Below are positions 1 to 64,000 of a stretch of DNA of 64,000 bases, piece after piece (the first letter of the stretch is position 1; every line of letters begins with the position of its first letter). Under the pieces are notes generated by a model. The model was not told where the DNA came from and searched no databases. It was given only the letters and a program-made list of their open reading frames with translations. The position numbers and the translations under genes are program-made. Source of the stretch: Allocoleopsis franciscana PCC 7113. GTDB lineage: Bacteria; Cyanobacteriota; Cyanobacteriia; Cyanobacteriales; Coleofasciculaceae. The stretch is from assembly GCF_000317515.1 (NCBI RefSeq), contig NC_019738.1, positions 2,189,623 through 2,253,622 on the forward strand, read 5' to 3'.

Positions 1-122
1 GGTACATTTTCCGCTCCGTAAATGCGACCACGCAAATAAGCGTGAAGCACCGGGCTGACAACAGACCACTTAAAGGCGTGGTAGAGAACTAGGCTGGCAA
101 AGGGTTCGCGGTTTCTGCCCAT
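1..122 (-). CDS. plsC: 1-acyl-sn-glycerol-3-phosphate acyltransferase, N-terminal fragment
   Basis: Reading from the ATG at 122 towards the window edge gives about 40 residues beginning MGRNREPFASLVLYHAFKW and continuing to a RGRIYGAENV segment. I recognise this as the N-terminus of cyanobacterial PlsC, which acylates lysophosphatidic acid to phosphatidic acid at the membrane. The catalytic HX4D region would lie outside the window. It follows fabD on the same strand with a 71 bp gap, and fabD-plsC adjacency is common in cyanobacteria. The call rests only on the N-terminal signature. Confidence 0.75.
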   Translation of the reverse strand, partial: MGRNREPFASLVLYHAFKWSVVSPVLHAYLRGRIYGAENV

Positions 123-125
123 GAG

Positions 126-163
126 GGTTGAATGTTGGAAGGTTGAAGGTTGAGAGGTTCTAA
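126..163. repeat. degenerate GGTTGAA heptamer array
   Basis: The fabD-plsC gap is largely filled with variants of GGTTGAA (GGTTGAATG, GGAAGGTTGAA, GGTTGAGAGG). The same short word recurs at 4286-4345, 9781-9832 and 46183-46260, so it belongs to a dispersed short-tandem-repeat family of the kind common in filamentous cyanobacteria. Confidence 0.6.
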
Positions 164-193
164 CAGATTAACGTGTGGAGCGATCGCTAATCC

Positions 194-1075
194 TTAAGTG
201 GGTAACTCGGTGAGATTATTGATATTTTCCAACACTAAGTCAGGACACATCCGCTTAATCAGACCCGTGAGGACTTTACCAGGACCAATTTCCACCACTC
301 GCTCCATACCTGCCACGGGCAACTGTAAACTAATCTCGCGCCAGCGCACGGAACCCGTCATCTGACGCTGGAGACGATGCTTGAGCTGTTCTGCCTCAAC
401 AGTTGGCACGGGTTCCACATTAGACAGGACGGGCACTTGGGCGTTGGCAAAAGAAACGGATTCCAAAACCTCCTGAAACTCGGCAGCCGCTTCTGCCATT
501 AAGGGAGAATGAAAAGCACCGGATACATTTAAAGGGACGGCACGCTTTACTTTAATATTGGCGAGGACATCCTTAACGGCATCTGGTGTCCCAGATATGA
601 CGACTTGTGCGGGACTGTTGTCATTGGCGAGGACAACGTTTGGTGTTTGTTGAATTTGTTGTTCAAGCTGTTCGCGGTCAAACCCAATCAAAGCCGCCAT
701 CATGCCATCAGAAGCGCTATCCATTAATTCCGCACGGCGCTTGACTAGGCGTAAACCCGCTTCAAAGTCAAATACTCTAGCGACGTAAAGGGCGACGTAT
801 TCGCCCAAACTGTGGCCTGCTACGAGATCAGGTGTGTTGCCACGCTCGATCAGGACATCAGCGAGAATGCTTTCCACAACATACAAGCAAGGTTGAGTGT
901 AAAGCGTGCGAGAGAGCTTGTCTTCCTGGCTTTGACAAATTTCTACAATATCCCATCCGAGAATCTCTTTCGCTCGCTCAAACTGACGCTGAGCCAAGGG
1001 CAAGTCTACTAAATCAACTCCCATGCCAATGGATTGAGAACCCTGTCCTGGAAACACCCATGCAGTTTTTGTCAT
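194..1075 (-). CDS. fabD: malonyl-CoA:ACP transacylase
   Basis: FabD moves malonyl groups from CoA to acyl carrier protein, the entry step of type II fatty-acid synthesis in the cytosol. The 293-residue length is normal for the family. Visible signatures are the N-terminal FPGQGSQ motif, the nucleophile motif GHSLGEY (Ser about residue 89) and GAFHSPLM with the catalytic His. The ATG start gives MTKTAWVFPGQGSQ, the expected N-terminus. plsC lies downstream on the same strand, as in many cyanobacteria. fabH, often found upstream in this cluster, is not here; a PP2C gene lies upstream instead. Confidence 0.95.
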   Translation of the reverse strand: MTKTAWVFPGQGSQSIGMGVDLVDLPLAQRQFERAKEILGWDIVEICQSQEDKLSRTLYTQPCLYVVESILADVLIERGNTPDLVAGHSLGEYVALYVARVFDFEAGLRLVKRRAELMDSASDGMMAALIGFDREQLEQQIQQTPNVVLANDNSPAQVVISGTPDAVKDVLANIKVKRAVPLNVSGAFHSPLMAEAAAEFQEVLESVSFANAQVPVLSNVEPVPTVEAEQLKHRLQRQMTGSVRWREISLQLPVAGMERVVEIGPGKVLTGLIKRMCPDLVLENINNLTELPT

Positions 1076-1216
1076 TCGTCATGCATTGTTAATGGTCAGG
1101 GATTTATTATCTGTGATCAGCGCACCCTGTTGAGTGTTCCCAGGCAGAAAGCTTTTTGGGCTAAAAAGAATAAGCCTTATCGATTGGTTCCATGGGCAGG
1201 CACCCACCCTTGAATG

Positions 1217-1954
1217 TTATTCATGACCTGTTTCGTTAATTTCCACAATCACCACCGTGATGTTATCTCGACCTCCCTTCTCTTTCGCCGCCTCAATCAG
1301 TTTGGTCGAGGATTGGTCTTTGCTCAAACCGGGCTGGAGATGGGAAGTAATTAAATCATCGGAGAGTTCTTCCGTGAGACCGTCACTGCATAAAAGCAAA
1401 CGATCCCCAGGCTGAACCTCTAGGGGGTAAACCTCAATCGGCTGTAAGTCTTTGCGACCCAAACATTGAGACAACACATGTCGCCAGGGATGTATCCGAG
1501 CCTGCTCTGAAGTAATATCACCGGCTTTCATCGCTCGTGCCACCCAGGTGTGGTCTTCCGTAATCTGTTCGAGTTTGGAGTTTCGTAAGCGATAGAGGCG
1601 AGAGTCTCCGACATGAGCGAACCAAGGCTGCTCTTGACGAAACATCGCGACAACGGCAGTGGTGCCCATATCTGAACGCTCTGGATGATTTTGCTGATCT
1701 TGCAAAATCGCCTCATTGGCCTCTAAGAGAGCCTGCGCCAGTAACTCATCAGATGGGATAACAGATTGCCAATGTTTATCTAAATAAGTGTGTATTGCCT
1801 CTGTAGCAAGTTGACTAGCCTCCTGCCCCCCGGCATGACCTCCCATGCCGTCGGCCACTATGAAAAAGCGTCCGTCAGGGTCGATATAGTAGTCATCCTG
1901 GTTGACAGTACGAAGTAAGCCCGGATCGGTGAGACCCGTGAAGCTACGTTTCAT
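1217..1954 (-). CDS. PP2C-family Ser/Thr protein phosphatase
   Basis: A metal-dependent (PPM/PP2C) protein phosphatase of 245 residues, with essentially no sequence beyond the catalytic domain, as in cyanobacterial PphA and bacterial Stp. Metal-binding and core motifs are present in order: NQDD near residue 20, VADGMGGHAGG (residues 33-43), HVGDSRLYR, LCSDGLTEE and GGRDNITVV. It should act on phospho-Ser/Thr proteins in the cytosol. The ABC1/UbiB kinase gene begins its reading just upstream on the same strand (36 bp gap), and a kinase-like gene lies about 2.4 kb further upstream, so co-transcription with partners is plausible. Confidence 0.93.
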   Translation of the reverse strand: MKRSFTGLTDPGLLRTVNQDDYYIDPDGRFFIVADGMGGHAGGQEASQLATEAIHTYLDKHWQSVIPSDELLAQALLEANEAILQDQQNHPERSDMGTTAVVAMFRQEQPWFAHVGDSRLYRLRNSKLEQITEDHTWVARAMKAGDITSEQARIHPWRHVLSQCLGRKDLQPIEVYPLEVQPGDRLLLCSDGLTEELSDDLITSHLQPGLSKDQSSTKLIEAAKEKGGRDNITVVIVEINETGHE

Positions 1955-1989
1955 AAATTGTTTACTGGCGTTTTTTAACTTTACGAGTG

Positions 1990-3747
1990 TTAGAACATGC
2001 GGTCAAACCGGTCGAGCCTTCTGAGCAAGCGAATCAGGGCAAACGCCGCAACAGCCGCTACCAAAGCAACGACTAACGCCAGCTCAACGTTCCCATTCAC
2101 GAATAGGAGGGTAGCTGATAGTGTGAACGCACTGATGAGTAAAGTATAGTTCGTTCCCAACTGAATACTACTAATGCGTCGCAGAATTCGGTCTGATTCG
2201 ATAGACCGCACTCGAACACGCAGGTCGCCACGTTCTAGTTTTTCAATGGTATCTTCAATTCGCCGAGGCAAACCCAAAGCCGTGCTACTCACTTGCGCGG
2301 CTTGGCGTCCCAGCTCATTGAGGAAGCTATTACCGTTGGGAGTGTTGCCGTTTGTCATAATCTGCAATGCAAAAGGTTTTGCAACCTCCATAAAGTTGAA
2401 CTCTGGATCTAAGCCCTTCCCGACACCTTCCAATGTCGAGAACGCTCGCATCACGAAGGTAAATGTAGCAGGAAAGCGAAATGGCTGATCGTAAGCAATT
2501 TCGTAGAGATCGTCGCTGATTTGAGCCACCGATTGATTCTCAAAGGGCTTATCCATGAAATGATCCAGCATATACTGAACCGATCGCCGTACTGGACCCA
2601 TATCATCGACGGCGGAAAGCGCACCCAATTCAACCAGGGATGTAACCACTCGCTCCGCATTTTTTTCGGCAATGCCAAAGAGCGTCTCCATCAATTGCTC
2701 ACGCACATTCGATTTAATCCGCCCCATCATGCCAAAATCATAAAAGATCAACGCTCCTTCTGGATCAACCGCAATGTTCCCTGGATGGGGATCAGCATGG
2801 AAGAATCCGTCGTTGAGGAGCTGCTGGAGGTAAGCTTTTGCTCCCAATCGCGCAATCAATTTTCGGTCTAGACCAGCGGCTTCTAGGGCTTCATAGTGAC
2901 TAATCTTAATCCCTGGTACATATTCAAGTGCCAGCACCCTAGGAGAGGTATACCGCCAGTATACTCGTGGCACCCGCACCCAGTCATAAGTCCGAAAATT
3001 GCGGCGAAACGTATCGGCATTACGTCCTTCGCTGAGGTAGTCTATTTCCTCCCAGAGGATGCGGCAACACTCTTCATAGATTCCCAGCCAGTCTCGCCCT
3101 CGTCCCCAGTCAGGATGGTTTTGAAAGTATCGAGCAATACCTTTCAGGATTTGGAGATCAATGGTAAAAAGCTTCTTTAACCCCGGCCTTTGTACCTTAA
3201 CAACAACCTCTTCTCCACTCTGTAATTGGGCTTTATGAACTTGTCCCAGGCTAGCGGCAGCAAGGGGAATCGGTTCAAAATTACAGAAAAGTTCTGTTAC
3301 AGGCTTGCCAAAATCCTGCTTAATAATGGCTTCAACCTGCTCGTAACTGAAAGCAGGCACCCGGTCTTGCAGCTTACTTAGTTCTTCGACATACTCACTA
3401 GGAAATAAGTCGGCACGGGTTGAAAAAAGTTGACCCACTTTAATAAAAGTTGGGCCTAAATCTAAGAAGGTTTCTCGAATCCAAATCGCCTGGGTTCTGC
3501 GACGACGCGCCCGTTTTTCATCTGTGATTCCACCAGGATAGCTCCAGGGCTTGCTATCAAGCCATAACCCAAAGAGTAGGGTTAAAAAGAATCCCCAAAT
3601 GTCAACGAATCGCCGATTCCGGGAATAATTTTCTCGATTCCAGCGATAGGCTTTATCTTTGTAAACCTTATCGACAGAGCGCTGGGGAGAGAGCGGACGT
3701 TCCTGATTGGGTTTGAGGTTGATAGGGTCTTTAGAGAGAGCAGACAC
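1990..3747 (-). CDS. ABC1/UbiB-family atypical protein kinase
   Basis: A 585-residue ABC1K (AarF/UbiB/ADCK) protein. Family hallmarks are the KxGQ motif (FIKVGQLFSTRADLFP), the Ala-rich nucleotide loop AAASLGQVHKA, a lysine in VVVKVQRPG, the catalytic segment FHADPHPGNI and the DFG equivalent YDFGMMG. Two hydrophobic C-terminal segments (about 535-575) suggest membrane association. Cyanobacterial and plastid members are linked to prenylquinone metabolism; a direct substrate cannot be read from sequence. ATG start at 3747. It ends 36 bp before the PP2C gene on the same strand. Confidence 0.93.
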   Translation of the reverse strand: MSALSKDPINLKPNQERPLSPQRSVDKVYKDKAYRWNRENYSRNRRFVDIWGFFLTLLFGLWLDSKPWSYPGGITDEKRARRRRTQAIWIRETFLDLGPTFIKVGQLFSTRADLFPSEYVEELSKLQDRVPAFSYEQVEAIIKQDFGKPVTELFCNFEPIPLAAASLGQVHKAQLQSGEEVVVKVQRPGLKKLFTIDLQILKGIARYFQNHPDWGRGRDWLGIYEECCRILWEEIDYLSEGRNADTFRRNFRTYDWVRVPRVYWRYTSPRVLALEYVPGIKISHYEALEAAGLDRKLIARLGAKAYLQQLLNDGFFHADPHPGNIAVDPEGALIFYDFGMMGRIKSNVREQLMETLFGIAEKNAERVVTSLVELGALSAVDDMGPVRRSVQYMLDHFMDKPFENQSVAQISDDLYEIAYDQPFRFPATFTFVMRAFSTLEGVGKGLDPEFNFMEVAKPFALQIMTNGNTPNGNSFLNELGRQAAQVSSTALGLPRRIEDTIEKLERGDLRVRVRSIESDRILRRISSIQLGTNYTLLISAFTLSATLLFVNGNVELALVVALVAAVAAFALIRLLRRLDRFDRMF

Positions 3748-3895
3748 TCGGATTCCTAGAATAGTGTTTCAAAAAATCAGTCGTATAAAAAAGCTTTTAA
3801 CCTCTGCGATTAAGCATGATTATTGATTTTTTGGCTCAATCTTTGTCTCTCCCACCACTAAAAAACAACTGTAATCTGCTTAGGAGTTTCCACTC

Positions 3896-4222
3896 TTAGA
3901 CGGATTGATTGCGGTAGAGTTTCAATTCCGCACGCAATCGGGCAATTTCGGAGCGCAGCTCATCGATGGTGGCTTGAAGATCACCCGACTGGGAACCAAA
4001 CGGTACAATCGTGGTTGTCGTTCTGCCAAGACTTGCCGCTTCAGCCTCCCGTTGGGCTTTTTCCAGGACTTGCTCGGTAAATTGCCGCAGCCGTTCGCGT
4101 TGCTCGGCATCAAACTTGCCGAGTTCACTCAAGGCATTGGTTAGGGCATCTTCTACTTGCTCATTCAGGGCTTGCGCCAGAGCTCTGCCCACAAAAAACG
4201 CATGAATTACAGAATTGCTCAT
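3896..4222 (-). CDS. small conserved cyanobacterial protein with C-terminal coiled coil
   Basis: A 108-residue protein beginning MSNSVIHAFFVGRALAQAL. It has no signal peptide, and its second half is Glu/Arg/Leu-rich with heptad-like spacing (DELRSEIARLRAELKLYR), consistent with a short coiled coil. I recognise the N-terminal VGRALAQALNEQ pattern as typical of a widespread uncharacterised cyanobacterial/plastid family (probably DUF6825), but I do not know a function. It lies upstream of the ABC1/UbiB gene on the same strand, 148 bp away. Confidence 0.75.
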   Translation of the reverse strand: MSNSVIHAFFVGRALAQALNEQVEDALTNALSELGKFDAEQRERLRQFTEQVLEKAQREAEAASLGRTTTTIVPFGSQSGDLQATIDELRSEIARLRAELKLYRNQSV

Positions 4223-4371
4223 GAAAAAATTTCTTTAGCATCCGCAACAAAATTATAACTTGTTTGTCAGGATAGGGGATGGAAGCCCGGATGAAGGTTG
4301 AACGTTCGATACTAGAGCGGTTTGAAGGTTCTGAATATAACCTTTAACTGGCTAACTGACCCCCGTTCCAC

Positions 4372-5667
4372 TCAGATCCGGGGTTTCGTTACAGGCCAAT
4401 CGCTTCTAGGGGGAAACGATTGTTCCGTGTGCAAGAAGGTCGAACCCGGTGCCTGAGGCCCGTTGACTCGAAGTGCAAAACCAAATCCTAACCCCGCTGA
4501 GGCGGCGATCGCACCGGTCAGAAGGAGTGCTCGTAGGAGCGATGTCCTTTTGGGTAAGTTCTCTTTTTGAGTACAGGATAATTTCCCTAAACGCCCATTC
4601 AGAAGGTTAAATTTTATTGCTGTCGTGTTCCTAAAATTAACCAAAGTTTGGAGTTTTGTTACGAAAAGCTGACCGATGGCGGATTGAGGCGTTGGTGAGG
4701 CAGAGGTTTTGCCGTTGGCGGGAGGCGAGTTGGCAGTACTCCTACCAGAGATAGGACGGGGCAATCCTTCTGGGTTGGCTTTAGATTGATCGATTAAACA
4801 ATCTTTTAGAGCGGGTTGAGGCGTTGGTTTTTGATCCAACTTAGGCAATAGAGAAAGCCAAGCTTCCACCGTTTGGGGGCGTTTTTGAGCCGTGAACTCC
4901 AGTCCACGCCAAATCGCCCGTTTAACGGCTTGGCTAATCTTAGGCGTGACGTGATGGGAATTTTGTAAGAAAAGGCGATCGCCTCCATCGGCTTGAAGCT
5001 TTTGGCGAACGGGTGCAGGTAACGGTGGGTTCCGATACAACAAGGTATATAAAGTTGCCGCCAAGCTATAAATATCTGTCGCTGGTGTACGCAGATCCTC
5101 CTGGGAATATAGCTCTAGTGGAGCATATCCAGCCGAGAGCCAATCACCTTGAACTGGCATCATTCCAGCTAATAACTCACTCAACATCCCCAACCCACTA
5201 ATTACAACGCGATCCGTGTTTTGTCGCCGAATGATGTTTTGAGGTTTGATATCGCCGTGTAGCAACCCTGCCTTGTGCAGAGAACTCAAGGCATTGCTTA
5301 CTTGACGAATATAATCAATCGCTTTCGCTTCTGAAAGTACCGACCTTTGAATGAGTTCCGCAAGAGTCTGCCCTGGGACATATTCCATCACAACGTAAGG
5401 ACAGCCAGCGTCTTCAAAGACATCGAGTATCTGAACAAGATTCGGATGCTTAAAGCGTTTCAATCCCTCGGCGTACTTGATCAATTTTGGCTTGAATCGG
5501 TCAAACTCTGAGCGCTGAAGCAGATTTTCGGTTAAGGTTCTGATGACGACGGCTTGACCTGACTCTGTATCAATGGCTCGGTAGGTGAGTGTCAGGGCAT
5601 CCTGGCCTAGATGGGCATTGAGGAGATATTTTCCTTGATGTAAGGCTGCTCCAGCCGTCAAATTCAT
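4372..5667 (-). CDS. membrane-anchored Ser/Thr kinase-like protein, probable pseudokinase
   Basis: The 431-residue protein has a kinase-like fold over about residues 1-270, a Ser/Pro-rich linker, and a hydrophobic segment at about 382-405 (LLRALLLTGAIAASAGLGFG), with a short extracytoplasmic tail. The C-lobe is convincing: HGDIKPQNI replaces HRDLKPxN, followed by APLEL and TDIYSLAATLYTLL. The N-lobe is aberrant. The glycine loop reads LGQDALTLTYRA, without GxGxxG. The VAIK position reads VVIRTL, with Arg for the ATP-binding Lys. Where DFG is expected the sequence reads VVISGLGML. Catalysis therefore looks doubtful. PP2C and ABC1/UbiB genes lie downstream on the same strand. Confidence 0.85.
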   Translation of the reverse strand: MNLTAGAALHQGKYLLNAHLGQDALTLTYRAIDTESGQAVVIRTLTENLLQRSEFDRFKPKLIKYAEGLKRFKHPNLVQILDVFEDAGCPYVVMEYVPGQTLAELIQRSVLSEAKAIDYIRQVSNALSSLHKAGLLHGDIKPQNIIRRQNTDRVVISGLGMLSELLAGMMPVQGDWLSAGYAPLELYSQEDLRTPATDIYSLAATLYTLLYRNPPLPAPVRQKLQADGGDRLFLQNSHHVTPKISQAVKRAIWRGLEFTAQKRPQTVEAWLSLLPKLDQKPTPQPALKDCLIDQSKANPEGLPRPISGRSTANSPPANGKTSASPTPQSAIGQLFVTKLQTLVNFRNTTAIKFNLLNGRLGKLSCTQKENLPKRTSLLRALLLTGAIAASAGLGFGFALRVNGPQAPGSTFLHTEQSFPPRSDWPVTKPRI

Positions 5668-5781
5668 AAAATTTCACTCACCGTTTTCCCTACATATGCT
5701 ACCTCTTAGAAGTCGGTCAGCAAACCCTCAAGGTGGTTGACGAGCTTTTCAGCCTTTCTTGGGAACGTGGTTTAAGCATTG

Positions 5782-7731
5782 ATGCCATCACAAAAGACGA
5801 TTTTTCCACCGCTCGCGCTCTCCCTACTGATAATTTTGGGATCGCCAGGAATTGCCAGTTCCATTGCTACTACGCGTCAGCCTACACCCGCAACCGCCAC
5901 TACAGCTAGTGCATCCCGGCAAAAGTTTCTGACCACCTCTGTGCAAGCGGGGGAGCGGGGCCGGAGCTCATACGAGGACAGGAAAGCAGGGGAGATTTTA
6001 GCTGGTCAGTTATTTCTGCCATGCTGCACTAGTCAGGCTGAAGTGTTAGCCGTTTTGGCTTTCAACCTGGCTACGAGTGGAAACATTGAGCAATCCCAGC
6101 CACTCTTCGAGCGTGCCATTCAGGTGGCAGAAGTAATTTCGGATCGGGCGGCTAAAATCAGAGCATTGTCTGCGATCGCCTTGAATCTGGCACAAGTGGG
6201 GCAAACACCGCGCTCAGAACAACTATTTAACACAGCGGTACAGCTAGCCAAAAAAACAAGCCCCGATTTCGACCTATACGCTCAAGGCCCAGCCTTGCGG
6301 GATGTCATCATGCAAATGGCTCAAGCCAGACAAACCGAACGAGCATTGCAATTAACGAAGACACTTTCTTCCCATCTCCTCAAAGCTCAAGCTCTCAACG
6401 AAATCGCGGCAAGTCTTGCCGATCGCGGACAATGGCAGCAAGCCAAGTCCATCCTACTAGAGGCGCTGCAATTCGCCAGAGGCATTACCGGAGACTATGC
6501 CTATGAATCCAATGGCTTTTGCGGCAACGAGAAATTTGCGGTACTTTCTAAAATTGCTGGCAATTTAAGTTTACTGTCTCAGTTAGACCGCGCCCTGCAA
6601 GTAGCGGGAAGCGTATCTGGCTGTAGTTCAGCCGCTGGGCAATCGACTCAGGACTATCAAGCCTGGGCATTTCTCGGCATTCTTAGCCATCTGAAAAAAG
6701 TAGACTCAGTCAAGCAGACGTGGAAAAGCGCCCAAGCCATCCAAAGCCCATTGGAGCAATCCATCGCTTGGTCGGCGATCGCCGTCAAACTGATCGATAT
6801 GGGAGAAGTACCCCTCGCTTTATCGATCGCGCAAAAAATTGCTGCCATTCCTCCTGTAAAAGACTATAGTCCAGAGTGGACGCTACTCAATTTGGGTACA
6901 AAAGAAAATGCCTTGAGGGATATCGCCATTAAACTGACACAAAAGCAACAGTTTGATGCAGCGATGCAAGTTGTACAGGGCATGACAGCATCACCGCCGT
7001 CAGTATCTGGCTCAATGCAGGAGTCCGATCTCTTTCCCCAACCCAGTATCAAAGACACAACCTTGGGTGAGATCGCCCACCAGATGGCACTGGCTGGGCA
7101 AGTTTCTTCAGCACTCCAGGTAGCAAACTCCATTCCTAATATTGAAGGGAAAGCCCTGGCTCAGATTGCGATCGCCAGAGTCTTGCAAACTACAAAACAA
7201 GGGTCACAAGCCTCAAAATTACTTCAAGATTTGGTCTTACCGCCAACACCCATAAAGCCCAATGACTATTACGGTTATCAGCCGCTCAGCCACATTGCCA
7301 CTGCACTGGTTACGGTGGGACAAACGGATCGTGCTCTCCAGATGGCTGAATCGATCCCAAGTGACTTACTCAGAGAAACAACCTTAACAGATATTGCTGT
7401 CCAACTGGCAGATTTGGGACAAATTGAACCAGCGGTGAAACTGGCTAAGAACCTCAAAGGACAAGGTTCTAGATCGATACTATTCAACAAAGTAGCCTCG
7501 AAGCTCGTGGAATTGGGTCAACTGGATCAGGCGCTTCAAATAGCATCTTCCCCCGCAAGCAGTTCATCATCCCTGGAAGGAAGTGAAAAAGCCAAGTTGT
7601 TAGCTGAAATTGCGGATAAATTTGCCCAAATAGGGCAGCGATCGCAAGCACTAAAAGTGGCGGAAACCATTGAAGATAATGAACTTAAAGCCAAGACGAT
7701 AGCTGAGATCGCCACCAAACTGGCTCTGTAA
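5782..7731 (+). CDS. secreted helical-repeat (TPR-like) protein carrying an in-frame MITE insertion
   Basis: About 649 residues. The ATG at 5782 is preferred over the TTG three bases upstream. A signal peptide is evident (FPPLALSLLIILGSPGIAS), so it should be exported. From about residue 85 the protein consists of degenerate 35-40-residue helical repeats with the pattern A..LA..GQ...AL..A.SI, an alpha-solenoid like TPR domains and probably a protein-interaction scaffold. Residues about 42-83 are encoded by a dispersed repeat element (5906-6032) that adds exactly 41 codons between signal peptide and repeats. It is divergent from the kinase-like gene; the function is unknown. Confidence 0.8.
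   Translation: MPSQKTIFPPLALSLLIILGSPGIASSIATTRQPTPATATTASASRQKFLTTSVQAGERGRSSYEDRKAGEILAGQLFLPCCTSQAEVLAVLAFNLATSGNIEQSQPLFERAIQVAEVISDRAAKIRALSAIALNLAQVGQTPRSEQLFNTAVQLAKKTSPDFDLYAQGPALRDVIMQMAQARQTERALQLTKTLSSHLLKAQALNEIAASLADRGQWQQAKSILLEALQFARGITGDYAYESNGFCGNEKFAVLSKIAGNLSLLSQLDRALQVAGSVSGCSSAAGQSTQDYQAWAFLGILSHLKKVDSVKQTWKSAQAIQSPLEQSIAWSAIAVKLIDMGEVPLALSIAQKIAAIPPVKDYSPEWTLLNLGTKENALRDIAIKLTQKQQFDAAMQVVQGMTASPPSVSGSMQESDLFPQPSIKDTTLGEIAHQMALAGQVSSALQVANSIPNIEGKALAQIAIARVLQTTKQGSQASKLLQDLVLPPTPIKPNDYYGYQPLSHIATALVTVGQTDRALQMAESIPSDLLRETTLTDIAVQLADLGQIEPAVKLAKNLKGQGSRSILFNKVASKLVELGQLDQALQIASSPASSSSSLEGSEKAKLLAEIADKFAQIGQRSQALKVAETIEDNELKAKTIAEIATKLAL
5906..6032 (+). mobile_element. MITE-like element, copy 1, inserted in frame in a coding sequence
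   Basis: A 127 bp segment bounded by CTAG at both ends, with imperfect terminal inverted repeats of about 32 bp. The left end reads CTAGTGCATCCCGGCAAAAG and the complement of the right end reads CTAGTGCAGCATGGCAGAAA; both run into CTGACCA. The distance between the two CTAG sites is 123 bp, exactly 41 codons. Closely related copies lie at 56624-56735 (same orientation) and 62927-63078 (opposite orientation). It encodes no transposase, so mobility would need a partner in trans. Confidence 0.85.
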
Positions 7732-7740
7732 ATAGCATAA

Positions 7741-7806
7741 AAATGCTCAATTCCTCACCCAACACCCCAGCACCTCAGCACCCCAACACCCCAGCACCCC
7801 AGCTAA
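7741..7806. repeat. tandem C-rich octamer array between convergent genes
   Basis: Between the ends of two convergent genes the sequence is built from variants of ACCCCAGC (ACACCCCAGC, ACCTCAGC, ACCCCAAC), five to six units. It resembles the octamer core inside the MITE copies and the C-rich stretch at 58283-58312. It could act as a bidirectional transcription-stop region, but that is inference. Confidence 0.6.
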
Positions 7807-7816
7807 ATTAAATGCA

Positions 7817-10582
7817 TCACAGCTTACTGGGCGACGGATAATGTTTTGCCAGAAAAGCTTTAGCCTCTGCCTCATCCTGAATCATTCCATCCAGTGTTGC
7901 GGCTAAGAGTTTGTCCAACATTTCTCGGTATTGCGGCCCTGGTTTATAGCCCAACTTTTTCAGGTCGTTGCCATTGAGTGGTGCCTGTATATCAGCCCAC
8001 GTTGTGAGATATTTCCACAACATCCGTCTGATGCTTCTAGGAGCTTGAATCGCCATCAAAACTAAAGTGGGTAACTTATACTGTCGCAGTAACCAGACAA
8101 CTTCACTGGGACGCTTGGTATTCGGCAAGGACTTTAACACCTGTGCTTGTGCTGGAGCGAGTTGCTGGAGGCGCTCAATACTATCGAGGGGCAACTGAAG
8201 ATTTTCTGCCACAGCCGCCCGTTCTTCCGGAGCTAGGTATGCCAGCAACACTTCTAAGCGCATCTGCCAGTGTTCTAGGCGTCGAGTGGGGTCAAACCGT
8301 CGCAGCCAACGGTCAACCAAACGTACTTGCCACCACAGTGTCTCATTGAGATCTAGGGTGGGATGGATACAGCGCAATGCACCTAATGAGGCTAAAAGCT
8401 GTAAGGCTCTGTTCCAATAAGGTGCCTGTAAAATATGCTTCAGTTCGGCTTTAAGGCGAGTTTGCAGGGCGGGGGCTTTGTCATTCTGGGAAAGCGATCG
8501 CTCATACACTCCACTTTCCATGGCATAACGGATATACGCTTCGGTTTGGGGTTCAATTTCAAATCCCAAGCGCACGGCAAACCGTACAGCGCGATAAATC
8601 CGGGTGGGGTCTTCGATAAAGCTGTTGGCGTGCAAAACTCGAATTTGACGCGATCGCAAATCCAGCAACCCGCCAAAAAAATCCAATAAGGGCAACTCCC
8701 CACTCCGAGAAGTCGTCAGGCGAACCGCCAAAGCATTGATGGTAAAATCTCGCCGATACAAGTCTTGACGAATCGAACTGGCTTCAACTTCAGGATTCGC
8801 TGCCGGATAAGGATAAAATTCAGTGCGAGCGGTGGCAATATCAACCCATAACGAGTCCAAAACTGGGTCATTGTGCCATAACAAAGCTGCCGTCTGAAAG
8901 GCTCCATGAACGTCTAATCGTACATTGGGGTAGAGTTTCTGAAGCGATTGAGCTAGGGTTACCCCTGCACCCGTATCCGCTGAGCGATGAAACCCATCCA
9001 CGACTAAATCAATATCTTTGAGCAGTAGCTTCTGTGACGCATCAGCCAGTAATAAATCGCGGATGGCTCCCCCCACCAAATAAAGATTCCAGCCCCTAGA
9101 TTGAGCCTCCTGAGCGGCTTGGGAGAGGAGTTTCCACTGCGTCGGCGCGAGGCGATCGCGAAGATTCGGAATGATCGCTTGAGGATGGGTCATCGGTAGC
9201 GGACACACATTGTCCCCACTTTCCCACTCTCCACTACCATTTTGATGCAGTTGCCGCAGAACATCGGTGCGGGTGACGATTCCGACTAACTGCCCATCCT
9301 GCAAGACGGGAAGACGCCCAATATCGTAAGTCACCATCAGCGACTCAATTTCTGGTAGAGACGTTTCGGGCGCGATTGTCTTGACATTTCGGGTCATATA
9401 ACCTTTGACAGGTGCATGACCAAACCCATGATGTAGTGCTAAATCCAAGTCTCGCCGTGAAACAACACCAACCAGTTGGTCATTCTCGTCTACCACAGAA
9501 AGCCCCGAATGTCCATAGCGCAGTAAAATCCGTTGGGCTTCGCTAATCGTTGTTTCGGGACGAATCGTGCGTACTGGCGACGACATTAACTCCCGTGCGC
9601 TGAGTGGCTCTTGGATTTGGTCTTTAAGTTGGTGAACAAGCTGCTCTACCGTTGCCAGGGAATCCACATCTCGGAGTCTCATTGATGCCGCTTGGGAATG
9701 TCCACCACCCCCCAAGGGTTGGAACAACTTGTTCAAATTCGTTCCTTCAATTCGCGATCGCCCAATTACGGTGAGATAAGTTGAAGTTTGAAGGCTGGAA
9801 CTTTCAACCTTCAATCTGCCAACCTGTAACCCTTGAGGATACTCTGCTGCTAGCAGCAAGGCATCGCTTTCTGTGAGTTCAACCAGTCGGGACGCCAAGC
9901 TTGATAATCCAGGGACAAAGCCTATTGTTTTCAGGAGTACCCAAGAAATTTTGTAGCCCAAATGGTTTTGTGAGTGTAAATTATCTAAGGCTTGTGTTAA
10001 TAGGGTTTGGAGTTGAGGAGATAGTCCCGGATCGACATATTCGGCAATTTGCCGCACATTTGCCCCTTGTAGCATCAACCAGGCTAAAGCGGCAGCATCT
10101 CGTGCTGTCGTTTGGTCATAAGTCAAAGAACCTGTATCCACATGAATACCGAGTGCCATGACGGTTGCTTCAGCCGTGGTTAAGGCAATAGAAGCTTGCT
10201 GCAACTGCTCAACAATCAGAGTCGTCGTTGCTCCCACGGACTCAATTTGAATTTGGGTAGCGGGGATATCGCTGTCGATATCGAGGTGATGATCGTAGAT
10301 TTCAATTGCGGTTAAATGAGATAAGTCGAACCATTCAGCAGCTTTTCCTAAGCGATCGCGCTTTTGGGTATCGACCACGACGAGGGATTGTATTTGTTTG
10401 GGGTTGACAGACCGACGCTCAATCAGGGCATACTCATCCCGATGCAGGGCTAAAAAATCTCGAACCGCTGGATGAGCACCGCCGGTCAGAACCAGCTTGG
10501 CTCCTGGCTTCAGGCGTGTTAACCCCACGGCAGCTCCTAAAGCATCAAAATCAGTGGTTGTGTGGCACAAAATCAGATCCAT
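7817..10582 (-). CDS. DHH/DHHA1-CBS-CBS-tRNA nucleotidyltransferase fusion (poly(A) polymerase/CCA-adding family)
   Basis: A 921-residue multidomain protein. Residues about 1-310 form a DHH phosphoesterase module (TTDFDALGAA, VVDTQKRDR, YDHHLDID, and GGGGHSQAAS of DHHA1). Residues about 325-450 hold two CBS domains. From about 490 comes a class II nucleotidyltransferase (YLVGGAIRDLLL, LKDIDLVVDG, RRDFTINALAVR, EDPTRIYRAVRF). The same architecture is annotated in other cyanobacteria as poly(A) polymerase or CCA-adding enzyme acting on RNA 3' ends; which activity applies cannot be told here. Residues about 251-268 are encoded by a palindromic repeat-like tract (9781-9832). ATG start at 10582. 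Confidence 0.9.
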   Translation of the reverse strand: MDLILCHTTTDFDALGAAVGLTRLKPGAKLVLTGGAHPAVRDFLALHRDEYALIERRSVNPKQIQSLVVVDTQKRDRLGKAAEWFDLSHLTAIEIYDHHLDIDSDIPATQIQIESVGATTTLIVEQLQQASIALTTAEATVMALGIHVDTGSLTYDQTTARDAAALAWLMLQGANVRQIAEYVDPGLSPQLQTLLTQALDNLHSQNHLGYKISWVLLKTIGFVPGLSSLASRLVELTESDALLLAAEYPQGLQVGRLKVESSSLQTSTYLTVIGRSRIEGTNLNKLFQPLGGGGHSQAASMRLRDVDSLATVEQLVHQLKDQIQEPLSARELMSSPVRTIRPETTISEAQRILLRYGHSGLSVVDENDQLVGVVSRRDLDLALHHGFGHAPVKGYMTRNVKTIAPETSLPEIESLMVTYDIGRLPVLQDGQLVGIVTRTDVLRQLHQNGSGEWESGDNVCPLPMTHPQAIIPNLRDRLAPTQWKLLSQAAQEAQSRGWNLYLVGGAIRDLLLADASQKLLLKDIDLVVDGFHRSADTGAGVTLAQSLQKLYPNVRLDVHGAFQTAALLWHNDPVLDSLWVDIATARTEFYPYPAANPEVEASSIRQDLYRRDFTINALAVRLTTSRSGELPLLDFFGGLLDLRSRQIRVLHANSFIEDPTRIYRAVRFAVRLGFEIEPQTEAYIRYAMESGVYERSLSQNDKAPALQTRLKAELKHILQAPYWNRALQLLASLGALRCIHPTLDLNETLWWQVRLVDRWLRRFDPTRRLEHWQMRLEVLLAYLAPEERAAVAENLQLPLDSIERLQQLAPAQAQVLKSLPNTKRPSEVVWLLRQYKLPTLVLMAIQAPRSIRRMLWKYLTTWADIQAPLNGNDLKKLGYKPGPQYREMLDKLLAATLDGMIQDEAEAKAFLAKHYPSPSKL
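9781..9832. repeat. GGTTGAA-family palindrome inside a coding sequence
   Basis: TTGAAGTTTGAA at 9781-9792 is repeated inverted as TTCAACCTTCAA at 9803-9814 (one mismatch of 12), followed by a related AACCTG word. It lies inside the DHHA1 domain of the nucleotidyltransferase fusion and keeps the frame. The same words occur in intergenic repeats at 126-163, 4286-4345 and 46183-46260. Confidence 0.6.
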
Positions 10583-11196
10583 GGTTCGTGGGGTGAGGGT
10601 TTAACCGCTCGGAAATTTCAGCTAAAGTCGGTCAAATTTCGCTAGCTAATTGGCACAAAGGATTTCATCAGACTGACACAACTGACCCAAAGCCCTTCTG
10701 TTTCAGGAGGTTAGAGGGATTGGCAACAGTTAAAATAGCAGATATTCCCGATTCAGATGTGTCAGTCCTAACGGAGCAAAAACGCTTTCCAGAGTCAGTC
10801 TCAATAAAAACACGGCAATAAAAGAGAAAACTCTAGCTCTTGCCATGAGATTATATTATTGGTTGCACTCCCTGCCTGGATGGCTGAATCACAAAATCCA
10901 CATATCCACAATTGAGTTAGATATAAGTGGGCTGCAACTAGCACAGCCAGGGAAACTCCAAACAACAAAGGGCAAAATAATTGTCCTGTTGGCGCAAGCC
11001 AAGCTACAAACTCTGATTACGCCTTCTCTCTCGGAGGTGTTGACCTGGAGACGCTGAGTAAGACCTATTCGGCTTTGCTCTAAACGGCATCAGCGGATGA
11101 TCCGGGAAGAGTCCCTGTCGTATACTTCACGATCAGTCAAATTCGGGCTGAATAGTTTTTATCCAGCTCACTGCTTTTAATTTGGGAGAACAAGAA
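10583..11196. other. intergenic region upstream of psbZ
   Basis: About 610 bp between two divergent genes. It presumably holds the promoters of both, but I see no convincing consensus boxes. A 70-codon ATG frame at 10845-11057 has no recognisable features and I do not call it. Confidence 0.4.
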
Positions 11197-11385
11197 ATGT
11201 CTATCATATTTCAAATATCACTTGCTGCTCTGGTTGCCCTGTCCTTTGTTATGGTGGTCGGTGTACCCGTCGCCTACGCCTCTCCGCAGAACTGGAATCA
11301 ATCCAAACAGTTAATCTTTTTAGGTTCCGGCGTTTGGGTGGCTCTTGTTCTTTTAGTGGGTGTCTTGAATTTCTTGGTGGTGTAA
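11197..11385 (+). CDS. psbZ: photosystem II reaction centre protein PsbZ (Ycf9)
   Basis: A 62-residue thylakoid protein with two membrane helices ([20 protein letters not shown] and [19 protein letters not shown]), joined by the conserved loop VAYASPQNW. PsbZ is a peripheral PSII subunit that stabilises antenna-core contacts. The start is the ATG at 11197, preceded by GGAG at 11185-11188. A TTG further upstream would add five residues not found in the family. ribH follows 55 bp downstream on the same strand, a neighbourhood seen in other cyanobacteria. Confidence 0.96.
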
Positions 11386-11440
11386 ACAACGTACACACCT
11401 CTACCCGAATTTTCGCTCTTAATGATTTCACACAACAGCC

Positions 11441-12043
11441 ATGGCAGTTTTCGAGGGAACTTTTACTTCATCTAAACCCCTGCGGTTTGCAATTATCATT
11501 GGTCGATTCAACGATTTAGTGACGGGCAAACTCCTAACAGGATGTGAAGATTGTCTGAAACGCCACGGTGTTGATACCAATCCCCACGGTACTCAAGTAG
11601 ATTATATTTGGGTACCTGGTGCTTTTGAGGTACCCCTGATGGCTCGTCAAGCCGCGATCACGGGACGTTATGATGCCGTGATTTGCCTAGGTGCAGTCAT
11701 CCGGGGGCAAACCCCTCATTTCGATTATGTCGCGGCTGAAGTAGCCAAGGGGATTGCTTCGGCTGGCGCTGAAACGGGTGTGCCAGTAATCTTTGGAGTT
11801 GTGACAGCAGATACCATGCAGCAAGCCTTAGAACGGGCGGGTATCAAGAGTAATAAGGGCTGGGACTATGCCTTGAATGCCTTGGAGATGGCGAGCTTAA
11901 TGCAGCACTTCAAGGGAAACGGGATAGCTTCAACTTATGCTACTTATGAAGAAAATGCTGTTACGCCTCAGGCGCTACCGATTTCCTCCAATCGGACAAT
12001 CACTTCAGAGGCAAGGGTTGAACACCAACCGTCGGCTGAGTAG
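11441..12043 (+). CDS. ribH: 6,7-dimethyl-8-ribityllumazine synthase
   Basis: RibH condenses 5-amino-6-ribitylaminouracil with dihydroxybutanone phosphate in the penultimate step of riboflavin synthesis, usually as a 60-mer. Signatures are [15 protein letters not shown] at the N-terminus, [10 protein letters not shown], and [16 protein letters not shown] with the catalytic His. It has 200 residues, longer than the usual 155-165. The extra C-terminal 40 residues or so (after [11 protein letters not shown]) are Ser/Thr/Gln-rich and probably disordered. It is probably co-transcribed with psbZ. Confidence 0.95.
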
Positions 12044-12048
12044 CTTTT

Positions 12049-12146
12049 GGGGGATGAAAAGAGACACAGGGACAGCCAGACAAGGGGGACAAAGCCAGTT
12101 TTTTTCGGCATTCTCCTTGTGTGTCTTTCCGTTTTCTCCATCCCCC
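12049..12146. terminator. long imperfect inverted repeat downstream of ribH
   Basis: GGGGGATG at 12049-12056 pairs perfectly with CATCCCCC at 12139-12146. Inside, AGACACAGG on the left faces CCTTGTGTGTCT on the right, so the roughly 98 bp segment can fold into a long imperfect hairpin just after the ribH stop. A seven-T run lies inside it. It may be a terminator or a small repeat element. Confidence 0.5.
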
Positions 12147-12220
12147 ATCCAAAAACTAAAATTCACCCATCAGTTGACAGATTGTGATTATTCTGACAAA
12201 CTAGAAATTGTGGAAATGAT

Positions 12221-12292
12221 GCGGGTATAGCTCAGTGGTAGAGCGTCACCTTGCCAAGGTGAATGTCGCGCGTTCGAATCGCGTTACCCGCT
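12221..12292 (+). tRNA. tRNA-Gly(GCC)
   Basis: A complete cloverleaf is visible. The acceptor stem is GCGGGTA (12221-12227) with TACCCGC (12285-12291). The anticodon arm is TCACC-TTGCCAA-GGTGA with anticodon GCC at 12253-12255, and the T-loop is TTCGAAT. The discriminator is T at 12292. No CCA is encoded. Confidence 0.96.
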
Positions 12293-12571
12293 TTAAAAAA
12301 TACAAGTATTAAGATAGCAAACTATATCATTCGTACTTGTTACTGAGTTAATGAAGCTTGTAGATTATACAAAACATTAACAACCCTAACTCTAAATGCT
12401 GAGCTAGGGGGGTGCATGTTAGGGGAAGCGCTAGTATGATTAAGAATGGGCATTTCCTCTGCATCGCTCAATCCGGGGTCTTGATCGCTTCTCAGGCAGT
12501 AGTCACAGGTTACTCCCGCCTCAATGGGATTGACCAACACTACGGCTCGTGCAAGTTAGGATAATCTTTGC
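12293..12571. other. intergenic region after tRNA-Gly
   Basis: About 280 bp between tRNA-Gly and the next gene. A 66-codon frame on the minus strand is not convincing. I see no clear terminator or repeat beyond short A/T runs just after the tRNA. Confidence 0.35.
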
Positions 12572-13006
12572 TTGAAGTGTTTGGGTAATGAAATAGCGCC
12601 TGTGCCATCTCAGAAATCTCAAAAGATTGACTTAAATAATGAGTACCCTTGCCCTTGTCGGCGTCGGGGTTCTTTAGTACCAATCACGCTGACCGATGCC
12701 TTTGGCTGCAATCGCTGTCAGCAGATCTTCGTGGTTGAAGAAACTGGGTATGTAATAGAGCAACTCTCTACCAGCTACCCCTACAAAAAAGCGTACCGTT
12801 GGACAGGAAATCGCTGGAGTACAGCGACTTCGAGTTTTGGGGAATATTACCTACCGATTGCAGTGGGGATGGTCTTCGTACTCCTAGTAGTCTGGCTTCC
12901 AATCGCGTTACGCGCTCCAAAAGGCCTCACCTTTGTGTTGGTGTTGCTGGCAGTGCTGATAGCGGTACTGCCATCTCTATGGCTTTGGCTAGCTCATCGG
13001 CGTTAG
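12572..13006 (+). CDS. small membrane protein with N-terminal Cys cluster
   Basis: A 144-residue protein from a TTG at 12572; a GTG at 12602 would also serve and neither has a strong ribosome-binding site. Residues about 25-60 contain CPC and CNRCQQIF, arranged like a zinc ribbon. Two hydrophobic helices follow (YLPIAVGMVFVLLVVWLPIA and LTFVLVLLAVLIAVLPSLWL). The likely topology is a cytosolic metal-binding head on a membrane anchor. proA begins 13 bp downstream on the same strand, so they are probably co-transcribed. I do not recognise a named family. Confidence 0.7.
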   Translation: MKCLGNEIAPVPSQKSQKIDLNNEYPCPCRRRGSLVPITLTDAFGCNRCQQIFVVEETGYVIEQLSTSYPYKKAYRWTGNRWSTATSSFGEYYLPIAVGMVFVLLVVWLPIALRAPKGLTFVLVLLAVLIAVLPSLWLWLAHRR

Positions 13007-13019
13007 CAGAAGGTGATAA

Positions 13020-14282
13020 ATGGAGACTGATGGCTTTACGCCTAACCCAACTGATGCTGTACTCCGTGCCTATCGGGCTTCTTTAGTCTTAGCAACGACT
13101 ACAGGAGTAGACCGCAGTCGCGGGATTCAAGCCATGGCGAAGGCGCTCTCTAACTCCTTTGATGATATTTTGGAAGCCAACACCCTCGACTTGGAAGCTA
13201 GTCGAGAAATGGCAGTGCCAGAGATCATTTGGGAGTGGCTCAAGCTGACGCCAGAGCGGCTTCAGACGACTATCCAGATATTGCAAAGAATTGGGGAGTT
13301 ATCCGATCCCATCCGGCGGGTGATGAACGCTTCGTACCAACTGGATCACTCTCAAACCTATTGCCACCTGATGCCCCTGGGAGTCATTGCTTTAATTTAT
13401 GAAGCATTTCCAGAGTTGAGTGCAATCACCGCAGCCTTTTGTATCAAAACTGGCAACTGCCTGATTCTCAGAGGGGGAAGTGAAGCCAGTCAATCTAATC
13501 TGGTGATTTCCCAGGCTTTACAAACAGCCTTAGATGACGCCGGGTTGCCAGACGGATGCCTGCAACTGTTGCCCTCCGAACAAGGTGCTTCGATTCGGGA
13601 TTTAGTCACCCAAGACCGCTACCTCAACTTAGTCATTCCCTATGGACGACCTACGCTGGTACAGCAAGTATTGGAGCAATCAACCGCACCAGTTTTAAGG
13701 TCGGCAATGGGCAACTGCTACCTGTACTGGTCTGCCACAGGGACGCTAGATATGGTTCGTTGGGTGATTTTAGACAGTCAGGCGAGCGAACCTGATCCCG
13801 TCAATGCGATTGAAAAGATTTTAATCAATCGTCATCAAAAACCCTCCTCCTTGGTCATGCTTTGGAATAGCCTCAAGGAAAAGGGATTCAAACTCAAAGG
13901 CGATGCCGAACTAGTGGCTGAGTTTCCCGAACAGTTAACCTTGGCAGCAGAATCTGAATGGAATCAACCTTATCTCAATAAGACTATTGCTTTTAAAGTC
14001 GTCGATAACATCGAGGCCGCGATTAGCTGGTTGAACCAATACAGTAGTGGTCATGCTGACTGTATTGTCACAGAGTCTTATCAGGAAAGTCGCCAATTTG
14101 CCTTAGGGGTTGATAGCGCTTCGGTTTATATTAATTCCTCACCCCGATTTTCCCGCAACCCGCAACGAGCAGATGCGGTGTTTCTGGGGATGTCGAATCA
14201 AAAGGGCTATCGTCGAGGAATGATTAGCTTGGAGGCGCTCACTACACTTAAGCAGGTGATTCAGGGTAATGAGAAATATTAG
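13020..14282 (+). CDS. proA: gamma-glutamyl phosphate reductase-like protein, divergent ProA paralogue
   Basis: A 420-residue aldehyde-dehydrogenase-superfamily protein. It follows ProA along its length (PLGVIALIYEAFPELSA, ILRGGSEASQSN, VDSASVYINSSPRFS, LEALTTLKQVI) and keeps the Cys in MGNCYLYW. ProA reduces gamma-glutamyl phosphate to glutamate semialdehyde in proline synthesis. Several motifs are altered: RSAMGNCY where ETGxGNCH is usual, and GMSNQKGYRRGMISLEAL where GISTQKxHARGPMGLEAL is usual. Cyanobacteria often carry two proA-like genes and this looks like the less canonical one. Whether it makes proline cannot be settled from sequence. Confidence 0.82.
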   Translation: METDGFTPNPTDAVLRAYRASLVLATTTGVDRSRGIQAMAKALSNSFDDILEANTLDLEASREMAVPEIIWEWLKLTPERLQTTIQILQRIGELSDPIRRVMNASYQLDHSQTYCHLMPLGVIALIYEAFPELSAITAAFCIKTGNCLILRGGSEASQSNLVISQALQTALDDAGLPDGCLQLLPSEQGASIRDLVTQDRYLNLVIPYGRPTLVQQVLEQSTAPVLRSAMGNCYLYWSATGTLDMVRWVILDSQASEPDPVNAIEKILINRHQKPSSLVMLWNSLKEKGFKLKGDAELVAEFPEQLTLAAESEWNQPYLNKTIAFKVVDNIEAAISWLNQYSSGHADCIVTESYQESRQFALGVDSASVYINSSPRFSRNPQRADAVFLGMSNQKGYRRGMISLEALTTLKQVIQGNEKY

Positions 14283-14284
14283 AA

Positions 14285-14391
14285 AAAGGGTAATCGGTAA
14301 TGGGTAATGACAGAGTTAAGAACTGTTTTTAACTTTGACTTTTGCCTGCTCCATTACCAATCACCAACTACCCATGAAAAATTACCAATGA
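14285..14391. repeat. GGTAATGG/CCATTACC inverted repeat between convergent genes
   Basis: The gap between the convergent proA and desaturase genes contains repeated GGTAAT words on the left and ATTACC words on the right. GGTAATGG (14296-14303) pairs perfectly with CCATTACC (14351-14358). Related ATTACCC units occur at 39321-39352. It could serve as a bidirectional terminator. Confidence 0.5.
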
Positions 14392-15231
14392 CTATTCTTT
14401 GCCAACCAGTTTTACCTTCTGTGCCAAACCTAACAGTTGGAGAAACTGAATCGTCATCCAGGTTAGGTCAATTTCCCACCATTTCATACCGTGCCGAGCC
14501 GAATACTGATAGGCGTGATGGTTGTTATGCCAGCCTTCACCATAAGTCAGTAAAGCCACCCACCAGCAATTTCTTGAGTGGTCATTCGCGTCATAAGTTT
14601 GATAACCAAACATGTGCGTTGCACTGTTGACCAACCAAGTGCAGTGAAACACAATAACGATCCGGGCAAAAATGCCCCAAACGACAAAAGGCCAGCCTCC
14701 TAAACCATAGAAAATCAAGCCCAGAACGATTTGAATGGGGACAAAATAATTTTGAAGAAACTGATAAACAGGGTCATCTGAAATGTCTTTTGTGTAGCGA
14801 GGAATCTCTACATCCGATGGGATATTATAGAGCATCCAACCCATGTGGCTCCACCAAAATCCCCGATTGGAATCATGGGGATCGGGTTGAGTATCAGAAT
14901 GTAAATGATGGATGCGATGCAAACCAACCCACCGGATTGGCCCTCCCTGACAAGCTAAGGTACCGCAAAAAACGAAGAAGTATTCCAGCCATTTAGGAGT
15001 CTGAAAACTTCGATGAGTGACTAAGCGATGAAATCCTAGGGTAATTCCTAAACCACCAGTGACCCAGTGGAGCAAGATAGCTAAGCCGATAGCTTTCCAG
15101 CTAAAATTGCTAGGAAGTAAGGCAAAGAGAGCACCGATGTGTAACACCGCCATGAAAATGATGGTGACCCAATCGGGGCGTAAGGGGGAGGAAATCTCCG
15201 CTTTTTCTGGATTTGAGGTAGCGATCGTCAT
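14392..15231 (-). CDS. desC: acyl-lipid delta-9 fatty acid desaturase
   Basis: A 279-residue membrane di-iron desaturase that introduces the first double bond into membrane-lipid acyl chains. All three His boxes are visible: HRLVTH, HRIHH and HNNHH. Hydrophobic helices lie at about 27-70 and 155-200. Length and box spacing match cyanobacterial DesC. It is divergent from the PLP-enzyme gene at 15361, and the 129 bp between them should contain both promoters. Desaturases are often cold-induced, but I see no specific element. Confidence 0.93.
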   Translation of the reverse strand: MTIATSNPEKAEISSPLRPDWVTIIFMAVLHIGALFALLPSNFSWKAIGLAILLHWVTGGLGITLGFHRLVTHRSFQTPKWLEYFFVFCGTLACQGGPIRWVGLHRIHHLHSDTQPDPHDSNRGFWWSHMGWMLYNIPSDVEIPRYTKDISDDPVYQFLQNYFVPIQIVLGLIFYGLGGWPFVVWGIFARIVIVFHCTWLVNSATHMFGYQTYDANDHSRNCWWVALLTYGEGWHNNHHAYQYSARHGMKWWEIDLTWMTIQFLQLLGLAQKVKLVGKE

Positions 15232-15360
15232 CTGTAAGTTTTATTTAAATTGTGCAGCCCAATCTGTTATCTTATTTGAGATTTTGAAGGATGGATTCAG
15301 GAGTTTTGATTTGTGAAAAAGCCAACCTTCAAAGATCGCCAATCACAAATTGATTGATTA

Positions 15361-16590
15361 ATGAACAGCGATAAGCAACTGCAAGAAGCAGAAAAGGCAC
15401 TAGTTCCGATTTTTTACGGAATTGACTCTGCCGTCAAGCAAAATCTCAAAAAAGTCCTGGATTCCTTTCGCCGTCACCGGGTAGGAGTTCATCACTTTGC
15501 CGGAGTCAGTGGTTACGGGCATGATGATTTGGGTCGCGAAACCTTGGATCAGGTGTTTGCGGAGGTGATGGGGGCTGAGGCGGCGGCGGTGCGGGTGCAG
15601 TTGGTTTCGGGTACCCATGCGATCGCCTGTTGCCTTTTTGGTGTCCTGCGTCCTGGTGACGAGATGCTGGCGGTGGTAGGTGCGCCTTACGACACTTTAG
15701 AAGAGGTGATTGGTTTACGAGGTCAAAATCAAGGCTCTCTACGGGAGTTTGGTATTGGTTACCGTGAGTTACCTCTCACCCCTTCCGGAACCGTAGATTG
15801 GCACAATTTAGGTCAGGCGGTGGGCGACAACACACGCCTCGTCTTAATTCAGCGTTCTTGTGGTTATTCCTGGCGATCGAGTCTTTCCATTGCCGACATT
15901 GAAAAAATCGTCCAGGTGGTTAAACAACAAAACCCGGACACGATTTGCTTCGTGGATAACTGTTATGGGGAATTTATTGAAAACCGGGAACCTCCAGCCG
16001 TTGGGGCGGACCTCATTGCCGGTTCCCTGATTAAAAATCCCGGTGGCACTATTGTCACAGCGGGTGGATACATTGCCGGAAGGGCTGATTTAGTTGAGGC
16101 TGCCGCTTGTCGCTTGACAGCCCCTGGAATTGGCAGTTCGGGGGGCGCAACCTTCGAGCAAAATCGGCTGCTGTTTCAAGGGTTGTTCTTAGCCCCCCAA
16201 ATGGTGGGAGAAGCCATGAAGGGAAATCACTTAACGGCTTATGTCTTCCACCAACTGGGCTATCCGGTCAATCCGCTGCCCATGGCACCCAGGCGGGATG
16301 TGATTCAAGCCATCCAACTCGGTTCACCAGAGAAGCTGATTGCCTTTTGTGGAGCGATTCAACAGCACTCACCCATCGGTTCCTACCTCAGCCCCGTGCC
16401 AGCAGAGATGCCCGGTTACGAGAGTCAGTTGGTCATGGCAGGAGGTACGTTTATTGATGGCAGCACTTCCGAATTTTCCGCCGATGGCCCCCTGCGAAAG
16501 CCCTATATTGCCTTTTGTCAAGGGGGAACCCATTGGACTCATGTCGCGATCGCGCTAGAAGCGGCTATCGAAGCCGTTGGACCAGCTTAA
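15361..16590 (+). CDS. PLP-dependent Alum_res / methionine gamma-lyase-family protein
   Basis: A 409-residue fold-type I PLP enzyme of the Alum_res family (annotated as aluminium-resistance or cystathionine beta-lyase-like). Evidence includes RVQLVSGTHAIACCLFGVLR, GDEMLAVVGAPYDTLEEVIG, the Asp in CFVDNCYGEF, and the likely Schiff-base Lys in GSLIKNPGGTIV. The C-terminal GTHWTHVAIALEAAIEA is also typical. The physiological substrate is not established for the family as far as I know. ATG start at 15361. Confidence 0.87.
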   Translation: MNSDKQLQEAEKALVPIFYGIDSAVKQNLKKVLDSFRRHRVGVHHFAGVSGYGHDDLGRETLDQVFAEVMGAEAAAVRVQLVSGTHAIACCLFGVLRPGDEMLAVVGAPYDTLEEVIGLRGQNQGSLREFGIGYRELPLTPSGTVDWHNLGQAVGDNTRLVLIQRSCGYSWRSSLSIADIEKIVQVVKQQNPDTICFVDNCYGEFIENREPPAVGADLIAGSLIKNPGGTIVTAGGYIAGRADLVEAAACRLTAPGIGSSGGATFEQNRLLFQGLFLAPQMVGEAMKGNHLTAYVFHQLGYPVNPLPMAPRRDVIQAIQLGSPEKLIAFCGAIQQHSPIGSYLSPVPAEMPGYESQLVMAGGTFIDGSTSEFSADGPLRKPYIAFCQGGTHWTHVAIALEAAIEAVGPA

Positions 16591-16645
16591 GGAAATTGGC
16601 TGGAAGCGTTATCTGCACTCATCACTGCTCAACACGAGCGACAAT

Positions 16646-17029
16646 CTAGCTAAACCGATGGGAAGGGGTATAGCTAGGTTGAGCGTCTTGAGTTCTGAAG
16701 CGCACAAGCCAGTCGGAATTAGCTGCTAAAAGATGCTCAATTCCCCAATGAACATAATTCTCGATGTGTAAACGCAGTTCTAAGGAACGATACGGAAACT
16801 TAGTCTTGACGGGCCAGCCTTGCTGATGGGCAAGGACAGGATAAAGTCCCTGAATTCCACTCATCACATAGTTCACTAATTTTTGGCGTAATTCAGGATT
16901 AGCAAAAGCTTGCTTGTAAGGATCATCAGGATACAGGTCTAAAGCATTTGCAATTTCTTCATTGATGACCAAGATTCCCAAATTTTCACTCTCTTTGGAC
17001 ATGGGTGATGACATTGTTTCGCTCCTCAA
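16646..17029 (-). CDS. uncharacterised 127-residue protein, possibly ComFB-like
   Basis: A short soluble protein; the start may be the first Met (17029), Met5 or Met8. The central segment YVMSGIQGLYPVLAHQQGW recalls the pattern of cyanobacterial ComFB-type (second-messenger-binding) proteins, with an alpha-helix ending in LPPLYxxxxxGW, but the resemblance is weak. It lies about 260 bp upstream-side of the end of the OmpR-type regulator gene, both on the minus strand. I assign no function. Confidence 0.5.
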   Translation of the reverse strand: MRSETMSSPMSKESENLGILVINEEIANALDLYPDDPYKQAFANPELRQKLVNYVMSGIQGLYPVLAHQQGWPVKTKFPYRSLELRLHIENYVHWGIEHLLAANSDWLVRFRTQDAQPSYTPSHRFS

Positions 17030-17290
17030 ATCGATGGGCTACTAACTAACGCTAATCCACGCGGAAAAATGAATAAACCCTCAGCGATCGCTTCTTTAAC
17101 CAAAAGACCTCTGTACCTAAGTACGGACCACGCCACTCTTCGCTGCCCTCTTTAGTTTCCTCCGCAACAGACAGGAGAGCGGGAAAGGTCAGAGACTCTA
17201 CGATGGGTTTACTTCGCTGAATGTACAGCTTGGAGGTGAAAAATTTGGGTAAGAAAGCCCAAACCAACAGCCGTTTTTTGTAAATAAGAA

Positions 17291-17974
17291 TTAAGAATTC
17301 TGTTTGAGGCGGTAGCCGAGGCCATGAACCGTCTCAATTAAATCATGAGGCGCGCCTACTGTTTTGAGTTTATTGCGTAAACTCTTAACATGTGCTTTGA
17401 CCGTATCTTCAGTTGGGGGACTCTCTAATGACCAAATATGTTCGATCAGGAGACTGCGGCTGAGTACCCGCCGCCCACTCCGCAAGAAAAGCTCCAAGAG
17501 CGCATACTCTTTAGGCGTCAGACGCAAGGGTTTGTCATCGTAAGACACGTCATAAGTACTCGGATCAAGCTTTAAGCCCCCCCACTCCAACACCGGTGAC
17601 GTTGAACTCATACCTCGACGCAACAACGCCCGAACACGAGCTAACAATTCGGGGAGATCAATGGGTTTAACCACATAGTCATCGGCTCCAGCATCCAAGC
17701 CGCTCACTTTGTCGTAGCTCGTATCGCGAGCTGTAATCATCAGAATTGGATTGCTGTAGCCTTTAGCCCGTAATCTCTGGCAAAGGCTGATCCCATCTAG
17801 TTTAGGAAGCATTACATCGAGCAACATCAAGTCATAGTCCATCGCTTGGGCTTGCATCCAACCGGCTTCCCCATCACTCGCAACATCCACGACATACCAT
17901 TGATCACTCAGGGCTTCTGCTAGCGCTTCAGCAAAGCCCGCATCATCTTCAACGAGCAAAATTCTCATAGCCAA
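17291..17974 (-). CDS. OmpR/PhoB-family response regulator
   Basis: A 227-residue two-domain transcription factor. The receiver has the acidic pair in LLVEDDAG, the phospho-acceptor Asp in LMLLDVMLPK, the Thr in ITARD, and Lys in VVKPIDLP. The winged-helix effector follows (LTPKEYALLELFLR, HVKSLRNKLK, TVHGLGYRLK). Met3 (17968) is an equally likely start. The nearest histidine kinase gene starts 347 bp away on the other strand, so they could form a divergently transcribed pair, but this is inference. The overall sequence is like cyanobacterial RppA-type regulators. Confidence 0.93.
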   Translation of the reverse strand: MAMRILLVEDDAGFAEALAEALSDQWYVVDVASDGEAGWMQAQAMDYDLMLLDVMLPKLDGISLCQRLRAKGYSNPILMITARDTSYDKVSGLDAGADDYVVKPIDLPELLARVRALLRRGMSSTSPVLEWGGLKLDPSTYDVSYDDKPLRLTPKEYALLELFLRSGRRVLSRSLLIEHIWSLESPPTEDTVKAHVKSLRNKLKTVGAPHDLIETVHGLGYRLKQNS

Positions 17975-18321
17975 ACCCTATTGAGTTTGAAATTGTTACA
18001 TAAAGGGGTAAAAGAGACATTGAAGAAACCATCACGCATAAGTTCCTATTGGCAAGGGTAAAATGGCGGATTAATGAAAGACAAATCATAACATTTTTAC
18101 CTAATTGATAAAAATCTTAACCATTATGCACTCCGCCACCTCTCCAGAGCCTCCTGGTATTTTCCAATGAAAGAAACATAATTAAATTTTCTCCCCTCTC
18201 AGTTCCACCTACTCCTAAACTTTGCCTCTGTGCTCGATAGCAAGTTAAATAGCTAAATAGCAAGTTAAAGAGCAAGTTATGACTTTAAATAGCAAGTTAT
18301 GACGGCTAAAATCCAATAATA
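17975..18321. promoter_or_regulatory. divergent intergenic region with direct repeats
   Basis: About 350 bp lie between the start of the response-regulator gene and the start of the histidine kinase gene; both promoters must be here. The half next to the kinase carries four copies of the word AGCAAGTTA (see the repeat entry). The rest is A/T-rich without recognisable features. Confidence 0.45.
18237..18303. repeat. direct repeats of AGCAAGTTA upstream of a histidine kinase
   Basis: The words ATAGCAAGTTAAATAG, ATAGCAAGTTAAAG, AGCAAGTTATGAC and ATAGCAAGTTATGAC follow one another within 67 bp, ending 18 bp before the kinase ATG. The close spacing suggests a regulator-binding array in the leader or a local tandem duplication. 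Confidence 0.6.
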
Positions 18322-20511
18322 ATGAAAACAGTGATTACAAAAAGAACTATTAGTACCTGGTTTGGGTTGGCACTGTGCCTGCTCAGTGGAGTGACTATTT
18401 TGTCCTATTGGAGCCTGATGAGCCAACCTTGGATGGGGAATGGGTTCAATCCAATGTGGCTCGTCGCGATCGCTAACAGTTGTAGTCTGGTCGTACTCGG
18501 TTGGCTGTACGATCGGCTGGGGCTTGGGTTCACTCCTTCGCCATATTTGGAAGACATCCCGTGCCCAAGTACACAACCCGAACACGATCACAAAAGCCTT
18601 GCAGAACCCTTAGATTCAGCCTTACAACCAGGGCATCAGCAGAGTACTCAATCGCAAAGCATGGAAGAGACACTCAAAAGTAGTGAGCAACGCTTTCGGG
18701 TGGCACTGCAAAATTCGCCAACCTTTGTGTTCTCTCAAGACAGCGAGTTACGTTACACCTGGATATACAATCCGAATCGTGAGACTCAAGTCCAGAAAGT
18801 GATCGGTCAATCAGACGCTGAGATTATGGCTCCTGAAGACGCCAAACGGCTGACAGCCATCAAGCAGCGAGTGCTGACAACAGGAGTAGGAACGCGAGAA
18901 GAGGTATTTGTGACAGTCAATGGAGAAATTCGCTATTACGACCTGACTGTAGAACCGTTACTTAAATCAACCGGAGACATTGTAGGCATCACCTGCGCAG
19001 GTACGGATATCACGGGCATTCGGATTCGGGAACAGCAGTTACGAGCGATCTTCGAGCAGTCGCTGGATGCTATCACGATCACAGATAATCAGGGAATCTA
19101 TTTAGAAGCAAATCCTGCTGCCTGCAAATTGTTCGGTCTGCCATTGAGTGAGCTTTTGGGCAGGCGGATTGTAGACTTTATGGAACCGGGCTTTGATTTT
19201 AAATCGGCGTGGCGATCCTTCCGCAAACAGAGGCAGCTAACGGGGACAATTCGCCTTTTACGTTTGGACGGAACTGTGCGAAACGTGGATTATTCTGCGA
19301 AAGCTGACTTTTTACCAGGCAGACATTTGTCCATTCTGCGCGACATCACAGAACGTGAGCAAGTTGAGATAGCTTTGCGCGAAAGTCAGCAACAAGTTGA
19401 ACTGGCTTTACTGGAAGAACGTAACTTTATTTCCGCCATTTTAGAAACGGTCAATGCTTTAATTGCAGTTCTCGATGCTCAGGGAAGATTTGTCCGTTTC
19501 AATCGCGCTTGTGAGCAAATGACCGACTACTCGTTGGAGGAAGTTAAAGGGAAATATATTTGGGATTTGTTTTTAATTCCAGAGGAGGTGGAGCCAGTCC
19601 AATCGATGATTCAGGAACTCCAATTGGGTCAATTCCCTAATGAGTCTGAACATTACTGGGTCGCACGAGATGGCAGTCGCCACCTGATTTCTTGGTTTAA
19701 TACCGTGATTCTCGATACTGATGGATCGATTAAACATATCATCAGTATTGGGATTGATATCACGGATCGAAAACGAGCCGAAGATATGCGTCGGGCATTA
19801 GAACGAGAACAAGCGCTGAGTGAACTCCGACTTCGTTTCTTTTCCATGGCATCCCATGAGTTTCGTACCCCTTTGAGTACTATCTTACTAACGGCTCAAA
19901 TTCTGGAATCGTCTGCACAGGGATGGTCTCAGGAGAAACGAACCCGAAATCTCCAGCGGATTGTATCGGCAGCTAAAGAAATGAGGCAAATGCTGGATGA
20001 TATTTTAACCATTAATCGAGCTGAAACTGGAAGGATAGAATTTGCCCCCATCCCCATTGAACTCAATGATTTTTGTCAGCAGATGCTCCAAGAAATGCGG
20101 GCTTATGCCACTCCTTTGCATACCTTAGCTTTTTTTAATCAAAGCGAAGCAAAATGGGCTTTTATGGATAAAAAGATATTACGTTATATTCTATCCAATT
20201 TGCTTTCAAATGCCATTAAATATTCGCCTAAAGGGGGTGAAATTAATTTCAAAATTCTGCAAAATCAAGAATTTATTCTATTCCAAATTTATGACCAGGG
20301 AATTGGCATCCCGTTATCCGATCAACCCCATTTGTTTGAAGCTTTTCATCGGGGAGCGAATGTTGAGAGTATTCCCGGTTCTGGCTTGGGGCTGACAGTG
20401 GTGAAAAAGTGTGTGGAGTTACACGACGGCAGAATCATGTTTACGAGTGAAGTAGGAGCCGGTACTACATTTACAGTGATGATTCCGATCCAGATAGCAA
20501 ATGAATCGTAA
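18322..20511 (+). CDS. membrane-bound multi-PAS sensor histidine kinase
   Basis: A 729-residue kinase. Two hydrophobic segments near the N-terminus (about 12-32 and 45-65) anchor it, with almost no extracytoplasmic loop, so sensing is probably cytosolic. Three PAS domains follow at roughly 120-235, 236-345 and 365-490 (the repeated DITxRxxxE ending marks each). HisKA carries His512 in MASHEFRTPLS. The ATPase domain has LLSNAIKYS, IYDQGIGIP and GSGLGLTVVKKC. A Ser/Thr kinase gene begins 49 bp downstream on the same strand. The OmpR-type regulator on the opposite strand is a candidate partner. Confidence 0.93.
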   Translation: MKTVITKRTISTWFGLALCLLSGVTILSYWSLMSQPWMGNGFNPMWLVAIANSCSLVVLGWLYDRLGLGFTPSPYLEDIPCPSTQPEHDHKSLAEPLDSALQPGHQQSTQSQSMEETLKSSEQRFRVALQNSPTFVFSQDSELRYTWIYNPNRETQVQKVIGQSDAEIMAPEDAKRLTAIKQRVLTTGVGTREEVFVTVNGEIRYYDLTVEPLLKSTGDIVGITCAGTDITGIRIREQQLRAIFEQSLDAITITDNQGIYLEANPAACKLFGLPLSELLGRRIVDFMEPGFDFKSAWRSFRKQRQLTGTIRLLRLDGTVRNVDYSAKADFLPGRHLSILRDITEREQVEIALRESQQQVELALLEERNFISAILETVNALIAVLDAQGRFVRFNRACEQMTDYSLEEVKGKYIWDLFLIPEEVEPVQSMIQELQLGQFPNESEHYWVARDGSRHLISWFNTVILDTDGSIKHIISIGIDITDRKRAEDMRRALEREQALSELRLRFFSMASHEFRTPLSTILLTAQILESSAQGWSQEKRTRNLQRIVSAAKEMRQMLDDILTINRAETGRIEFAPIPIELNDFCQQMLQEMRAYATPLHTLAFFNQSEAKWAFMDKKILRYILSNLLSNAIKYSPKGGEINFKILQNQEFILFQIYDQGIGIPLSDQPHLFEAFHRGANVESIPGSGLGLTVVKKCVELHDGRIMFTSEVGAGTTFTVMIPIQIANES

Positions 20512-20560
20512 TGGGTAATTGTAACAGTTAACAATTCATGTTCATAACGCAATAAATTTC

Positions 20561-22381
20561 ATGGAAGGACAAAGACTGGGTGGACGTTATCAAATCATCA
20601 GTCAGTTGGGGCGGGGCGGGTATGGTATTACATTCTTAGCTGAAGACTGGCAGCTACCCGGTAATCCTCGCTGTGTGGTTAAGCAACTCAAACCTGAAGC
20701 AACTGATGCGAAAAATCTAAAAGTAGCGGCACAGTTATTCAACTCAGAAGCACAAGTTCTCTACCGATTGGGAAATCATCCTCAAATTCCTAAACTGTTA
20801 GCTCACTTTGAGGAAAATCAAGAGTTTTATTTAGTTCAGGAATTTATCGAAGGTCATAATCTCACCCAGGAATTCCCTAAAGGGAAGCCGTTGAATGAGT
20901 CTTATGTTATTGCCATTTTAAGAGATATTCTAGAGATTTTGGCATTTGTGCATCAGCAGAATGTCATCCACCGTGACCTTAAACCCGACAATATTAGACG
21001 GAACAAAGATGGCAAAATTGTTCTGATTGATTTTGGTTTAGTTAAACAACTAAGTACTCAACAAACGGATTCTCAAAATAGCGTAACTTTGACCGTTAAC
21101 ATGGGCACTCGTGGCTATATGCCGAGCGAGCAAGCTCTCGGTAAGTCAAAATTCAGTAGTGATATTTATGCCTTGGGAATGATTGCCATTCAAGCCCTCA
21201 CAGGAATCATTCCCCGCAAATTATCAGAAGATGCCAATGGTGAAGTTATTTGGCGTGACAAAGTACAAGTTAGTACCAAGTTAGCCGAAATTTTAGACAA
21301 GATGGTACGCTATGATTTTCGTCAGCGTTATCCGTCCGCAACAGAAGCATTGGAAGCGCTAAAAGAGGCTGGATTAATTACTTCTTCCCTAATGCCAAAT
21401 TCCTCTTATAACAGTCCTCAATCATTGTTTAATAAAGCACATATTTTGTGTGAATTGAAACGGTATTCAGAGGCAATTGCTTATTATGAAGACGCTATTT
21501 TAATTCAACCTAATTTTTATCAAGCTTGGTATGAAAGAGGTAAGGCACTCTATCAATTGGAACGATACGAGGATGCGATCGCTTCTTATGATCAGGTGAT
21601 TCAATTCCAAACCGACGATGCAGAGGTTTGGTTTGAACGAACTCAGGCACTCTATCGCTTGCAATCGTACTCAGAGGTCATGATGGGTTTGGATAAAGCC
21701 CTACAAATCAGGCCAGACTACGCTGAAGCTTGGGTGATGCGAGGGGTGGTACTGCGAAATTTGCAACGGGATGAAGAAGCGATCGCTTGTTACAATAAAG
21801 CGATTGAATTCAAGCCTGATTATGCTGTCGCTTGGTATAACAGAGGCGTGCTGTTAGCGAGTTGGCAACGGTACGAAGAGGCGTTTACTGCTTTTGATCA
21901 GGTGATTCAACTCCAACCCAACAATGCTGTTGCTTGGTATAACCGAGGCGCGGCGTTAGGGAATTTGCAACGATATGAAGATGCGATCGTTTCTTGTAAT
22001 CAAGCCATTGCATTCAATCCAAATTACGTGCAGGCTTGGTTTCAACGGGGTATGGCGTTAGGTGAATTGCAACGGTACGAAGAGGCGATCACAGCTTATG
22101 ACAAGGTGATTCAACTCCAACCCGACTACGGGGAAGCTTGGTTTCAAAGAGGTTTTGCGCTGTATAACTTGCAGCGTTACGAAGATGCGATCGCTTCTTA
22201 TGATCAAGCCATTGAATTCAATCCCCTAGACGCAGAAGCTTGGGGGAATCGAGGAGGCGTATTATTGAAGTTGCAACGGTATGAAGAGGCGATCGCTTCT
22301 TTCGACAAAGCGATTCAAATTCAACCCAATTTCCCTATGGCAATATATAACCGAGCACAGGCATTGAGTCAGTTGGGATAG
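20561..22381 (+). CDS. Ser/Thr protein kinase with C-terminal TPR array
   Basis: A 606-residue protein. Residues 1 to about 272 are a complete Hanks-type kinase: glycine loop LGRGGYGITFLAED, Lys in VVKQLKP, HRDLKPDN, LIDFGLVKQ, and MGTRGYMPSEQA in the activation segment. From about 283 to the end come about nine TPR units with 34-residue spacing (YNRGxxLxxLQRYEEAIAxYDxAI), highly alike and so probably recently amplified. There is no membrane segment. The TPR part probably selects partners. It lies just downstream of the PAS histidine kinase and may share its transcript. Confidence 0.94.
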   Translation: MEGQRLGGRYQIISQLGRGGYGITFLAEDWQLPGNPRCVVKQLKPEATDAKNLKVAAQLFNSEAQVLYRLGNHPQIPKLLAHFEENQEFYLVQEFIEGHNLTQEFPKGKPLNESYVIAILRDILEILAFVHQQNVIHRDLKPDNIRRNKDGKIVLIDFGLVKQLSTQQTDSQNSVTLTVNMGTRGYMPSEQALGKSKFSSDIYALGMIAIQALTGIIPRKLSEDANGEVIWRDKVQVSTKLAEILDKMVRYDFRQRYPSATEALEALKEAGLITSSLMPNSSYNSPQSLFNKAHILCELKRYSEAIAYYEDAILIQPNFYQAWYERGKALYQLERYEDAIASYDQVIQFQTDDAEVWFERTQALYRLQSYSEVMMGLDKALQIRPDYAEAWVMRGVVLRNLQRDEEAIACYNKAIEFKPDYAVAWYNRGVLLASWQRYEEAFTAFDQVIQLQPNNAVAWYNRGAALGNLQRYEDAIVSCNQAIAFNPNYVQAWFQRGMALGELQRYEEAITAYDKVIQLQPDYGEAWFQRGFALYNLQRYEDAIASYDQAIEFNPLDAEAWGNRGGVLLKLQRYEEAIASFDKAIQIQPNFPMAIYNRAQALSQLG

Positions 22382-22594
22382 TAAACTGTTTGCTAATGTG
22401 AGAGTAAGTTGCTTGCCTAGGAAGCATTAAGCCGTAGACTGGGGAATCAATCCGTAAAGCTGCAATTTCAGGATGTAGTTTTATCTGTTGGAGGGAACTG
22501 ACTTAGAAGCTGCCAAGCTGGAGGATGTAACCTTTTGCATCAATTGCATAACTAAAGGCGATAAGTACTATAGGTAGGTCGCCAAAATTGACAT

Positions 22595-22735
22595 TTGCAA
22601 ACTCTGACGGAAGCTTCCGATCTTTATAGTTTAGGGGCAACATTGATTTGCTTGCTGACAGGAACGCGATCGCAAGATATCGGGAATTTAATTGATCCCA
22701 ATTATTGCTTTAATGTTAAAAAATTACTTCCCCAA
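22595..22735 (+). pseudogene. fragment of a Ser/Thr protein kinase C-lobe
   Basis: A 47-codon stretch reads TEASDLYSLGATLICLLTG and then IGNLIDPNYCFNVKKLLPQ. This matches the segment after the activation loop in cyanobacterial Hanks-type kinases (ASDLYSLGATLICLLTGT is a family signature). A TGA stop lies just upstream in frame, and the similarity ends in a C/G-rich palindrome. The rest of the kinase is missing, so this is a relic and not a gene. Confidence 0.75.
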
Positions 22736-22771
22736 AGGGGGAATTTGTCAATCCCCCCTTCCTTACTCTCC

Positions 22772-22788
22772 GCCGGACAACGTCCGGC
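22772..22788 (-). terminator. hairpin downstream of bamA
   Basis: GCCGGAC-AAC-GTCCGGC is a perfect 7 bp stem with a 3-base loop, 31 bp beyond the bamA stop codon. It has no T-run on either side, so its role as terminator is uncertain. Confidence 0.45.
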
Positions 22789-22818
22789 TACACCATCACA
22801 CCACACTCCACCCAGTTC

Positions 22819-24894
22819 TTAGAAGCGCTGACCCAAGCCAAACTGAACTCGGCTATCACCTTTATCTGTAAAGGCGTAGTCGGCGCGAATAATACCTACA
22901 GGGGAGTTGACTCGCACACCAGCACCATAACCAAAGCCTGTTCCCGGCTTCCCGCGCACAACTCCTGGCTCACCGAGTACACTGCTACCAGAACCCAAGT
23001 CAGAACCAAAGTCAGCAAACAAGACGGCACCAACTGGGTTGAAAACGGGGATGCGATACTCCGCCGATGCCAACACAAAGCTACGACCACTGGCTAAGTC
23101 ACCTGTACCATAACCCCGCACGGAATTGATACCCCCTAGGTTGTAGGCCATGTAAGGAGGCAAATCACCAATGGTGGTTCCACCTTGGACGTTAAAAGCT
23201 AACACTTGCGGGTCTTTCGTACCCAATATATTAACGGGCGTGTATTGGGAATAATTAGCCTGAACTCGGTTCATCAAGATATTCCCATTCCCCACCGGGA
23301 TTGACTGTTGCGTCGTCAAGCTGAGGAGGGAACCTTGAGTAGGATTATAGGGATTGTTGCGCTCATCTCTAGTCACTCCCGCCGTAACCGCTAGCAAGTC
23401 ATCAACGCCAGTCCCGCTGAAGGAAACCGGATTACCGAAGGAATCTGTTGAGATAATATTGCCATTGCGATCGCGAATGCTGGTGCGGGTATAGTTCAAA
23501 CCTAACGAACCATCCCACTCTCCCACAGGCTTATTCAACGAGATGCCACCGCCAATCTGTCCTTCGCGGGGTTGCTCATAATTCCCGGCTTCATTGGTTT
23601 GATTTTGGAAATCATCATCGAACGTCTGGGATATGCCACGACGCCTAAAGCCATTGACGCTATATCCCGGCATATCAGGGTTGCTTGCCCGGTAAGGGCT
23701 AGTGAAATTGCCGTCAAACTGGAAGTCTTTAGCCCCAATCTGGGCATTCAGCCCTAACTGTTTATTGACGCCGCCAAAATTTTGATCTCTGTAGTTAATC
23801 GTACCGAACAACCCGGAGCTAGGACTGTAGCCACCACCCACATTCACGCCACGGGCCGATCGTTCGATCAGATCGTAAGTCACATCGACTTGTCTAGCAT
23901 CGCCGTTGAGGGAGACGTTGGCGTTATCAAAAAGTCCTAATTTGTACAGTTGCTGCAAGTCCTGCCGCGCTACATCCACACGGAAGACTTCACCGGACTT
24001 GAGTTTTAACTCACGCTTGAGGAAATCTTCCTTAGTACGTCCCTGAGTGGGCTTACCGTCTTTATCTAAGAAACGGAAGTTAATATCGCCCACCATCCCT
24101 TCCGCCACATCAACCGCCAGAACCCCGCTGCGGTTGGGTTGGATGGCGGCAACTTGTGCCAAGACATAACCGTTGTCTTTATACCATTGACTTAACTGTT
24201 CAAAGCCTTGGCGTAGGGCGGTGGGGCTAACTTGTTGTCCGAGTTGAGATTGGAAAATCGTGTTGGCAACGTCTGAGGTGAGAACCTGGTTACCGGAGAG
24301 TTGAAGCGATCGCACCACAACCGGTTCTACCTGAAAGACGACATTCCACCCATCTCGGTTAACGGTTTTGCTCACACGGGCGTTGGCAAAGTAACCTGTA
24401 TTGAGAATTGCCGCAATATCTTTGTCCAACTGGCTTTGATTGGTTGAACCGCCAGCACGAGTGCCAATGGTGCTCAAAACCAATTGCTGTAATTCTTCTG
24501 TCGCCCCCTTAACCTCAACATCGGTAGCAGTGACAGCGAGATCGTTGCGATTGGTGGACTGGGCGACGGAGTTAGTCGGCTTTGCCGATGTCTGCGGGGT
24601 GGCACTAACCGATGTTTTCGCTGGCTGAGGAGAGGCTGATACCGTGGGAACCGCCACCGTTTTACCAGTAGTGGCTGAGTTCGATTGGGAAAATACTGGT
24701 GTTACAGACGCTTCCGGTGAAGCAATTGCCGCCGATGACTGGGATGCTGGGGACGCCACAACCGGAACCACATAGTTACTCGCCGTCGGTTTCGGAGTTG
24801 AATTTGCCGGGTTGGGATTGGCGATCGCTTGGTTGGTTAACTCCCCAGCCGCGAGGAGCGCTAATGTAGAAAGTAAAACGATTCTGTTTAGCAT
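22819..24894 (-). CDS. bamA: Omp85/BamA-family outer membrane assembly protein
   Basis: A 691-residue outer-membrane protein that folds beta-barrel proteins into the outer membrane (the cyanobacterial relative of plastid Toc75). It has a signal peptide (MLNRIVLLSTLALLAAGE), then an Ala/Ser/Thr/Pro-rich stretch to about residue 115, POTRA domains at about 115-340 (TDVEVKGATEELQQLV, VVVRSLQLSGNQVL, LKLKSGEVFRVD), and a C-terminal barrel with NLGGINSVRGYGTGDL and a final Phe (FGLGQRF). The long low-complexity linker after the signal peptide is typical of cyanobacterial members. Confidence 0.94.
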   Translation of the reverse strand: MLNRIVLLSTLALLAAGELTNQAIANPNPANSTPKPTASNYVVPVVASPASQSSAAIASPEASVTPVFSQSNSATTGKTVAVPTVSASPQPAKTSVSATPQTSAKPTNSVAQSTNRNDLAVTATDVEVKGATEELQQLVLSTIGTRAGGSTNQSQLDKDIAAILNTGYFANARVSKTVNRDGWNVVFQVEPVVVRSLQLSGNQVLTSDVANTIFQSQLGQQVSPTALRQGFEQLSQWYKDNGYVLAQVAAIQPNRSGVLAVDVAEGMVGDINFRFLDKDGKPTQGRTKEDFLKRELKLKSGEVFRVDVARQDLQQLYKLGLFDNANVSLNGDARQVDVTYDLIERSARGVNVGGGYSPSSGLFGTINYRDQNFGGVNKQLGLNAQIGAKDFQFDGNFTSPYRASNPDMPGYSVNGFRRRGISQTFDDDFQNQTNEAGNYEQPREGQIGGGISLNKPVGEWDGSLGLNYTRTSIRDRNGNIISTDSFGNPVSFSGTGVDDLLAVTAGVTRDERNNPYNPTQGSLLSLTTQQSIPVGNGNILMNRVQANYSQYTPVNILGTKDPQVLAFNVQGGTTIGDLPPYMAYNLGGINSVRGYGTGDLASGRSFVLASAEYRIPVFNPVGAVLFADFGSDLGSGSSVLGEPGVVRGKPGTGFGYGAGVRVNSPVGIIRADYAFTDKGDSRVQFGLGQRF

Positions 24895-25215
24895 AAAATT
24901 AGCCTCATCGCTAGTCAGCTTTGTTACAATTTTCTTTGCTTTTGATTAACCAGACCGTTGCGGGAATTGACAAGTTCCAAGGGTTGTGCCACAACTGCAT
25001 CTGCCACACTCAGCAACGCGGACTGAAAATTTTGGATAAGGGATGATTGAGGAGTTCAATCCCATCCGGTGCGCTTGTCGAGTGAGCAATACTAGGACGA
25101 CAGATCGCACTTCCTCAAGCTATGTGAGATGCATTTTGCTATTTGTCCCCGATTTTCCACAAAAGCCTTGAAAACTATTCACAGAGGCTAGGTTCTCTAC
25201 TCTCTTCACCTAACC

Positions 25216-25246
25216 CTTAATGCAGTGTGACCGAAATAACTGACCC
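25216..25246. repeat. degenerate terminal segment of the MITE family
   Basis: The stretch beginning AATGCAGTGTGACCGAAATA and continuing ACTGACC matches one end of the MITE copies (TGCAGCATGGCAGAAATAACTGACC in two parts), with three to four mismatches. The expected partner end is not visible nearby, so this is a relic or a solo end. Confidence 0.5.
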
Positions 25247-25297
25247 GCTCAACTCACTCTCTCAAATCATTTCCATTGGCATCAAAATGATTCAAAA

Positions 25298-25344
25298 ACC
25301 TCGGCGTACCTCAGCGTCTCCCTCAGCGTTCTCTGCGTTAAAAA
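25298..25344. repeat. CCTCAGCGT-type short tandem repeat
   Basis: Four variants of CCTC(A/G)GCGT follow each other (CCTCGGCGTA, CCTCAGCGTCT, CCCTCAGCGTT, CTCTGCGTT), then an A-run. Similar CTCTGCGT repeats are common between genes of filamentous cyanobacteria. Confidence 0.55.
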
Positions 25345-25543
25345 AATATAATCCCGGATTCGATATCACTCTCTGAGACCCTTTCCTTTTGAGTTTTTGA
25401 TGAGTATAATTACTTAACCCCTTGGCAAAGACAGACATTGATTTATTTCTAGCGATCCTGCACAATGCAGATTTCTACAGTGGTGCAAATCCACTGCGGG
25501 TGAGGAGCCATTTTTTGTTGATACAAGGACTAACCAGATACTA

Positions 25544-26854
25544 ATGATGCGTCTGCTCTGCCTCAGCAATGGTCATGGCGAGGATATGATTGCCGTCCGA
25601 ATTTTGCAAGAATTGCAGAAACACCCCAATGCTCCAGAACTAGCTGCCTTGCCATTAGTGGGTGAAGGACGTGCTTATAGCCAACTCGGTATCCCAATTG
25701 TCGGAACCGTACAGACGATGCCTTCCGGAGGTTTCATTTATATGGAAGGGCGTCAACTCATGCGAGATTTGCGGGGTGGTTTACTGCAACTGACTTGGTC
25801 ACAGTTTAAAGCGGTTCGTCGTTGGAGTAAAAAGGGCGGTGTTATTTTGGCGGTGGGGGATATTGTTCCCCTATTGTTTGCTGGGTTAAGTGGCGCACCT
25901 TATACGTTTGTCGGTACGGCTAAATCTGAGTATTATGTGCGGGATGAAGCGGGAGAGTTGCCGAATCGCTCATGGGGGGAAACTTGGTCAGGTTCGGTTT
26001 ATTATCCTTGGGAACGCTGGTTAATGAGTCGTCGGCGGTGCAAGGCGGTGTTTCCCAGAGATAAGTTGACAACGGAAACCTTACAAAAATGGTCTATCCC
26101 GGCGTTTGATTTAGGGAATCCAATGATGGATGGGATTGCCCCAGAGCATCCTGCACCCGTATTTTATGAAACGAATGCTGAACTCAAAGAAATGCAGCGA
26201 TCGCTCATTGTGACGCTTCTACCCGGTTCTAGAGTCCCGGAAGCGTATAACAATTGGCAGAAAATTGTCCAAGCCAGCGATGGATTTTTGGATACCTTCA
26301 CCGAGAGAACCCTGTTGTTTCTCGGTGCCATTGCTCCGGCTTTAAGCCTCGACGTTTTGCGAGAAACTCTGCAAGGATATGGGTGGTGTGAACAATCGTT
26401 GACAGCGATGTCATTGAACCTTCACTTCGAGGACGAAAATGCGAGCGCGTTTACGAAAAAGAATGCCACGTTGATCTTGACTCAAAATGACTATAATCTC
26501 TGCTTGCTCAAAGGCGACTGCGCCATTGCCATGGCAGGGACAGCGACGGAGCAGTTTGTCGGATTGGGGAAACCTGCGATCGCCATACCAGGGATTGGGC
26601 CGCAATATAACCCTATCTTTGCCGAAGCTCAAACTCGCTTGTTAGGGCCATCTCTGATTTTAGTTGAACAACCAGGGAAAGTTGCGAGTACGGTACAGCA
26701 GTTGTTACGTGACCCCGATTGGTTACAGTTAATTGCAGATAATGGTTCTCAACGCATGGGACAACCGGGTGCAGCCAAGCGTATTGCTGAATGTTTGATG
26801 GAGCGATTTGAGGGATTTAAAGCGACTGACCCATTAGATAAAAGTCCTGAATAA
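25544..26854 (+). CDS. lipid-A-disaccharide synthase-related protein
   Basis: A 436-residue protein beginning MMRLLCLSNGHGEDMIAVRI. It has the GT-B glycosyltransferase-like layout of LpxB relatives, with N-terminal SNGHGED, VGDIVPLLFAGL, VTLLPGSRVPEAYNNW, and MAGTATEQFVGLGKPAIAIPG near the C-terminus. It belongs to a cyanobacterial/plant-type family annotated as lipid-A-disaccharide synthase-related; true LpxB activity is unproven. ATG codons at 25544 and 25547 are equally good starts. A perfect 9 bp hairpin follows at 26871. Confidence 0.85.
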   Translation: MMRLLCLSNGHGEDMIAVRILQELQKHPNAPELAALPLVGEGRAYSQLGIPIVGTVQTMPSGGFIYMEGRQLMRDLRGGLLQLTWSQFKAVRRWSKKGGVILAVGDIVPLLFAGLSGAPYTFVGTAKSEYYVRDEAGELPNRSWGETWSGSVYYPWERWLMSRRRCKAVFPRDKLTTETLQKWSIPAFDLGNPMMDGIAPEHPAPVFYETNAELKEMQRSLIVTLLPGSRVPEAYNNWQKIVQASDGFLDTFTERTLLFLGAIAPALSLDVLRETLQGYGWCEQSLTAMSLNLHFEDENASAFTKKNATLILTQNDYNLCLLKGDCAIAMAGTATEQFVGLGKPAIAIPGIGPQYNPIFAEAQTRLLGPSLILVEQPGKVASTVQQLLRDPDWLQLIADNGSQRMGQPGAAKRIAECLMERFEGFKATDPLDKSPE

Positions 26855-27257
26855 TTCATGAATCGTTAAATCCCGACTGATCAGAGCAGTCGGGAAGATG
26901 AATTAGTAGAGACGTATTACACGTAGTATTTAGTATTACCAATAAATCTTGAGAAACTACCTCTTTGAGAAGAGTAGAAAAGATTAAGGTTGTATAATTC
27001 AAAACGAATAGTTGAGCTAAATGTTAGCAATGCTAGCCATACTTTGCAGGGTGCTAGCGAAAGTCAATAGGGAGTACATCAAGGCTTTGCGCTCCAGACT
27101 TATTGCAAAAATACACAATATAGCCTCAAGTCTAAGGATATACAAACCTAGCCTACCTGTAAGGGTTTAAAGAAAGTCCGTACAGACTGTTTTGTTTATA
27201 TAGCGACCTAAGGCCGAGGCTGAAGCTTCTGACAAAACAAATCTCAATCTGACTTAA
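26855..27257. other. intergenic region upstream of the giant sensor kinase
   Basis: About 400 bp. After the hairpin at 26871-26895 it contains GCTAGC-type inverted words around 27030-27060 and otherwise A/T-rich sequence. It should hold the promoter of the downstream two-gene unit; I cannot place it. Confidence 0.4.
26871..26895 (+). terminator. perfect 9 bp hairpin after the lpxB-like gene
   Basis: TCCCGACTG-ATCAGAG-CAGTCGGGA forms a perfect stem-loop 16 bp after the stop codon. No T-run follows, so termination would not be of the classical intrinsic type. The position still favours a 3' end structure. Confidence 0.6.
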
Positions 27258-27260
27258 GTG

Positions 27261-30200
27261 ATGATTACTCTTCCTGGATACCAAATTTTTACCAAAATCT
27301 ACGAAAATACTAATTCAAAAGTTTATCAAGGCATTCGAGAACGGGATAAAAAAGCAGTAATTCTCAAAGTACTCAAAGAAGACTATCCCACACCTTCGGA
27401 ACTCACTCGTTATAAGCAGGAATATGAAATTACCCGTCATCTAAATCTAGAGGGTGTGGTTAAAGCTTATGGGTTAGAAACGTATCAGAGAACTTTAGTC
27501 ATTATCTTAGAAGATTTTGGCGCGTTATCTTTAAAGCAATGGATGAATGGACAGAGGGCGGTAGGAAAAGGAACACTGCCCTTACAGGAATTTCTCAACA
27601 TTGCTACTCAGATAGCTGAGATTTTGGCGGCTATTCACAGCCGCAATATTATTCATAAAGATATTAATCCAGGCAATATTGTCTATAACCCAGAAACCGG
27701 ACAAGTCAAAATTATTGATTTTGGTATTTCCACCCAATTAACTCGCGAAAATCCGACGCTGAGAAATCCCAATGTTTTAGAAGGTACCTTAGCCTATATG
27801 TCACCGGAGCAAACGGGACGGATGAACCGTTCCTTGGATTATCGCACAGATTTTTACTCCCTCGGTGTCACTTTCTACGAACTGCTTACAGGAAAGCTAC
27901 CCTTTGCAACCAAAGATGCACTGGAATTGGTGCATTGTCATATTGCTAAAGTGCCGATATCGCCTCATGAAGTTAATTCAGAGATTCCTTTAGCGGTTTC
28001 AAATATTGTGATGAAACTGATGGCAAAAACGGCTGAGGAACGCTATCAAAGTGCGTTCGGAATTCAAGTTGATTTGGAATTATGTTTAACTCAGTTAGAG
28101 TCTGATGGAGAAATATCAGAATTTTCCCTCGCTAAGAGTGATATTTCAGATAAGTTTCAAATTCCCCAAAAACTCTATGGACGTGAGGCAGAAGTTGAAA
28201 CTTTACTAGCCGCATTTGAGCGAGTTGCAGGGGGAACAATCACCGATACCCTGAAGGCTGCGCCTACACAAACGAAGCCTGCGGGTGGAGGAGGAATCGA
28301 AATGATGCTCATTGCTGGTTACTGTGGTATCGGGAAATCAGCGTTGGTAGCCGAAGTTCATAAACCTATTACAGAAAAAAAAGGCTATTTCATTTCTGGA
28401 AAATTTGACCAATTTCAGCGCAATATTCCCTACTCAGCTATTGTCAGTGCTTTTGAAGAATTAATGCAACAACTGTTAACTGAAACTGAAGCCGAACTAA
28501 ACCATTGGCGAGAAAAAATGTTAATTGCTGTTGGTTCTAATGGGCAGATTATTATTGATATAATTCCGGAAGTGGAACTCATTATTGGCAAACAGCAAGC
28601 GGTACCGGAGTTGGGAGCTACTGAGTCGCAGAATCGTTTTAATCTTGTCTTTGGTAACTTCATCCGGGCATTTTGTACAAAAGAACATCCCTTGGTGATC
28701 TTTCTAGATGATTTGCAATGGGCAGATTCTGCTACTCTCAAGTTAATCGAACTGATGATGATGGATGCTGATAGTCAGTATTTATTTTTAATTGGGGCGT
28801 ATCGAAATAATGAAGTGAATCCTGCTCATCCCTTAATGATGACTCTTGAGGAACTGCAAAAAGCAGGAGTCAATCTTAATTTTATTACCTTAAATCCTTT
28901 AGGATTAGAGCCAATTAGCCAACTGATTGCTGAGACATTGCACCATGATATTGCTTCAGTAAAACCCTTGGCTGAACTGGTGGTTAAAAAAACTGAAGGT
29001 AATCCTTTTTTTGTTAATGAATTTCTCAAAACCCTATATACTGAAAATTTACTAACGTTTAATCCCCCTCAATCATTCCTAACTCCCCCAATCCCCCTGA
29101 TTCAGAGACAAGTACAAGAAGAATCACTCAATTGCCTTCCTTTTCCAGGGGGGAGTAAGGGGGGGTTCTGGGAGTGGAATATTGCACAAATTGAAGCCCA
29201 AGACATCACGGATAATGTAGTGGAGTTGATGATTGGCAAAGTTAAGAAACTGCCAGAATTCACTCAGCAGATTTTACAACTTGCAGCTTGTGTGGGTGCT
29301 GATTTTGACTTAAACACTCTTTCGATTATTACTGAACAATCACAAATTAAAATTTACTCTCAACTAACTCCGGCAGTTCAGTCGGGGTTAGTTATACCCA
29401 CGTCTGAGTTCAATGATAATCTGTTAATTCAACCTTATAAATTTCTGCATGATCGAGTACAACAAGCTGCTTATACCTTGATTGATGAGACTCAAAGACA
29501 ATCGATTCATTTACAAATTGGTCGATTTTTGTTGCAGAATACTTCACCACAGAAGTTGTCAGAAGAAATATTTAAAATCATCGATCATATCAATGTTGGA
29601 ATTGAATTATTAACCCAACAAAAAGAACGATACGAAATGGCTAAGCTAAATTTAATAGCAGGTCAGAAAGCCAAGGCAGCAACCGCTTATGGGGCAGCAT
29701 TGGAGTATTTAAATATGGCGTTAAAACTCCTAAGTTCAAGGAGTTGGCAAAATAACTATAACCTAACCTTAACTATACATGAAGAAGCCGTAGAAGCAGC
29801 TTACCTCAACGGTAATTTTTTCGTAATGGATCAATTGGCAGGGGTAGTATTAAACAAGGCCAAAACAGTGTTGGAAAAAGTGAAAGTATATGATGTAAAA
29901 ATTCAAGCGGCTGGAGCACAGGGCAACTTTAAAGCAGCGATTGAGATTGGACTACAAGTGCTGAAGTTGTTAGGGGTGATATTACCCGAAGAGCCAAGTC
30001 AATTGGATATTCAAAAAGGATTTCAGGAAAACTTTTCACTTTATGATGGTCAAAAAATAGAAGAACTCATTAACCTGACGGACATGACTAAACCAGAACC
30101 GCAGGCCGCTATCCATATCCTATCTAGTATCAGTGCTGCCGCCTATATCGCTAATCCTGAACTTATGCTGTTGATTGTTTTATCAATGGTTAATTTATCT

Positions 30201-32741
30201 ATTAAATATGGTCATACTACTTGGTCAGCCTTTAGTTATGCTTGTCAGGGATTAATTTTGTGTGGAGTGGCTCAAGACATTGAGTTGGGCTATAAATTTG
30301 GAAAATTGGGTTTAACTTTAGTGGAACAGTTAAATCCAAAAAGAGGGAAGGCTAGGGCATTAGAAGTATTGGGTGCTCATGTCATGCACTGGAAAGAACA
30401 TTTCCGGACAACATTACCAATTCTCAGAGAAGGCTATCGAAGTGGTATCGAAACCGGAGAATTTGAATTTGCTGGTTATTGTGCATTTTTTGTCTGTGAT
30501 CATTCATATTTTATCGGTCATGAACTTACAGATTTAGAACAAAAAATGGCAACTTATGGTAGCGCCATAAGTCAAATTAGACGGGAAAACCCTTTGAATT
30601 GGGTTGCTATGTTTCGTCAAGGAGTCCTTAACTTACTGGGCCGAGCTGAACATACCAGTCGTTTAATCGGTGATGCCTACAATGAGGAGCAATGGCTGCC
30701 CCTTGCTCTTCAAACTAATGACCGATTAGGAATTCACTTACTTTATTTAAATAAACTTATCTTAGGTTATCTGTTTGGCGAGGAACATCAAGCCCTAGAA
30801 AATGCTATTCAAGCAGAACAATATTTAGATGGGGTGACAGCCATGGTTGTTGTCCCTATATTTTATTTTTATGATTCCTTGGTGCATTTAAACAGGTTTG
30901 CTAAAGCTTCAACATTTGAACAAGAGGTTATCCTAAATCAGATTAATACGAATCAAAAAAAGATGGAGCAATGGGCAAATCATGCCCCCATGAACCACAT
31001 GCACAAATTTTATTTAGTTGAAGCAGAAAAAGCGCGTGTATTAGGTCAAATTCTTGAAGCTGAAGAACTTTATGAACAAGCGATTGCCGGCGCAAGGGAA
31101 AACGAATATATCCAAGAAGAAGCATTAGCTTATGAGTTAGCCGCCAAGTTTTATCTAGCTCGTGGCAGGCTGAAGATTGCCCAACTTTATATGAAAGAGG
31201 CACACTACGCCTACACCCGGTGGGGAGCCACAGCTAAAATTAGGGATTTAGAAGCAAAATACCCACAGTTATTGCCCTTATCCTCGGCTACCCAAAGTCT
31301 GACTTCCACCCGCACGACAACGAGCAATTCCACAACTAGCAGTAACTCGGCATCATCCTTAGACTTGGCCACTTTGATGAAAGCCTCCCAGGCAATTTCT
31401 GGCGAAATTGTTCTGGATAAATTATTGGCTTCCTTGATGAAAATTCTCATCGAAAATGCTGGGGCACAATCGGGTTTTCTGATTTTGCCGTCTACTTCAG
31501 AAAATGGTCATGAAAACTGGGTTATTCAAGCCTCAGGTTCAGTCGATGAAGAGCAGAAAACAATACTGCAATCGATTGGTATAGACTCTGTAGAAGTATC
31601 TACCCAAATGCCCCTGTTGTCCGCTGCGATTGTTCACTATGTCATCCGCACGAAAGAAAATCTCGTCTTAAACGATGCTGTCCATGCCGGAAAATTTACC
31701 CAGGATGCTTACATTCTCACGAAAAAACCCAAATCGATTCTCTGCATTCCACTGCTTGATCGGACTAAACTTAGTGGTATCCTCTATCTAGAAAATAATC
31801 TCACCACCGATGCGTTTACAGAAGACCGCGTTGAACTCCTGAAACTCTTATCGGCTCAAGTCGCCATTTCCATCGAAAATGCCCAACTTTACACCAACTT
31901 ACAGCATTTCAACGAGAATTTAGAGCAATTAGTCCAGCAGCGCACCGTACAACTCTCCCAAGCCCTAAACGACCTGAAAGCCACGCAAACAAAACTCGTA
32001 GAATCTGAGAAAATGGCATCCCTCGGCGGGTTGGTGGCTGGTGTCGCCCATGAAATCAATACCCCCATTGGTATTAGCATTACCGCCGCTTCTCTGTTAG
32101 CCGACAAAGTCACAGAGTTTTTTGGCACCTATAAAAGCGGACAGATGAAACGTTCGCAACTCGAAAAGTTTCTCGATACCGCCATGCAGAGCAGTAGTAT
32201 GGTCTTAAGCAACCTTCACCGTGCTGCTGATTTAATTCAGAGTTTCAAACAGGTAGCGGTCGATCAGTGTACGGAAGAACAACGCACATTTAATCTTAAA
32301 CAGTATCTATCTGAGGTATTAATTTCACTCAGACCCAAACTGAGCACCACTCATCATCAGGTGGAAATCGAAGGGGATGAAGCGATCGCACTCAACACTT
32401 ATCCAGGTGCATTCTCTCAAATTATCACCAATCTAGTGATGAACTCCCTCACCCATGCCTACTCCCCCGAAGACGCTGGACATCTAGTTTTTGAATTTAA
32501 GCAACAGGGTGAACAGATTATCTTGACATACTCCGATGATGGCAAAGGCATTCCCAAGGAGAACTTAAGCAAAATCTTTGATCCATTTTTTACCACAAAA
32601 CGAGGACAGGGAGGAAGCGGATTGGGATTGCATATTGTCTATAACTTAGTTACTCAAAAACTCAATGGTACCATTGAAGGAGAGAGTCAAGTGGGTGTAG
32701 GAACGACGTTTATTATTAAGCTGCCTATGGAAAGAAAGTAG
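27261..32741 (+). CDS. giant hybrid sensor: Ser/Thr kinase - AAA ATPase - TPR-like - GAF - histidine kinase
   Basis: About 1,826 residues (ATG at 27261 preferred over the adjacent GTG). The domain order is: Hanks-type kinase (about 1-275: Lys in VILKVLKED, HKDINPGNI, IIDFGIS); AAA/STAND-type ATPase (Walker A GYCGIGKSAL with Lys about 360, Walker B VIFLDDLQWAD); a long helical region (about 780-1330); GAF (about 1390-1550); then a histidine kinase with His about 1598 in GVAHEINTP and ATPase motifs YSDDGKGIP and GSGLGLHIVYNL. This architecture recurs in cyanobacteria; ligands are unknown. Two repeat-derived insertions interrupt it (28239-28302, 29062-29167). The receiver-cyclase gene begins 42 bp downstream and is probably its output. 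Confidence 0.93.
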   Translation: MITLPGYQIFTKIYENTNSKVYQGIRERDKKAVILKVLKEDYPTPSELTRYKQEYEITRHLNLEGVVKAYGLETYQRTLVIILEDFGALSLKQWMNGQRAVGKGTLPLQEFLNIATQIAEILAAIHSRNIIHKDINPGNIVYNPETGQVKIIDFGISTQLTRENPTLRNPNVLEGTLAYMSPEQTGRMNRSLDYRTDFYSLGVTFYELLTGKLPFATKDALELVHCHIAKVPISPHEVNSEIPLAVSNIVMKLMAKTAEERYQSAFGIQVDLELCLTQLESDGEISEFSLAKSDISDKFQIPQKLYGREAEVETLLAAFERVAGGTITDTLKAAPTQTKPAGGGGIEMMLIAGYCGIGKSALVAEVHKPITEKKGYFISGKFDQFQRNIPYSAIVSAFEELMQQLLTETEAELNHWREKMLIAVGSNGQIIIDIIPEVELIIGKQQAVPELGATESQNRFNLVFGNFIRAFCTKEHPLVIFLDDLQWADSATLKLIELMMMDADSQYLFLIGAYRNNEVNPAHPLMMTLEELQKAGVNLNFITLNPLGLEPISQLIAETLHHDIASVKPLAELVVKKTEGNPFFVNEFLKTLYTENLLTFNPPQSFLTPPIPLIQRQVQEESLNCLPFPGGSKGGFWEWNIAQIEAQDITDNVVELMIGKVKKLPEFTQQILQLAACVGADFDLNTLSIITEQSQIKIYSQLTPAVQSGLVIPTSEFNDNLLIQPYKFLHDRVQQAAYTLIDETQRQSIHLQIGRFLLQNTSPQKLSEEIFKIIDHINVGIELLTQQKERYEMAKLNLIAGQKAKAATAYGAALEYLNMALKLLSSRSWQNNYNLTLTIHEEAVEAAYLNGNFFVMDQLAGVVLNKAKTVLEKVKVYDVKIQAAGAQGNFKAAIEIGLQVLKLLGVILPEEPSQLDIQKGFQENFSLYDGQKIEELINLTDMTKPEPQAAIHILSSISAAAYIANPELMLLIVLSMVNLSIKYGHTTWSAFSYACQGLILCGVAQDIELGYKFGKLGLTLVEQLNPKRGKARALEVLGAHVMHWKEHFRTTLPILREGYRSGIETGEFEFAGYCAFFVCDHSYFIGHELTDLEQKMATYGSAISQIRRENPLNWVAMFRQGVLNLLGRAEHTSRLIGDAYNEEQWLPLALQTNDRLGIHLLYLNKLILGYLFGEEHQALENAIQAEQYLDGVTAMVVVPIFYFYDSLVHLNRFAKASTFEQEVILNQINTNQKKMEQWANHAPMNHMHKFYLVEAEKARVLGQILEAEELYEQAIAGARENEYIQEEALAYELAAKFYLARGRLKIAQLYMKEAHYAYTRWGATAKIRDLEAKYPQLLPLSSATQSLTSTRTTTSNSTTSSNSASSLDLATLMKASQAISGEIVLDKLLASLMKILIENAGAQSGFLILPSTSENGHENWVIQASGSVDEEQKTILQSIGIDSVEVSTQMPLLSAAIVHYVIRTKENLVLNDAVHAGKFTQDAYILTKKPKSILCIPLLDRTKLSGILYLENNLTTDAFTEDRVELLKLLSAQVAISIENAQLYTNLQHFNENLEQLVQQRTVQLSQALNDLKATQTKLVESEKMASLGGLVAGVAHEINTPIGISITAASLLADKVTEFFGTYKSGQMKRSQLEKFLDTAMQSSSMVLSNLHRAADLIQSFKQVAVDQCTEEQRTFNLKQYLSEVLISLRPKLSTTHHQVEIEGDEAIALNTYPGAFSQIITNLVMNSLTHAYSPEDAGHLVFEFKQQGEQIILTYSDDGKGIPKENLSKIFDPFFTTKRGQGGSGLGLHIVYNLVTQKLNGTIEGESQVGVGTTFIIKLPMERK
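28239..28302. repeat. candidate repeat-derived in-frame insertion before the Walker A motif
   Basis: The segment contains AAGGCTGCGCCTACACAAAC followed by GAAGCCTGCGGGTGG. This GGCTGCGCC/GAAGCCTGCG pattern is typical of small cyanobacterial intergenic repeats. It encodes about 21 residues rich in Thr, Ala and Gly just upstream of MMLIAGYCGIGKS. The corresponding junction is short in related proteins as I remember them, so this is probably a tolerated insertion. Confidence 0.45.
29062..29167. repeat. C-rich/G-rich palindromic insertion inside the ATPase region
   Basis: The left part contains runs of CCCCC (CCCCCTCAATC, ACTCCCCCAATCCCCC). The right part contains complementary G-runs (CAGGGGGGAGTAAGGGGGGG). 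The segment can form an imperfect hairpin and encodes about 35 residues beginning NPPQSFLTPPIPL and ending PFPGGSKGG, unlike the flanking sequence. The frame is preserved. Confidence 0.6.
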
Positions 32742-32783
32742 AGAGTAGGGATATCCCAATTTACATTTTTTAATAAAAAATAA

Positions 32784-34283
32784 ATGACCATGTTAGAAGA
32801 GACTACAAATCAGACCTTTAATGAAAATGACGATGAAATAGTCTTTGCCGATGAAGACGATGATGAAATAGTCTTTGCCGACGAAGACGATGATGAATTA
32901 ATTTGTGCAAATTCTGAAGACAAACAAATACTTTTTACCAACGCCAACGAGTTATCTCTATCTACAGGAGACAGTTGGAAAATTCTTATAGTGGACGATG
33001 AAGCCGAAATTCATCATATTACTAAATTAGTACTTAGTGAATTTATATTTGACGGCATTCCCCTGAGATTCATTAGTGCTTATTCGGGGGAAGAAGCCAA
33101 AACATTAATCGAAACACATCCAGATACGGCTCTGATTTTGCTCGATGTAGTCATGGAAAGCGATGATGCCGGATTGGAGGTGGTGAAATATATTCGGGAC
33201 GTTCTGGGTAATTCATTAGTGCGAATTATATTACGCACAGGTCAACCAGGCCAAGCTCCGGAAGATGTGGTAATTATTCACTACGATATTAATGACTATA
33301 AAACAAAAACTGAACTAACAACTCGCAAATTATTTACTACAATTGTGACGGCATTGAGAGCTTTTCGCGCCCTCAATAGGCTCGAAGAAAGTCGAAGACA
33401 ACTGGCAAAAATTGCCCAAGCTTCAGCACGATTTGTACCCCGTCAATTTTTGCATTTTCTCAAAAAAAATAGTATTGTTGACGCCAAACTAGGGGATTCC
33501 GTACAAGCTACGATGTCCATTTTGTTTGCCGACATTCGCTCTTTTACCACTTTGTCGGAAACGATGTCTCCCCGCGAAAATTTTGATTTCCTCAATTCCT
33601 ACTTACACCAAGTTTGTCCCATTATCCGCCAGCACAACGGCTTTATTGATAAGTATATTGGCGATGCCATCATGGCGTTGTTTCCTGAAACCGTCGATGA
33701 TGCCCTGATGGCTGCAATTGAAATGCAAAAACAGGTGGCAATTTATAATGAATCTCTTCAAAATAGAGGTTGCCTACCCATCAGTATCGGCATTGGCATT
33801 CATAGTGGCAGCATGATGCTGGGTATTATTGGGGAGGAAGAGCGACTATCAAGTACGGTAATTGCCGATGCCGTGAATCTAGCCAGTCGCTTGGAACAGT
33901 TAACCAAACTCTACGGAGCAGGTATCATTGTTAGTGGTGAAGCTCTCTCTAAACTTGATGATCCCCAAACCTATACCTGCCGATTTCTTGACCGAGTTCA
34001 GGTGAGAGGGAAGCAGTCTTTTGTAGCAGTCTTTGAAATTTACGACGGTGACTCTCCGTTGATTCAAGAGTTCAAAACCCAAACCAAGCGTGATTTTGAA
34101 CAAGGGGTTTGGCTTTATTTTCAGGAAAAATTTACTCAATCCCAGCTATACTTTGAACGAGTTTTGCAAGTTAATGACCAAGATTTAGCCGCTCGTCTTT
34201 ATCTAGAACGGATCAAAGTATCCCAACAAGCTGGAATCGCTCTAAAGTGTGAAGAATTTGACGTTTTTCATAAGAAACGATGA
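32784..34283 (+). CDS. receiver - class III adenylate/guanylate cyclase
   Basis: A 499-residue output protein. Residues about 15-45 are an acidic tandem repeat (DDEIVFADED repeated). The receiver (about 65-200) has the acidic pair in LIVDDEAE and the phospho-acceptor Asp in LILLDVVMES. A linker helix leads to a class III cyclase domain (about 235-420) with metal-binding Asp residues in LFADIRSFT and YIGDAIMALFP and the SIGIGIHSG segment. It should make a cyclic nucleotide, probably cAMP, when phosphorylated. Its position 42 bp after the giant histidine kinase makes a kinase-to-cyclase relay likely. Confidence 0.92.
   Translation: MTMLEETTNQTFNENDDEIVFADEDDDEIVFADEDDDELICANSEDKQILFTNANELSLSTGDSWKILIVDDEAEIHHITKLVLSEFIFDGIPLRFISAYSGEEAKTLIETHPDTALILLDVVMESDDAGLEVVKYIRDVLGNSLVRIILRTGQPGQAPEDVVIIHYDINDYKTKTELTTRKLFTTIVTALRAFRALNRLEESRRQLAKIAQASARFVPRQFLHFLKKNSIVDAKLGDSVQATMSILFADIRSFTTLSETMSPRENFDFLNSYLHQVCPIIRQHNGFIDKYIGDAIMALFPETVDDALMAAIEMQKQVAIYNESLQNRGCLPISIGIGIHSGSMMLGIIGEEERLSSTVIADAVNLASRLEQLTKLYGAGIIVSGEALSKLDDPQTYTCRFLDRVQVRGKQSFVAVFEIYDGDSPLIQEFKTQTKRDFEQGVWLYFQEKFTQSQLYFERVLQVNDQDLAARLYLERIKVSQQAGIALKCEEFDVFHKKR
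32829..32893 (+). repeat. 30 bp tandem repeat encoding an acidic decapeptide
   Basis: The unit GATGAAATAGTCTTTGCCGA plus GAAGACGAT repeats at exactly 30 bp spacing (second copy differs by one base), with a third partial unit. It encodes DEIVFADEDD twice, then DELI. It can vary in copy number without shifting the frame. Confidence 0.85.
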
Positions 34284-34448
34284 ATTTGATGCTGATGAAT
34301 CAGCTTGCCATTACCCTGAGTTGAATATACGTTTCGATTTGGAAAAAATGTTCGTGTAACAAAACCCATTGCCCTGAGGAAGAGCATCCGGCACCAATAT
34401 TTTATGAAACAGTCCCCAACTGTCAAGGATTATTTCTACCTCGGTAAA

Positions 34449-35045
34449 CTAGCCTATATGCAACTTAATAAAATCAATCACGGCTGGGAGTCCTTCTTGA
34501 GTCTTCAAATTGGTAAAAACAAAGGGTTTGTTGCCGCGCATCTTTTTGGCATCGCGTTCCATGACACCCAAGTCTGCACCCACCATCGGAGCCAAATCAA
34601 TTTTATTAATTACAAGTAAGTCTGATTTGGTAATTCCTGGGCCACCTTTACGGGGAATTTTATCTCCCGCTGCAACATCAATCACGTAGAGGGTTAAATC
34701 CACCAATTCTGGACTGAACGTCGCCGCTAAGTTATCGCCGCCACTTTCTAAGAACACCAAGTCTAGATTCGTGAAGCGTTGTTCTAGTTGTTCAATGGCG
34801 GCTAGATTCATGGAGGCATCCTCACGGATGGCAGTATGGGGACAACCGCCGGTTTCAACACCAAGGATGCGATCGCGCTCTAATGCCTGACTTCGCACCA
34901 AAAACTGAGCATCTTCTTGAGTATAGATATCATTGGTGACCACGGCGATTTGATTGGATGTCCGCAGCGCCTTACACAGCACATCGAGTAGAGCCGTTTT
35001 CCCCGAACCCACAGGGCCAGCAATGCCGACGCGAAAAGCACTCAT
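34449..35045 (-). CDS. ureG: urease accessory GTPase
   Basis: A 198-residue SIMIBI GTPase that drives nickel delivery into urease with UreE, UreF and UreH/D. Motifs are the P-loop [53 protein letters not shown] and the NKID base motif (VINKIDLAP). Length is normal. ureF and ureE are on the same strand but about 14 kb away, separated by the chemosensory cluster. The last gene of that cluster ends only 71 bp upstream, so ureG may be read from the chemosensory transcript. Confidence 0.96.
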
Positions 35046-35116
35046 AGTGATTTTAGATTGTAGATTTTAGATTAACACTATCAGTTTCTCTCCTTACCTA
35101 GGGTAGTTTACAAGCA

Positions 35117-35563
35117 CTATTCTCCAGCGTGTTTCAAATCCAGCAAAAAAATTGTGGTTGTGGCTTGTTTTTGGGATATAACGGCGGCATGGCTAATCAG
35201 CTTTCTGACACCCGATTGACGCTCAGACTGAGGAACACTCCGCAGACTGTCTCTGGGTAATTCCATCAAATTGGGGGGTTCATCGACCGAAATTCCCAAC
35301 AGTTCTCCCTGAGGACTACGAGTAATCACTAAAAAAGGTTGGTTTCCAGATGACGGCAATGGCTGCTTTGGGCTTAATTGGTGATACAAATCCAAAACCC
35401 TAATGGTATGGCGACCTAGCTGAATTAAACCCATTGCTCTAAGTCCGCCACTATTGATAGAAGGAGAATTGATAACCTTCAGCACATTGTTCATCGGCAG
35501 CGCTAAGAGACAATCCGCAATTCTAAAAACAATAAATTTGTCGCTGGTTGGATCGTTTTGCAT
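35117..35563 (-). CDS. cheW: CheW-like adaptor, second copy of the cluster
   Basis: A 148-residue CheW-domain protein (FIVFRIADCLLALPMNNVLKV, GLIQLGRHTIRVLDLYHQL, LGISVDEPPNLMEL). CheW proteins link receptors to CheA. It is the last gene of the chemosensory cluster, 249 bp after the CheA gene, and is clearly different from the first CheW at 45609-46148. It may serve another receptor or tune the array. Confidence 0.88.
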   Translation of the reverse strand: MQNDPTSDKFIVFRIADCLLALPMNNVLKVINSPSINSGGLRAMGLIQLGRHTIRVLDLYHQLSPKQPLPSSGNQPFLVITRSPQGELLGISVDEPPNLMELPRDSLRSVPQSERQSGVRKLISHAAVISQKQATTTIFLLDLKHAGE

Positions 35564-35812
35564 CTTTGTTCTAAGTTGTTTTTTGAGGTTTCAGAAATTA
35601 TTGGCTATCTCCTCAAAGACTTGTCAATGAGAAATCAAGGATGAAGGGGGAGCTGGGGAGACTATAGAGGTAAACTCTGCTCACCCTTCTTGAATTTTGC
35701 CTATTTGGGATGCTCCCAATACACACTTCACCGCCAAGAGAATCAAGAGATAAAAAAGTGATGGATGGGGATTTTTATTAATTCATCCCACTTAATCCTT
35801 CACATTTGGAAT

Positions 35813-38800
35813 TCAGCTTTGTTTCTCCATGACACTGTTCACCGTCTCTAACAACTGGTGTTCTAGAAAAGGCTTAGTAATATAGCCTGTTGCTCCCAAT
35901 TCCGTAGCAATTAAACGGTGCTTTTCACCACTGCGAGAAGTCAAAATGACGACAGGAATTGTGCCCAAAGCAGAGTCTTGCTGACGGTGTTTGAGAAACT
36001 CAAACCCATTCATGCGAGGCATCTCAATATCGCAAATCACTAACTCAACATCGGTGTGAACCCGAAGTTGTTCGATCGCTTCGTAACCATCCTTGGCTTG
36101 CAGCACTGGATAGCCAGCCTTTTGTAAGGTTAAGCTCAACGTTTGGCGTAGGGTAATGGAGTCATCTACCAGGAGAACCATTTTGTTTTGTTTGGTTCTG
36201 ACTTCAGCCGGGGGGGGTGGGGGTAAGGCTGCACGATGCTGGGGTGGTAAGAGCCGCTGTTGCGGACTTCCGGACAGAAGATGAGCCGTCGAAGTGGCAA
36301 AATGTTCTTCAGTACCTCTACCGGTTTGTTGCTCCAATACATACTGGCTCAAAGCCGCTGCATCAAGCACCAGCGTTAACCGACCATCTGCGAGAACACT
36401 GCCGCCATAGACATAACTGGGTGGCACCATCATACCTCCCAAGGGACGGATGACTAACTCTTGTTCCCCAATGAGCTGGTCTACTTCCAATCCTATCAGC
36501 GTATCTTCCCCGACGGGATAGCCTTGCTTTACGCAGCGCAGGAGAATCACCGGTCGTGTTTGTTCCTGATGTAAAAAGGAAGGTTTTGGCTGAAAATTCA
36601 AGGGGGATGGAGATGAAAAATAATCCAGAACGTTCGCCAATGAGTGTACCGGAATCAGTCGCTCAGACGTTGGTGCGTTAGCTGATAATTTTTCTAACTC
36701 TGAAACAGCAGCTTTACTAAAGCCATCAATTCCTTGATTCCAGCGCAGAACTTTGCCCCCTTCCCAAGCTCGAATCTGATTGGCTTGAGGAATCAAAATA
36801 GAAACAATCGCATCTGTGAACAAGGCATAGATGTGGTTGCCAGATTGACAAATCAGCAACTTGGCAATAGTCAGGTTCAACGGAATTTGCAGGGTAAAAG
36901 TTGTCCCCTTTGCCGCCTCCGATTCAACCCCAACTGAACCCTGGAGGGAATCCAACTGGGCACGCACGACATCCAACCCTACACCTCTGCCGGAAAGGTC
37001 GTTGACCTCAGAAGCCGTAGAAAATCCAGGCTCAAAGAGTAAATCCGTGAGCTGAGCCTCATTCAGCGCACTCACCCGTTCCGGTGAGAACTGCTGTTCT
37101 ACAGCTCGTTGACGAATCTTATCAAAATCCAACCCTTGACCATCATCCCGGACTTCAATCACCAAATGTCTGCCTCGATGAGAAGCACTGATGGAAATCT
37201 GACCTTTTTGAGGCTTGCCCCGTTTTTGCCGAATGCTGGAGGACTCAATCCCGTGGTCAAACGCATTGCGAACCAGATGCAGCAAGGGGTCATAAAGCTT
37301 CTGAGCCACCAGTTTATCGACCAAGACTTCCGTCCCCTGAAGTTCAAGTTCGACTCGCTTGTTGTGAGAAACTTCCAATTGTCGTAAGACACGAGGAAAG
37401 CGACCAAAGATTTCTGCCAAAGGCAACATCCGCGCTTCCATCAGAGCATCACGAGTACCGGATAACAGCCGACGTTGTTTTTCCAGAGTCTGCTGAGACT
37501 GCTTCGTGAATAAGTCAATCGCCTCAGTGGCTTCTCCTAATTGCACAGCATCTTCCAGAATCGATTGCACCAGGAGTTGGACTTCCGTATAGCGGTCTAA
37601 TTCCAGGGAATCGAAACGGTGTTCGGGGTTAGGTAAGGTTAGGGTAACAGGACGAACGCTCGTCCAAGCCGCTGTTCCAGCAACGCCAAGCGCTCCCCCT
37701 TCAACGCTCAATCGCTCACGCTGTAACCGTTGCCCCATCTGCCGTTGTTCTACATCAATAAATTGACGATCAGACCAATCCTGTAATTCATTGAGCTGTT
37801 GCTGATGTTGCTGTAGACGAGCGAGGAGAGTGCGAACGGAAGCTTTCAGTTGCTCGTTTTCCAGGGATTGGCGATTTTGGTTGGTGAGTAATTCCCCGAT
37901 CGCATAATTGAGGTGTTCTAAATGCTCGACATTGACCCGTACTGTGCGAGAAATTGAATTGGGTGGTGTCGCAGAAGTCGAGGGTGAGGAGACACGATGA
38001 CGAGATGAGGCGGTAACCTCTTCTGCTTGTGGGTGTATTTCCCGTTCTCTGCCTGTGTCTGTTTCCTCGGTTTCCCCCCAGATGGATTCTAAAAGCAAGT
38101 TGGGTGATGCTTCCTTTGGAGATTCACCTAAGTTCAACTCTGAATCAGAGGCACTGCGGAAAGAATGTACTTCGGATTGAGAAGTCCACGTTGCAGTCTG
38201 GAAAGTATCACTCTCCTGTGCATCCGACACCACTTCGGGTACAGTGTCGCTCAGGCTAAAACTCTCGAATGCAGAGAAGTCTGGGGACTGTAGCTCATTG
38301 GATAGAGATGACTCACTATAGACCTCGACTTCTACACCGGAGTAATTAAATAAGTCCGTTCCTGACTCCGTCCAATCACTCGTGAGCACCGAGTCTTCAT
38401 CCGGTACTTCTAATGACTCAATCTCTATCTCCGTAGAGGGTTGGAGTCCGCTCAGTTGTTGTAGAAGTGCAGAAGGTTGACCCCCTTGGGTGCGATCGCC
38501 ATTGAGTACCGCTTCTTGTCCGGTTTGGAAATCTGCCAACGCCGTTTGAGCGATCAGCATGACTTGATCGGGATGGTCATCTAAAGCCCGGGCCGTGGCT
38601 TCGGCAATCGCGCCAAATCCAGGTAAATTCAGGGATTCAGCCAGTCCTTGGAACACTTCGCTTTGGGTTCTTAGCGTGGTGGCGACCGCAGCTGGCTCAG
38701 CACTAGCAATCACAGCCGAAATCTCCTCTAAGCGTTGATTCACCCCCACTTCAAAAATGGACTGGGTGACATCAAAGCCCAATTCTATGGAGCTAGGAAT

Positions 38801-39226
38801 GTGAGATTCTGCACCAAAACAGTCCCCTAACTTCTCTTGCAGTTGGGCAAAAATAGCAGCCGTGCGATCAAGAATCTCCCCATCATTGATATTCCCGCCC
38901 GTCAGTTCAGCATTGAGGGGGAGACGGAGGCACTCATAACCCTCAAACAGTAAGGCTTCAATATCTGGGTCAATCGACAAATCGGGGTTGAAGAGGGCTT
39001 TGAAAATGTCCTCCAACGAATGAGCAACTGTTTTGATCGTTTCCAACCCAACACTAGCCGCCGCCCCTTTCAGGGTGTGGGTGGTTCGCATCAGGTTATG
39101 AATTTTATTGATGCTGTAGTCTTCTCGGAGAGTGAGCAAATCTTGTTCTAAAACTTGCAAAAGTTCCGGTGCTTCTTGAAGAAAGTATCGGTAACTTTGT
39201 TCGCGAATGCTTGGGTCATTAGTCAT
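35813..39226 (-). CDS. cheA: CheA-type hybrid histidine kinase with C-terminal receiver
   Basis: Starting at the ATG at 39226 (MTNDPSIREQSYRYFLQEAPEL) gives 1,137 residues; the frame stays open to 39322, but the extra 32 residues precede the HPt domain and run into a repeat. Order: HPt (phospho-His in MRTTHTLKGAAASVG), an acidic Ser-rich linker (about 280-440), dimerisation region, HATPase (HLVRNAFDHGIE, VRDDGQGLD, GRGVGLDVVR), CheW-like domain, and receiver (LLVDDSITLRQ, Asp in LVICDIEMPRMNGFE). The arrangement matches PixL/HmpE/PilL-type kinases of cyanobacterial type IV pilus motility systems. It is presumably driven by the upstream GAF-array receptor. Confidence 0.93.
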   Translation of the reverse strand: MTNDPSIREQSYRYFLQEAPELLQVLEQDLLTLREDYSINKIHNLMRTTHTLKGAAASVGLETIKTVAHSLEDIFKALFNPDLSIDPDIEALLFEGYECLRLPLNAELTGGNINDGEILDRTAAIFAQLQEKLGDCFGAESHIPSSIELGFDVTQSIFEVGVNQRLEEISAVIASAEPAAVATTLRTQSEVFQGLAESLNLPGFGAIAEATARALDDHPDQVMLIAQTALADFQTGQEAVLNGDRTQGGQPSALLQQLSGLQPSTEIEIESLEVPDEDSVLTSDWTESGTDLFNYSGVEVEVYSESSLSNELQSPDFSAFESFSLSDTVPEVVSDAQESDTFQTATWTSQSEVHSFRSASDSELNLGESPKEASPNLLLESIWGETEETDTGREREIHPQAEEVTASSRHRVSSPSTSATPPNSISRTVRVNVEHLEHLNYAIGELLTNQNRQSLENEQLKASVRTLLARLQQHQQQLNELQDWSDRQFIDVEQRQMGQRLQRERLSVEGGALGVAGTAAWTSVRPVTLTLPNPEHRFDSLELDRYTEVQLLVQSILEDAVQLGEATEAIDLFTKQSQQTLEKQRRLLSGTRDALMEARMLPLAEIFGRFPRVLRQLEVSHNKRVELELQGTEVLVDKLVAQKLYDPLLHLVRNAFDHGIESSSIRQKRGKPQKGQISISASHRGRHLVIEVRDDGQGLDFDKIRQRAVEQQFSPERVSALNEAQLTDLLFEPGFSTASEVNDLSGRGVGLDVVRAQLDSLQGSVGVESEAAKGTTFTLQIPLNLTIAKLLICQSGNHIYALFTDAIVSILIPQANQIRAWEGGKVLRWNQGIDGFSKAAVSELEKLSANAPTSERLIPVHSLANVLDYFSSPSPLNFQPKPSFLHQEQTRPVILLRCVKQGYPVGEDTLIGLEVDQLIGEQELVIRPLGGMMVPPSYVYGGSVLADGRLTLVLDAAALSQYVLEQQTGRGTEEHFATSTAHLLSGSPQQRLLPPQHRAALPPPPPAEVRTKQNKMVLLVDDSITLRQTLSLTLQKAGYPVLQAKDGYEAIEQLRVHTDVELVICDIEMPRMNGFEFLKHRQQDSALGTIPVVILTSRSGEKHRLIATELGATGYITKPFLEHQLLETVNSVMEKQS

Positions 39227-39320
39227 TTGACGTATGAAGTGTGAAAGCGGTTTGTAGTAATCACAAAGAGTGATTATTACGAGCAGTATGAAAGGGGAAT
39301 GGGTAATTGTTTGGTGTGCC

Positions 39321-39358
39321 ATTACCCATTACCCATTACCCATTACCCATTACCGATT
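39321..39358. repeat. ATTACCC heptamer tandem repeat
   Basis: Four perfect ATTACCC units and a fifth variant (ATTACCG) lie between the CheA and MCP genes. They also form the leftward extension of the CheA reading frame, which argues against the upstream start at 39322. Related GGTAAT/ATTACC words are at 14285-14391. Confidence 0.75.
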
Positions 39359-39363
39359 AACCA

Positions 39364-42300
39364 TTAATTGGCCTTGAACTGGTCAGCGTGGCGCTGAAGG
39401 TTTTGAGCCATGGTTAGAAGCTCCTTAAAGGAGGAGGAAATGTCCTTGGAATCCTCCGAGGTTTTGTTTGCGATTGTGGCTACTTCTGTCATGGTTTTAG
39501 TAACCGATTGAAACTCTTGAGTCTGTAGCTGCGTGGCGTTGGTGATACCATCTACCAATTGGCTAATTCGACTAGTTGCTTCAATGATCGCATTGAGATT
39601 TTGACGGGCATCTGTGACCAGATTTGTACCTTGAGCCACCTGTTGGATACCGGTCTCCATCACCGTAGAAACCTCAGCGGTGCCCTTCTGAATCTCCTGA
39701 ACCAACTGCTCAATTTCAGTCGCCGCCTCAGCCGACTGACGCGCCAGAGTTCGCACTTCATCAGCAACCACCACAAAACCACGTCCATATTCCCCGGCGC
39801 GGGTGGCTTCAATCGAAGCATTGAGAGCCAAGAGTTGGGTTTGAGTGGTGAAGTTACTAATTAGGTTGACCACACGGGAAACCTTCTGGGACGATTCACT
39901 CAAGCGCTTGATCCGCTTACTGGTTTCCGCCACCGTCTCCCGGATCGCCAAAATTCCATCCACGGTGCGGTTCATGGCTTCATCCCCAGTCCGGACGATT
40001 TGGTTGGCTTGTTGGACAGAGGCTTCCACCTGTTGAGCGCTATTCCCCACCCCTTGGGTAAATTCAACCATCGTCTGGATTTGATCCAGGGCTTGTTCGA
40101 GGGCTTGGAATTGTTTTTGCGCTTGCTCCGTGAGACTGGTGAGTGCCACATCACTTTCTTGAGAGGTTTGGGCAACCTTGCGAGAAGAGTCTTGCACCTG
40201 TTGGACAATGGCACGCAGGCTTTGCAGGGTGTTGTTGTAGGCATCTGCTACCGTACCCACTTCACTTTCGGTCACCGGAGCTCGAACGGTGAGATTCCCT
40301 TCCAAAGCGGGTCGCACGGCAGAGAGTAACTGTAACACCTCATGCTGCAATGCTTCTTTATCCGCTTTTTCCCGTTGCGCCGCTTCCGCAAGCTGCTGAG
40401 ACTGGTGCTGGATTTGGTCGAGAGATTCGGCCTGTTGCAGGGCAATACCCAACTGTGTAGCCATTTGTACCAAGAGCTTAACCTCACCTTCCTCCCAGGT
40501 TCGGAGTTCACTATTTTGGTAAACCGCTAGTAAGCCCCAGAGCTGATCACCATTAAATAGAGGAGCGATCGCATAAGATTTGACCCCCCACTGCTCCAGT
40601 GCCTGCTGCTCAAAGGTCAAACTATTGCTGTCGGTGATGTCGTTGACCACACTTACTTCATTTTTCCGATAAATGCCCCCCTTGGTTTCCTTCAACAGCG
40701 AATCGGTCACCTGCGCCCATTCACTGCCTACCAACCTCATGTAGGAGCCGCCGACATCTTCAATTACAAATTCCCCACTCCAATTCGGATGGAAGCGATA
40801 GACAGCTACTCGATCCGCTTTGAGCAATAACCGGAGTTCCTGAGCCGTGGCACGCAATAGAGTATTCGGGTTGAGGGTTCCCTGCTGCAAATGCTCAGCA
40901 ATGCGCTGCCCTGTTTTGTAAAGCAGATTGATGAAGTTGGTTTCTCGCTCAGCCAGCTTGGCATATTTATTGGACTGCTGCTCCAGTTGCTCCAGGTAAT
41001 TCACCCGTTGCAAAGCTGTGCCCACCCCTTGCCCAATTTGAGTTAGAGCTGTAACTTCGGCATTATTCCATTGACGTGGCCCCGTGTTTTGGTAGGCACC
41101 GAGTATACCCCACAGCTTGTCTGCGACAAAAATTGGCGCAAGCACATAAGCTTTGACTTCAAATTGCTCTAAGATTTCCAGGTGACACTCAGAGTGACCA
41201 ATAGTGTAGATATCATCCACCACAAAGGTTTCACGGTTGCGATATCGACCGCCTTGAGTTTCTTGCAAATAGGTATCAGGCCAGACGGTTTGGATATCTT
41301 CCGGTCCCACCAGTTGCACCCAGCCTTTGGCTACCGACTCAGCGACAAACCGACCACTCCAGTCCGGATCGAAGCGATAGACGGCGACGCGATCGCACTT
41401 GAGCAATTGCCGAGCTTCTCGGTTCGTAGTGCGATAGATCGAGTCCAAGTCCTGAGATTGACTGAGCCGGGTGAGAATTTTCGCCACCACCTTCTGGGTA
41501 TCAGCCATTGTCGCGAGCTGGGTGGATTGCTCTTCCACCTTTTTCAGATACTGCACCTGCTCCAGAGCCATCCCACACTGAAGGGCAATTTGCTTGGCAA
41601 ACTGCATCTCGTCCTTATGCCAATGACGTGGCCCACTACACTGGTGAACACAGAGCAAGCCCAACAATTCGGTTCCTTGCATCAGCGGTACAACCAGATT
41701 AGCCCGCACTTGGAATTGAGAAAGGGTGGAAATATAACAATCGGCGAGATTGGCTTTGTAAATATCGGTAACGGCCCAGATCCGACCCTTGCGATAATTT
41801 TCCGCGTGCTTCTCGCCAAAGCAGTGGTCTTCTACCTCGATAGACATCGCCGGAGTATAGCCTGCTCCAACATCTTCGGAAACCAGTTCCCCACTATTAA
41901 AGCCAGAGTCAGGGTGAAAACGGAACACACCCACCCGGTCAGCTTTCAGGTGTTGGCGTATTTCTGTACAGGTTGTCCGGAAAATTTGCTCTATCTCCAA
42001 GGACTGACGAATCTTGGAGACAATTTTGTTGGTGGCTTGCTCCAGCTCTGCGGTTTTGGAGATCTGCCGGGATTGTTCCTCCAACTGCGTTAGGTACTCC
42101 GACTGTTGCAGAGCCACTCCGAGTTGGGCGCTAACTTGCATGAGCAACTTGACTTCGCTCTCATCCCAATGCTTGGGACCGGTGTGTTGAAACGCACTGA
42201 GCAAACCCCAGAGTTTTTGCCCTTGGAAGAGAGACACGACTAGGCAAGATTTGATGCCAAAGTCGTCCAAAACATCCACATGGCACTGACTCAAGCCGCC

Positions 42301-45300
42301 GTTGTACACATCATCCACCACAAGCGGTTCGTTGTTGCGGAACCGACCGCCTTGATGTTCTTGAATGTAGGAGTCTTCCCAACCACTACCAACCAGTGTG
42401 GGCCATCCTCCAAACTCCGATTCAAAGACAAAGTCACCGAAATAGTCGTCGCGGAACTTGTAGATGGTCACACGATCAACACCCAAGAGGATTCGCATTT
42501 CTTGCGCGGCTGTTTTGAATACGGTCTTGATATCCAAAGTTTGACGAATTTTGTCAATCACCCTGGCTAGTGCTCGCTCCCGCTGTGTCTCTTTGGCAAG
42601 TTGCTCGTTTTGAGCTTGAACTTGCTTGAGGTAATCCGCCTGCTGGAGAGCCACTCCCAAGTGGCCAGAAACTTGCATCATCAGCTTGACTTCATTCTCT
42701 TCCCAATGGCGAGAGCCACTGTTTTGAAACGCACTCAGCAAGCCCCAAAGCTTTGAGCCTTGGAAAATGGCAACCACGAGGCAAGATTTAACGCCAAAGT
42801 CCTCTAGGGCTTCTACATGGCAATCGGTTAAGCCGCCGTTGTAGACATCATCGACCACTAACGCTTCGTTGTTGCGGAACCGGCCCCCTTGATGTTCGCT
42901 TAAATAGGGGTCTTCCCAACCACTGCCCACCAGTTTCGGCCAACCCCCAGACTCGGATTCCGTAACAAAGTCACCAAAATAGTCCTCGCGGAACTTGTAG
43001 ATGGTGACTCGCTCCACATTGAGCAGTTTGCGAACTTCCTGGGTGGTTGTTGTGAAAATGGCATCAATGTCTAAACTCTGGCGAATCTTGTCAATTACTT
43101 TGGCTAAGGCTTGCTCCCGTTGTGCTTCTTTCGCCTGCCACTCCGTTTGGGCTTTGACTTGTCTGAGGTATTCGGCTTGTTGGAGAGCCACTCCTAAATG
43201 GTCAGCAATCTGCATCATCAGCTTGACTTCGCTCTCTTGCCAATGGCGAGTCCCACTGTTTTGAAACGCGGAAAGCAAACCCCAGAGCTTTGAGCCTTGG
43301 AAAATGGCAACCACCAGGCAAGATTTGACGCCAAATTCCTCTAAGGCTTCTACATGACACTCGGTTAAGCCGGCATGGTAGACATCATCCACCACTAAGG
43401 GTTCGTTGTTGCGGAAGCGACCGCCTCGGTTTTCGTGTAAATAGGGGTCTTCCCAACCACTGCCCACCAGTTTTGGCCAACCCCCAGATTCGGATTCTGT
43501 GACAAAGTCACCAAAATAGTTCTCGCGGAATTTGTAGATGGTGACTCGCTCCACGTCGAGGAATTTACGGACTTCTAGGGTAGTCGTCTTGAAAATCGTG
43601 TCAATATCGGTGGTTTGGCGAATTTTGTCAATGACACGAGCTGCCGAGCGCTCTTGCTCGGCTATTTTAGAGAGTTGCCCTGTTCGAGTCTGAAGTTTTT
43701 CCAAGTATTCTGCCTGCTGTAGCGCGACACCAAACTGTCGGCCAATCAGCGCTAACATACTGATTTCCGCGTCTTCCCAGTGACGCGCTCCAGAGTTCTG
43801 GAAGGCCGCGAGCAACCCCCACAGCTTTTCTCCCTCAAAAATAGGCGCGATCAGATAAGCTTTCGCCTCAAATTGCTCCAACAACTCAATGTGACACTGG
43901 GTAACACCCGACGTGTAAATGTTATCGACGGCAGTGGTTTCTTCATGGCGATACCGACCGCCCTCCGTCTCTTGCAAATAGGTATCAGCCCAAATTTTTT
44001 GGATATTAGGCCCGACCAATGGCACCCAGTCTGGTCCGACTGACTCTGCGATAAACTCACCACTCCAGTCCGGAAGGAAGCGATAGACGGCTACGCGATC
44101 GCACTGTAGCTGCTGCCGGATTTCTTTCGTCGCGCTGCTAAAAACAGTGGCAACATCCAAAGAGCGGAGAATGTTTTTTAGGATTTTCGCCGAGACTTTA
44201 CCGATGGCTTTTTCCAGCTCAATCTTTCTTTGCTTTTGGTTGCGAACTTCTCCGAGCTGAAGGTGAAGCGTTATTTCAGTGACAATCTGATAAAGCAGGT
44301 TAATTTCAGCTTCCTGCCAAGGCCTTGAAGTCGAGCATTGCTGAACAACCAGTAAGCCCCACACTCGCTTATCTATAATGATGGGCAAACTCAGGCTGGC
44401 TTCAATTTGGTAGCGTTTGAGCAGTTGGATTTGGTAAGGAGTCGTCGTAGATGAGTCGCGAGGACTCAGAGTAACCGCTTGTTGCTGGTAGAACTCTTTC
44501 TGATTGTTACCACCAAAGATCAGAGCTGGCAGAAATGCTCCTGAACTAGGGGTATACCCAGTCAACAGCGATTCAGCCATCACGACTCCGTGGGTTTCGC
44601 TCTGGAAACGATAAATCAGAACCCGGTCTAATTTTAAATGGTCGCGAACCTCTGTAATCGTAATTTCGAGCAGGGTATTAATCGTGTCAAAAGTTGAAGC
44701 TTGGCGCATCCGTTCGGCCAGATTTAATAACCACTGACGTTCGCGCTTTAAGTATTCCTCCATGTCGAGGGAAAGGGGAAGGTTACCCTTGGCTCCGGTA
44801 GAAGCCCAATCGCCATTGACATGACTCTGGGAGAGTTTGTGCTGGGGTTCAGGGTTGAGGATATGTTCCGATGGGTCAATTGTGTGCATGGTTAAAGTTT
44901 TAGTTGTTTCGAGATCGGGTTGAGTAAATTCGTCGCGAAGATCGGTGTTCTCAGGTAGAGCGGTGTCGAGATGAAAATCGGATGAGGTGTCACCGTCCGA
45001 TACACTCACCTCAGGAAGACATAAGGGTGCGCTGACGGGGTGAGGCGAGGGCAAAGATGGATCGTCCGCTTCGGAATGGCTGGGAGAGGATTCCTCCTCT
45101 TCCGTACTTTCCTCGTCTGGATGTCCTGTTAAATCGGAACAGGACGGGTAGGGCATTCCTGGATCGTCTGGAGTGGTTTCTATGAGCGTGTTTCCCGTTC
45201 CGTTATTCGGCTGCCCTCCAGGTAGCAAAAACTGATTCTTAGAAAATGTCGCCATTGAGGTACAGAGTAAGTCACGCACAAGAGCGGTTCTCAATGGCAA

Positions 45301-45639
45301 AGGCACAGAGAAATTACCATTTGAGGGAACAGGCACGAGTGTCGGACTTTGGCTGAGATACCGTTCTGGATACCAATTAATCGGGGGTAATGCCGGGGGA
45401 AGCCGGGATAAGCTTTCTAACTCATGATCAGGAGCTAGTGCAGGTGGAAGCCGGGATAAGCTTTCTAACTCATGATCAGGGGCTAGTGCAGGGGGAAGCC
45501 GTGGTAAGCTTTCTAACGGCTTCTCTGGGATGAGTGGTTTTGAGCTAAAACTGCTCCTGAGTTGCCTCAGCCATCGCGCTGTTGAAAGAGAGGCTAAGTG
45601 TAAAGTCCTCAGGAAACTCCTCTTTGGTGTACCTTCCAT
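39364..45639 (-). CDS. soluble MCP with eight GAF domains, probable multi-chromophore phototaxis receptor (PixJ/PtxD type)
   Basis: 2,091 residues. Residues about 40-90 hold a 16-residue tandem repeat; to about 290 the chain is acidic and low-complexity. Eight GAF domains follow. Cys-His dyads of bilin-binding GAFs are at 582, 761, 940, 1119 and 1485. GAF6 has Cys1301-Tyr plus Cys1273 in an EDHCF (DXCF) motif. GAF1 and GAF8 lack the Cys. GAF2-5 and 7 carry WxDxYL-type segments like red/green cyanobacteriochromes. A HAMP-like stretch and an MCP signalling domain ([20 protein letters not shown]) end it. No transmembrane helix is evident. AAGGAG lies 6 bases before the ATG, supporting this start and the 31 bp overlap with the CheW gene. 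Confidence 0.92.
45390..45519. repeat. 48 bp tandem repeat in the MCP N-terminus
   Basis: Nearly three copies at exactly 48 bp spacing (for example AGCCGGGATAAGCTTTCTAA at 45401 and 45449). They encode [16 protein letters not shown] units, a Pro/Leu-rich segment before the first GAF domain. Copy number could vary in frame. Confidence 0.85.
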
Positions 45640-46148
45640 ATCGGACTCCTTGTAATGGCTGTGACATCCAAGACAGTGCCGTTGTCTCCAGGCAAAGCCC
45701 CTAAGATAAAAGGCAGAAGCCTGGGCGGAAATAAGCCAATGGCTGCTGGCTGAAGTTGCTGCAAGTCGTGTAATTCGATGTCGTTGACTTGCTGTACCAC
45801 CAAACCCACCGATTGGTTATTGACCTGAACCACCATGGCAACAGGAGAGGCTCCGGATGCCCAGGATACGGGCGGATTGCCGACAAGATGGTTGAGGTCT
45901 ATTAGCCAGAGCATTTCTCCGCGCCAATTGCAAATTCCCAAAACACAACTGGGCATTTCTGGGACGGGGAGAATTTCCGCCACGTTTAACCTGAGAATTT
46001 CTGCAATTTGCTCTAAGGGCAGCAGCGCACTGTCTTGCGAACCCAAGGGAAAGCGAAGCAGCCGCTGGCGAGTTTCTGGAGGTAGTGGCTCTAAGGTTAG
46101 AGGGTCAAGACTCGTTGCGGTTGAGCTGGCAAACATGGAGGTGAGCAT
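45609..46148 (-). CDS. cheW: CheW-like adaptor (PilI/PixI type)
   Basis: A 179-residue CheW-domain protein ([75 protein letters not shown]). It should couple the GAF-array MCP to CheA. Its 3' end overlaps the MCP start by 31 bp, indicating translational coupling. Start ATG at 46148; Met5 is an alternative. Confidence 0.9.
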
Positions 46149-46182
46149 TTCTAAATCGGGTTGTTTTCATCAGTCAAACGTT

Positions 46183-46260
46183 AGGGGTTGAAGGTTGAAC
46201 GCGAGAGCGTTCCCTGTAGGGGTAGGTTTGAACACATCAACCTGCTAACTTTCAACCCCT
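46183..46260. repeat. inverted repeat of GGTTGAA family between chemosensory genes
   Basis: AGGGGTTGAA (46183-46192) pairs perfectly with TTCAACCCCT (46251-46260). Inside, GAACGC-GAGA-GCGTTC makes a second small perfect stem. The segment fills the gap between the CheY-like and CheW genes and may be a transcript-internal structure. Confidence 0.65.
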
Positions 46261-46274
46261 GTTTGGACTCATGT

Positions 46275-46640
46275 CTAAACTGTCGTTAATTGCTGGATTG
46301 TTTGCATCAGTTCTTGCTGATTTACGGGCTTGGGAATGTAGGCATCTGCTCCTAGCATTGAACCCCAAAGTTTGTCGGCTTTGCTTCCTTTGGTCGAGCA
46401 AATTACGACAGGAATTTTTTGGGTATTGGCATTCGCTTTGAGCTCTCGGCAGAGTTCAAACCCGCTTTGCCCTGGTAAGATGACATCGAGAATCACCAAA
46501 TCCGGTTTCTGCAACTGGAGTTTGATGTGAGCCTCCTCACCACTTTTGACACTGACCACTGTTAAACCAGCCTGCCTGAGGTATTGGGTCAGCACCTCTG
46601 TTTCTGTTAAGCTATCTTCAACTAAAAGGACTGTAGTCAT
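46275..46640 (-). CDS. CheY/PilH-like single-domain response regulator
   Basis: A 121-residue receiver domain alone: TVLLVEDSLTETEVL, phospho-acceptor Asp in DLVILDVILPGQSGFE, the Ser/Thr site in VVICSTKG, and Lys in YIPKPVNQQEL. In pilus chemosensory systems such regulators act as the CheY/PilH output or phosphate sink. It lies between the PatA-like regulator and the CheW gene, the order found in pix/ptx/hmp-type clusters. Confidence 0.92.
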   Translation of the reverse strand: MTTVLLVEDSLTETEVLTQYLRQAGLTVVSVKSGEEAHIKLQLQKPDLVILDVILPGQSGFELCRELKANANTQKIPVVICSTKGSKADKLWGSMLGADAYIPKPVNQQELMQTIQQLTTV

Positions 46641-46795
46641 CTCAAAATCCTGCTAGAAAACTCTGTCATATTTGTAAAGTTGCGATGAGAGGAAAGCGGA
46701 ATTGGTGGTAAGCCGCTTTTTGTTAGTCCAATCTTCCTGGATAGAAGCTCATTTTTTGGGGTGCCCACCTCTTGTAATCTGCGAATAGAAATACT

Positions 46796-48244
46796 TCACA
46801 AAGGTTGGGGAAAACTTTTGTCTATCAATTGAGATTGATGAGATTGAGTAGAAAGAGGGTCTTCGCTTTTATCTTTCATGGATGGGATAGGTGTTGATGA
46901 TTGGATAGATTTTTGTAGATGCACCCGTAGCATATTCAGCATTTTTTCTGCATTGATGGGCTTGGCTAAAAAGCCTGAGGAACCCACCATTTTTGCCCTC
47001 ACACGGTCTACGATTCCGTCATTGCTTGTGAGAATAATTACCGGTGTGTCTTTGAGAACCGAAATACGACGAATTTGGGAACAAATTTCATACCCGTTAG
47101 CAACGGGCATGACCAAATCTAAGAAGATCAGGTCAGGCTTTTTTTCGAGTAATATCGGCAAAGCTTGCACAGGGTCGTAAATATTAATGCAGCGATAGCC
47201 AGCCTCGGTGAGAATTTTATGCATGGCTAGGCTATCAATCCGGCTATCATCAATACAGGCAACTAAAGGGCCAGAGGCTTGATGTTTCGGGTTGACAGGT
47301 TGTTCCGGGTTGACGGCTGTTGTACTCTCTCGTGGCTTATCGGTGGTGGATGTAGTTCTCTTCAGGGAATAGCTGAAGTCCTCTACTTTTCTCAATCCAA
47401 TCAACCCTTGACGAACGCAGGGCAAGATGGGTTGAATCAATGCCAACAAGTTCCGGTTCATCTTGACAGATAAATCTCGGAAGGTTTGATTGCCATCAGC
47501 CAGAGTGCTGAGGTTGCGGTAAACAATCAGAGAGGTCTGTTCTCGCAATTTTTCAGGCTTTAAAAGAACCGGAGCTAGATTTGGAGAAACATCTTCTAAT
47601 CCAGCTCGCTGCCAAGCCTCCCATAATTTCAGAGCGTACCGCCAAGCCTGAACGGCGGGAATCATGACAATTTTTGAATCTTTAGGGTTCTCTCCCAGAC
47701 ATCTGCGATAAAGTAGTTCTCCTCCTGAAAGTCGTTCTCCTCCAGAACGATAGCGGAGTTGTTCTCCCCATTGAATGATGTCGAACAAGATCTCCATTAT
47801 TTGGTCTTCCACGACCGCCTGTAGTTGTTCCGGTTGAAATTTGCCTTGTTTGACCCAGTCTGCTAAGACATCGTAGTCCGGCCAATGCCTCGGAGTTGAC
47901 TCTTTACCCGCTACGACTCGTGGGCAGTGGCGAGATAACTGCCGATACCAACGGCGAATTGGATGCACCGTACTCGTGCCCCAAATTAAACTTCCTAGAC
48001 AGAAATACAGCCTCCATTGCTGATCTTGGATATTTTCAAGTTTTAAATCCAACCAACCTGTAAATCGCTCTTGACTATAAGCCTGTATTTGCTCTGACAG
48101 TTCAGCGATGCTAACGACTTCATAGTTCGTTGTCATCAAGGGCTTCAGCGAACTGATAGATGATGGAATAAGCATTGTGACAAAGGCCTCGACTGTAAGA
48201 GTAAAGGGATTCATGACCAGAGAGCGGACTGAGTTGTTAGTCAA
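46796..48244 (-). CDS. PatA-like response regulator (PATAN/DUF4388 domain plus receiver)
   Basis: Up to 482 residues from a TTG at 48244; ATG codons at 48214 and 48136 (MTTNYEVVSIAEL) are more natural starts and the last best fits the domain edge. The N-terminal half resembles the PATAN domain of PatA/PixG (FTGWLDLKLENIQDQQWRLYF, SLIWGTSTVHPIRRWYRQL). The C-terminal receiver has CIDDSRIDSL, Asp in LIFLDLVMPVANGYE, and Lys in FLAKPINAEK. PatA-like proteins lead pilus-type chemosensory operons in cyanobacteria, probably directing the pilus motors. Confidence 0.9.
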   Translation of the reverse strand: MTNNSVRSLVMNPFTLTVEAFVTMLIPSSISSLKPLMTTNYEVVSIAELSEQIQAYSQERFTGWLDLKLENIQDQQWRLYFCLGSLIWGTSTVHPIRRWYRQLSRHCPRVVAGKESTPRHWPDYDVLADWVKQGKFQPEQLQAVVEDQIMEILFDIIQWGEQLRYRSGGERLSGGELLYRRCLGENPKDSKIVMIPAVQAWRYALKLWEAWQRAGLEDVSPNLAPVLLKPEKLREQTSLIVYRNLSTLADGNQTFRDLSVKMNRNLLALIQPILPCVRQGLIGLRKVEDFSYSLKRTTSTTDKPRESTTAVNPEQPVNPKHQASGPLVACIDDSRIDSLAMHKILTEAGYRCINIYDPVQALPILLEKKPDLIFLDLVMPVANGYEICSQIRRISVLKDTPVIILTSNDGIVDRVRAKMVGSSGFLAKPINAEKMLNMLRVHLQKSIQSSTPIPSMKDKSEDPLSTQSHQSQLIDKSFPQPL

Positions 48245-49342
48245 TTGGGGGCTGATTCACTAACTCCACATCCTTTTTCCCCTAGCTCAAGCCCTGTAAT
48301 ACGCAATCACCAAAACTGGAATGTGATAGATGGAGTCCACAACCTCATGCAGAAAGTATGTCCGAGTCGGTTGGCTAGTCGTAATACAACTGGTTTTGCT
48401 GATGCGGCCTTGATGACTTCCCAAACCTTCGGACGGGGCAAGGTTATGCGTGGCGTACAGGCGGCGCTAACCCTTATTTTCGCTACGTAATAGCTGAAGC
48501 TCCATCTAGGCAAGGAAGAGGCAAACACAATAATAGGTTGCAGGTAATAATCTGGCATGATATAGTGGATTGCAGTTGGGTGTAATACACCTAGAAGGTG
48601 TACCTGCTAAATGGCTATCGCTTTGTGTAATTCAGTCTATTGAGAATGACGCGATGAGTCATCTCGACTTCGGTAGCACAATACCTAGACCCCATGGTCT
48701 GGAAAACCCTGTATTGCAGAAAACCTAAACTTTTAGGACTGCAAAATACCAGCATTGATGAGGAAAGCTCAAAAACCCTGAAGCCAGCTTTTCATCAACT
48801 GTGTTGCAATGGCGGTATTAAAAAGTAAGGTAGGTTGCCGCCGTGGTAGATTGATAGATTTGGTTAGCGCTGAGAGTTGATCAAGCGTGTTTTCACTAGA
48901 CTTGACGGATAAAAAACACCCTTATTAACACCCTGGGTGAAAAAACCCTGTTCCAGCTTATTCTTCGTTTAGCTGGCAAATATATTTAGATAGGGTTTTG
49001 GAATCTATACTGCTTCCCCAGCATAGATCATATTCCATTGGAGAGATCTACGTAAAGAGGAATAACTCTTCTCGACCAAAATGTCGAATTAGCCGTTGCC
49101 GATTTAACGAGTCCGCTCAACTTACATCTATTTGAGAAATTGGCTAGAGCAACTTATGGGTCAGGAAGAATGGGTCTACTCGGATTGAGCTTTCGGTCTT
49201 CTCCTCAATCTCATCATATCAAGAATCGCCAGTCAAGTGGCGTTAGCCTAGAGCTAGCGATCGCCTACGGAGTCCTTGTATATCAGTAGATCTACTGAAT
49301 TCATGGTTCACATTGGTTGAGTCACGCGACATAATTCTTTAG
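48245..49342. promoter_or_regulatory. 1.1 kb gene-free region upstream of the chemosensory cluster
   Basis: No convincing gene is present between ureF and the PatA-like gene. Several foldable stretches occur: AGACC-CCAT-GGTCT near 48690, and TTGATGAGGAAAGCT (48755-48769) facing AGCTTTTCATCAA (48786-48798). The word AAAACCCTG recurs at about 48701, 48772 and 48952. It probably contains the promoter and a long leader of the chemosensory transcript and marks one junction of the interrupted urease locus. Confidence 0.5.
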
Positions 49343-50053
49343 CTAACTCCGAAATAATCGCGTGTACTGGGTTTCGTGTGCCATACTCGCAAGTGCCAAT
49401 CCCCAGCCACAACTACTTAATTGTTCATCCTGTAAGGCTAAAATCTCTTGAGTGCATCCAATTAAGCCTGTGTTCAGTTCAAGCAAGAGCTGTTGACCCG
49501 CTGTTTGCCCTAGGGGGATGAGTTTGACCCCAGCATTGATCAGATTAGAAGCCCAACTGTGTAAGTAACCTAATACAGAGGCTGTGAGGTCAATTTGCCA
49601 GTAGGCAGCAGCAAGGCCAAATGCGATCGCATAATTACAAGGTGTACCCGCCGCCGAAGCCAAATCTTGTAGAGAGAGGGTAGCATTGGTCGGAAGTGGA
49701 GGCGACAAATCTAGAAACAGCCGGATCACAGAGTTACCCATCTGCCAACTTTGCGCCCGCAACTCAGTCGTTTCCTTGGCAGCCGTCAGCCAAGCATTCC
49801 AGTAGCCCAACGCCTCAATATTCTCACTCAGAACGCTCTGATAAGCTCGGATCATCACCGCTGTTTCTAAGCGAATCGCTCCATACCGCAGTTCTTGCTC
49901 TAGCCATTGCCACAAGCTTCTCTGAGTATTGACCACACCCGCTTCAACCAAGGTTTCCAAACCATCCGAATAACTATAAGCACCCACCGGCAGCGCTGGG
50001 CTAGCCAGTTGCAACAAATTCAATAGAGAATTCGGAGATTGCTGATGATTCAT
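49343..50053 (-). CDS. ureF: urease accessory protein UreF
   Basis: A 236-residue all-helical protein that works with UreG and UreH/D in urease activation. The N-terminus [28 protein letters not shown] is the family signature (read as overlapping pieces [16 protein letters not shown] and [10 protein letters not shown]). The C-terminus has [15 protein letters not shown] and [14 protein letters not shown], also typical. ureE lies 132 bp upstream on the same strand; ureG, usually next, is about 14 kb away. Confidence 0.95.
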
Positions 50054-50185
50054 GGCTCAGTGTTATAGACATCTCCAAAAAAGAACCTGAAACCCTTGTT
50101 TTACCTGCGCTGAAATCTAATTTCTAGAGAGGTCTAATAGATTGAATGATCCATTCGCTATTAGCCTCATCTCCAATCCCCAATC

Positions 50186-50641
50186 TTAATCTTCAAGTCC
50201 TGAAGCATGATGATGCCCATAAGCCCCCCTTTCCGGTTGAAAGGGTAGAACCTCCTCCTTAACTGCCACGCCTAACTGTTCCAGCATTGCCTGCAAAACA
50301 GGGTCAGGGGACAAGCGTAAATAGTGAGGAGTAACTTCTAGAGGCACATGGCGATTCCCTAAATGATAGGACGCTCTCAATAAATCTACTGGCGTCTGGG
50401 AGGTCACCGTGATTACAGGTTCTGGCTTAGCGACAATCCGCACAACAACATCACCCCCTTCAGATTTCAGTAAATCCCCGTTGTGGAGAACAGTGCCTCG
50501 TGGTAAGCGCAAATAGATCACTTGACCCTCAGGCACTTCAAAACGGTGGCGCGTCCGAGTCCGTTCCTCCGCCGTCAGCGCGAGGCTAAAGCTGACAGGG
50601 ATGTCTACCTCAGCACTCAGGCGTTGTGTAAAAGTCAGCAT
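50186..50641 (-). CDS. ureE: urease accessory nickel chaperone UreE
   Basis: A 151-residue metallochaperone with the N-terminal UreE beta domain ([34 protein letters not shown]) and the C-terminal metal domain ([14 protein letters not shown]). The tail [10 protein letters not shown] holds a short His cluster for nickel. It is the first gene of the ureE-ureF pair. Structural urease genes are not in this window. Confidence 0.95.
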
Positions 50642-50669
50642 AAGAAAGAAATTCAGAAGAACACTTGAA

Positions 50670-51266
50670 TTAGTTGCCTTGGAGACGAACTAACTCAGTT
50701 TGAATGCGTTGTTGTAATTCCGGATTGGATTGGGCGCTTGACGTTATTTCATTAAACTTATCCATTGTCAAGCCCTCTGTTTCGTCAATAAATTTTTTGG
50801 CGCGTTCGCAGTAGTTGACAGCAATCCCTTGAATATTTTTCGACAGAGCAGCGAGGGACTCTGGTTTAGTGCAGGTAACATCAGGAATCGTCTCGTTATT
50901 CGTCATTTTCTGAATTTCTTCAGAGGCAGCCTGACGAATTTGCTCGATCGCGAGAATGGCTCTAGCATAATTTTCGATGTCCTCTGAACTCGCTGATGTC
51001 ACCATGGGAGTAGGGGTGGGAGACTCAGACGCTGAATTAGAACCACATCCAGTCAAAATTGCTGTGATTCCAGCGAACCCCCCAATAGCCATCAACAAAA
51101 GTGAGGCTGGAGTTCTGGTGAGGATAGGGGATAGGACGATGGGGAAGAACCCCACAGATAAACCGAGGGACTTGAGAGAAGTTGCTTTCTGCTCCACTTT
51201 ATTACCCTTCTGAATTTGGCTGAAATTAAATATGGTTGGCGCTTTTTGAGTGAAGGGGTTGTTCAC
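50670..51266 (-). CDS. DUF4168-like putative lipoprotein
   Basis: 198 residues. A hydrophobic stretch ([21 protein letters not shown]) ends in a lipobox-like LTGC (Cys about 74), implying a lipoprotein, though the stretch before it is unusually long for a signal peptide and the start may be further downstream. The mature part ([40 protein letters not shown]) resembles the DUF4168 family. It shares this pattern with the adjacent gene at 51355-51828, so the two are tandem paralogues. Function unknown. Confidence 0.75.
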
Positions 51267-51354
51267 ACATTTAAAGATGGTACAGGACGCAGGTCAATCC
51301 TGAAAGCAACATTCTATCTGGCGATATAATCTCTAAGATTGGCTCATTAAGAAA

Positions 51355-51828
51355 CTAAGAACGATTCAGCTGCTGATCTCTTTGCATGAGCACCCGTTTT
51401 TCTAAAGCCGGATCTTCTTGCCGCATCTTAGTAATAGCGTTGTAGCGGCTATTCGAGATACCCTCTTTCTCGATTAAACCTTCAGCTTGAGTACAGAAAC
51501 GCTTCCAAATAGAAGCAACATTACTGGAAAGTCCTTGCAATGAACAAGAGCGAATTTCAGGAACTGTTCCATTGTTAGCTCTTTTAATCTCCTCGTAAGT
51601 AGCTAGGCGCAGAGCTTCAATTCTTAAAGAAGCACGAACGTATCTTGTCAATTCATCATCATTAACAGCTTGAGCTTGGGCTGACGAACTAAAGACGACG
51701 GTATGGAAGTCTCTAGACAGCCCAGGTGTGAGTCCCGAAAGTAAGCTAATAGTTGTGAGAGTTCCTATCAGTAGGGACTGGGAGAAAATTCGAGTGAAGG
51801 AAGATCGAGAACAAGAAGAATTCATCAT
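51355..51828 (-). CDS. DUF4168-like secreted protein
   Basis: Starting at Met-Met near 51828 gives about 157 residues with a signal peptide (FSQSLLIGTLTTISLLSGL, cleavage near SSAQAQA). The frame stays open to 51924, but the longer start would bury the signal peptide. The mature part (YVRASLRIEALRLATYEEI; YNAITKMRQEDPALEKRV) resembles its neighbour and DUF4168 proteins, which are exported helical proteins of unknown role. Two Cys residues in each paralogue occupy similar places (CSLQGLSSN, FCTQAEG), suggesting a disulfide. Confidence 0.75.
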   Translation of the reverse strand: MMNSSCSRSSFTRIFSQSLLIGTLTTISLLSGLTPGLSRDFHTVVFSSSAQAQAVNDDELTRYVRASLRIEALRLATYEEIKRANNGTVPEIRSCSLQGLSSNVASIWKRFCTQAEGLIEKEGISNSRYNAITKMRQEDPALEKRVLMQRDQQLNRS

Positions 51829-52035
51829 GACGATCGCGTGCGACCAAAGATACAAGGAACGAATACCACTGGGGGCTAGTTTTTTTTGAATTATTTTACG
51901 GGGCAGAAGTTCCTCAGAATGCATGAATTTTAAGGAAATGGAGCCGGGAGTGGTGGTAATGGGGAAATCATGGGTCTGTAAAATGCAAATAAAATATGAA
52001 TCTTACCAAAAAATTTCATATCCAATCCCTTTTTA

Positions 52036-53019
52036 CTAATTTTGACAAACTTGGCAAAGTTGTATGACCTTCGTTTGGAGGGTTGCTAGGGGTTCGCCAC
52101 CTCTTTTCAGCTCAAACTCTAACTCTAGTAGCACCCGCAAGGTTGAAGTCAGTTGAGCGAGGGAAAGGGGCTGAACTTCTTTGGTGAGAAAATAAATGCG
52201 TTTAGGGTTCCCCACCTCCGCCGCCGTCGCGATCGCTTTTTGGTCGCGTTCCCCCTCACTGATCATCAACCTTACCCATAGCCAAGTCCGAAACTGCCCG
52301 ATTAAGGTAGCAACAATCTTCAAAGCGGGTTCATTTTTATTGATCAAGTCAGCTACCAATCCTAAGGCTTTTGCCCCATCTCCGTGAAGCAAGGCTGTGG
52401 CGAGTTGCAAACTGTTTTGCGTATTGGCTGTCACTAAGCTTGCAACAGTTTTTGCCTCTAAGGGTTGGGCTGAATCGCCGACATAAAGTTGCAATTTTGC
52501 CAATTCGTTGAATAGCTGTCGAGTATCGTTACCCACTGACTCTGCCAAAAGTGTTGCAGCATCAGGGGTTAATCGAACGCCAATGTCTTTAGCACAGGAT
52601 TGTACCCGTTGCACCAGTTCTTCGGTTTTCCAAGGGGGGATGAGAGAAAACTCCTGGATTACGCTATACTTTTGCAGCAGTTTAGTTGATTTAAGACGCC
52701 CATCCGGTCGATTGTGCGTTGTCAGTAACAAAATAGACTCTTCTGGAATCAAAGGTAGAGTACGCTCTAGTTCTGCCAGCAAATTTTCTGAACATTGCTG
52801 GCATACTGTTGTATTTACTAACCAGACTAGACGCTTACCCATACCAAAAGGCGGAGTCATCGCTTGATTTAGCCCTTGGATCACAGCATCTGGTTGGTCG
52901 GGGGGAATTTTGTCATAGTTAAAATTAGCCCAGTTGGGGTCGAGGAATGACTCACGCAGTTGGTTTACAGCTTGTGTCAGGGTAAAGTCATCTTCTCCCC
53001 AGTAGAGGTAAATTGGCAT
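52036..53019 (-). CDS. holA: DNA polymerase III delta subunit
   Basis: About 327 residues (ATG at 53019, MPIYLYWGEDDF; three residues upstream are less likely). HolA opens the sliding clamp in the clamp-loader complex. Typical features are the N-terminal YLYWGEDDFTLTQAV, LVWLVNTTV, ILLLTTHNRPDGR and the three-domain AAA-like layout with no functional Walker A motif, as expected for delta. It is divergent from the 2H phosphoesterase gene with only 33 bp between start codons. Confidence 0.9.
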   Translation of the reverse strand: MPIYLYWGEDDFTLTQAVNQLRESFLDPNWANFNYDKIPPDQPDAVIQGLNQAMTPPFGMGKRLVWLVNTTVCQQCSENLLAELERTLPLIPEESILLLTTHNRPDGRLKSTKLLQKYSVIQEFSLIPPWKTEELVQRVQSCAKDIGVRLTPDAATLLAESVGNDTRQLFNELAKLQLYVGDSAQPLEAKTVASLVTANTQNSLQLATALLHGDGAKALGLVADLINKNEPALKIVATLIGQFRTWLWVRLMISEGERDQKAIATAAEVGNPKRIYFLTKEVQPLSLAQLTSTLRVLLELEFELKRGGEPLATLQTKVIQLCQVCQN

Positions 53020-53052
53020 AGTAAACACCCAAGGTTAGCGAGGGGATCAAGA

Positions 53053-53841
53053 TTGGACGAGACGTTTCAGACCTATTTAAATCGGGTGGCACGGTTGACG
53101 CTGCCAGCAACGTATAAATCCCAGTTGCAACATATTCAAGAGTCACCCAAGTTTAAGCCTCTCCCAGACGGCAGCAGACAGCCGGTACCTTTTCCAGGGT
53201 ACTCAGTAGTAACTCCTCCCTGGGAAGAAGAGTCGGAGAATTCTGCATTCTACACTCCCTTACAAGTGCTGCAAAAAAAGCTGTTGCAGGAACTAGACCC
53301 TGGTTTAATCGTACTGGTACCTCCAGAGAGCTTTCATTTAACTCTGGCGGATTTAATTTGGGATAGTGCCTTCCGCGATCGCGAGAGTCAAAATCCCAAG
53401 TTTGAGGAGCAACTACAGGTTCGCATTGAGGAAAGTTTTCAGCAGTATCAGAAGTTACTCAGTAGCGGTAATCCGATTTGTTGGCAGCTTTTAGGAATCA
53501 TGGTTCGTCCTCGTGCGATCGCCGTATGTTTGGCACCCCAGGACGAAGATTCTTACAAACGCATGTTAGATTTTCGCCGTTCTATCTACCAAAGTTCAGG
53601 TCTCATTGCCTTAGGCATTGAGCAACAATATCACTTTACCGCTCACATTACCCTGGGATATTTTGGTGAAATCTCACCAGAATTAGATCGTGATCGCCTT
53701 GCTGATACGCTATCGAAATTAAGTCAGGAAGCCCTAGAAGAGGAATCAGCGCCCCTGTGTGTTCGGCGGGTGGAATTGCGGAAATTTGACGATATGGTGC
53801 GCTACTATCGTAAACCTGACTGGCCGATTTTAGAGTTCTAA
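53053..53841 (+). CDS. 2H phosphoesterase-superfamily protein (DUF1868-like)
   Basis: About 263 residues from a TTG at 53053, preceded by GAGGGG at a suitable distance; the frame is open further upstream, but that would overlap holA. Two HxT motifs, SFHLTLADLI and HITLGYFG, about 130 residues apart, mark the 2H (RNA ligase/cyclic phosphodiesterase) superfamily. Members hydrolyse 2',3'-cyclic or related phosphodiesters, sometimes in tRNA or NAD metabolism; the substrate here is unknown. Confidence 0.82.
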   Translation: MDETFQTYLNRVARLTLPATYKSQLQHIQESPKFKPLPDGSRQPVPFPGYSVVTPPWEEESENSAFYTPLQVLQKKLLQELDPGLIVLVPPESFHLTLADLIWDSAFRDRESQNPKFEEQLQVRIEESFQQYQKLLSSGNPICWQLLGIMVRPRAIAVCLAPQDEDSYKRMLDFRRSIYQSSGLIALGIEQQYHFTAHITLGYFGEISPELDRDRLADTLSKLSQEALEEESAPLCVRRVELRKFDDMVRYYRKPDWPILEF

Positions 53842-54284
53842 AGTTGCCAACCGTCAGATATTAGGGATTTATTCACAATCGATGAGATGTATCTTTCAAA
53901 GTTGCAATTTTTCAATGACTTATTGTTTCATCCGAGTGCAAAATTCACTATTCCATTCAGCATGATGCGCTGATCGACGACTGTGTTCCCACCACGACGC
54001 ATATAGCTCAAGGAGCAGTTTTTTATGAAACTATAGCTCTTAAGCCGCTTTATTACCGTTGGGTTGGAGGCAGGAACCAAGACAAACAGAGGGCTGTTGA
54101 ATGACAGTTACCCCACCTTAACTAAAAGCGCTTGGGCTGCGATGTACTTGCAGCCCAAAAATTAAGTCTTTTCAGCTAGGCAAAAAGCAACAATTTCGTG
54201 ACCAAAAAGACGGCATATTATTACTCAATGTATGATTATGGCGACTATAAATTACTATCGACAACACCATAAAGGTGGTTATTT
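53842..54284. other. intergenic region upstream of cobH
   Basis: About 440 bp without a gene. The main element is the perfect hairpin at 54132-54158. The rest is A/T-rich. I looked for a cobalamin riboswitch ahead of cobH and see no convincing B12-box. Confidence 0.4.
54132..54158. terminator. perfect 9 bp hairpin between the 2H gene and cobH
   Basis: TTGGGCTGC-GATGTACTT-GCAGCCCAA is a perfect stem with a 9-base loop. It is followed by AAAATTAAG on the plus strand, so no classical T-run exists on that side. It may terminate the upstream gene or be a leader structure of cobH. Confidence 0.5.
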
Positions 54285-54905
54285 ATGAGTTTGCCCATCC
54301 ATCCAATCATGGAGCAGAGTTTTGCCGTCATTGACCGAGAAATGGGCAAACATAACTTTAATTCTGCTGAGTATGCCATTGTCAGGCGAATTATTCACAG
54401 TACGGCTGATTTTGAATTTGCCCAATTGATTCGGTTTAGTGAAGGTGCGATCGCCTCTGCCATCAAGGCTATCCCACAGCAAATACCCATTATCACCGAT
54501 GTCGGCATGGTGAAACAGGGAGTCGTGGGAATGATAGCGAAAACCTTTGGCAACCCTCTGATTGCTGCCGTGGAACAGGTATCAGAAGCCTTACCGGGAA
54601 AAACTCGCACCGAAACCGGATTAATCCAATGCTTTGAGCAATATCCGGGCGCGATTTATGTGATTGGCAATGCCCCCACTGCCCTGCTGGCTTTGTGTGC
54701 CCAGCTTCCCAGTTCACCCATTCAACCCGCTTTAGTCATTGGTGTACCCGTTGGCTTTATCTCGGTGATCGAATCCAAGAAAGCTTTAGCACAAACATCG
54801 GTGCCTCAAATTCGGGTTGAGGGACGTAAAGGCGGTTCACCCGTTGCAGCCGCCATCCTTAATGCTTTAATGGTTTTGGCTTGGGAACAGAAAGATGTGA
54901 TGTGA
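54285..54905 (+). CDS. cobH: precorrin-8X methylmutase
   Basis: A 206-residue enzyme (CobH/CbiC) that moves the C11 methyl group to C12 to form hydrogenobyrinate or its cobalt analogue in cobalamin synthesis. Family features are MEQSFAVIDREMG, VRRIIHSTADFEFAQLI, IITDVGMVKQGV, YVIGNAPTALLAL and GVPVGFISVIESKKAL. cobL follows 57 bp downstream on the same strand. A GATGT pentamer repeats four times across its stop codon (54894-54913). Confidence 0.94.
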   Translation: MSLPIHPIMEQSFAVIDREMGKHNFNSAEYAIVRRIIHSTADFEFAQLIRFSEGAIASAIKAIPQQIPIITDVGMVKQGVVGMIAKTFGNPLIAAVEQVSEALPGKTRTETGLIQCFEQYPGAIYVIGNAPTALLALCAQLPSSPIQPALVIGVPVGFISVIESKKALAQTSVPQIRVEGRKGGSPVAAAILNALMVLAWEQKDVM

Positions 54906-54913
54906 TGTGATGT
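54894..54913 (+). repeat. GATGT pentamer microsatellite across the cobH stop codon
   Basis: Four perfect GATGT units span the end of cobH. The TGA stop at 54903-54905 lies within it, so gain or loss of a unit would change the last codons. Confidence 0.8.
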
Positions 54914-54962
54914 GCGACAAATCGCGACTGGATAGGAATCCAAAATCTACCCCCTCTAAACC

Positions 54963-56225
54963 ATGACAGAAGTGCACGTTGTTGGTATTGGTTTGGATGG
55001 CGCGGCGGGATTGACGGATACCGTGCGGCAAATTGTGGAACGGGCAACTTTATTAGTGGGGAGCGATCGCCTTTTAAGCTATTTCCCCAGCCACCCCGCT
55101 TCACGCCTGGTACTGGGAGATTTTATCCAGACGATTCGAGAGATTCGCGCCCAACTAACGGTAGCTGACATGAGTGCCTGTATTGTCATACTCGCGACGG
55201 GCGATCCACTTTTTTTTGGCTTGGGACGATTGTTATTAGAAGAACTGCCACGAGAGCAACTCACCTTTCATCCCCATACCAGTTCAGTTCAGCTTGCCTT
55301 CAACCGGATTAAAATTCCTTGGCAGGATGCCCGTGTGATTAGTATTCACGGACGTTCCATGGAGCCGTTGACGGTGGCACTACAACAGGGGGTTGACAAA
55401 ATTGCCGTCTTAACAGATAAGACAAATACTCCGGGTGCGATCGCGCGTTTGTTAGTAGCTCTCGATTTATCCAATCGCTACGAGTTCTGGGTGTGCGAAA
55501 ACCTGGGAGGTAGTGATGAGCGGGTTCAGTGCCTATCGGTGGATGAGTTATCACACAAGACGTTTGCACCGCTCAATGTGGTTGTATTACTGCGTAAGTC
55601 AGAGCCAGAGGAGCAAGTGATCGATGTGAACTCTCTCCCGCTGATGGGATTACCGGACGAGATATTCTTAAGTTTTAGCGATCGCCCCGGTTTGATCACG
55701 AAGCGTGAAGTTCGGCTGCTGATTTTGGGAGAAATGGCACTGCAACCCAGGTTAACCATCTGGGATATTGGCGCGGGTACGGGTTCGGTTTCGATTGAGA
55801 TGGCTCGTTTGTCGGGGACTTCTCAGATCTATGCGATTGAGAAAACAGCGATCGGAACTACTTTAATTGAACAGAACTGCCAACGCCTCCAAGTGAAAAA
55901 CGTTACCTCAATTCACGGCAATGCGCCGGATATTTTGCAGCATCTGCCAGCACCCCAGCGCGTTTTTATTGGCGGCAGTGGCGGCAACTTAACTGCCATT
56001 CTCGATACCTGTAACGTCCGGTTGGTTCCCGGTGGTATGGTGGTACTCGCTTTAGCCACCTTGGAACATCTCAACGCCGCTCTCGACTGGTTCAACTACC
56101 GCCACTGGCAGTATCGATTATTACAGGTTCAGATATCGCGATCGGTACCGGTGGGAGAGTTGACTCGTTTTAATCCGCTTAATCCGGTAACCATTCTGAC
56201 AGCCATTCGTCCAGTTGAAGAGTGA
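54963..56225 (+). CDS. cobL: precorrin-6Y C5,15-methyltransferase (CbiE-CbiT fusion)
   Basis: A 420-residue bifunctional enzyme that methylates C5 and C15 and decarboxylates the C12 acetate in corrin synthesis. The N-terminal half is a CbiE tetrapyrrole methylase (VHVVGIGLDGAAGL, LATGDPLFFGLGRL). The C-terminal half is CbiT, a Rossmann methyltransferase with IWDIGAGTGSVSIEMARL and VFIGGSGGNL. The fusion is common in cyanobacteria. It is probably co-transcribed with cobH. Confidence 0.94.
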   Translation: MTEVHVVGIGLDGAAGLTDTVRQIVERATLLVGSDRLLSYFPSHPASRLVLGDFIQTIREIRAQLTVADMSACIVILATGDPLFFGLGRLLLEELPREQLTFHPHTSSVQLAFNRIKIPWQDARVISIHGRSMEPLTVALQQGVDKIAVLTDKTNTPGAIARLLVALDLSNRYEFWVCENLGGSDERVQCLSVDELSHKTFAPLNVVVLLRKSEPEEQVIDVNSLPLMGLPDEIFLSFSDRPGLITKREVRLLILGEMALQPRLTIWDIGAGTGSVSIEMARLSGTSQIYAIEKTAIGTTLIEQNCQRLQVKNVTSIHGNAPDILQHLPAPQRVFIGGSGGNLTAILDTCNVRLVPGGMVVLALATLEHLNAALDWFNYRHWQYRLLQVQISRSVPVGELTRFNPLNPVTILTAIRPVEE

Positions 56226-56330
56226 GATTTCAGTACGATACTTGAGACATTGGGAAAATATTCCCATGGCAAACCATGAAAAATATTGCCGAAAAGTACG
56301 ACACTTATTCAAACTGACTTGAATTAGCTA

Positions 56331-56411
56331 TGCGGATGGCGAGACTCGAACTCGCAAGGCAAAGCCACACGCCCCTCAAACGTGCGCGTATACCAATTCC
56401 GCCACATCCGC
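56331..56411 (-). tRNA. tRNA-Leu(GAG)
   Basis: On the minus strand the acceptor stem GCGGATG pairs with CATCCGC. The anticodon arm is CACGT-TTGAGGG-GCGTG with anticodon GAG. A long variable arm (TGGCTTTGCCT region) and T-loop TTCGAGT are present, as expected for a class II leucine tRNA. The length is 81 bases and no CCA is encoded. Confidence 0.94.
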
Positions 56412-56623
56412 GTATTGCTGATTATAGCAAAAAGAAAGAATTTTTACTGAAAATATTTTTTTCCTCGATTACCGCACATCTCAAGGAGTTAGAGAACATC
56501 GATGGAGGCGTTCTGCTTACCTCATGAGTGGGGATGGTTTAAGGGTTCGTGAGGAGAGGTGAACATCCCGACTGTCCAGGCTTATGGCTAGACGACCCGA
56601 CTCACGGCTACGGCTAACCAACC

Positions 56624-56735
56624 CTAGTGCATGACGGCAAAAGTTTCTGACCACCTCTGTGCAAGCAGGGGAGCGGGGGAGCGGGGGAGCGGGGGAGATT
56701 TTAGCTGGTCAGTTATTTCTGCCAGTCTGGTCTAG
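56624..56735 (+). mobile_element. MITE-like element, copy 2
   Basis: A 112 bp element bounded by CTAG, same orientation as copy 1. The left end matches copy 1 (GGCAAAAGTTTCTGACCACC is identical); the core has three GGGGGAGC octamers; the right end (GGTCAGTTATTTCTGCCAG) matches for most of its length but is degenerate in the last 10 bases. It lies in the gap before accC, ending 85 bp before the start codon, so it may affect the accC promoter. Confidence 0.85.
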
Positions 56736-56820
56736 CCACAACACAACTTTTCACAAAAAGTACAAATAGGGTGCGCGATCGCCTCTATCCTATCTGATAC
56801 GGGTATAGCAGCGCTGTTCT

Positions 56821-58176
56821 ATGCATTTTTCAAAAATTTTGATTGCCAATCGTGGGGAAATTGCCCTGCGGATTCTCCGAACCTGTGAAGAAATGGGGAT
56901 TGCCACTGTTGCCGTCCACTCCACCATTGACCGACACGCCCTTCATGTCCAACTCGCCGATGAAGCCGTTTGCATTGGTGATTCCCCCAGTAACAAAAGT
57001 TATCTCAATATTCCCAACATTATTGCCGCCGCCCTAACACGTAACGCCACGGCGATTCATCCGGGCTATGGATTTTTGGCAGAAAATGCTCGTTTTGCCG
57101 AAATTTGTGCCGATCATCAAATTTCCTTCATTGGCCCCACCCCAGACGCCATAAGAGCGATGGGTGATAAATCCACCGCCAAAGAAACGATGATTCGGGC
57201 GGGTGTTCCCACCGTGCCAGGGAGTGAGGGACTCTTAATGAGCGATCGCGAAGCCCATGCGATCGCCCAGAGAATTGGCCTTCCCGTGATGATCAAAGCC
57301 ACAGCGGGAGGAGGCGGACGGGGGATGCGTCTTGTCAGGGAAGAGTGTGACTTAACCAAACTCTTTCTTGCCGCCCAAGGAGAAGCCGAAGCCGCCTTTG
57401 GCAATCCCGGCGTCTATCTGGAAAAATTTGTTGAACGTCCCCGCCACATCGAATTTCAAATCTTGGCGGATAGCTACGGTAACGTAATCCATCTCGGTGA
57501 GCGCGACTGCTCCATTCAACGGCGACATCAAAAACTCTTAGAAGAAGCGCCCAGTCCAGCCCTCACCCCAGAACTACGGGAAAAGATGGGGATGGCAGCC
57601 GTCATGGCGGCAAAGTCGATCAACTATGTGGGTGCAGGTACCGTCGAATTTCTCTTAGATGCCTCCGGTGCCTTCTACTTCATGGAAATGAACACCCGCA
57701 TCCAAGTTGAGCATCCCGTTACCGAGATGATCACCGGTTTAGACCTCATTGCCGAACAAATTCGCATCGCCCAAGGCGAGAGATTACAACTCACCCAAGA
57801 CCAAGTTGTCCTCAAAGGTCATGCCATTGAATGTCGGATTAATGCCGAAGACCCCGATCATAACTTTCGTCCCCAACCCGGACGCATTAGCGGTTACCTG
57901 CCCCCAGGAGGCCCTGGTGTTCGCATGGATTCCCACGTTTACACCGATTACGAAATTCCGCCCTACTACGATTCGTTAATTGGCAAGTTAATTGTTTGGG
58001 GACCCAACCGTGAGGCAGCCATTAGGCGGATGAAACGAGCACTGCGGGAGTGTGCGGTTACGGGAGTGCCAACCACGATTGGCTTCCATCAAAAAATCTT
58101 AGAAACACCCGCATTTCTCAAAGGCGAAGTTTATACCAATTTTGTTGAGCAAATGATGAACGCTGGCAAGGGTTAG
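56821..58176 (+). CDS. accC: biotin carboxylase subunit of acetyl-CoA carboxylase
   Basis: A 451-residue ATP-grasp enzyme that carboxylates biotin on AccB, the first half-reaction of malonyl-CoA formation. It shows [33 protein letters not shown], the glycine loop [39 protein letters not shown] and a C-terminal AccC lid region. Length is standard. It is convergent with yggT. fabD in this window acts on the product of the same pathway but is about 56 kb away. Confidence 0.97.
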
Positions 58177-58261
58177 GGGTTAGGGGTAGTAACGGGAAAA
58201 GTATGAAGCAGAAAGTAGTGCTAAGCTAACGCGCATTTTAATTGCATCTTCTGAAAACAGG

Positions 58262-58313
58262 ATAAAAGCGCTCCAGTTCTCTCCCCAGCTCCCCGGCTCC
58301 CCAGGTCCCCGGC
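58262..58313. repeat. C-rich degenerate repeat between convergent accC and yggT
   Basis: Variants of GCTCCCCGGC/CAGCTCCCC repeat four to five times just beyond the yggT stop codon. Similar C-rich words sit at 7741-7806 in another convergent gap and inside the MITEs. Confidence 0.5.
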
Positions 58314-58598
58314 TTAATGCATCATCATCAGTAGTCCTTGCTGACCCAGCAGAATTTCCCTCAGTAAACTGAAAATTCCTACCCAAATAATGGGCGTAAT
58401 GTCAACCCCCCCAATGGGAGGTACCAACTTACGCATGGGTACCAACAAAGGCTCCGTGGGCCAAGCGACTAAATTAAACGGAAACCGATTGAGGTCGAGC
58501 TGAGGATACCAGGTAAGAATAATCCGGAAGATAAACAAAAAGATCATCAGTCCCAGCAAGAGACCCAGTATCCAAGGAGCCAGCGTAGAAACAGTCAT
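58314..58598 (-). CDS. YggT-family membrane protein (Ycf19-like)
   Basis: A 94-residue protein with two membrane helices (LAPWILGLLLGLMIFLFIF and ITPIIWVGIFSLLREILL) around a conserved loop (ILTWYPQLDLNRFPF, EPLLVPMRKLVPPIGGVD). The pattern defines the YggT/Ycf19 family. Cyanobacterial and plastid members have been linked to thylakoid or cell-shape functions, but no reaction is known. It lies between accC (convergent) and psbX (divergent), a frequent cyanobacterial neighbourhood. Confidence 0.92.
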   Translation of the reverse strand: MTVSTLAPWILGLLLGLMIFLFIFRIILTWYPQLDLNRFPFNLVAWPTEPLLVPMRKLVPPIGGVDITPIIWVGIFSLLREILLGQQGLLMMMH

Positions 58599-58932
58599 GA
58601 GTTGTTCAATCCCAAGGTCAAGTCTTCACCCAAACGCAGGCTTACAAACGTTTTGAAGCCATTTATTTTAATTTTACTCGGTATAACTACATGAATGTTA
58701 ACGAGGTTTTAAGCGATATAGAGATGGATAGGGCTAGTTCAGCCGAGCCGATTCGGACAGGATTGAGCGACCTAAACACAGGTCTTATATAAGCCTTTTT
58801 CAGCTACCCAGGCACAATTACTTCCTAGATACAGGCGAACATCCTTGTCATACTTGTGCCGCATTTGACTTCTCAAGCGGCAAACAGACTATTAGAATTA
58901 ATATGAAGAATATCAAAAAGGGTTGAAATTCT
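58599..58932. promoter_or_regulatory. divergent intergenic region yggT-psbX
   Basis: About 330 bp containing both promoters. The last 120 bp before psbX are A/T-rich, with AAAAAGGG 12 bases upstream of the psbX ATG as a weak ribosome-binding site. No other element is recognisable. Confidence 0.4.
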
Positions 58933-59052
58933 ATGACGCCTTCGTTAGCAAACTTTTTGTGGAGTCTCGTTTGGGGTGCTGTGATTGTTGTGATTCCTGT
59001 AACCGTTGGCCTAATCTTTATCAGCCAGAGGGATAAAATCCAGCGTTCTTAA
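58933..59052 (+). CDS. psbX: photosystem II protein PsbX
   Basis: A 39-residue single-helix thylakoid protein: [20 protein letters not shown], then a Pro and a Val/Leu/Ile-rich segment, ending in SQRDKIQRS. It matches cyanobacterial PsbX in length and in the SQRDKI tail. PsbX is a peripheral PSII subunit near cytochrome b559 and the quinone channel. A good terminator follows at 59092. ycf66 downstream is a common neighbour. Confidence 0.95.
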
Positions 59053-59418
59053 GCAGGAGCCGTTTGTTCTCAAAAATTTGACTGAAGGGCAGGGCAGCAA
59101 AAGACTTCGCTGCCCTATTTTGCTATACTCTATTCTTGTATTCTTGTCTGTGCCCTAAGGATTTAGCGCCCATTGTGGCAAAAAGTGAGGAAAGCTTGAG
59201 CAAATATCACATTCGCCCACAACAGAGCCAGCTAAACCAAAAAGTCTAGTTAAACTAGGAGCTTAGGTTTTATTTAGGTCTTATTGAAAAGAACAAGACT
59301 TCTAATCATAAAATGCGTTAACCCTACAATTCATCCCCTGTGTGGAAGTACATGGGAGAGATTGCTAGCTTGGTGTAAGGATAACTCGCTACCATAGGAC
59401 TGACTTAGGAGAGCAGCA
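59053..59418. other. intergenic region psbX-ycf66
   Basis: It holds the psbX terminator (59092-59123) and then about 295 bp of A/T-rich sequence that should contain the ycf66 promoter. No gene is visible. Confidence 0.4.
59092..59123 (+). terminator. intrinsic terminator of psbX
   Basis: GGGCAGC (59092-59098) pairs perfectly with GCTGCCC (59109-59115) around a 10-base loop, and is followed by TATTTTGCT. It lies 40 bp after the psbX stop codon. Confidence 0.8.
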
Positions 59419-60243
59419 ATGGTAAATTTTGGGCTGAATTCAGCCAGCATTTTGGGGATTTTTCTGGCCGTTGCAGGAGCAGCGCTCTACTTTATGCGTT
59501 CGGTACGTCCAGAGCTATCACGAGACCAGGATATATTTTTTGCGGCAGTGGGACTCTTGTGCGGCTTTATCCTCTTATTCCAGGGATGGCGACTCGATCC
59601 AATTCTGCAATTTGGTCAGTTTCTCCTGACCGGTACCACTATCTTTTTCGCCTATGAAGCAATTCGTTTACGGGGCGTTGCAACAAAGGTGGTGAAGGAG
59701 AGAACGCCCATTGTGGATGATGAGCGACCGGTGAGTAAAGCCTATCGATATGAGCCGGAGACGGACTACTACGATCAAATCGAACCAGAGGAAGAGCGGT
59801 ATGTGAAGCGTCGTCTGAGAGGAACAGAAACGGAAGATTCTTATGGGGGTCGAACCGAAGACGCTCGTCGTGTAAAAACTCGGACGGACTCGGAAAAAAT
59901 GGGGCCAACGGATCGTTCGCGCTCACGTCGTCCTCGTCCTACAGGTCGTCCTACAGAACCCCCCGTCGAGAGATGGGATGCCGAATTAGATTCGAGAGAA
60001 AGTAGTGACTGGGAAGACTCGTCGTCTCGCTCACGTCGCCCTCGCTCCACGAACCGCCCAGAAAGCCGTGACTCGGAAACGGGTGCTAAACCGAGGAGGC
60101 GTCGTCCTCCCCAAGACCGGGGCTCGACTTCACCCTCTAGAGACGTAGAACCCTCCCCGAAAGGCGAATATGTGGATTATCAACCCATCGATTCTTCCTC
60201 AGAAGAAAGCGGTAATTCGGATTCAGGGCGTTTCGACTATTAA
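59419..60243 (+). CDS. ycf66: Ycf66-family protein with long charged tail
   Basis: A 274-residue protein. The first 90 residues are the Ycf66 core with three hydrophobic segments (SILGIFLAVAGAALYFM, FFAAVGLLCGFILLFQGW, GQFLLTGTTIFFAYEAIRL). The remaining 180 residues are Arg/Ser/Glu/Pro-rich with repeated SRSRRPRPT-type motifs and are probably disordered. Ycf66 is found in cyanobacteria and some plastids; its function is unknown. Two TolB-like genes follow on the same strand, the first after 9 bp, so an operon is likely. Confidence 0.9.
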   Translation: MVNFGLNSASILGIFLAVAGAALYFMRSVRPELSRDQDIFFAAVGLLCGFILLFQGWRLDPILQFGQFLLTGTTIFFAYEAIRLRGVATKVVKERTPIVDDERPVSKAYRYEPETDYYDQIEPEEERYVKRRLRGTETEDSYGGRTEDARRVKTRTDSEKMGPTDRSRSRRPRPTGRPTEPPVERWDAELDSRESSDWEDSSSRSRRPRSTNRPESRDSETGAKPRRRRPPQDRGSTSPSRDVEPSPKGEYVDYQPIDSSSEESGNSDSGRFDY

Positions 60244-60252
60244 GCAGAGTAG

Positions 60253-60810
60253 ATGAGAAGCTTAGCGACTGGACTCACCCTCCGCCAGTGGCTGAGTTGG
60301 GGTATGGGGTTCAGCGTTGTGGGGATCGTCACCGCCTGTAGCCCAACCAACAGCTACCAGGAACCTGCTGTTCTCAACAGCCGTTATACAAATGAACAAC
60401 CCGCGTTGAGCGGGAATGGTCAATTTGTGGCTTTTGTTTCTAACCGGGATGGCGATCGCAAAATTGTGATGTACGACTTGCAAAAACGTTTGTTCGTGGA
60501 TTTGTCGCGTGTAAATCGACCGGATGCGATCGCAGAAAATCCTAGTCTGAGCCGTACTGGTCGCTATATGGCCTACATTGCCAGCGACCAAGGCCGCCCA
60601 GAAATTGACCTGTATGACCGAGCAACCAAACGCATAGAAACTCTCACCATTGGCTATCGCGGCTGGGTGCGAAATCCAAGTATTAGTCCTGATGGTCGCT
60701 ACGTCGTCTTTGAAACCAGCCGTCGGGGTCAGTGGGATGTTGAAGTCTTGGATCGGGGGCCAAATATTGAATTAGATATCGCCGAGGGTAGCCGCTCTTT
60801 CCGACGATAA
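60253..60810 (+). CDS. TolB-like (PD40 repeat) lipoprotein
   Basis: A 185-residue protein with a signal sequence ending in a lipobox-like VTAC (Cys about 29). The mature part contains three WD40-like PD40 beta units (ALSGNGQFVAFVSNRDGDR, SLSRTGRYMAYIASDQG, SISPDGRYVVFETSRRGQ). TolB-type propellers usually have more units, so this is a short form. It starts 9 bp after ycf66 and is followed by a paralogue. Confidence 0.85.
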   Translation: MRSLATGLTLRQWLSWGMGFSVVGIVTACSPTNSYQEPAVLNSRYTNEQPALSGNGQFVAFVSNRDGDRKIVMYDLQKRLFVDLSRVNRPDAIAENPSLSRTGRYMAYIASDQGRPEIDLYDRATKRIETLTIGYRGWVRNPSISPDGRYVVFETSRRGQWDVEVLDRGPNIELDIAEGSRSFRR

Positions 60811-60924
60811 AGGCTCAAACAGGAAGGATGTACGATTGGTGCTATCAGCCAAAGTGTCAGATGTAGCCTTCATAAAACCCAGAAGGTGTTCAGTCTTTTC
60901 ATACTTCACACTTCATACGTTTTG

Positions 60925-61449
60925 GTGAATCGTTATTTTTGGCTATCAGTAACCGCTTTGACGAGCTTGTTAACCAGTTGCACCAGTGCCACTCGTCTTT
61001 TAGATTTTCCGTTCGATCCCGGAGGGCGTAGTTTAAATAGTTTGGCATCGGAATTAAATCCCCAAGTGTCAGGGCGATACATTGTTTTTGTCTCGGATCG
61101 GCGCGGCAGTCCGGATGTTTATCTCTATGATGCGAATACCCAAAGTTTGATTGAACTACCGGGACTCAATGCTCTGGATGCGATCGCCTCTCACCCTAGT
61201 GTGACTGAAGACGGTAATACCCTTGTGTTTGCTGCCATTCGTCAGGGACGTTCCGGAATCTACGTCTATAACCGAGGCACACTTCAGTTACGGAATCTTA
61301 CAGAAAATCTTCGAGCCGAAGTGCGTAATCCAACGATTAGTGCTGATGGCAGTACTATTGCTTTTGAATCAAGCCAGAATGGTAGATGGGAAATTATGGT
61401 GTATGACCGTTCTGGGAAGCCCCTGAATTTGCCAACACCCACTCTCTAG
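60925..61449 (+). CDS. TolB-like (PD40 repeat) lipoprotein, paralogue
   Basis: From the GTG at 60925 the product is about 174 residues with signal peptide and lipobox LLTSC (Cys about 19); a start at 60886 would add 13 residues. Three PD40 units follow (NPQVSGRYIVFVSDRRGSP, SVTEDGNTLVFAAIRQGRS, TISADGSTIAFESSQNGRW). It is clearly a tandem paralogue of the upstream gene. An HtrA-like protease gene begins 26 bp downstream on the same strand. Confidence 0.82.
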   Translation: MNRYFWLSVTALTSLLTSCTSATRLLDFPFDPGGRSLNSLASELNPQVSGRYIVFVSDRRGSPDVYLYDANTQSLIELPGLNALDAIASHPSVTEDGNTLVFAAIRQGRSGIYVYNRGTLQLRNLTENLRAEVRNPTISADGSTIAFESSQNGRWEIMVYDRSGKPLNLPTPTL

Positions 61450-61475
61450 GTTGAGTCATCATCGTTCTTCCACCC

Positions 61476-62930
61476 ATGAGTACCAGACACCTGCGTATCG
61501 CCACACCAGGAATGATTGCTGCCGCAGTGGCTATCGGTGCTACGACCCTAACTGTAATCGCTCCTGTTGACTTGCTCAGTCTATCCTTACAGTCAAACCG
61601 TGCTTTTGCCCAAGATGTTGACGAGCAAATCAATATTCGAGTGTATCAACGGGCAAGCCCAGCCGTCGTTTCCATCGATACCAATGACGGTGCAGGAAGT
61701 GGCAGTATTATTAGCCCAGATGGGTTAGTTTTAACCAATGCCCATGTTGTGGACAATGCACGTACCGTCGAGGTGACATTGACCGACGGTCGCAAGTTTT
61801 TAGCTGATGTTGTTGGTTTTGGCGCGAATGGTCTTGACCTCGCTGTTGTAAAAATTCGAGGAGCGAACAATTTACCAAGCATTACCTTGGCTCGTAGCGC
61901 CGTACAAGTGGGTCAGAGGGCATTTGCGATTGGTAATCCCTTTGGTCGATTTCAAGGAACCTTTACGACGGGGATTGTTAGTCGTATCGATCAAGAACGC
62001 GGCTTGATTCAAACTGATGCCGCCATTAATCCCGGTAATTCAGGCGGACCACTTTTGAATAGTCAGGGTGAATTGATTGGTGTGAATACGGCAATTTTTA
62101 CCGATAGTCGTAGGGGTGGCAATATTGGGATTGGTTTTGCGATCGCTCTTGAGCGAGTACAACCGTTCCTCTCGGCGGTGCGCTCCGGAAGTGCTCCCCG
62201 GACAACTCAACGCCAAGGGCCAGACCCTGGTAGGAATGCTCCTCAATCCCTAGCTCTTAATGGTTCTGTCATTACAGGCACTCTAGGACGAGGTAGCAGT
62301 GTGTTGCCAGTGGATAATAGCTTCTTTGACCTTTATACCTTTGAAGGGAGAGCCGGTCAACGGGTTCAATTTGACATGGCAAGTCAGGAAATCGACCCTT
62401 ATTTAATTTTGATTGATCCCAATGGGAATGAGGTAGCTCAAGACGATGATAGTGGGGGCGGGTCGAATGCTCGAATCCTCGCCACTTTACCCGTTGATGG
62501 GAGCTACCTATTGATGGCAAACTCTTTTGAGGCAGGACAAGCGGGAGCTTATCAATTACGCGCTCAGGCGGCGACGGTCGGGAGTCCTAATGCTGCCAGT
62601 CAGGAACGTTTCCGTTTCGTCTTACGGCAACAAGGTATTCTTGGCCCTGGTTCTTTTGTATTACCTTCAGATGGCAGTTTGTTCAAAGTCCATATCTTTG
62701 AAGGCCGTGCGGGTCAGTCAGTCACGATTAACTTAGCGAGTCCAGATTTTAAAACGTATTTGGCACTGCTTGATCCCAGGGGTCAGTCCATTGGCGAAAA
62801 TGATCAGGTTAGCCAGAATGACAACAATTCCAGCTTGACGGTTACTTTGCCCCAAACGGGTATCTATCGGGTGATTGTTAATGCGTATGACAGGAGAGGG
62901 AGAGGTCGGTACCTTTTGACAATACGCTAG
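61476..62930 (+). CDS. trypsin-like (HtrA/Deg) serine protease with two PPC domains
   Basis: A 484-residue exported protease. A signal peptide (about 1-45, ending NRAFAQ) leads to a chymotrypsin fold with the catalytic triad in LTNAHVVDNA (His), NGLDLAVVKI (Asp) and NPGNSGGPLL (Ser). In place of the PDZ domain of classical HtrA there are two PPC-type beta domains (about 255-360 and 370-484: FDLYTFEGRAGQRVQFDM, FKVHIFEGRAGQSVTINL). The stop codon TAG is the first CTAG of MITE copy 3. It probably shares a transcript with the two TolB-like lipoproteins. Confidence 0.92.
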   Translation: MSTRHLRIATPGMIAAAVAIGATTLTVIAPVDLLSLSLQSNRAFAQDVDEQINIRVYQRASPAVVSIDTNDGAGSGSIISPDGLVLTNAHVVDNARTVEVTLTDGRKFLADVVGFGANGLDLAVVKIRGANNLPSITLARSAVQVGQRAFAIGNPFGRFQGTFTTGIVSRIDQERGLIQTDAAINPGNSGGPLLNSQGELIGVNTAIFTDSRRGGNIGIGFAIALERVQPFLSAVRSGSAPRTTQRQGPDPGRNAPQSLALNGSVITGTLGRGSSVLPVDNSFFDLYTFEGRAGQRVQFDMASQEIDPYLILIDPNGNEVAQDDDSGGGSNARILATLPVDGSYLLMANSFEAGQAGAYQLRAQAATVGSPNAASQERFRFVLRQQGILGPGSFVLPSDGSLFKVHIFEGRAGQSVTINLASPDFKTYLALLDPRGQSIGENDQVSQNDNNSSLTVTLPQTGIYRVIVNAYDRRGRGRYLLTIR

Positions 62931-63078
62931 TGCAGCATGGCAGAAATAACTGACCAGCTAAAATCTCCCCTGCTCCCCTGCTCCCCTGCTCCCCTGCTCC
63001 CCTGCTCCCCTGCTCCCCTGCTCCCCTGCTCCCCTGCTTGTACAGAGGTGGTCAGAAACTTTTGCCGGGATGCACTGG
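62927..63078 (-). mobile_element. MITE-like element, copy 3, with nine tandem octamers
   Basis: About 152 bp, inverted relative to copies 1 and 2. The left end CTAGTGCAGCATGGCAGAAA and the right-end complement AGTGCATCCCGGCAAAAGTT match the two ends of copy 1; the second is identical over about 30 bases. The core is nine perfect CTCCCCTG units (62965-63036). The outermost right CTAG has decayed (CTGG). The left CTAG supplies the stop codon of the protease gene. Confidence 0.85.
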
Positions 63079-63235
63079 GTGGGAAGGTTGAAGAAGTGAA
63101 AGAGGGGCAACCACGGCGGGATTGCCCCGACAGGGGGGAGTTAGTGCGTAAGCCGTAAACTTGTTAAACAGCTTTAACGAAACGATTGCGATGCTCTTGA
63201 GGGTTACCTTCAACCCTGCAAATAGTCTTTAATCC
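62931..63235. other. intergenic region between protease gene and hli
   Basis: About 300 bp, half of it MITE copy 3. The remaining 155 bp hold no gene; these are two convergent genes, so a terminator is expected but I see only weak inverted words. Confidence 0.4.
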
Positions 63236-63427
63236 TCAATCAAGCAGACCTAACCAAGTCAGTAGACCTTGACGGGTGAGCAATTCCAGTATCAATAAAC
63301 CAACAAAGCCAATCATGGCAAAGCGACCATTAATTTGCTCAGCGTAGGGAGTCCAACCAAAAGCGGGTTCTGGTTGGTTAAATGACTCTTTGGGGGATTC
63401 GGGAGCAGAAGTTGTTTCAGAAGTCAT
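63236..63427 (-). CDS. high-light-inducible / CAB-ELIP-HLIP family protein
   Basis: A 63-residue thylakoid protein with one membrane helix carrying the chlorophyll-binding signature [20 protein letters not shown]. The N-terminal 30 residues are polar with WTPYAEQ just ahead of the helix, typical of Hli proteins. Hlips bind chlorophyll and carotenoid, and protect PSII assembly and chlorophyll recycling under stress. Its ATG overlaps the sdhB stop by 4 bp (ATGA), so it should be translated from the sdhB transcript. Confidence 0.92.
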
Positions 63428-64000
63428 GATTTTGATGCCGCGTCCTCCTTAGATGTTTCAGACTCGAAGTTTTGCACGGATTCAATGAGCGATCGCACTT
63501 GTTCTGTTCCCTCGGAGCGATCGAACCCTAAGGGGAATTTCCCGCGTGCGATCATTCGTACTCCCAAGGGTCCTAAACTCAGTAAACCCTTAATATCCCG
63601 GAACGAATTGCCAACGACTTGAATGCCAAACATCCGCTCATCGACCCAGCCTCCTCGTTTGACTAAATTAATTAATGTCTTACGGTGACGAATTTGGCGG
63701 CTAGCTTGGTCGTCCTTACGTTCTAGGATTTCCTGTTTAATTTTACCGATTTGATCCATCGGAGCCACCTCCATTGGGCAAACCGCATTACACATTAAAC
63801 AGCGGGTGCAACCCCACACCCCTTTCGTTCCTTCGTTATATTTTTCCAAGCGACTTTCTTTTTGAGCGTCGCGAGAATCTGCTACCATACGTTGGGCTTT
63901 CGCTAAGGCATGAGGCCCAACAAAGTCTGAGTTAACTTCGCGGGCATTGCATTCCGAATAACAGGCACCACATAGGATACAGTTACCGATCTGATCTAAG
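63424..64000 (-). CDS. sdhB: succinate dehydrogenase/fumarate reductase iron-sulfur subunit, C-terminal part
   Basis: The open frame enters from the right edge and ends at 63424 (about 192 residues visible). Two Cys clusters, [11 protein letters not shown] and [12 protein letters not shown], are those of the 4Fe-4S and 3Fe-4S centres of SdhB/FrdB. The 2Fe-2S ferredoxin domain would lie outside the window. SdhB passes electrons from succinate to quinone in the membrane. The C-terminal 100 residues extend beyond the usual bacterial form, as in cyanobacterial SdhB. Confidence 0.88.

Follow-up and report, generated by a model that had tools for sequence, protein, structure and literature searches.

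The gene considered here lies in a 64,000-nucleotide stretch of Allocoleopsis franciscana PCC 7113 DNA (contig NC_019738.1; "the window"), and its reading frame passes without interruption through a short repeat. This raises the questions of what the repeat is, how it came to lie there and whether the protein makes use of it. A sequence-only reading had described a 127-bp element at 5906-6032 with imperfect terminal inverted repeats and CTAG at both ends, 123 bp from CTAG to CTAG (41 codons) and open in frame, and had called it a domesticated MITE. Its structural description was borne out: both CTAG are present, the inverted repeat is imperfect (arms of 33 nt, 76% complementary), and ORF 5782-7731 stays open across the 123 bp, giving the host protein the 41 residues SASRQKFLTTSVQAGERGRSSYEDRKAGEILAGQLFLPCCT. 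The number of added residues stood and their numbering shifted: they had been placed at 42-83, and counting from the ATG at 5782 gives 43-83 (equivalently 42-82). The element is short and without a transposase gene (127 bp; close copies 96-192 bp), has terminal inverted repeats, belongs to a family of many dispersed copies and shows target-site duplication, with CTAG at both ends and a single CTAG at five element-free sites. These features support its assignment as a MITE lying in frame in the host gene (Table 1).

Table 1. Coordinates in the window of the host gene, the parts of the element and its close copies.
Feature	Position	Strand	Description	Basis
Host gene	5782..7731	+	649-aa protein: signal peptide (by eye), linker, TPR-type solenoid	Open frame, Pfam, sister-species orthologue
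MITE copy including both CTAG	5906..6032	+	Net insertion 123 bp, 41 codons, residues 43-83	
Left CTAG (or TA within CTAG) target duplication	5906..5909	.		Single CTAG at element-free sites of other copies, sister genome
Right CTAG (or TA) target duplication	6029..6032	.		Sister-genome element-free sites of other copies
Left inverted-repeat arm	5906..5938	+		Inverted-repeat comparison
Right inverted-repeat arm	6000..6032	-	Near IS630-type IS ends	Inverted-repeat comparison
Variable middle	5945..5995	+	GGGGAGCN units and core GGCCGGAGCTCATACGAGGACAGG carried by a subgroup of copies	
Second close copy in window	56624..56735	+	No long ORF across; element-free site in sister genome (L012)	
Third close copy in window	62927..63078	-	On TAG stop of 490-codon ORF (L013)	

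The element recurs outside the host gene far more often than chance would give, with two further near-complete copies in the window and about 15-17 genome-wide. Its end motif CTAGTGCANNNNGGCRRAAR, with at most one mismatch, had 106 matches in the genome and none for a reversed control; 71 matches were exact, and the motif was found in 17 of the 19 genomes of the taxonomic family. Elements were gathered by search and by region; 17 of them were unpaired, and their far ends were set by a simple rule. Close copies have common ends and differ in their middles, which consist of a variable number of GGGGAGCN octamers; in the subgroup formed by the host-gene copy, L002, L003 and L004 the core GGCCGGAGCTCATACGAGGACAGG is present as well. 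The 8 outermost bases after CTAG also differ among copies. As the sequence-only reading had it, the other window copies are intergenic or at a stop: the one at 62927-63078 sits on a TAG stop and the one at 56624-56735 has no long ORF spanning it. A literature search found nothing naming PCC 7113 together with MITEs.

The flanks of the copies were compared with a sister species of the same genus. Here the orthologous host gene is present (86% protein identity), the element is absent, and 90%-identical DNA resumes right after the site. The site is imperfectly empty, reading CCAG instead of CTAG and carrying a further 12-bp near-tandem unit, CCAGTCATCCCT before CCAGTCAGG, so that an account by insertion also requires one substitution and one small indel. 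The net difference in protein length is 37 residues, 41 gained by insertion and 4 the opposite way (613 codons in the sister orthologue and 650 in the window gene, both taken from a TTG just ahead of the ATG in the ORF list). We infer that the 12-bp unit is a product of slippage, the site having two CCAGTCA repeats at a spacing of 12 bp. It could also be the remnant of a left end, CTAGTGCATCCC, if the common ancestor had carried the element and the sister had lost it: the unit differs from that end by one substitution and one gap, and it lies exactly at the host-gene site. Slippage explains the unit equally well, however. The sister genome moreover has no full-length near copy of the close subfamily (best 70% identity), the TGCATCCC end variant is absent from its listed ends, and 11 other copies likewise have element-free sister sites, which makes an ancestral insertion very improbable.

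Those other sites were obtained by placing 160-bp flanks of the copies on the sister genome, where 14 copies aligned with loci found and 11 had an alignable element-free site. A single exact CTAG occupies the site of L003, L006, L008, L011 and L012; the sites of L002 and L009 read CTAA and CTAC, that of L010 reads CTAA within a 78% match, and at L004, L014 and L098 the target has diverged. For L007 one flank only is covered, ending in CTAG; the L013 match stops 15 bases beyond the junction, and the L018 match falls short of it. In its own genome L009 is flanked by CTAC/CGAC, which fits a 4-bp duplication with one change or a 2-bp duplication with two. The element ends therefore represent a target duplication. 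From these sequence comparisons we conclude that the MITE family has moved and that it duplicates its target. The target is palindromic, so that a duplication of TA cannot be distinguished from one of CTAG; the net insertion is 123 bp under either.

A candidate source was present in relatives. Several contigs of the sister genome end within a transposase followed by the end sequence, and at locus L247 lies a 1392-bp IS, bounded by CTAGACCAGGCTGGCAAAAATAAGTGACCA and CTAGTACAGCGTGGCTAAAATAAGTGACCA, whose ORFs match HTH_32 and DDE_3 (DDE_3 match of the relative's transposase, 6.6e-21). Two more ISs with similar ends, of 1068 and 1056 bp, were found in a genome of another genus. The right arm of the element is identical to the sister-genome IS ends at 24-26 of 30 positions and the left arm at 21 of 30; the element has its ends in common with an IS630-type IS. 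DDE_3 together with CTAG points to the IS630/Tc1-mariner family, whose IS630 elements insert into TA and reportedly prefer TA in CTAG (PMC2170065 and IS630 titles cited there). None of the three ISs with these ends (L247, L252, L256) looks intact: the transposase is split over frames in L247 and L252, and the 320-aa frame that runs through L256 is, by reading of the sequence, without part of the DDE region. A 48-aa transposase tail had no match in Pfam or NCBIfam, the domain matches coming from the fuller L247 copy. The PCC 7113 genome itself gave no match to an IS630-type transposase or source IS; none of its 41 loci with PF13546 and PF01609 transposases carries MITE ends, and no transposase was recognised on reading the ORFs that adjoin unpaired ends. 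As no such transposase was found there, the MITEs of this genome appear to be orphans. Their likely source, judged from the shared ends, is an IS630/Tc1-mariner-type IS now degenerate in relatives.

How readily such an element can be read through was assessed in 16 close copies. Seven of their 96 frames are stop-free, and three also have a net length that is a multiple of three; a random close copy in a gene would thus keep the frame in about 3% of cases. The three readable copies (5906-6032, L002 and L004) all have the core, 123 bp net and the same frame. In the host gene the frame runs through because the net length is divisible by three and one frame is stop-free. This copy is the only one of 56 elements spanned by a long ORF of a recognised gene, two others being spanned by ORFs of 169-175 codons of uncertain standing as genes. 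Given that 91 of the 147 CTAG sites of the window lie inside ORFs, in-gene insertions have evidently been purged. Twelve of the 56 elements are placed so that C-TAG (in one case C-TAA) terminates an ORF of 100 codons or more, and elements on stop codons look commoner than expected. CTAG being C plus a TAG stop, the target duplication restores the stop, so that insertion there is permitted without change to the protein. The roughly 3% of readable frame choices suggests a reason for the rarity of cases such as the host gene, the family otherwise persisting outside genes or exactly on stops.

The reading frame also bears on the possibility that the gene starts downstream of the element, which would then be a leader RNA hairpin and not coding. 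A long hairpin can form (-46.4 kcal/mol), only moderately better than in shuffled sequences (z -1.8). Because the sister species shares, in the same frame, the signal peptide and linker encoded by the 42 upstream codons, and distant orthologues too begin with a hydrophobic leader, a downstream start is extremely unlikely.

We then considered the protein. It matches Pfam TPR_12 (1.9e-13) and has an N-terminal signal peptide assigned by eye; both this signal peptide and the TPR solenoid are shared by the sister orthologue. In two distant orthologues from cyanobacteria, with 45% and 41% identity, the solenoid again follows a hydrophobic leader and a linker of variable length, and the 41-residue insert is absent. 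The alignment therefore places the insert in neither the sister nor the distant proteins, and the two findings that would have spoken against the sequence-only reading, the same residues in distant orthologues or an element confined to this gene family, were not encountered. In an AlphaFold2 model residues 1-82 have pLDDT below 50 and a confident solenoid begins at about 85; its input was an alignment of three sequences, a design that of itself depresses the confidence values of the insert. The inserted residues are thus predicted to lie in an unstructured stretch that ends where the fold begins. The model fits the earlier suggestion that the insertion falls between signal peptide and solenoid, where extra sequence may be tolerated, and its position in an unstructured linker would explain that tolerance.

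The word "domesticated" did not hold up. True domestication would mean that the 41 residues gained a function, for instance by serving as a spacer, providing a processing site or contributing a Cys-Cys pair, and that selection retained them. The frame is intact and the solenoid is under constraint, with a dN/dS between the sister species and the window gene of 0.24 in the solenoid part and 0.81 over the first 40 codons; that constraint, however, cannot be assigned to the time since the insertion and does not extend to the insert, which lies in the unstructured, variable linker and was found in one species only among the genomes searched. Compared with its three closest copies, the host-gene element has few private changes, including GCA to GCG (silent) and GGA to AAA (Gly to Lys). 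With dS between the two species at 0.28, this indicates a young copy. The tests run showed no function, conservation over lineages or selection for the 41 residues. Domestication is accordingly quite improbable; the insert is probably a tolerated passenger, which a young copy fits at least as well, and an in-frame MITE does not by itself establish a new function of the host protein.

These data are consistent with the reading that we prefer, to which we assign a probability of about 0.85: an IS630-type MITE inserted into the host-gene linker after the split from the sister species, in frame, adding 41 residues as a tolerated passenger. It is supported by the mobile family, the element-free orthologue, the target duplications of sibling copies, the open frame and the matching IS ends in relatives. 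In this model, a non-autonomous, Tc1/mariner-like MITE of IS630 type would have entered a CTAG site between the signal peptide and the TPR domain, later than the separation of the two species of the genus. Cut-and-paste insertion would have lengthened the gene by 123 bp, the duplication of the target TA (or CTAG) included, with an IS630-type transposase, since lost from the genome, presumably acting in trans. The longer protein would then be translated and exported, the insert being a near-neutral passenger in the unstructured linker.

In-frame MITEs as such are already known, the precedents being the Rickettsia palindromic elements, BOX, ERIC and QMITE1. Rickettsia palindromic elements often lie in ORFs and specify a conserved peptide (reviewed in PMC10969869). 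The PCC 7113 element resembles them as a palindromic repeat read in frame within a host protein, and differs in that the share in frame in genes is 1 of 56 and most copies are unreadable, 3 of the 16 close copies being open and length-neutral. BOX, ERIC, QMITE1 and MITEb/MITEe of Anabaena are MITEs said, in PMC10969869, to contribute coding sequence. Like the present family, they are described there as small repeats with open frames able to fuse to or lie in genes; they are unrelated to it, whereas here the IS type, an element-free sister gene and element-free sibling sites are available. Nezha, which PMC10969869 cites, is likewise a MITE from cyanobacteria. With IS630/Tc1-mariner ISs and their MITEs (IS630, ISY100 of Synechocystis; PMC2170065) the element has in common a TA target within CTAG and DDE_3-type IS ends. 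It differs from these ISs in being non-autonomous, in its variable octamer middle and in that no such transposase was found in its own genome. The locus is an unusually complete bacterial case of a MITE becoming coding sequence, with the element, an element-free sister gene, sibling duplications, a candidate source IS and the protein context.

Another close copy, L009 (1501-1604; G000:C1:6397797-6397900), replaces the last residues of an ABC-type ATPase, whose ORF ends ...SFVVQHGRNN inside the element; in the sister sequence the stop lies three codons after the target. Taking L009 as a second case, one might suppose that in this cyanobacterial family IS630-type MITEs with a CTAG target repeatedly supply in-frame linkers and new C-termini, giving low-rate variation in protein length set by the number of internal octamers; we consider this generalisation unlikely. 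A different candidate for a second in-frame case, L243 in genome G003, was rejected because its ORF runs antisense to another one whose end falls on the element.

Several further observations concern the distribution of the repeats. Stop-codon elements of the PCC 7113 genome include the window copy at 62927-63078, L002, L007, L103 and L079; only 2 of the 147 CTAG sites in the window are stop codons. Further subfamilies have similar ends, several bearing AAGGCAG heptamers at one end, and one (L071, L072, L073, L081, L082 and others) has CTACTCCTACGGAGAACGCTACGCGAACT in the middle. A repeat with quite different ends, TAAGCTGTTACGCAT... and ...GCGCTTTAGCTTA, occurs at L019-L024 and L030, yet carries the core GGCCGGAGCTCATACGAGGACAGG of the MITE subgroup; this core is common to otherwise unrelated repeats. 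A 38-bp piece at 25218-25255 of the window matches the right end of the element at 79% identity and is perhaps a relic. Genome G005, of another genus, has 163 exact matches to the end motif, more than twice the 71 of PCC 7113.
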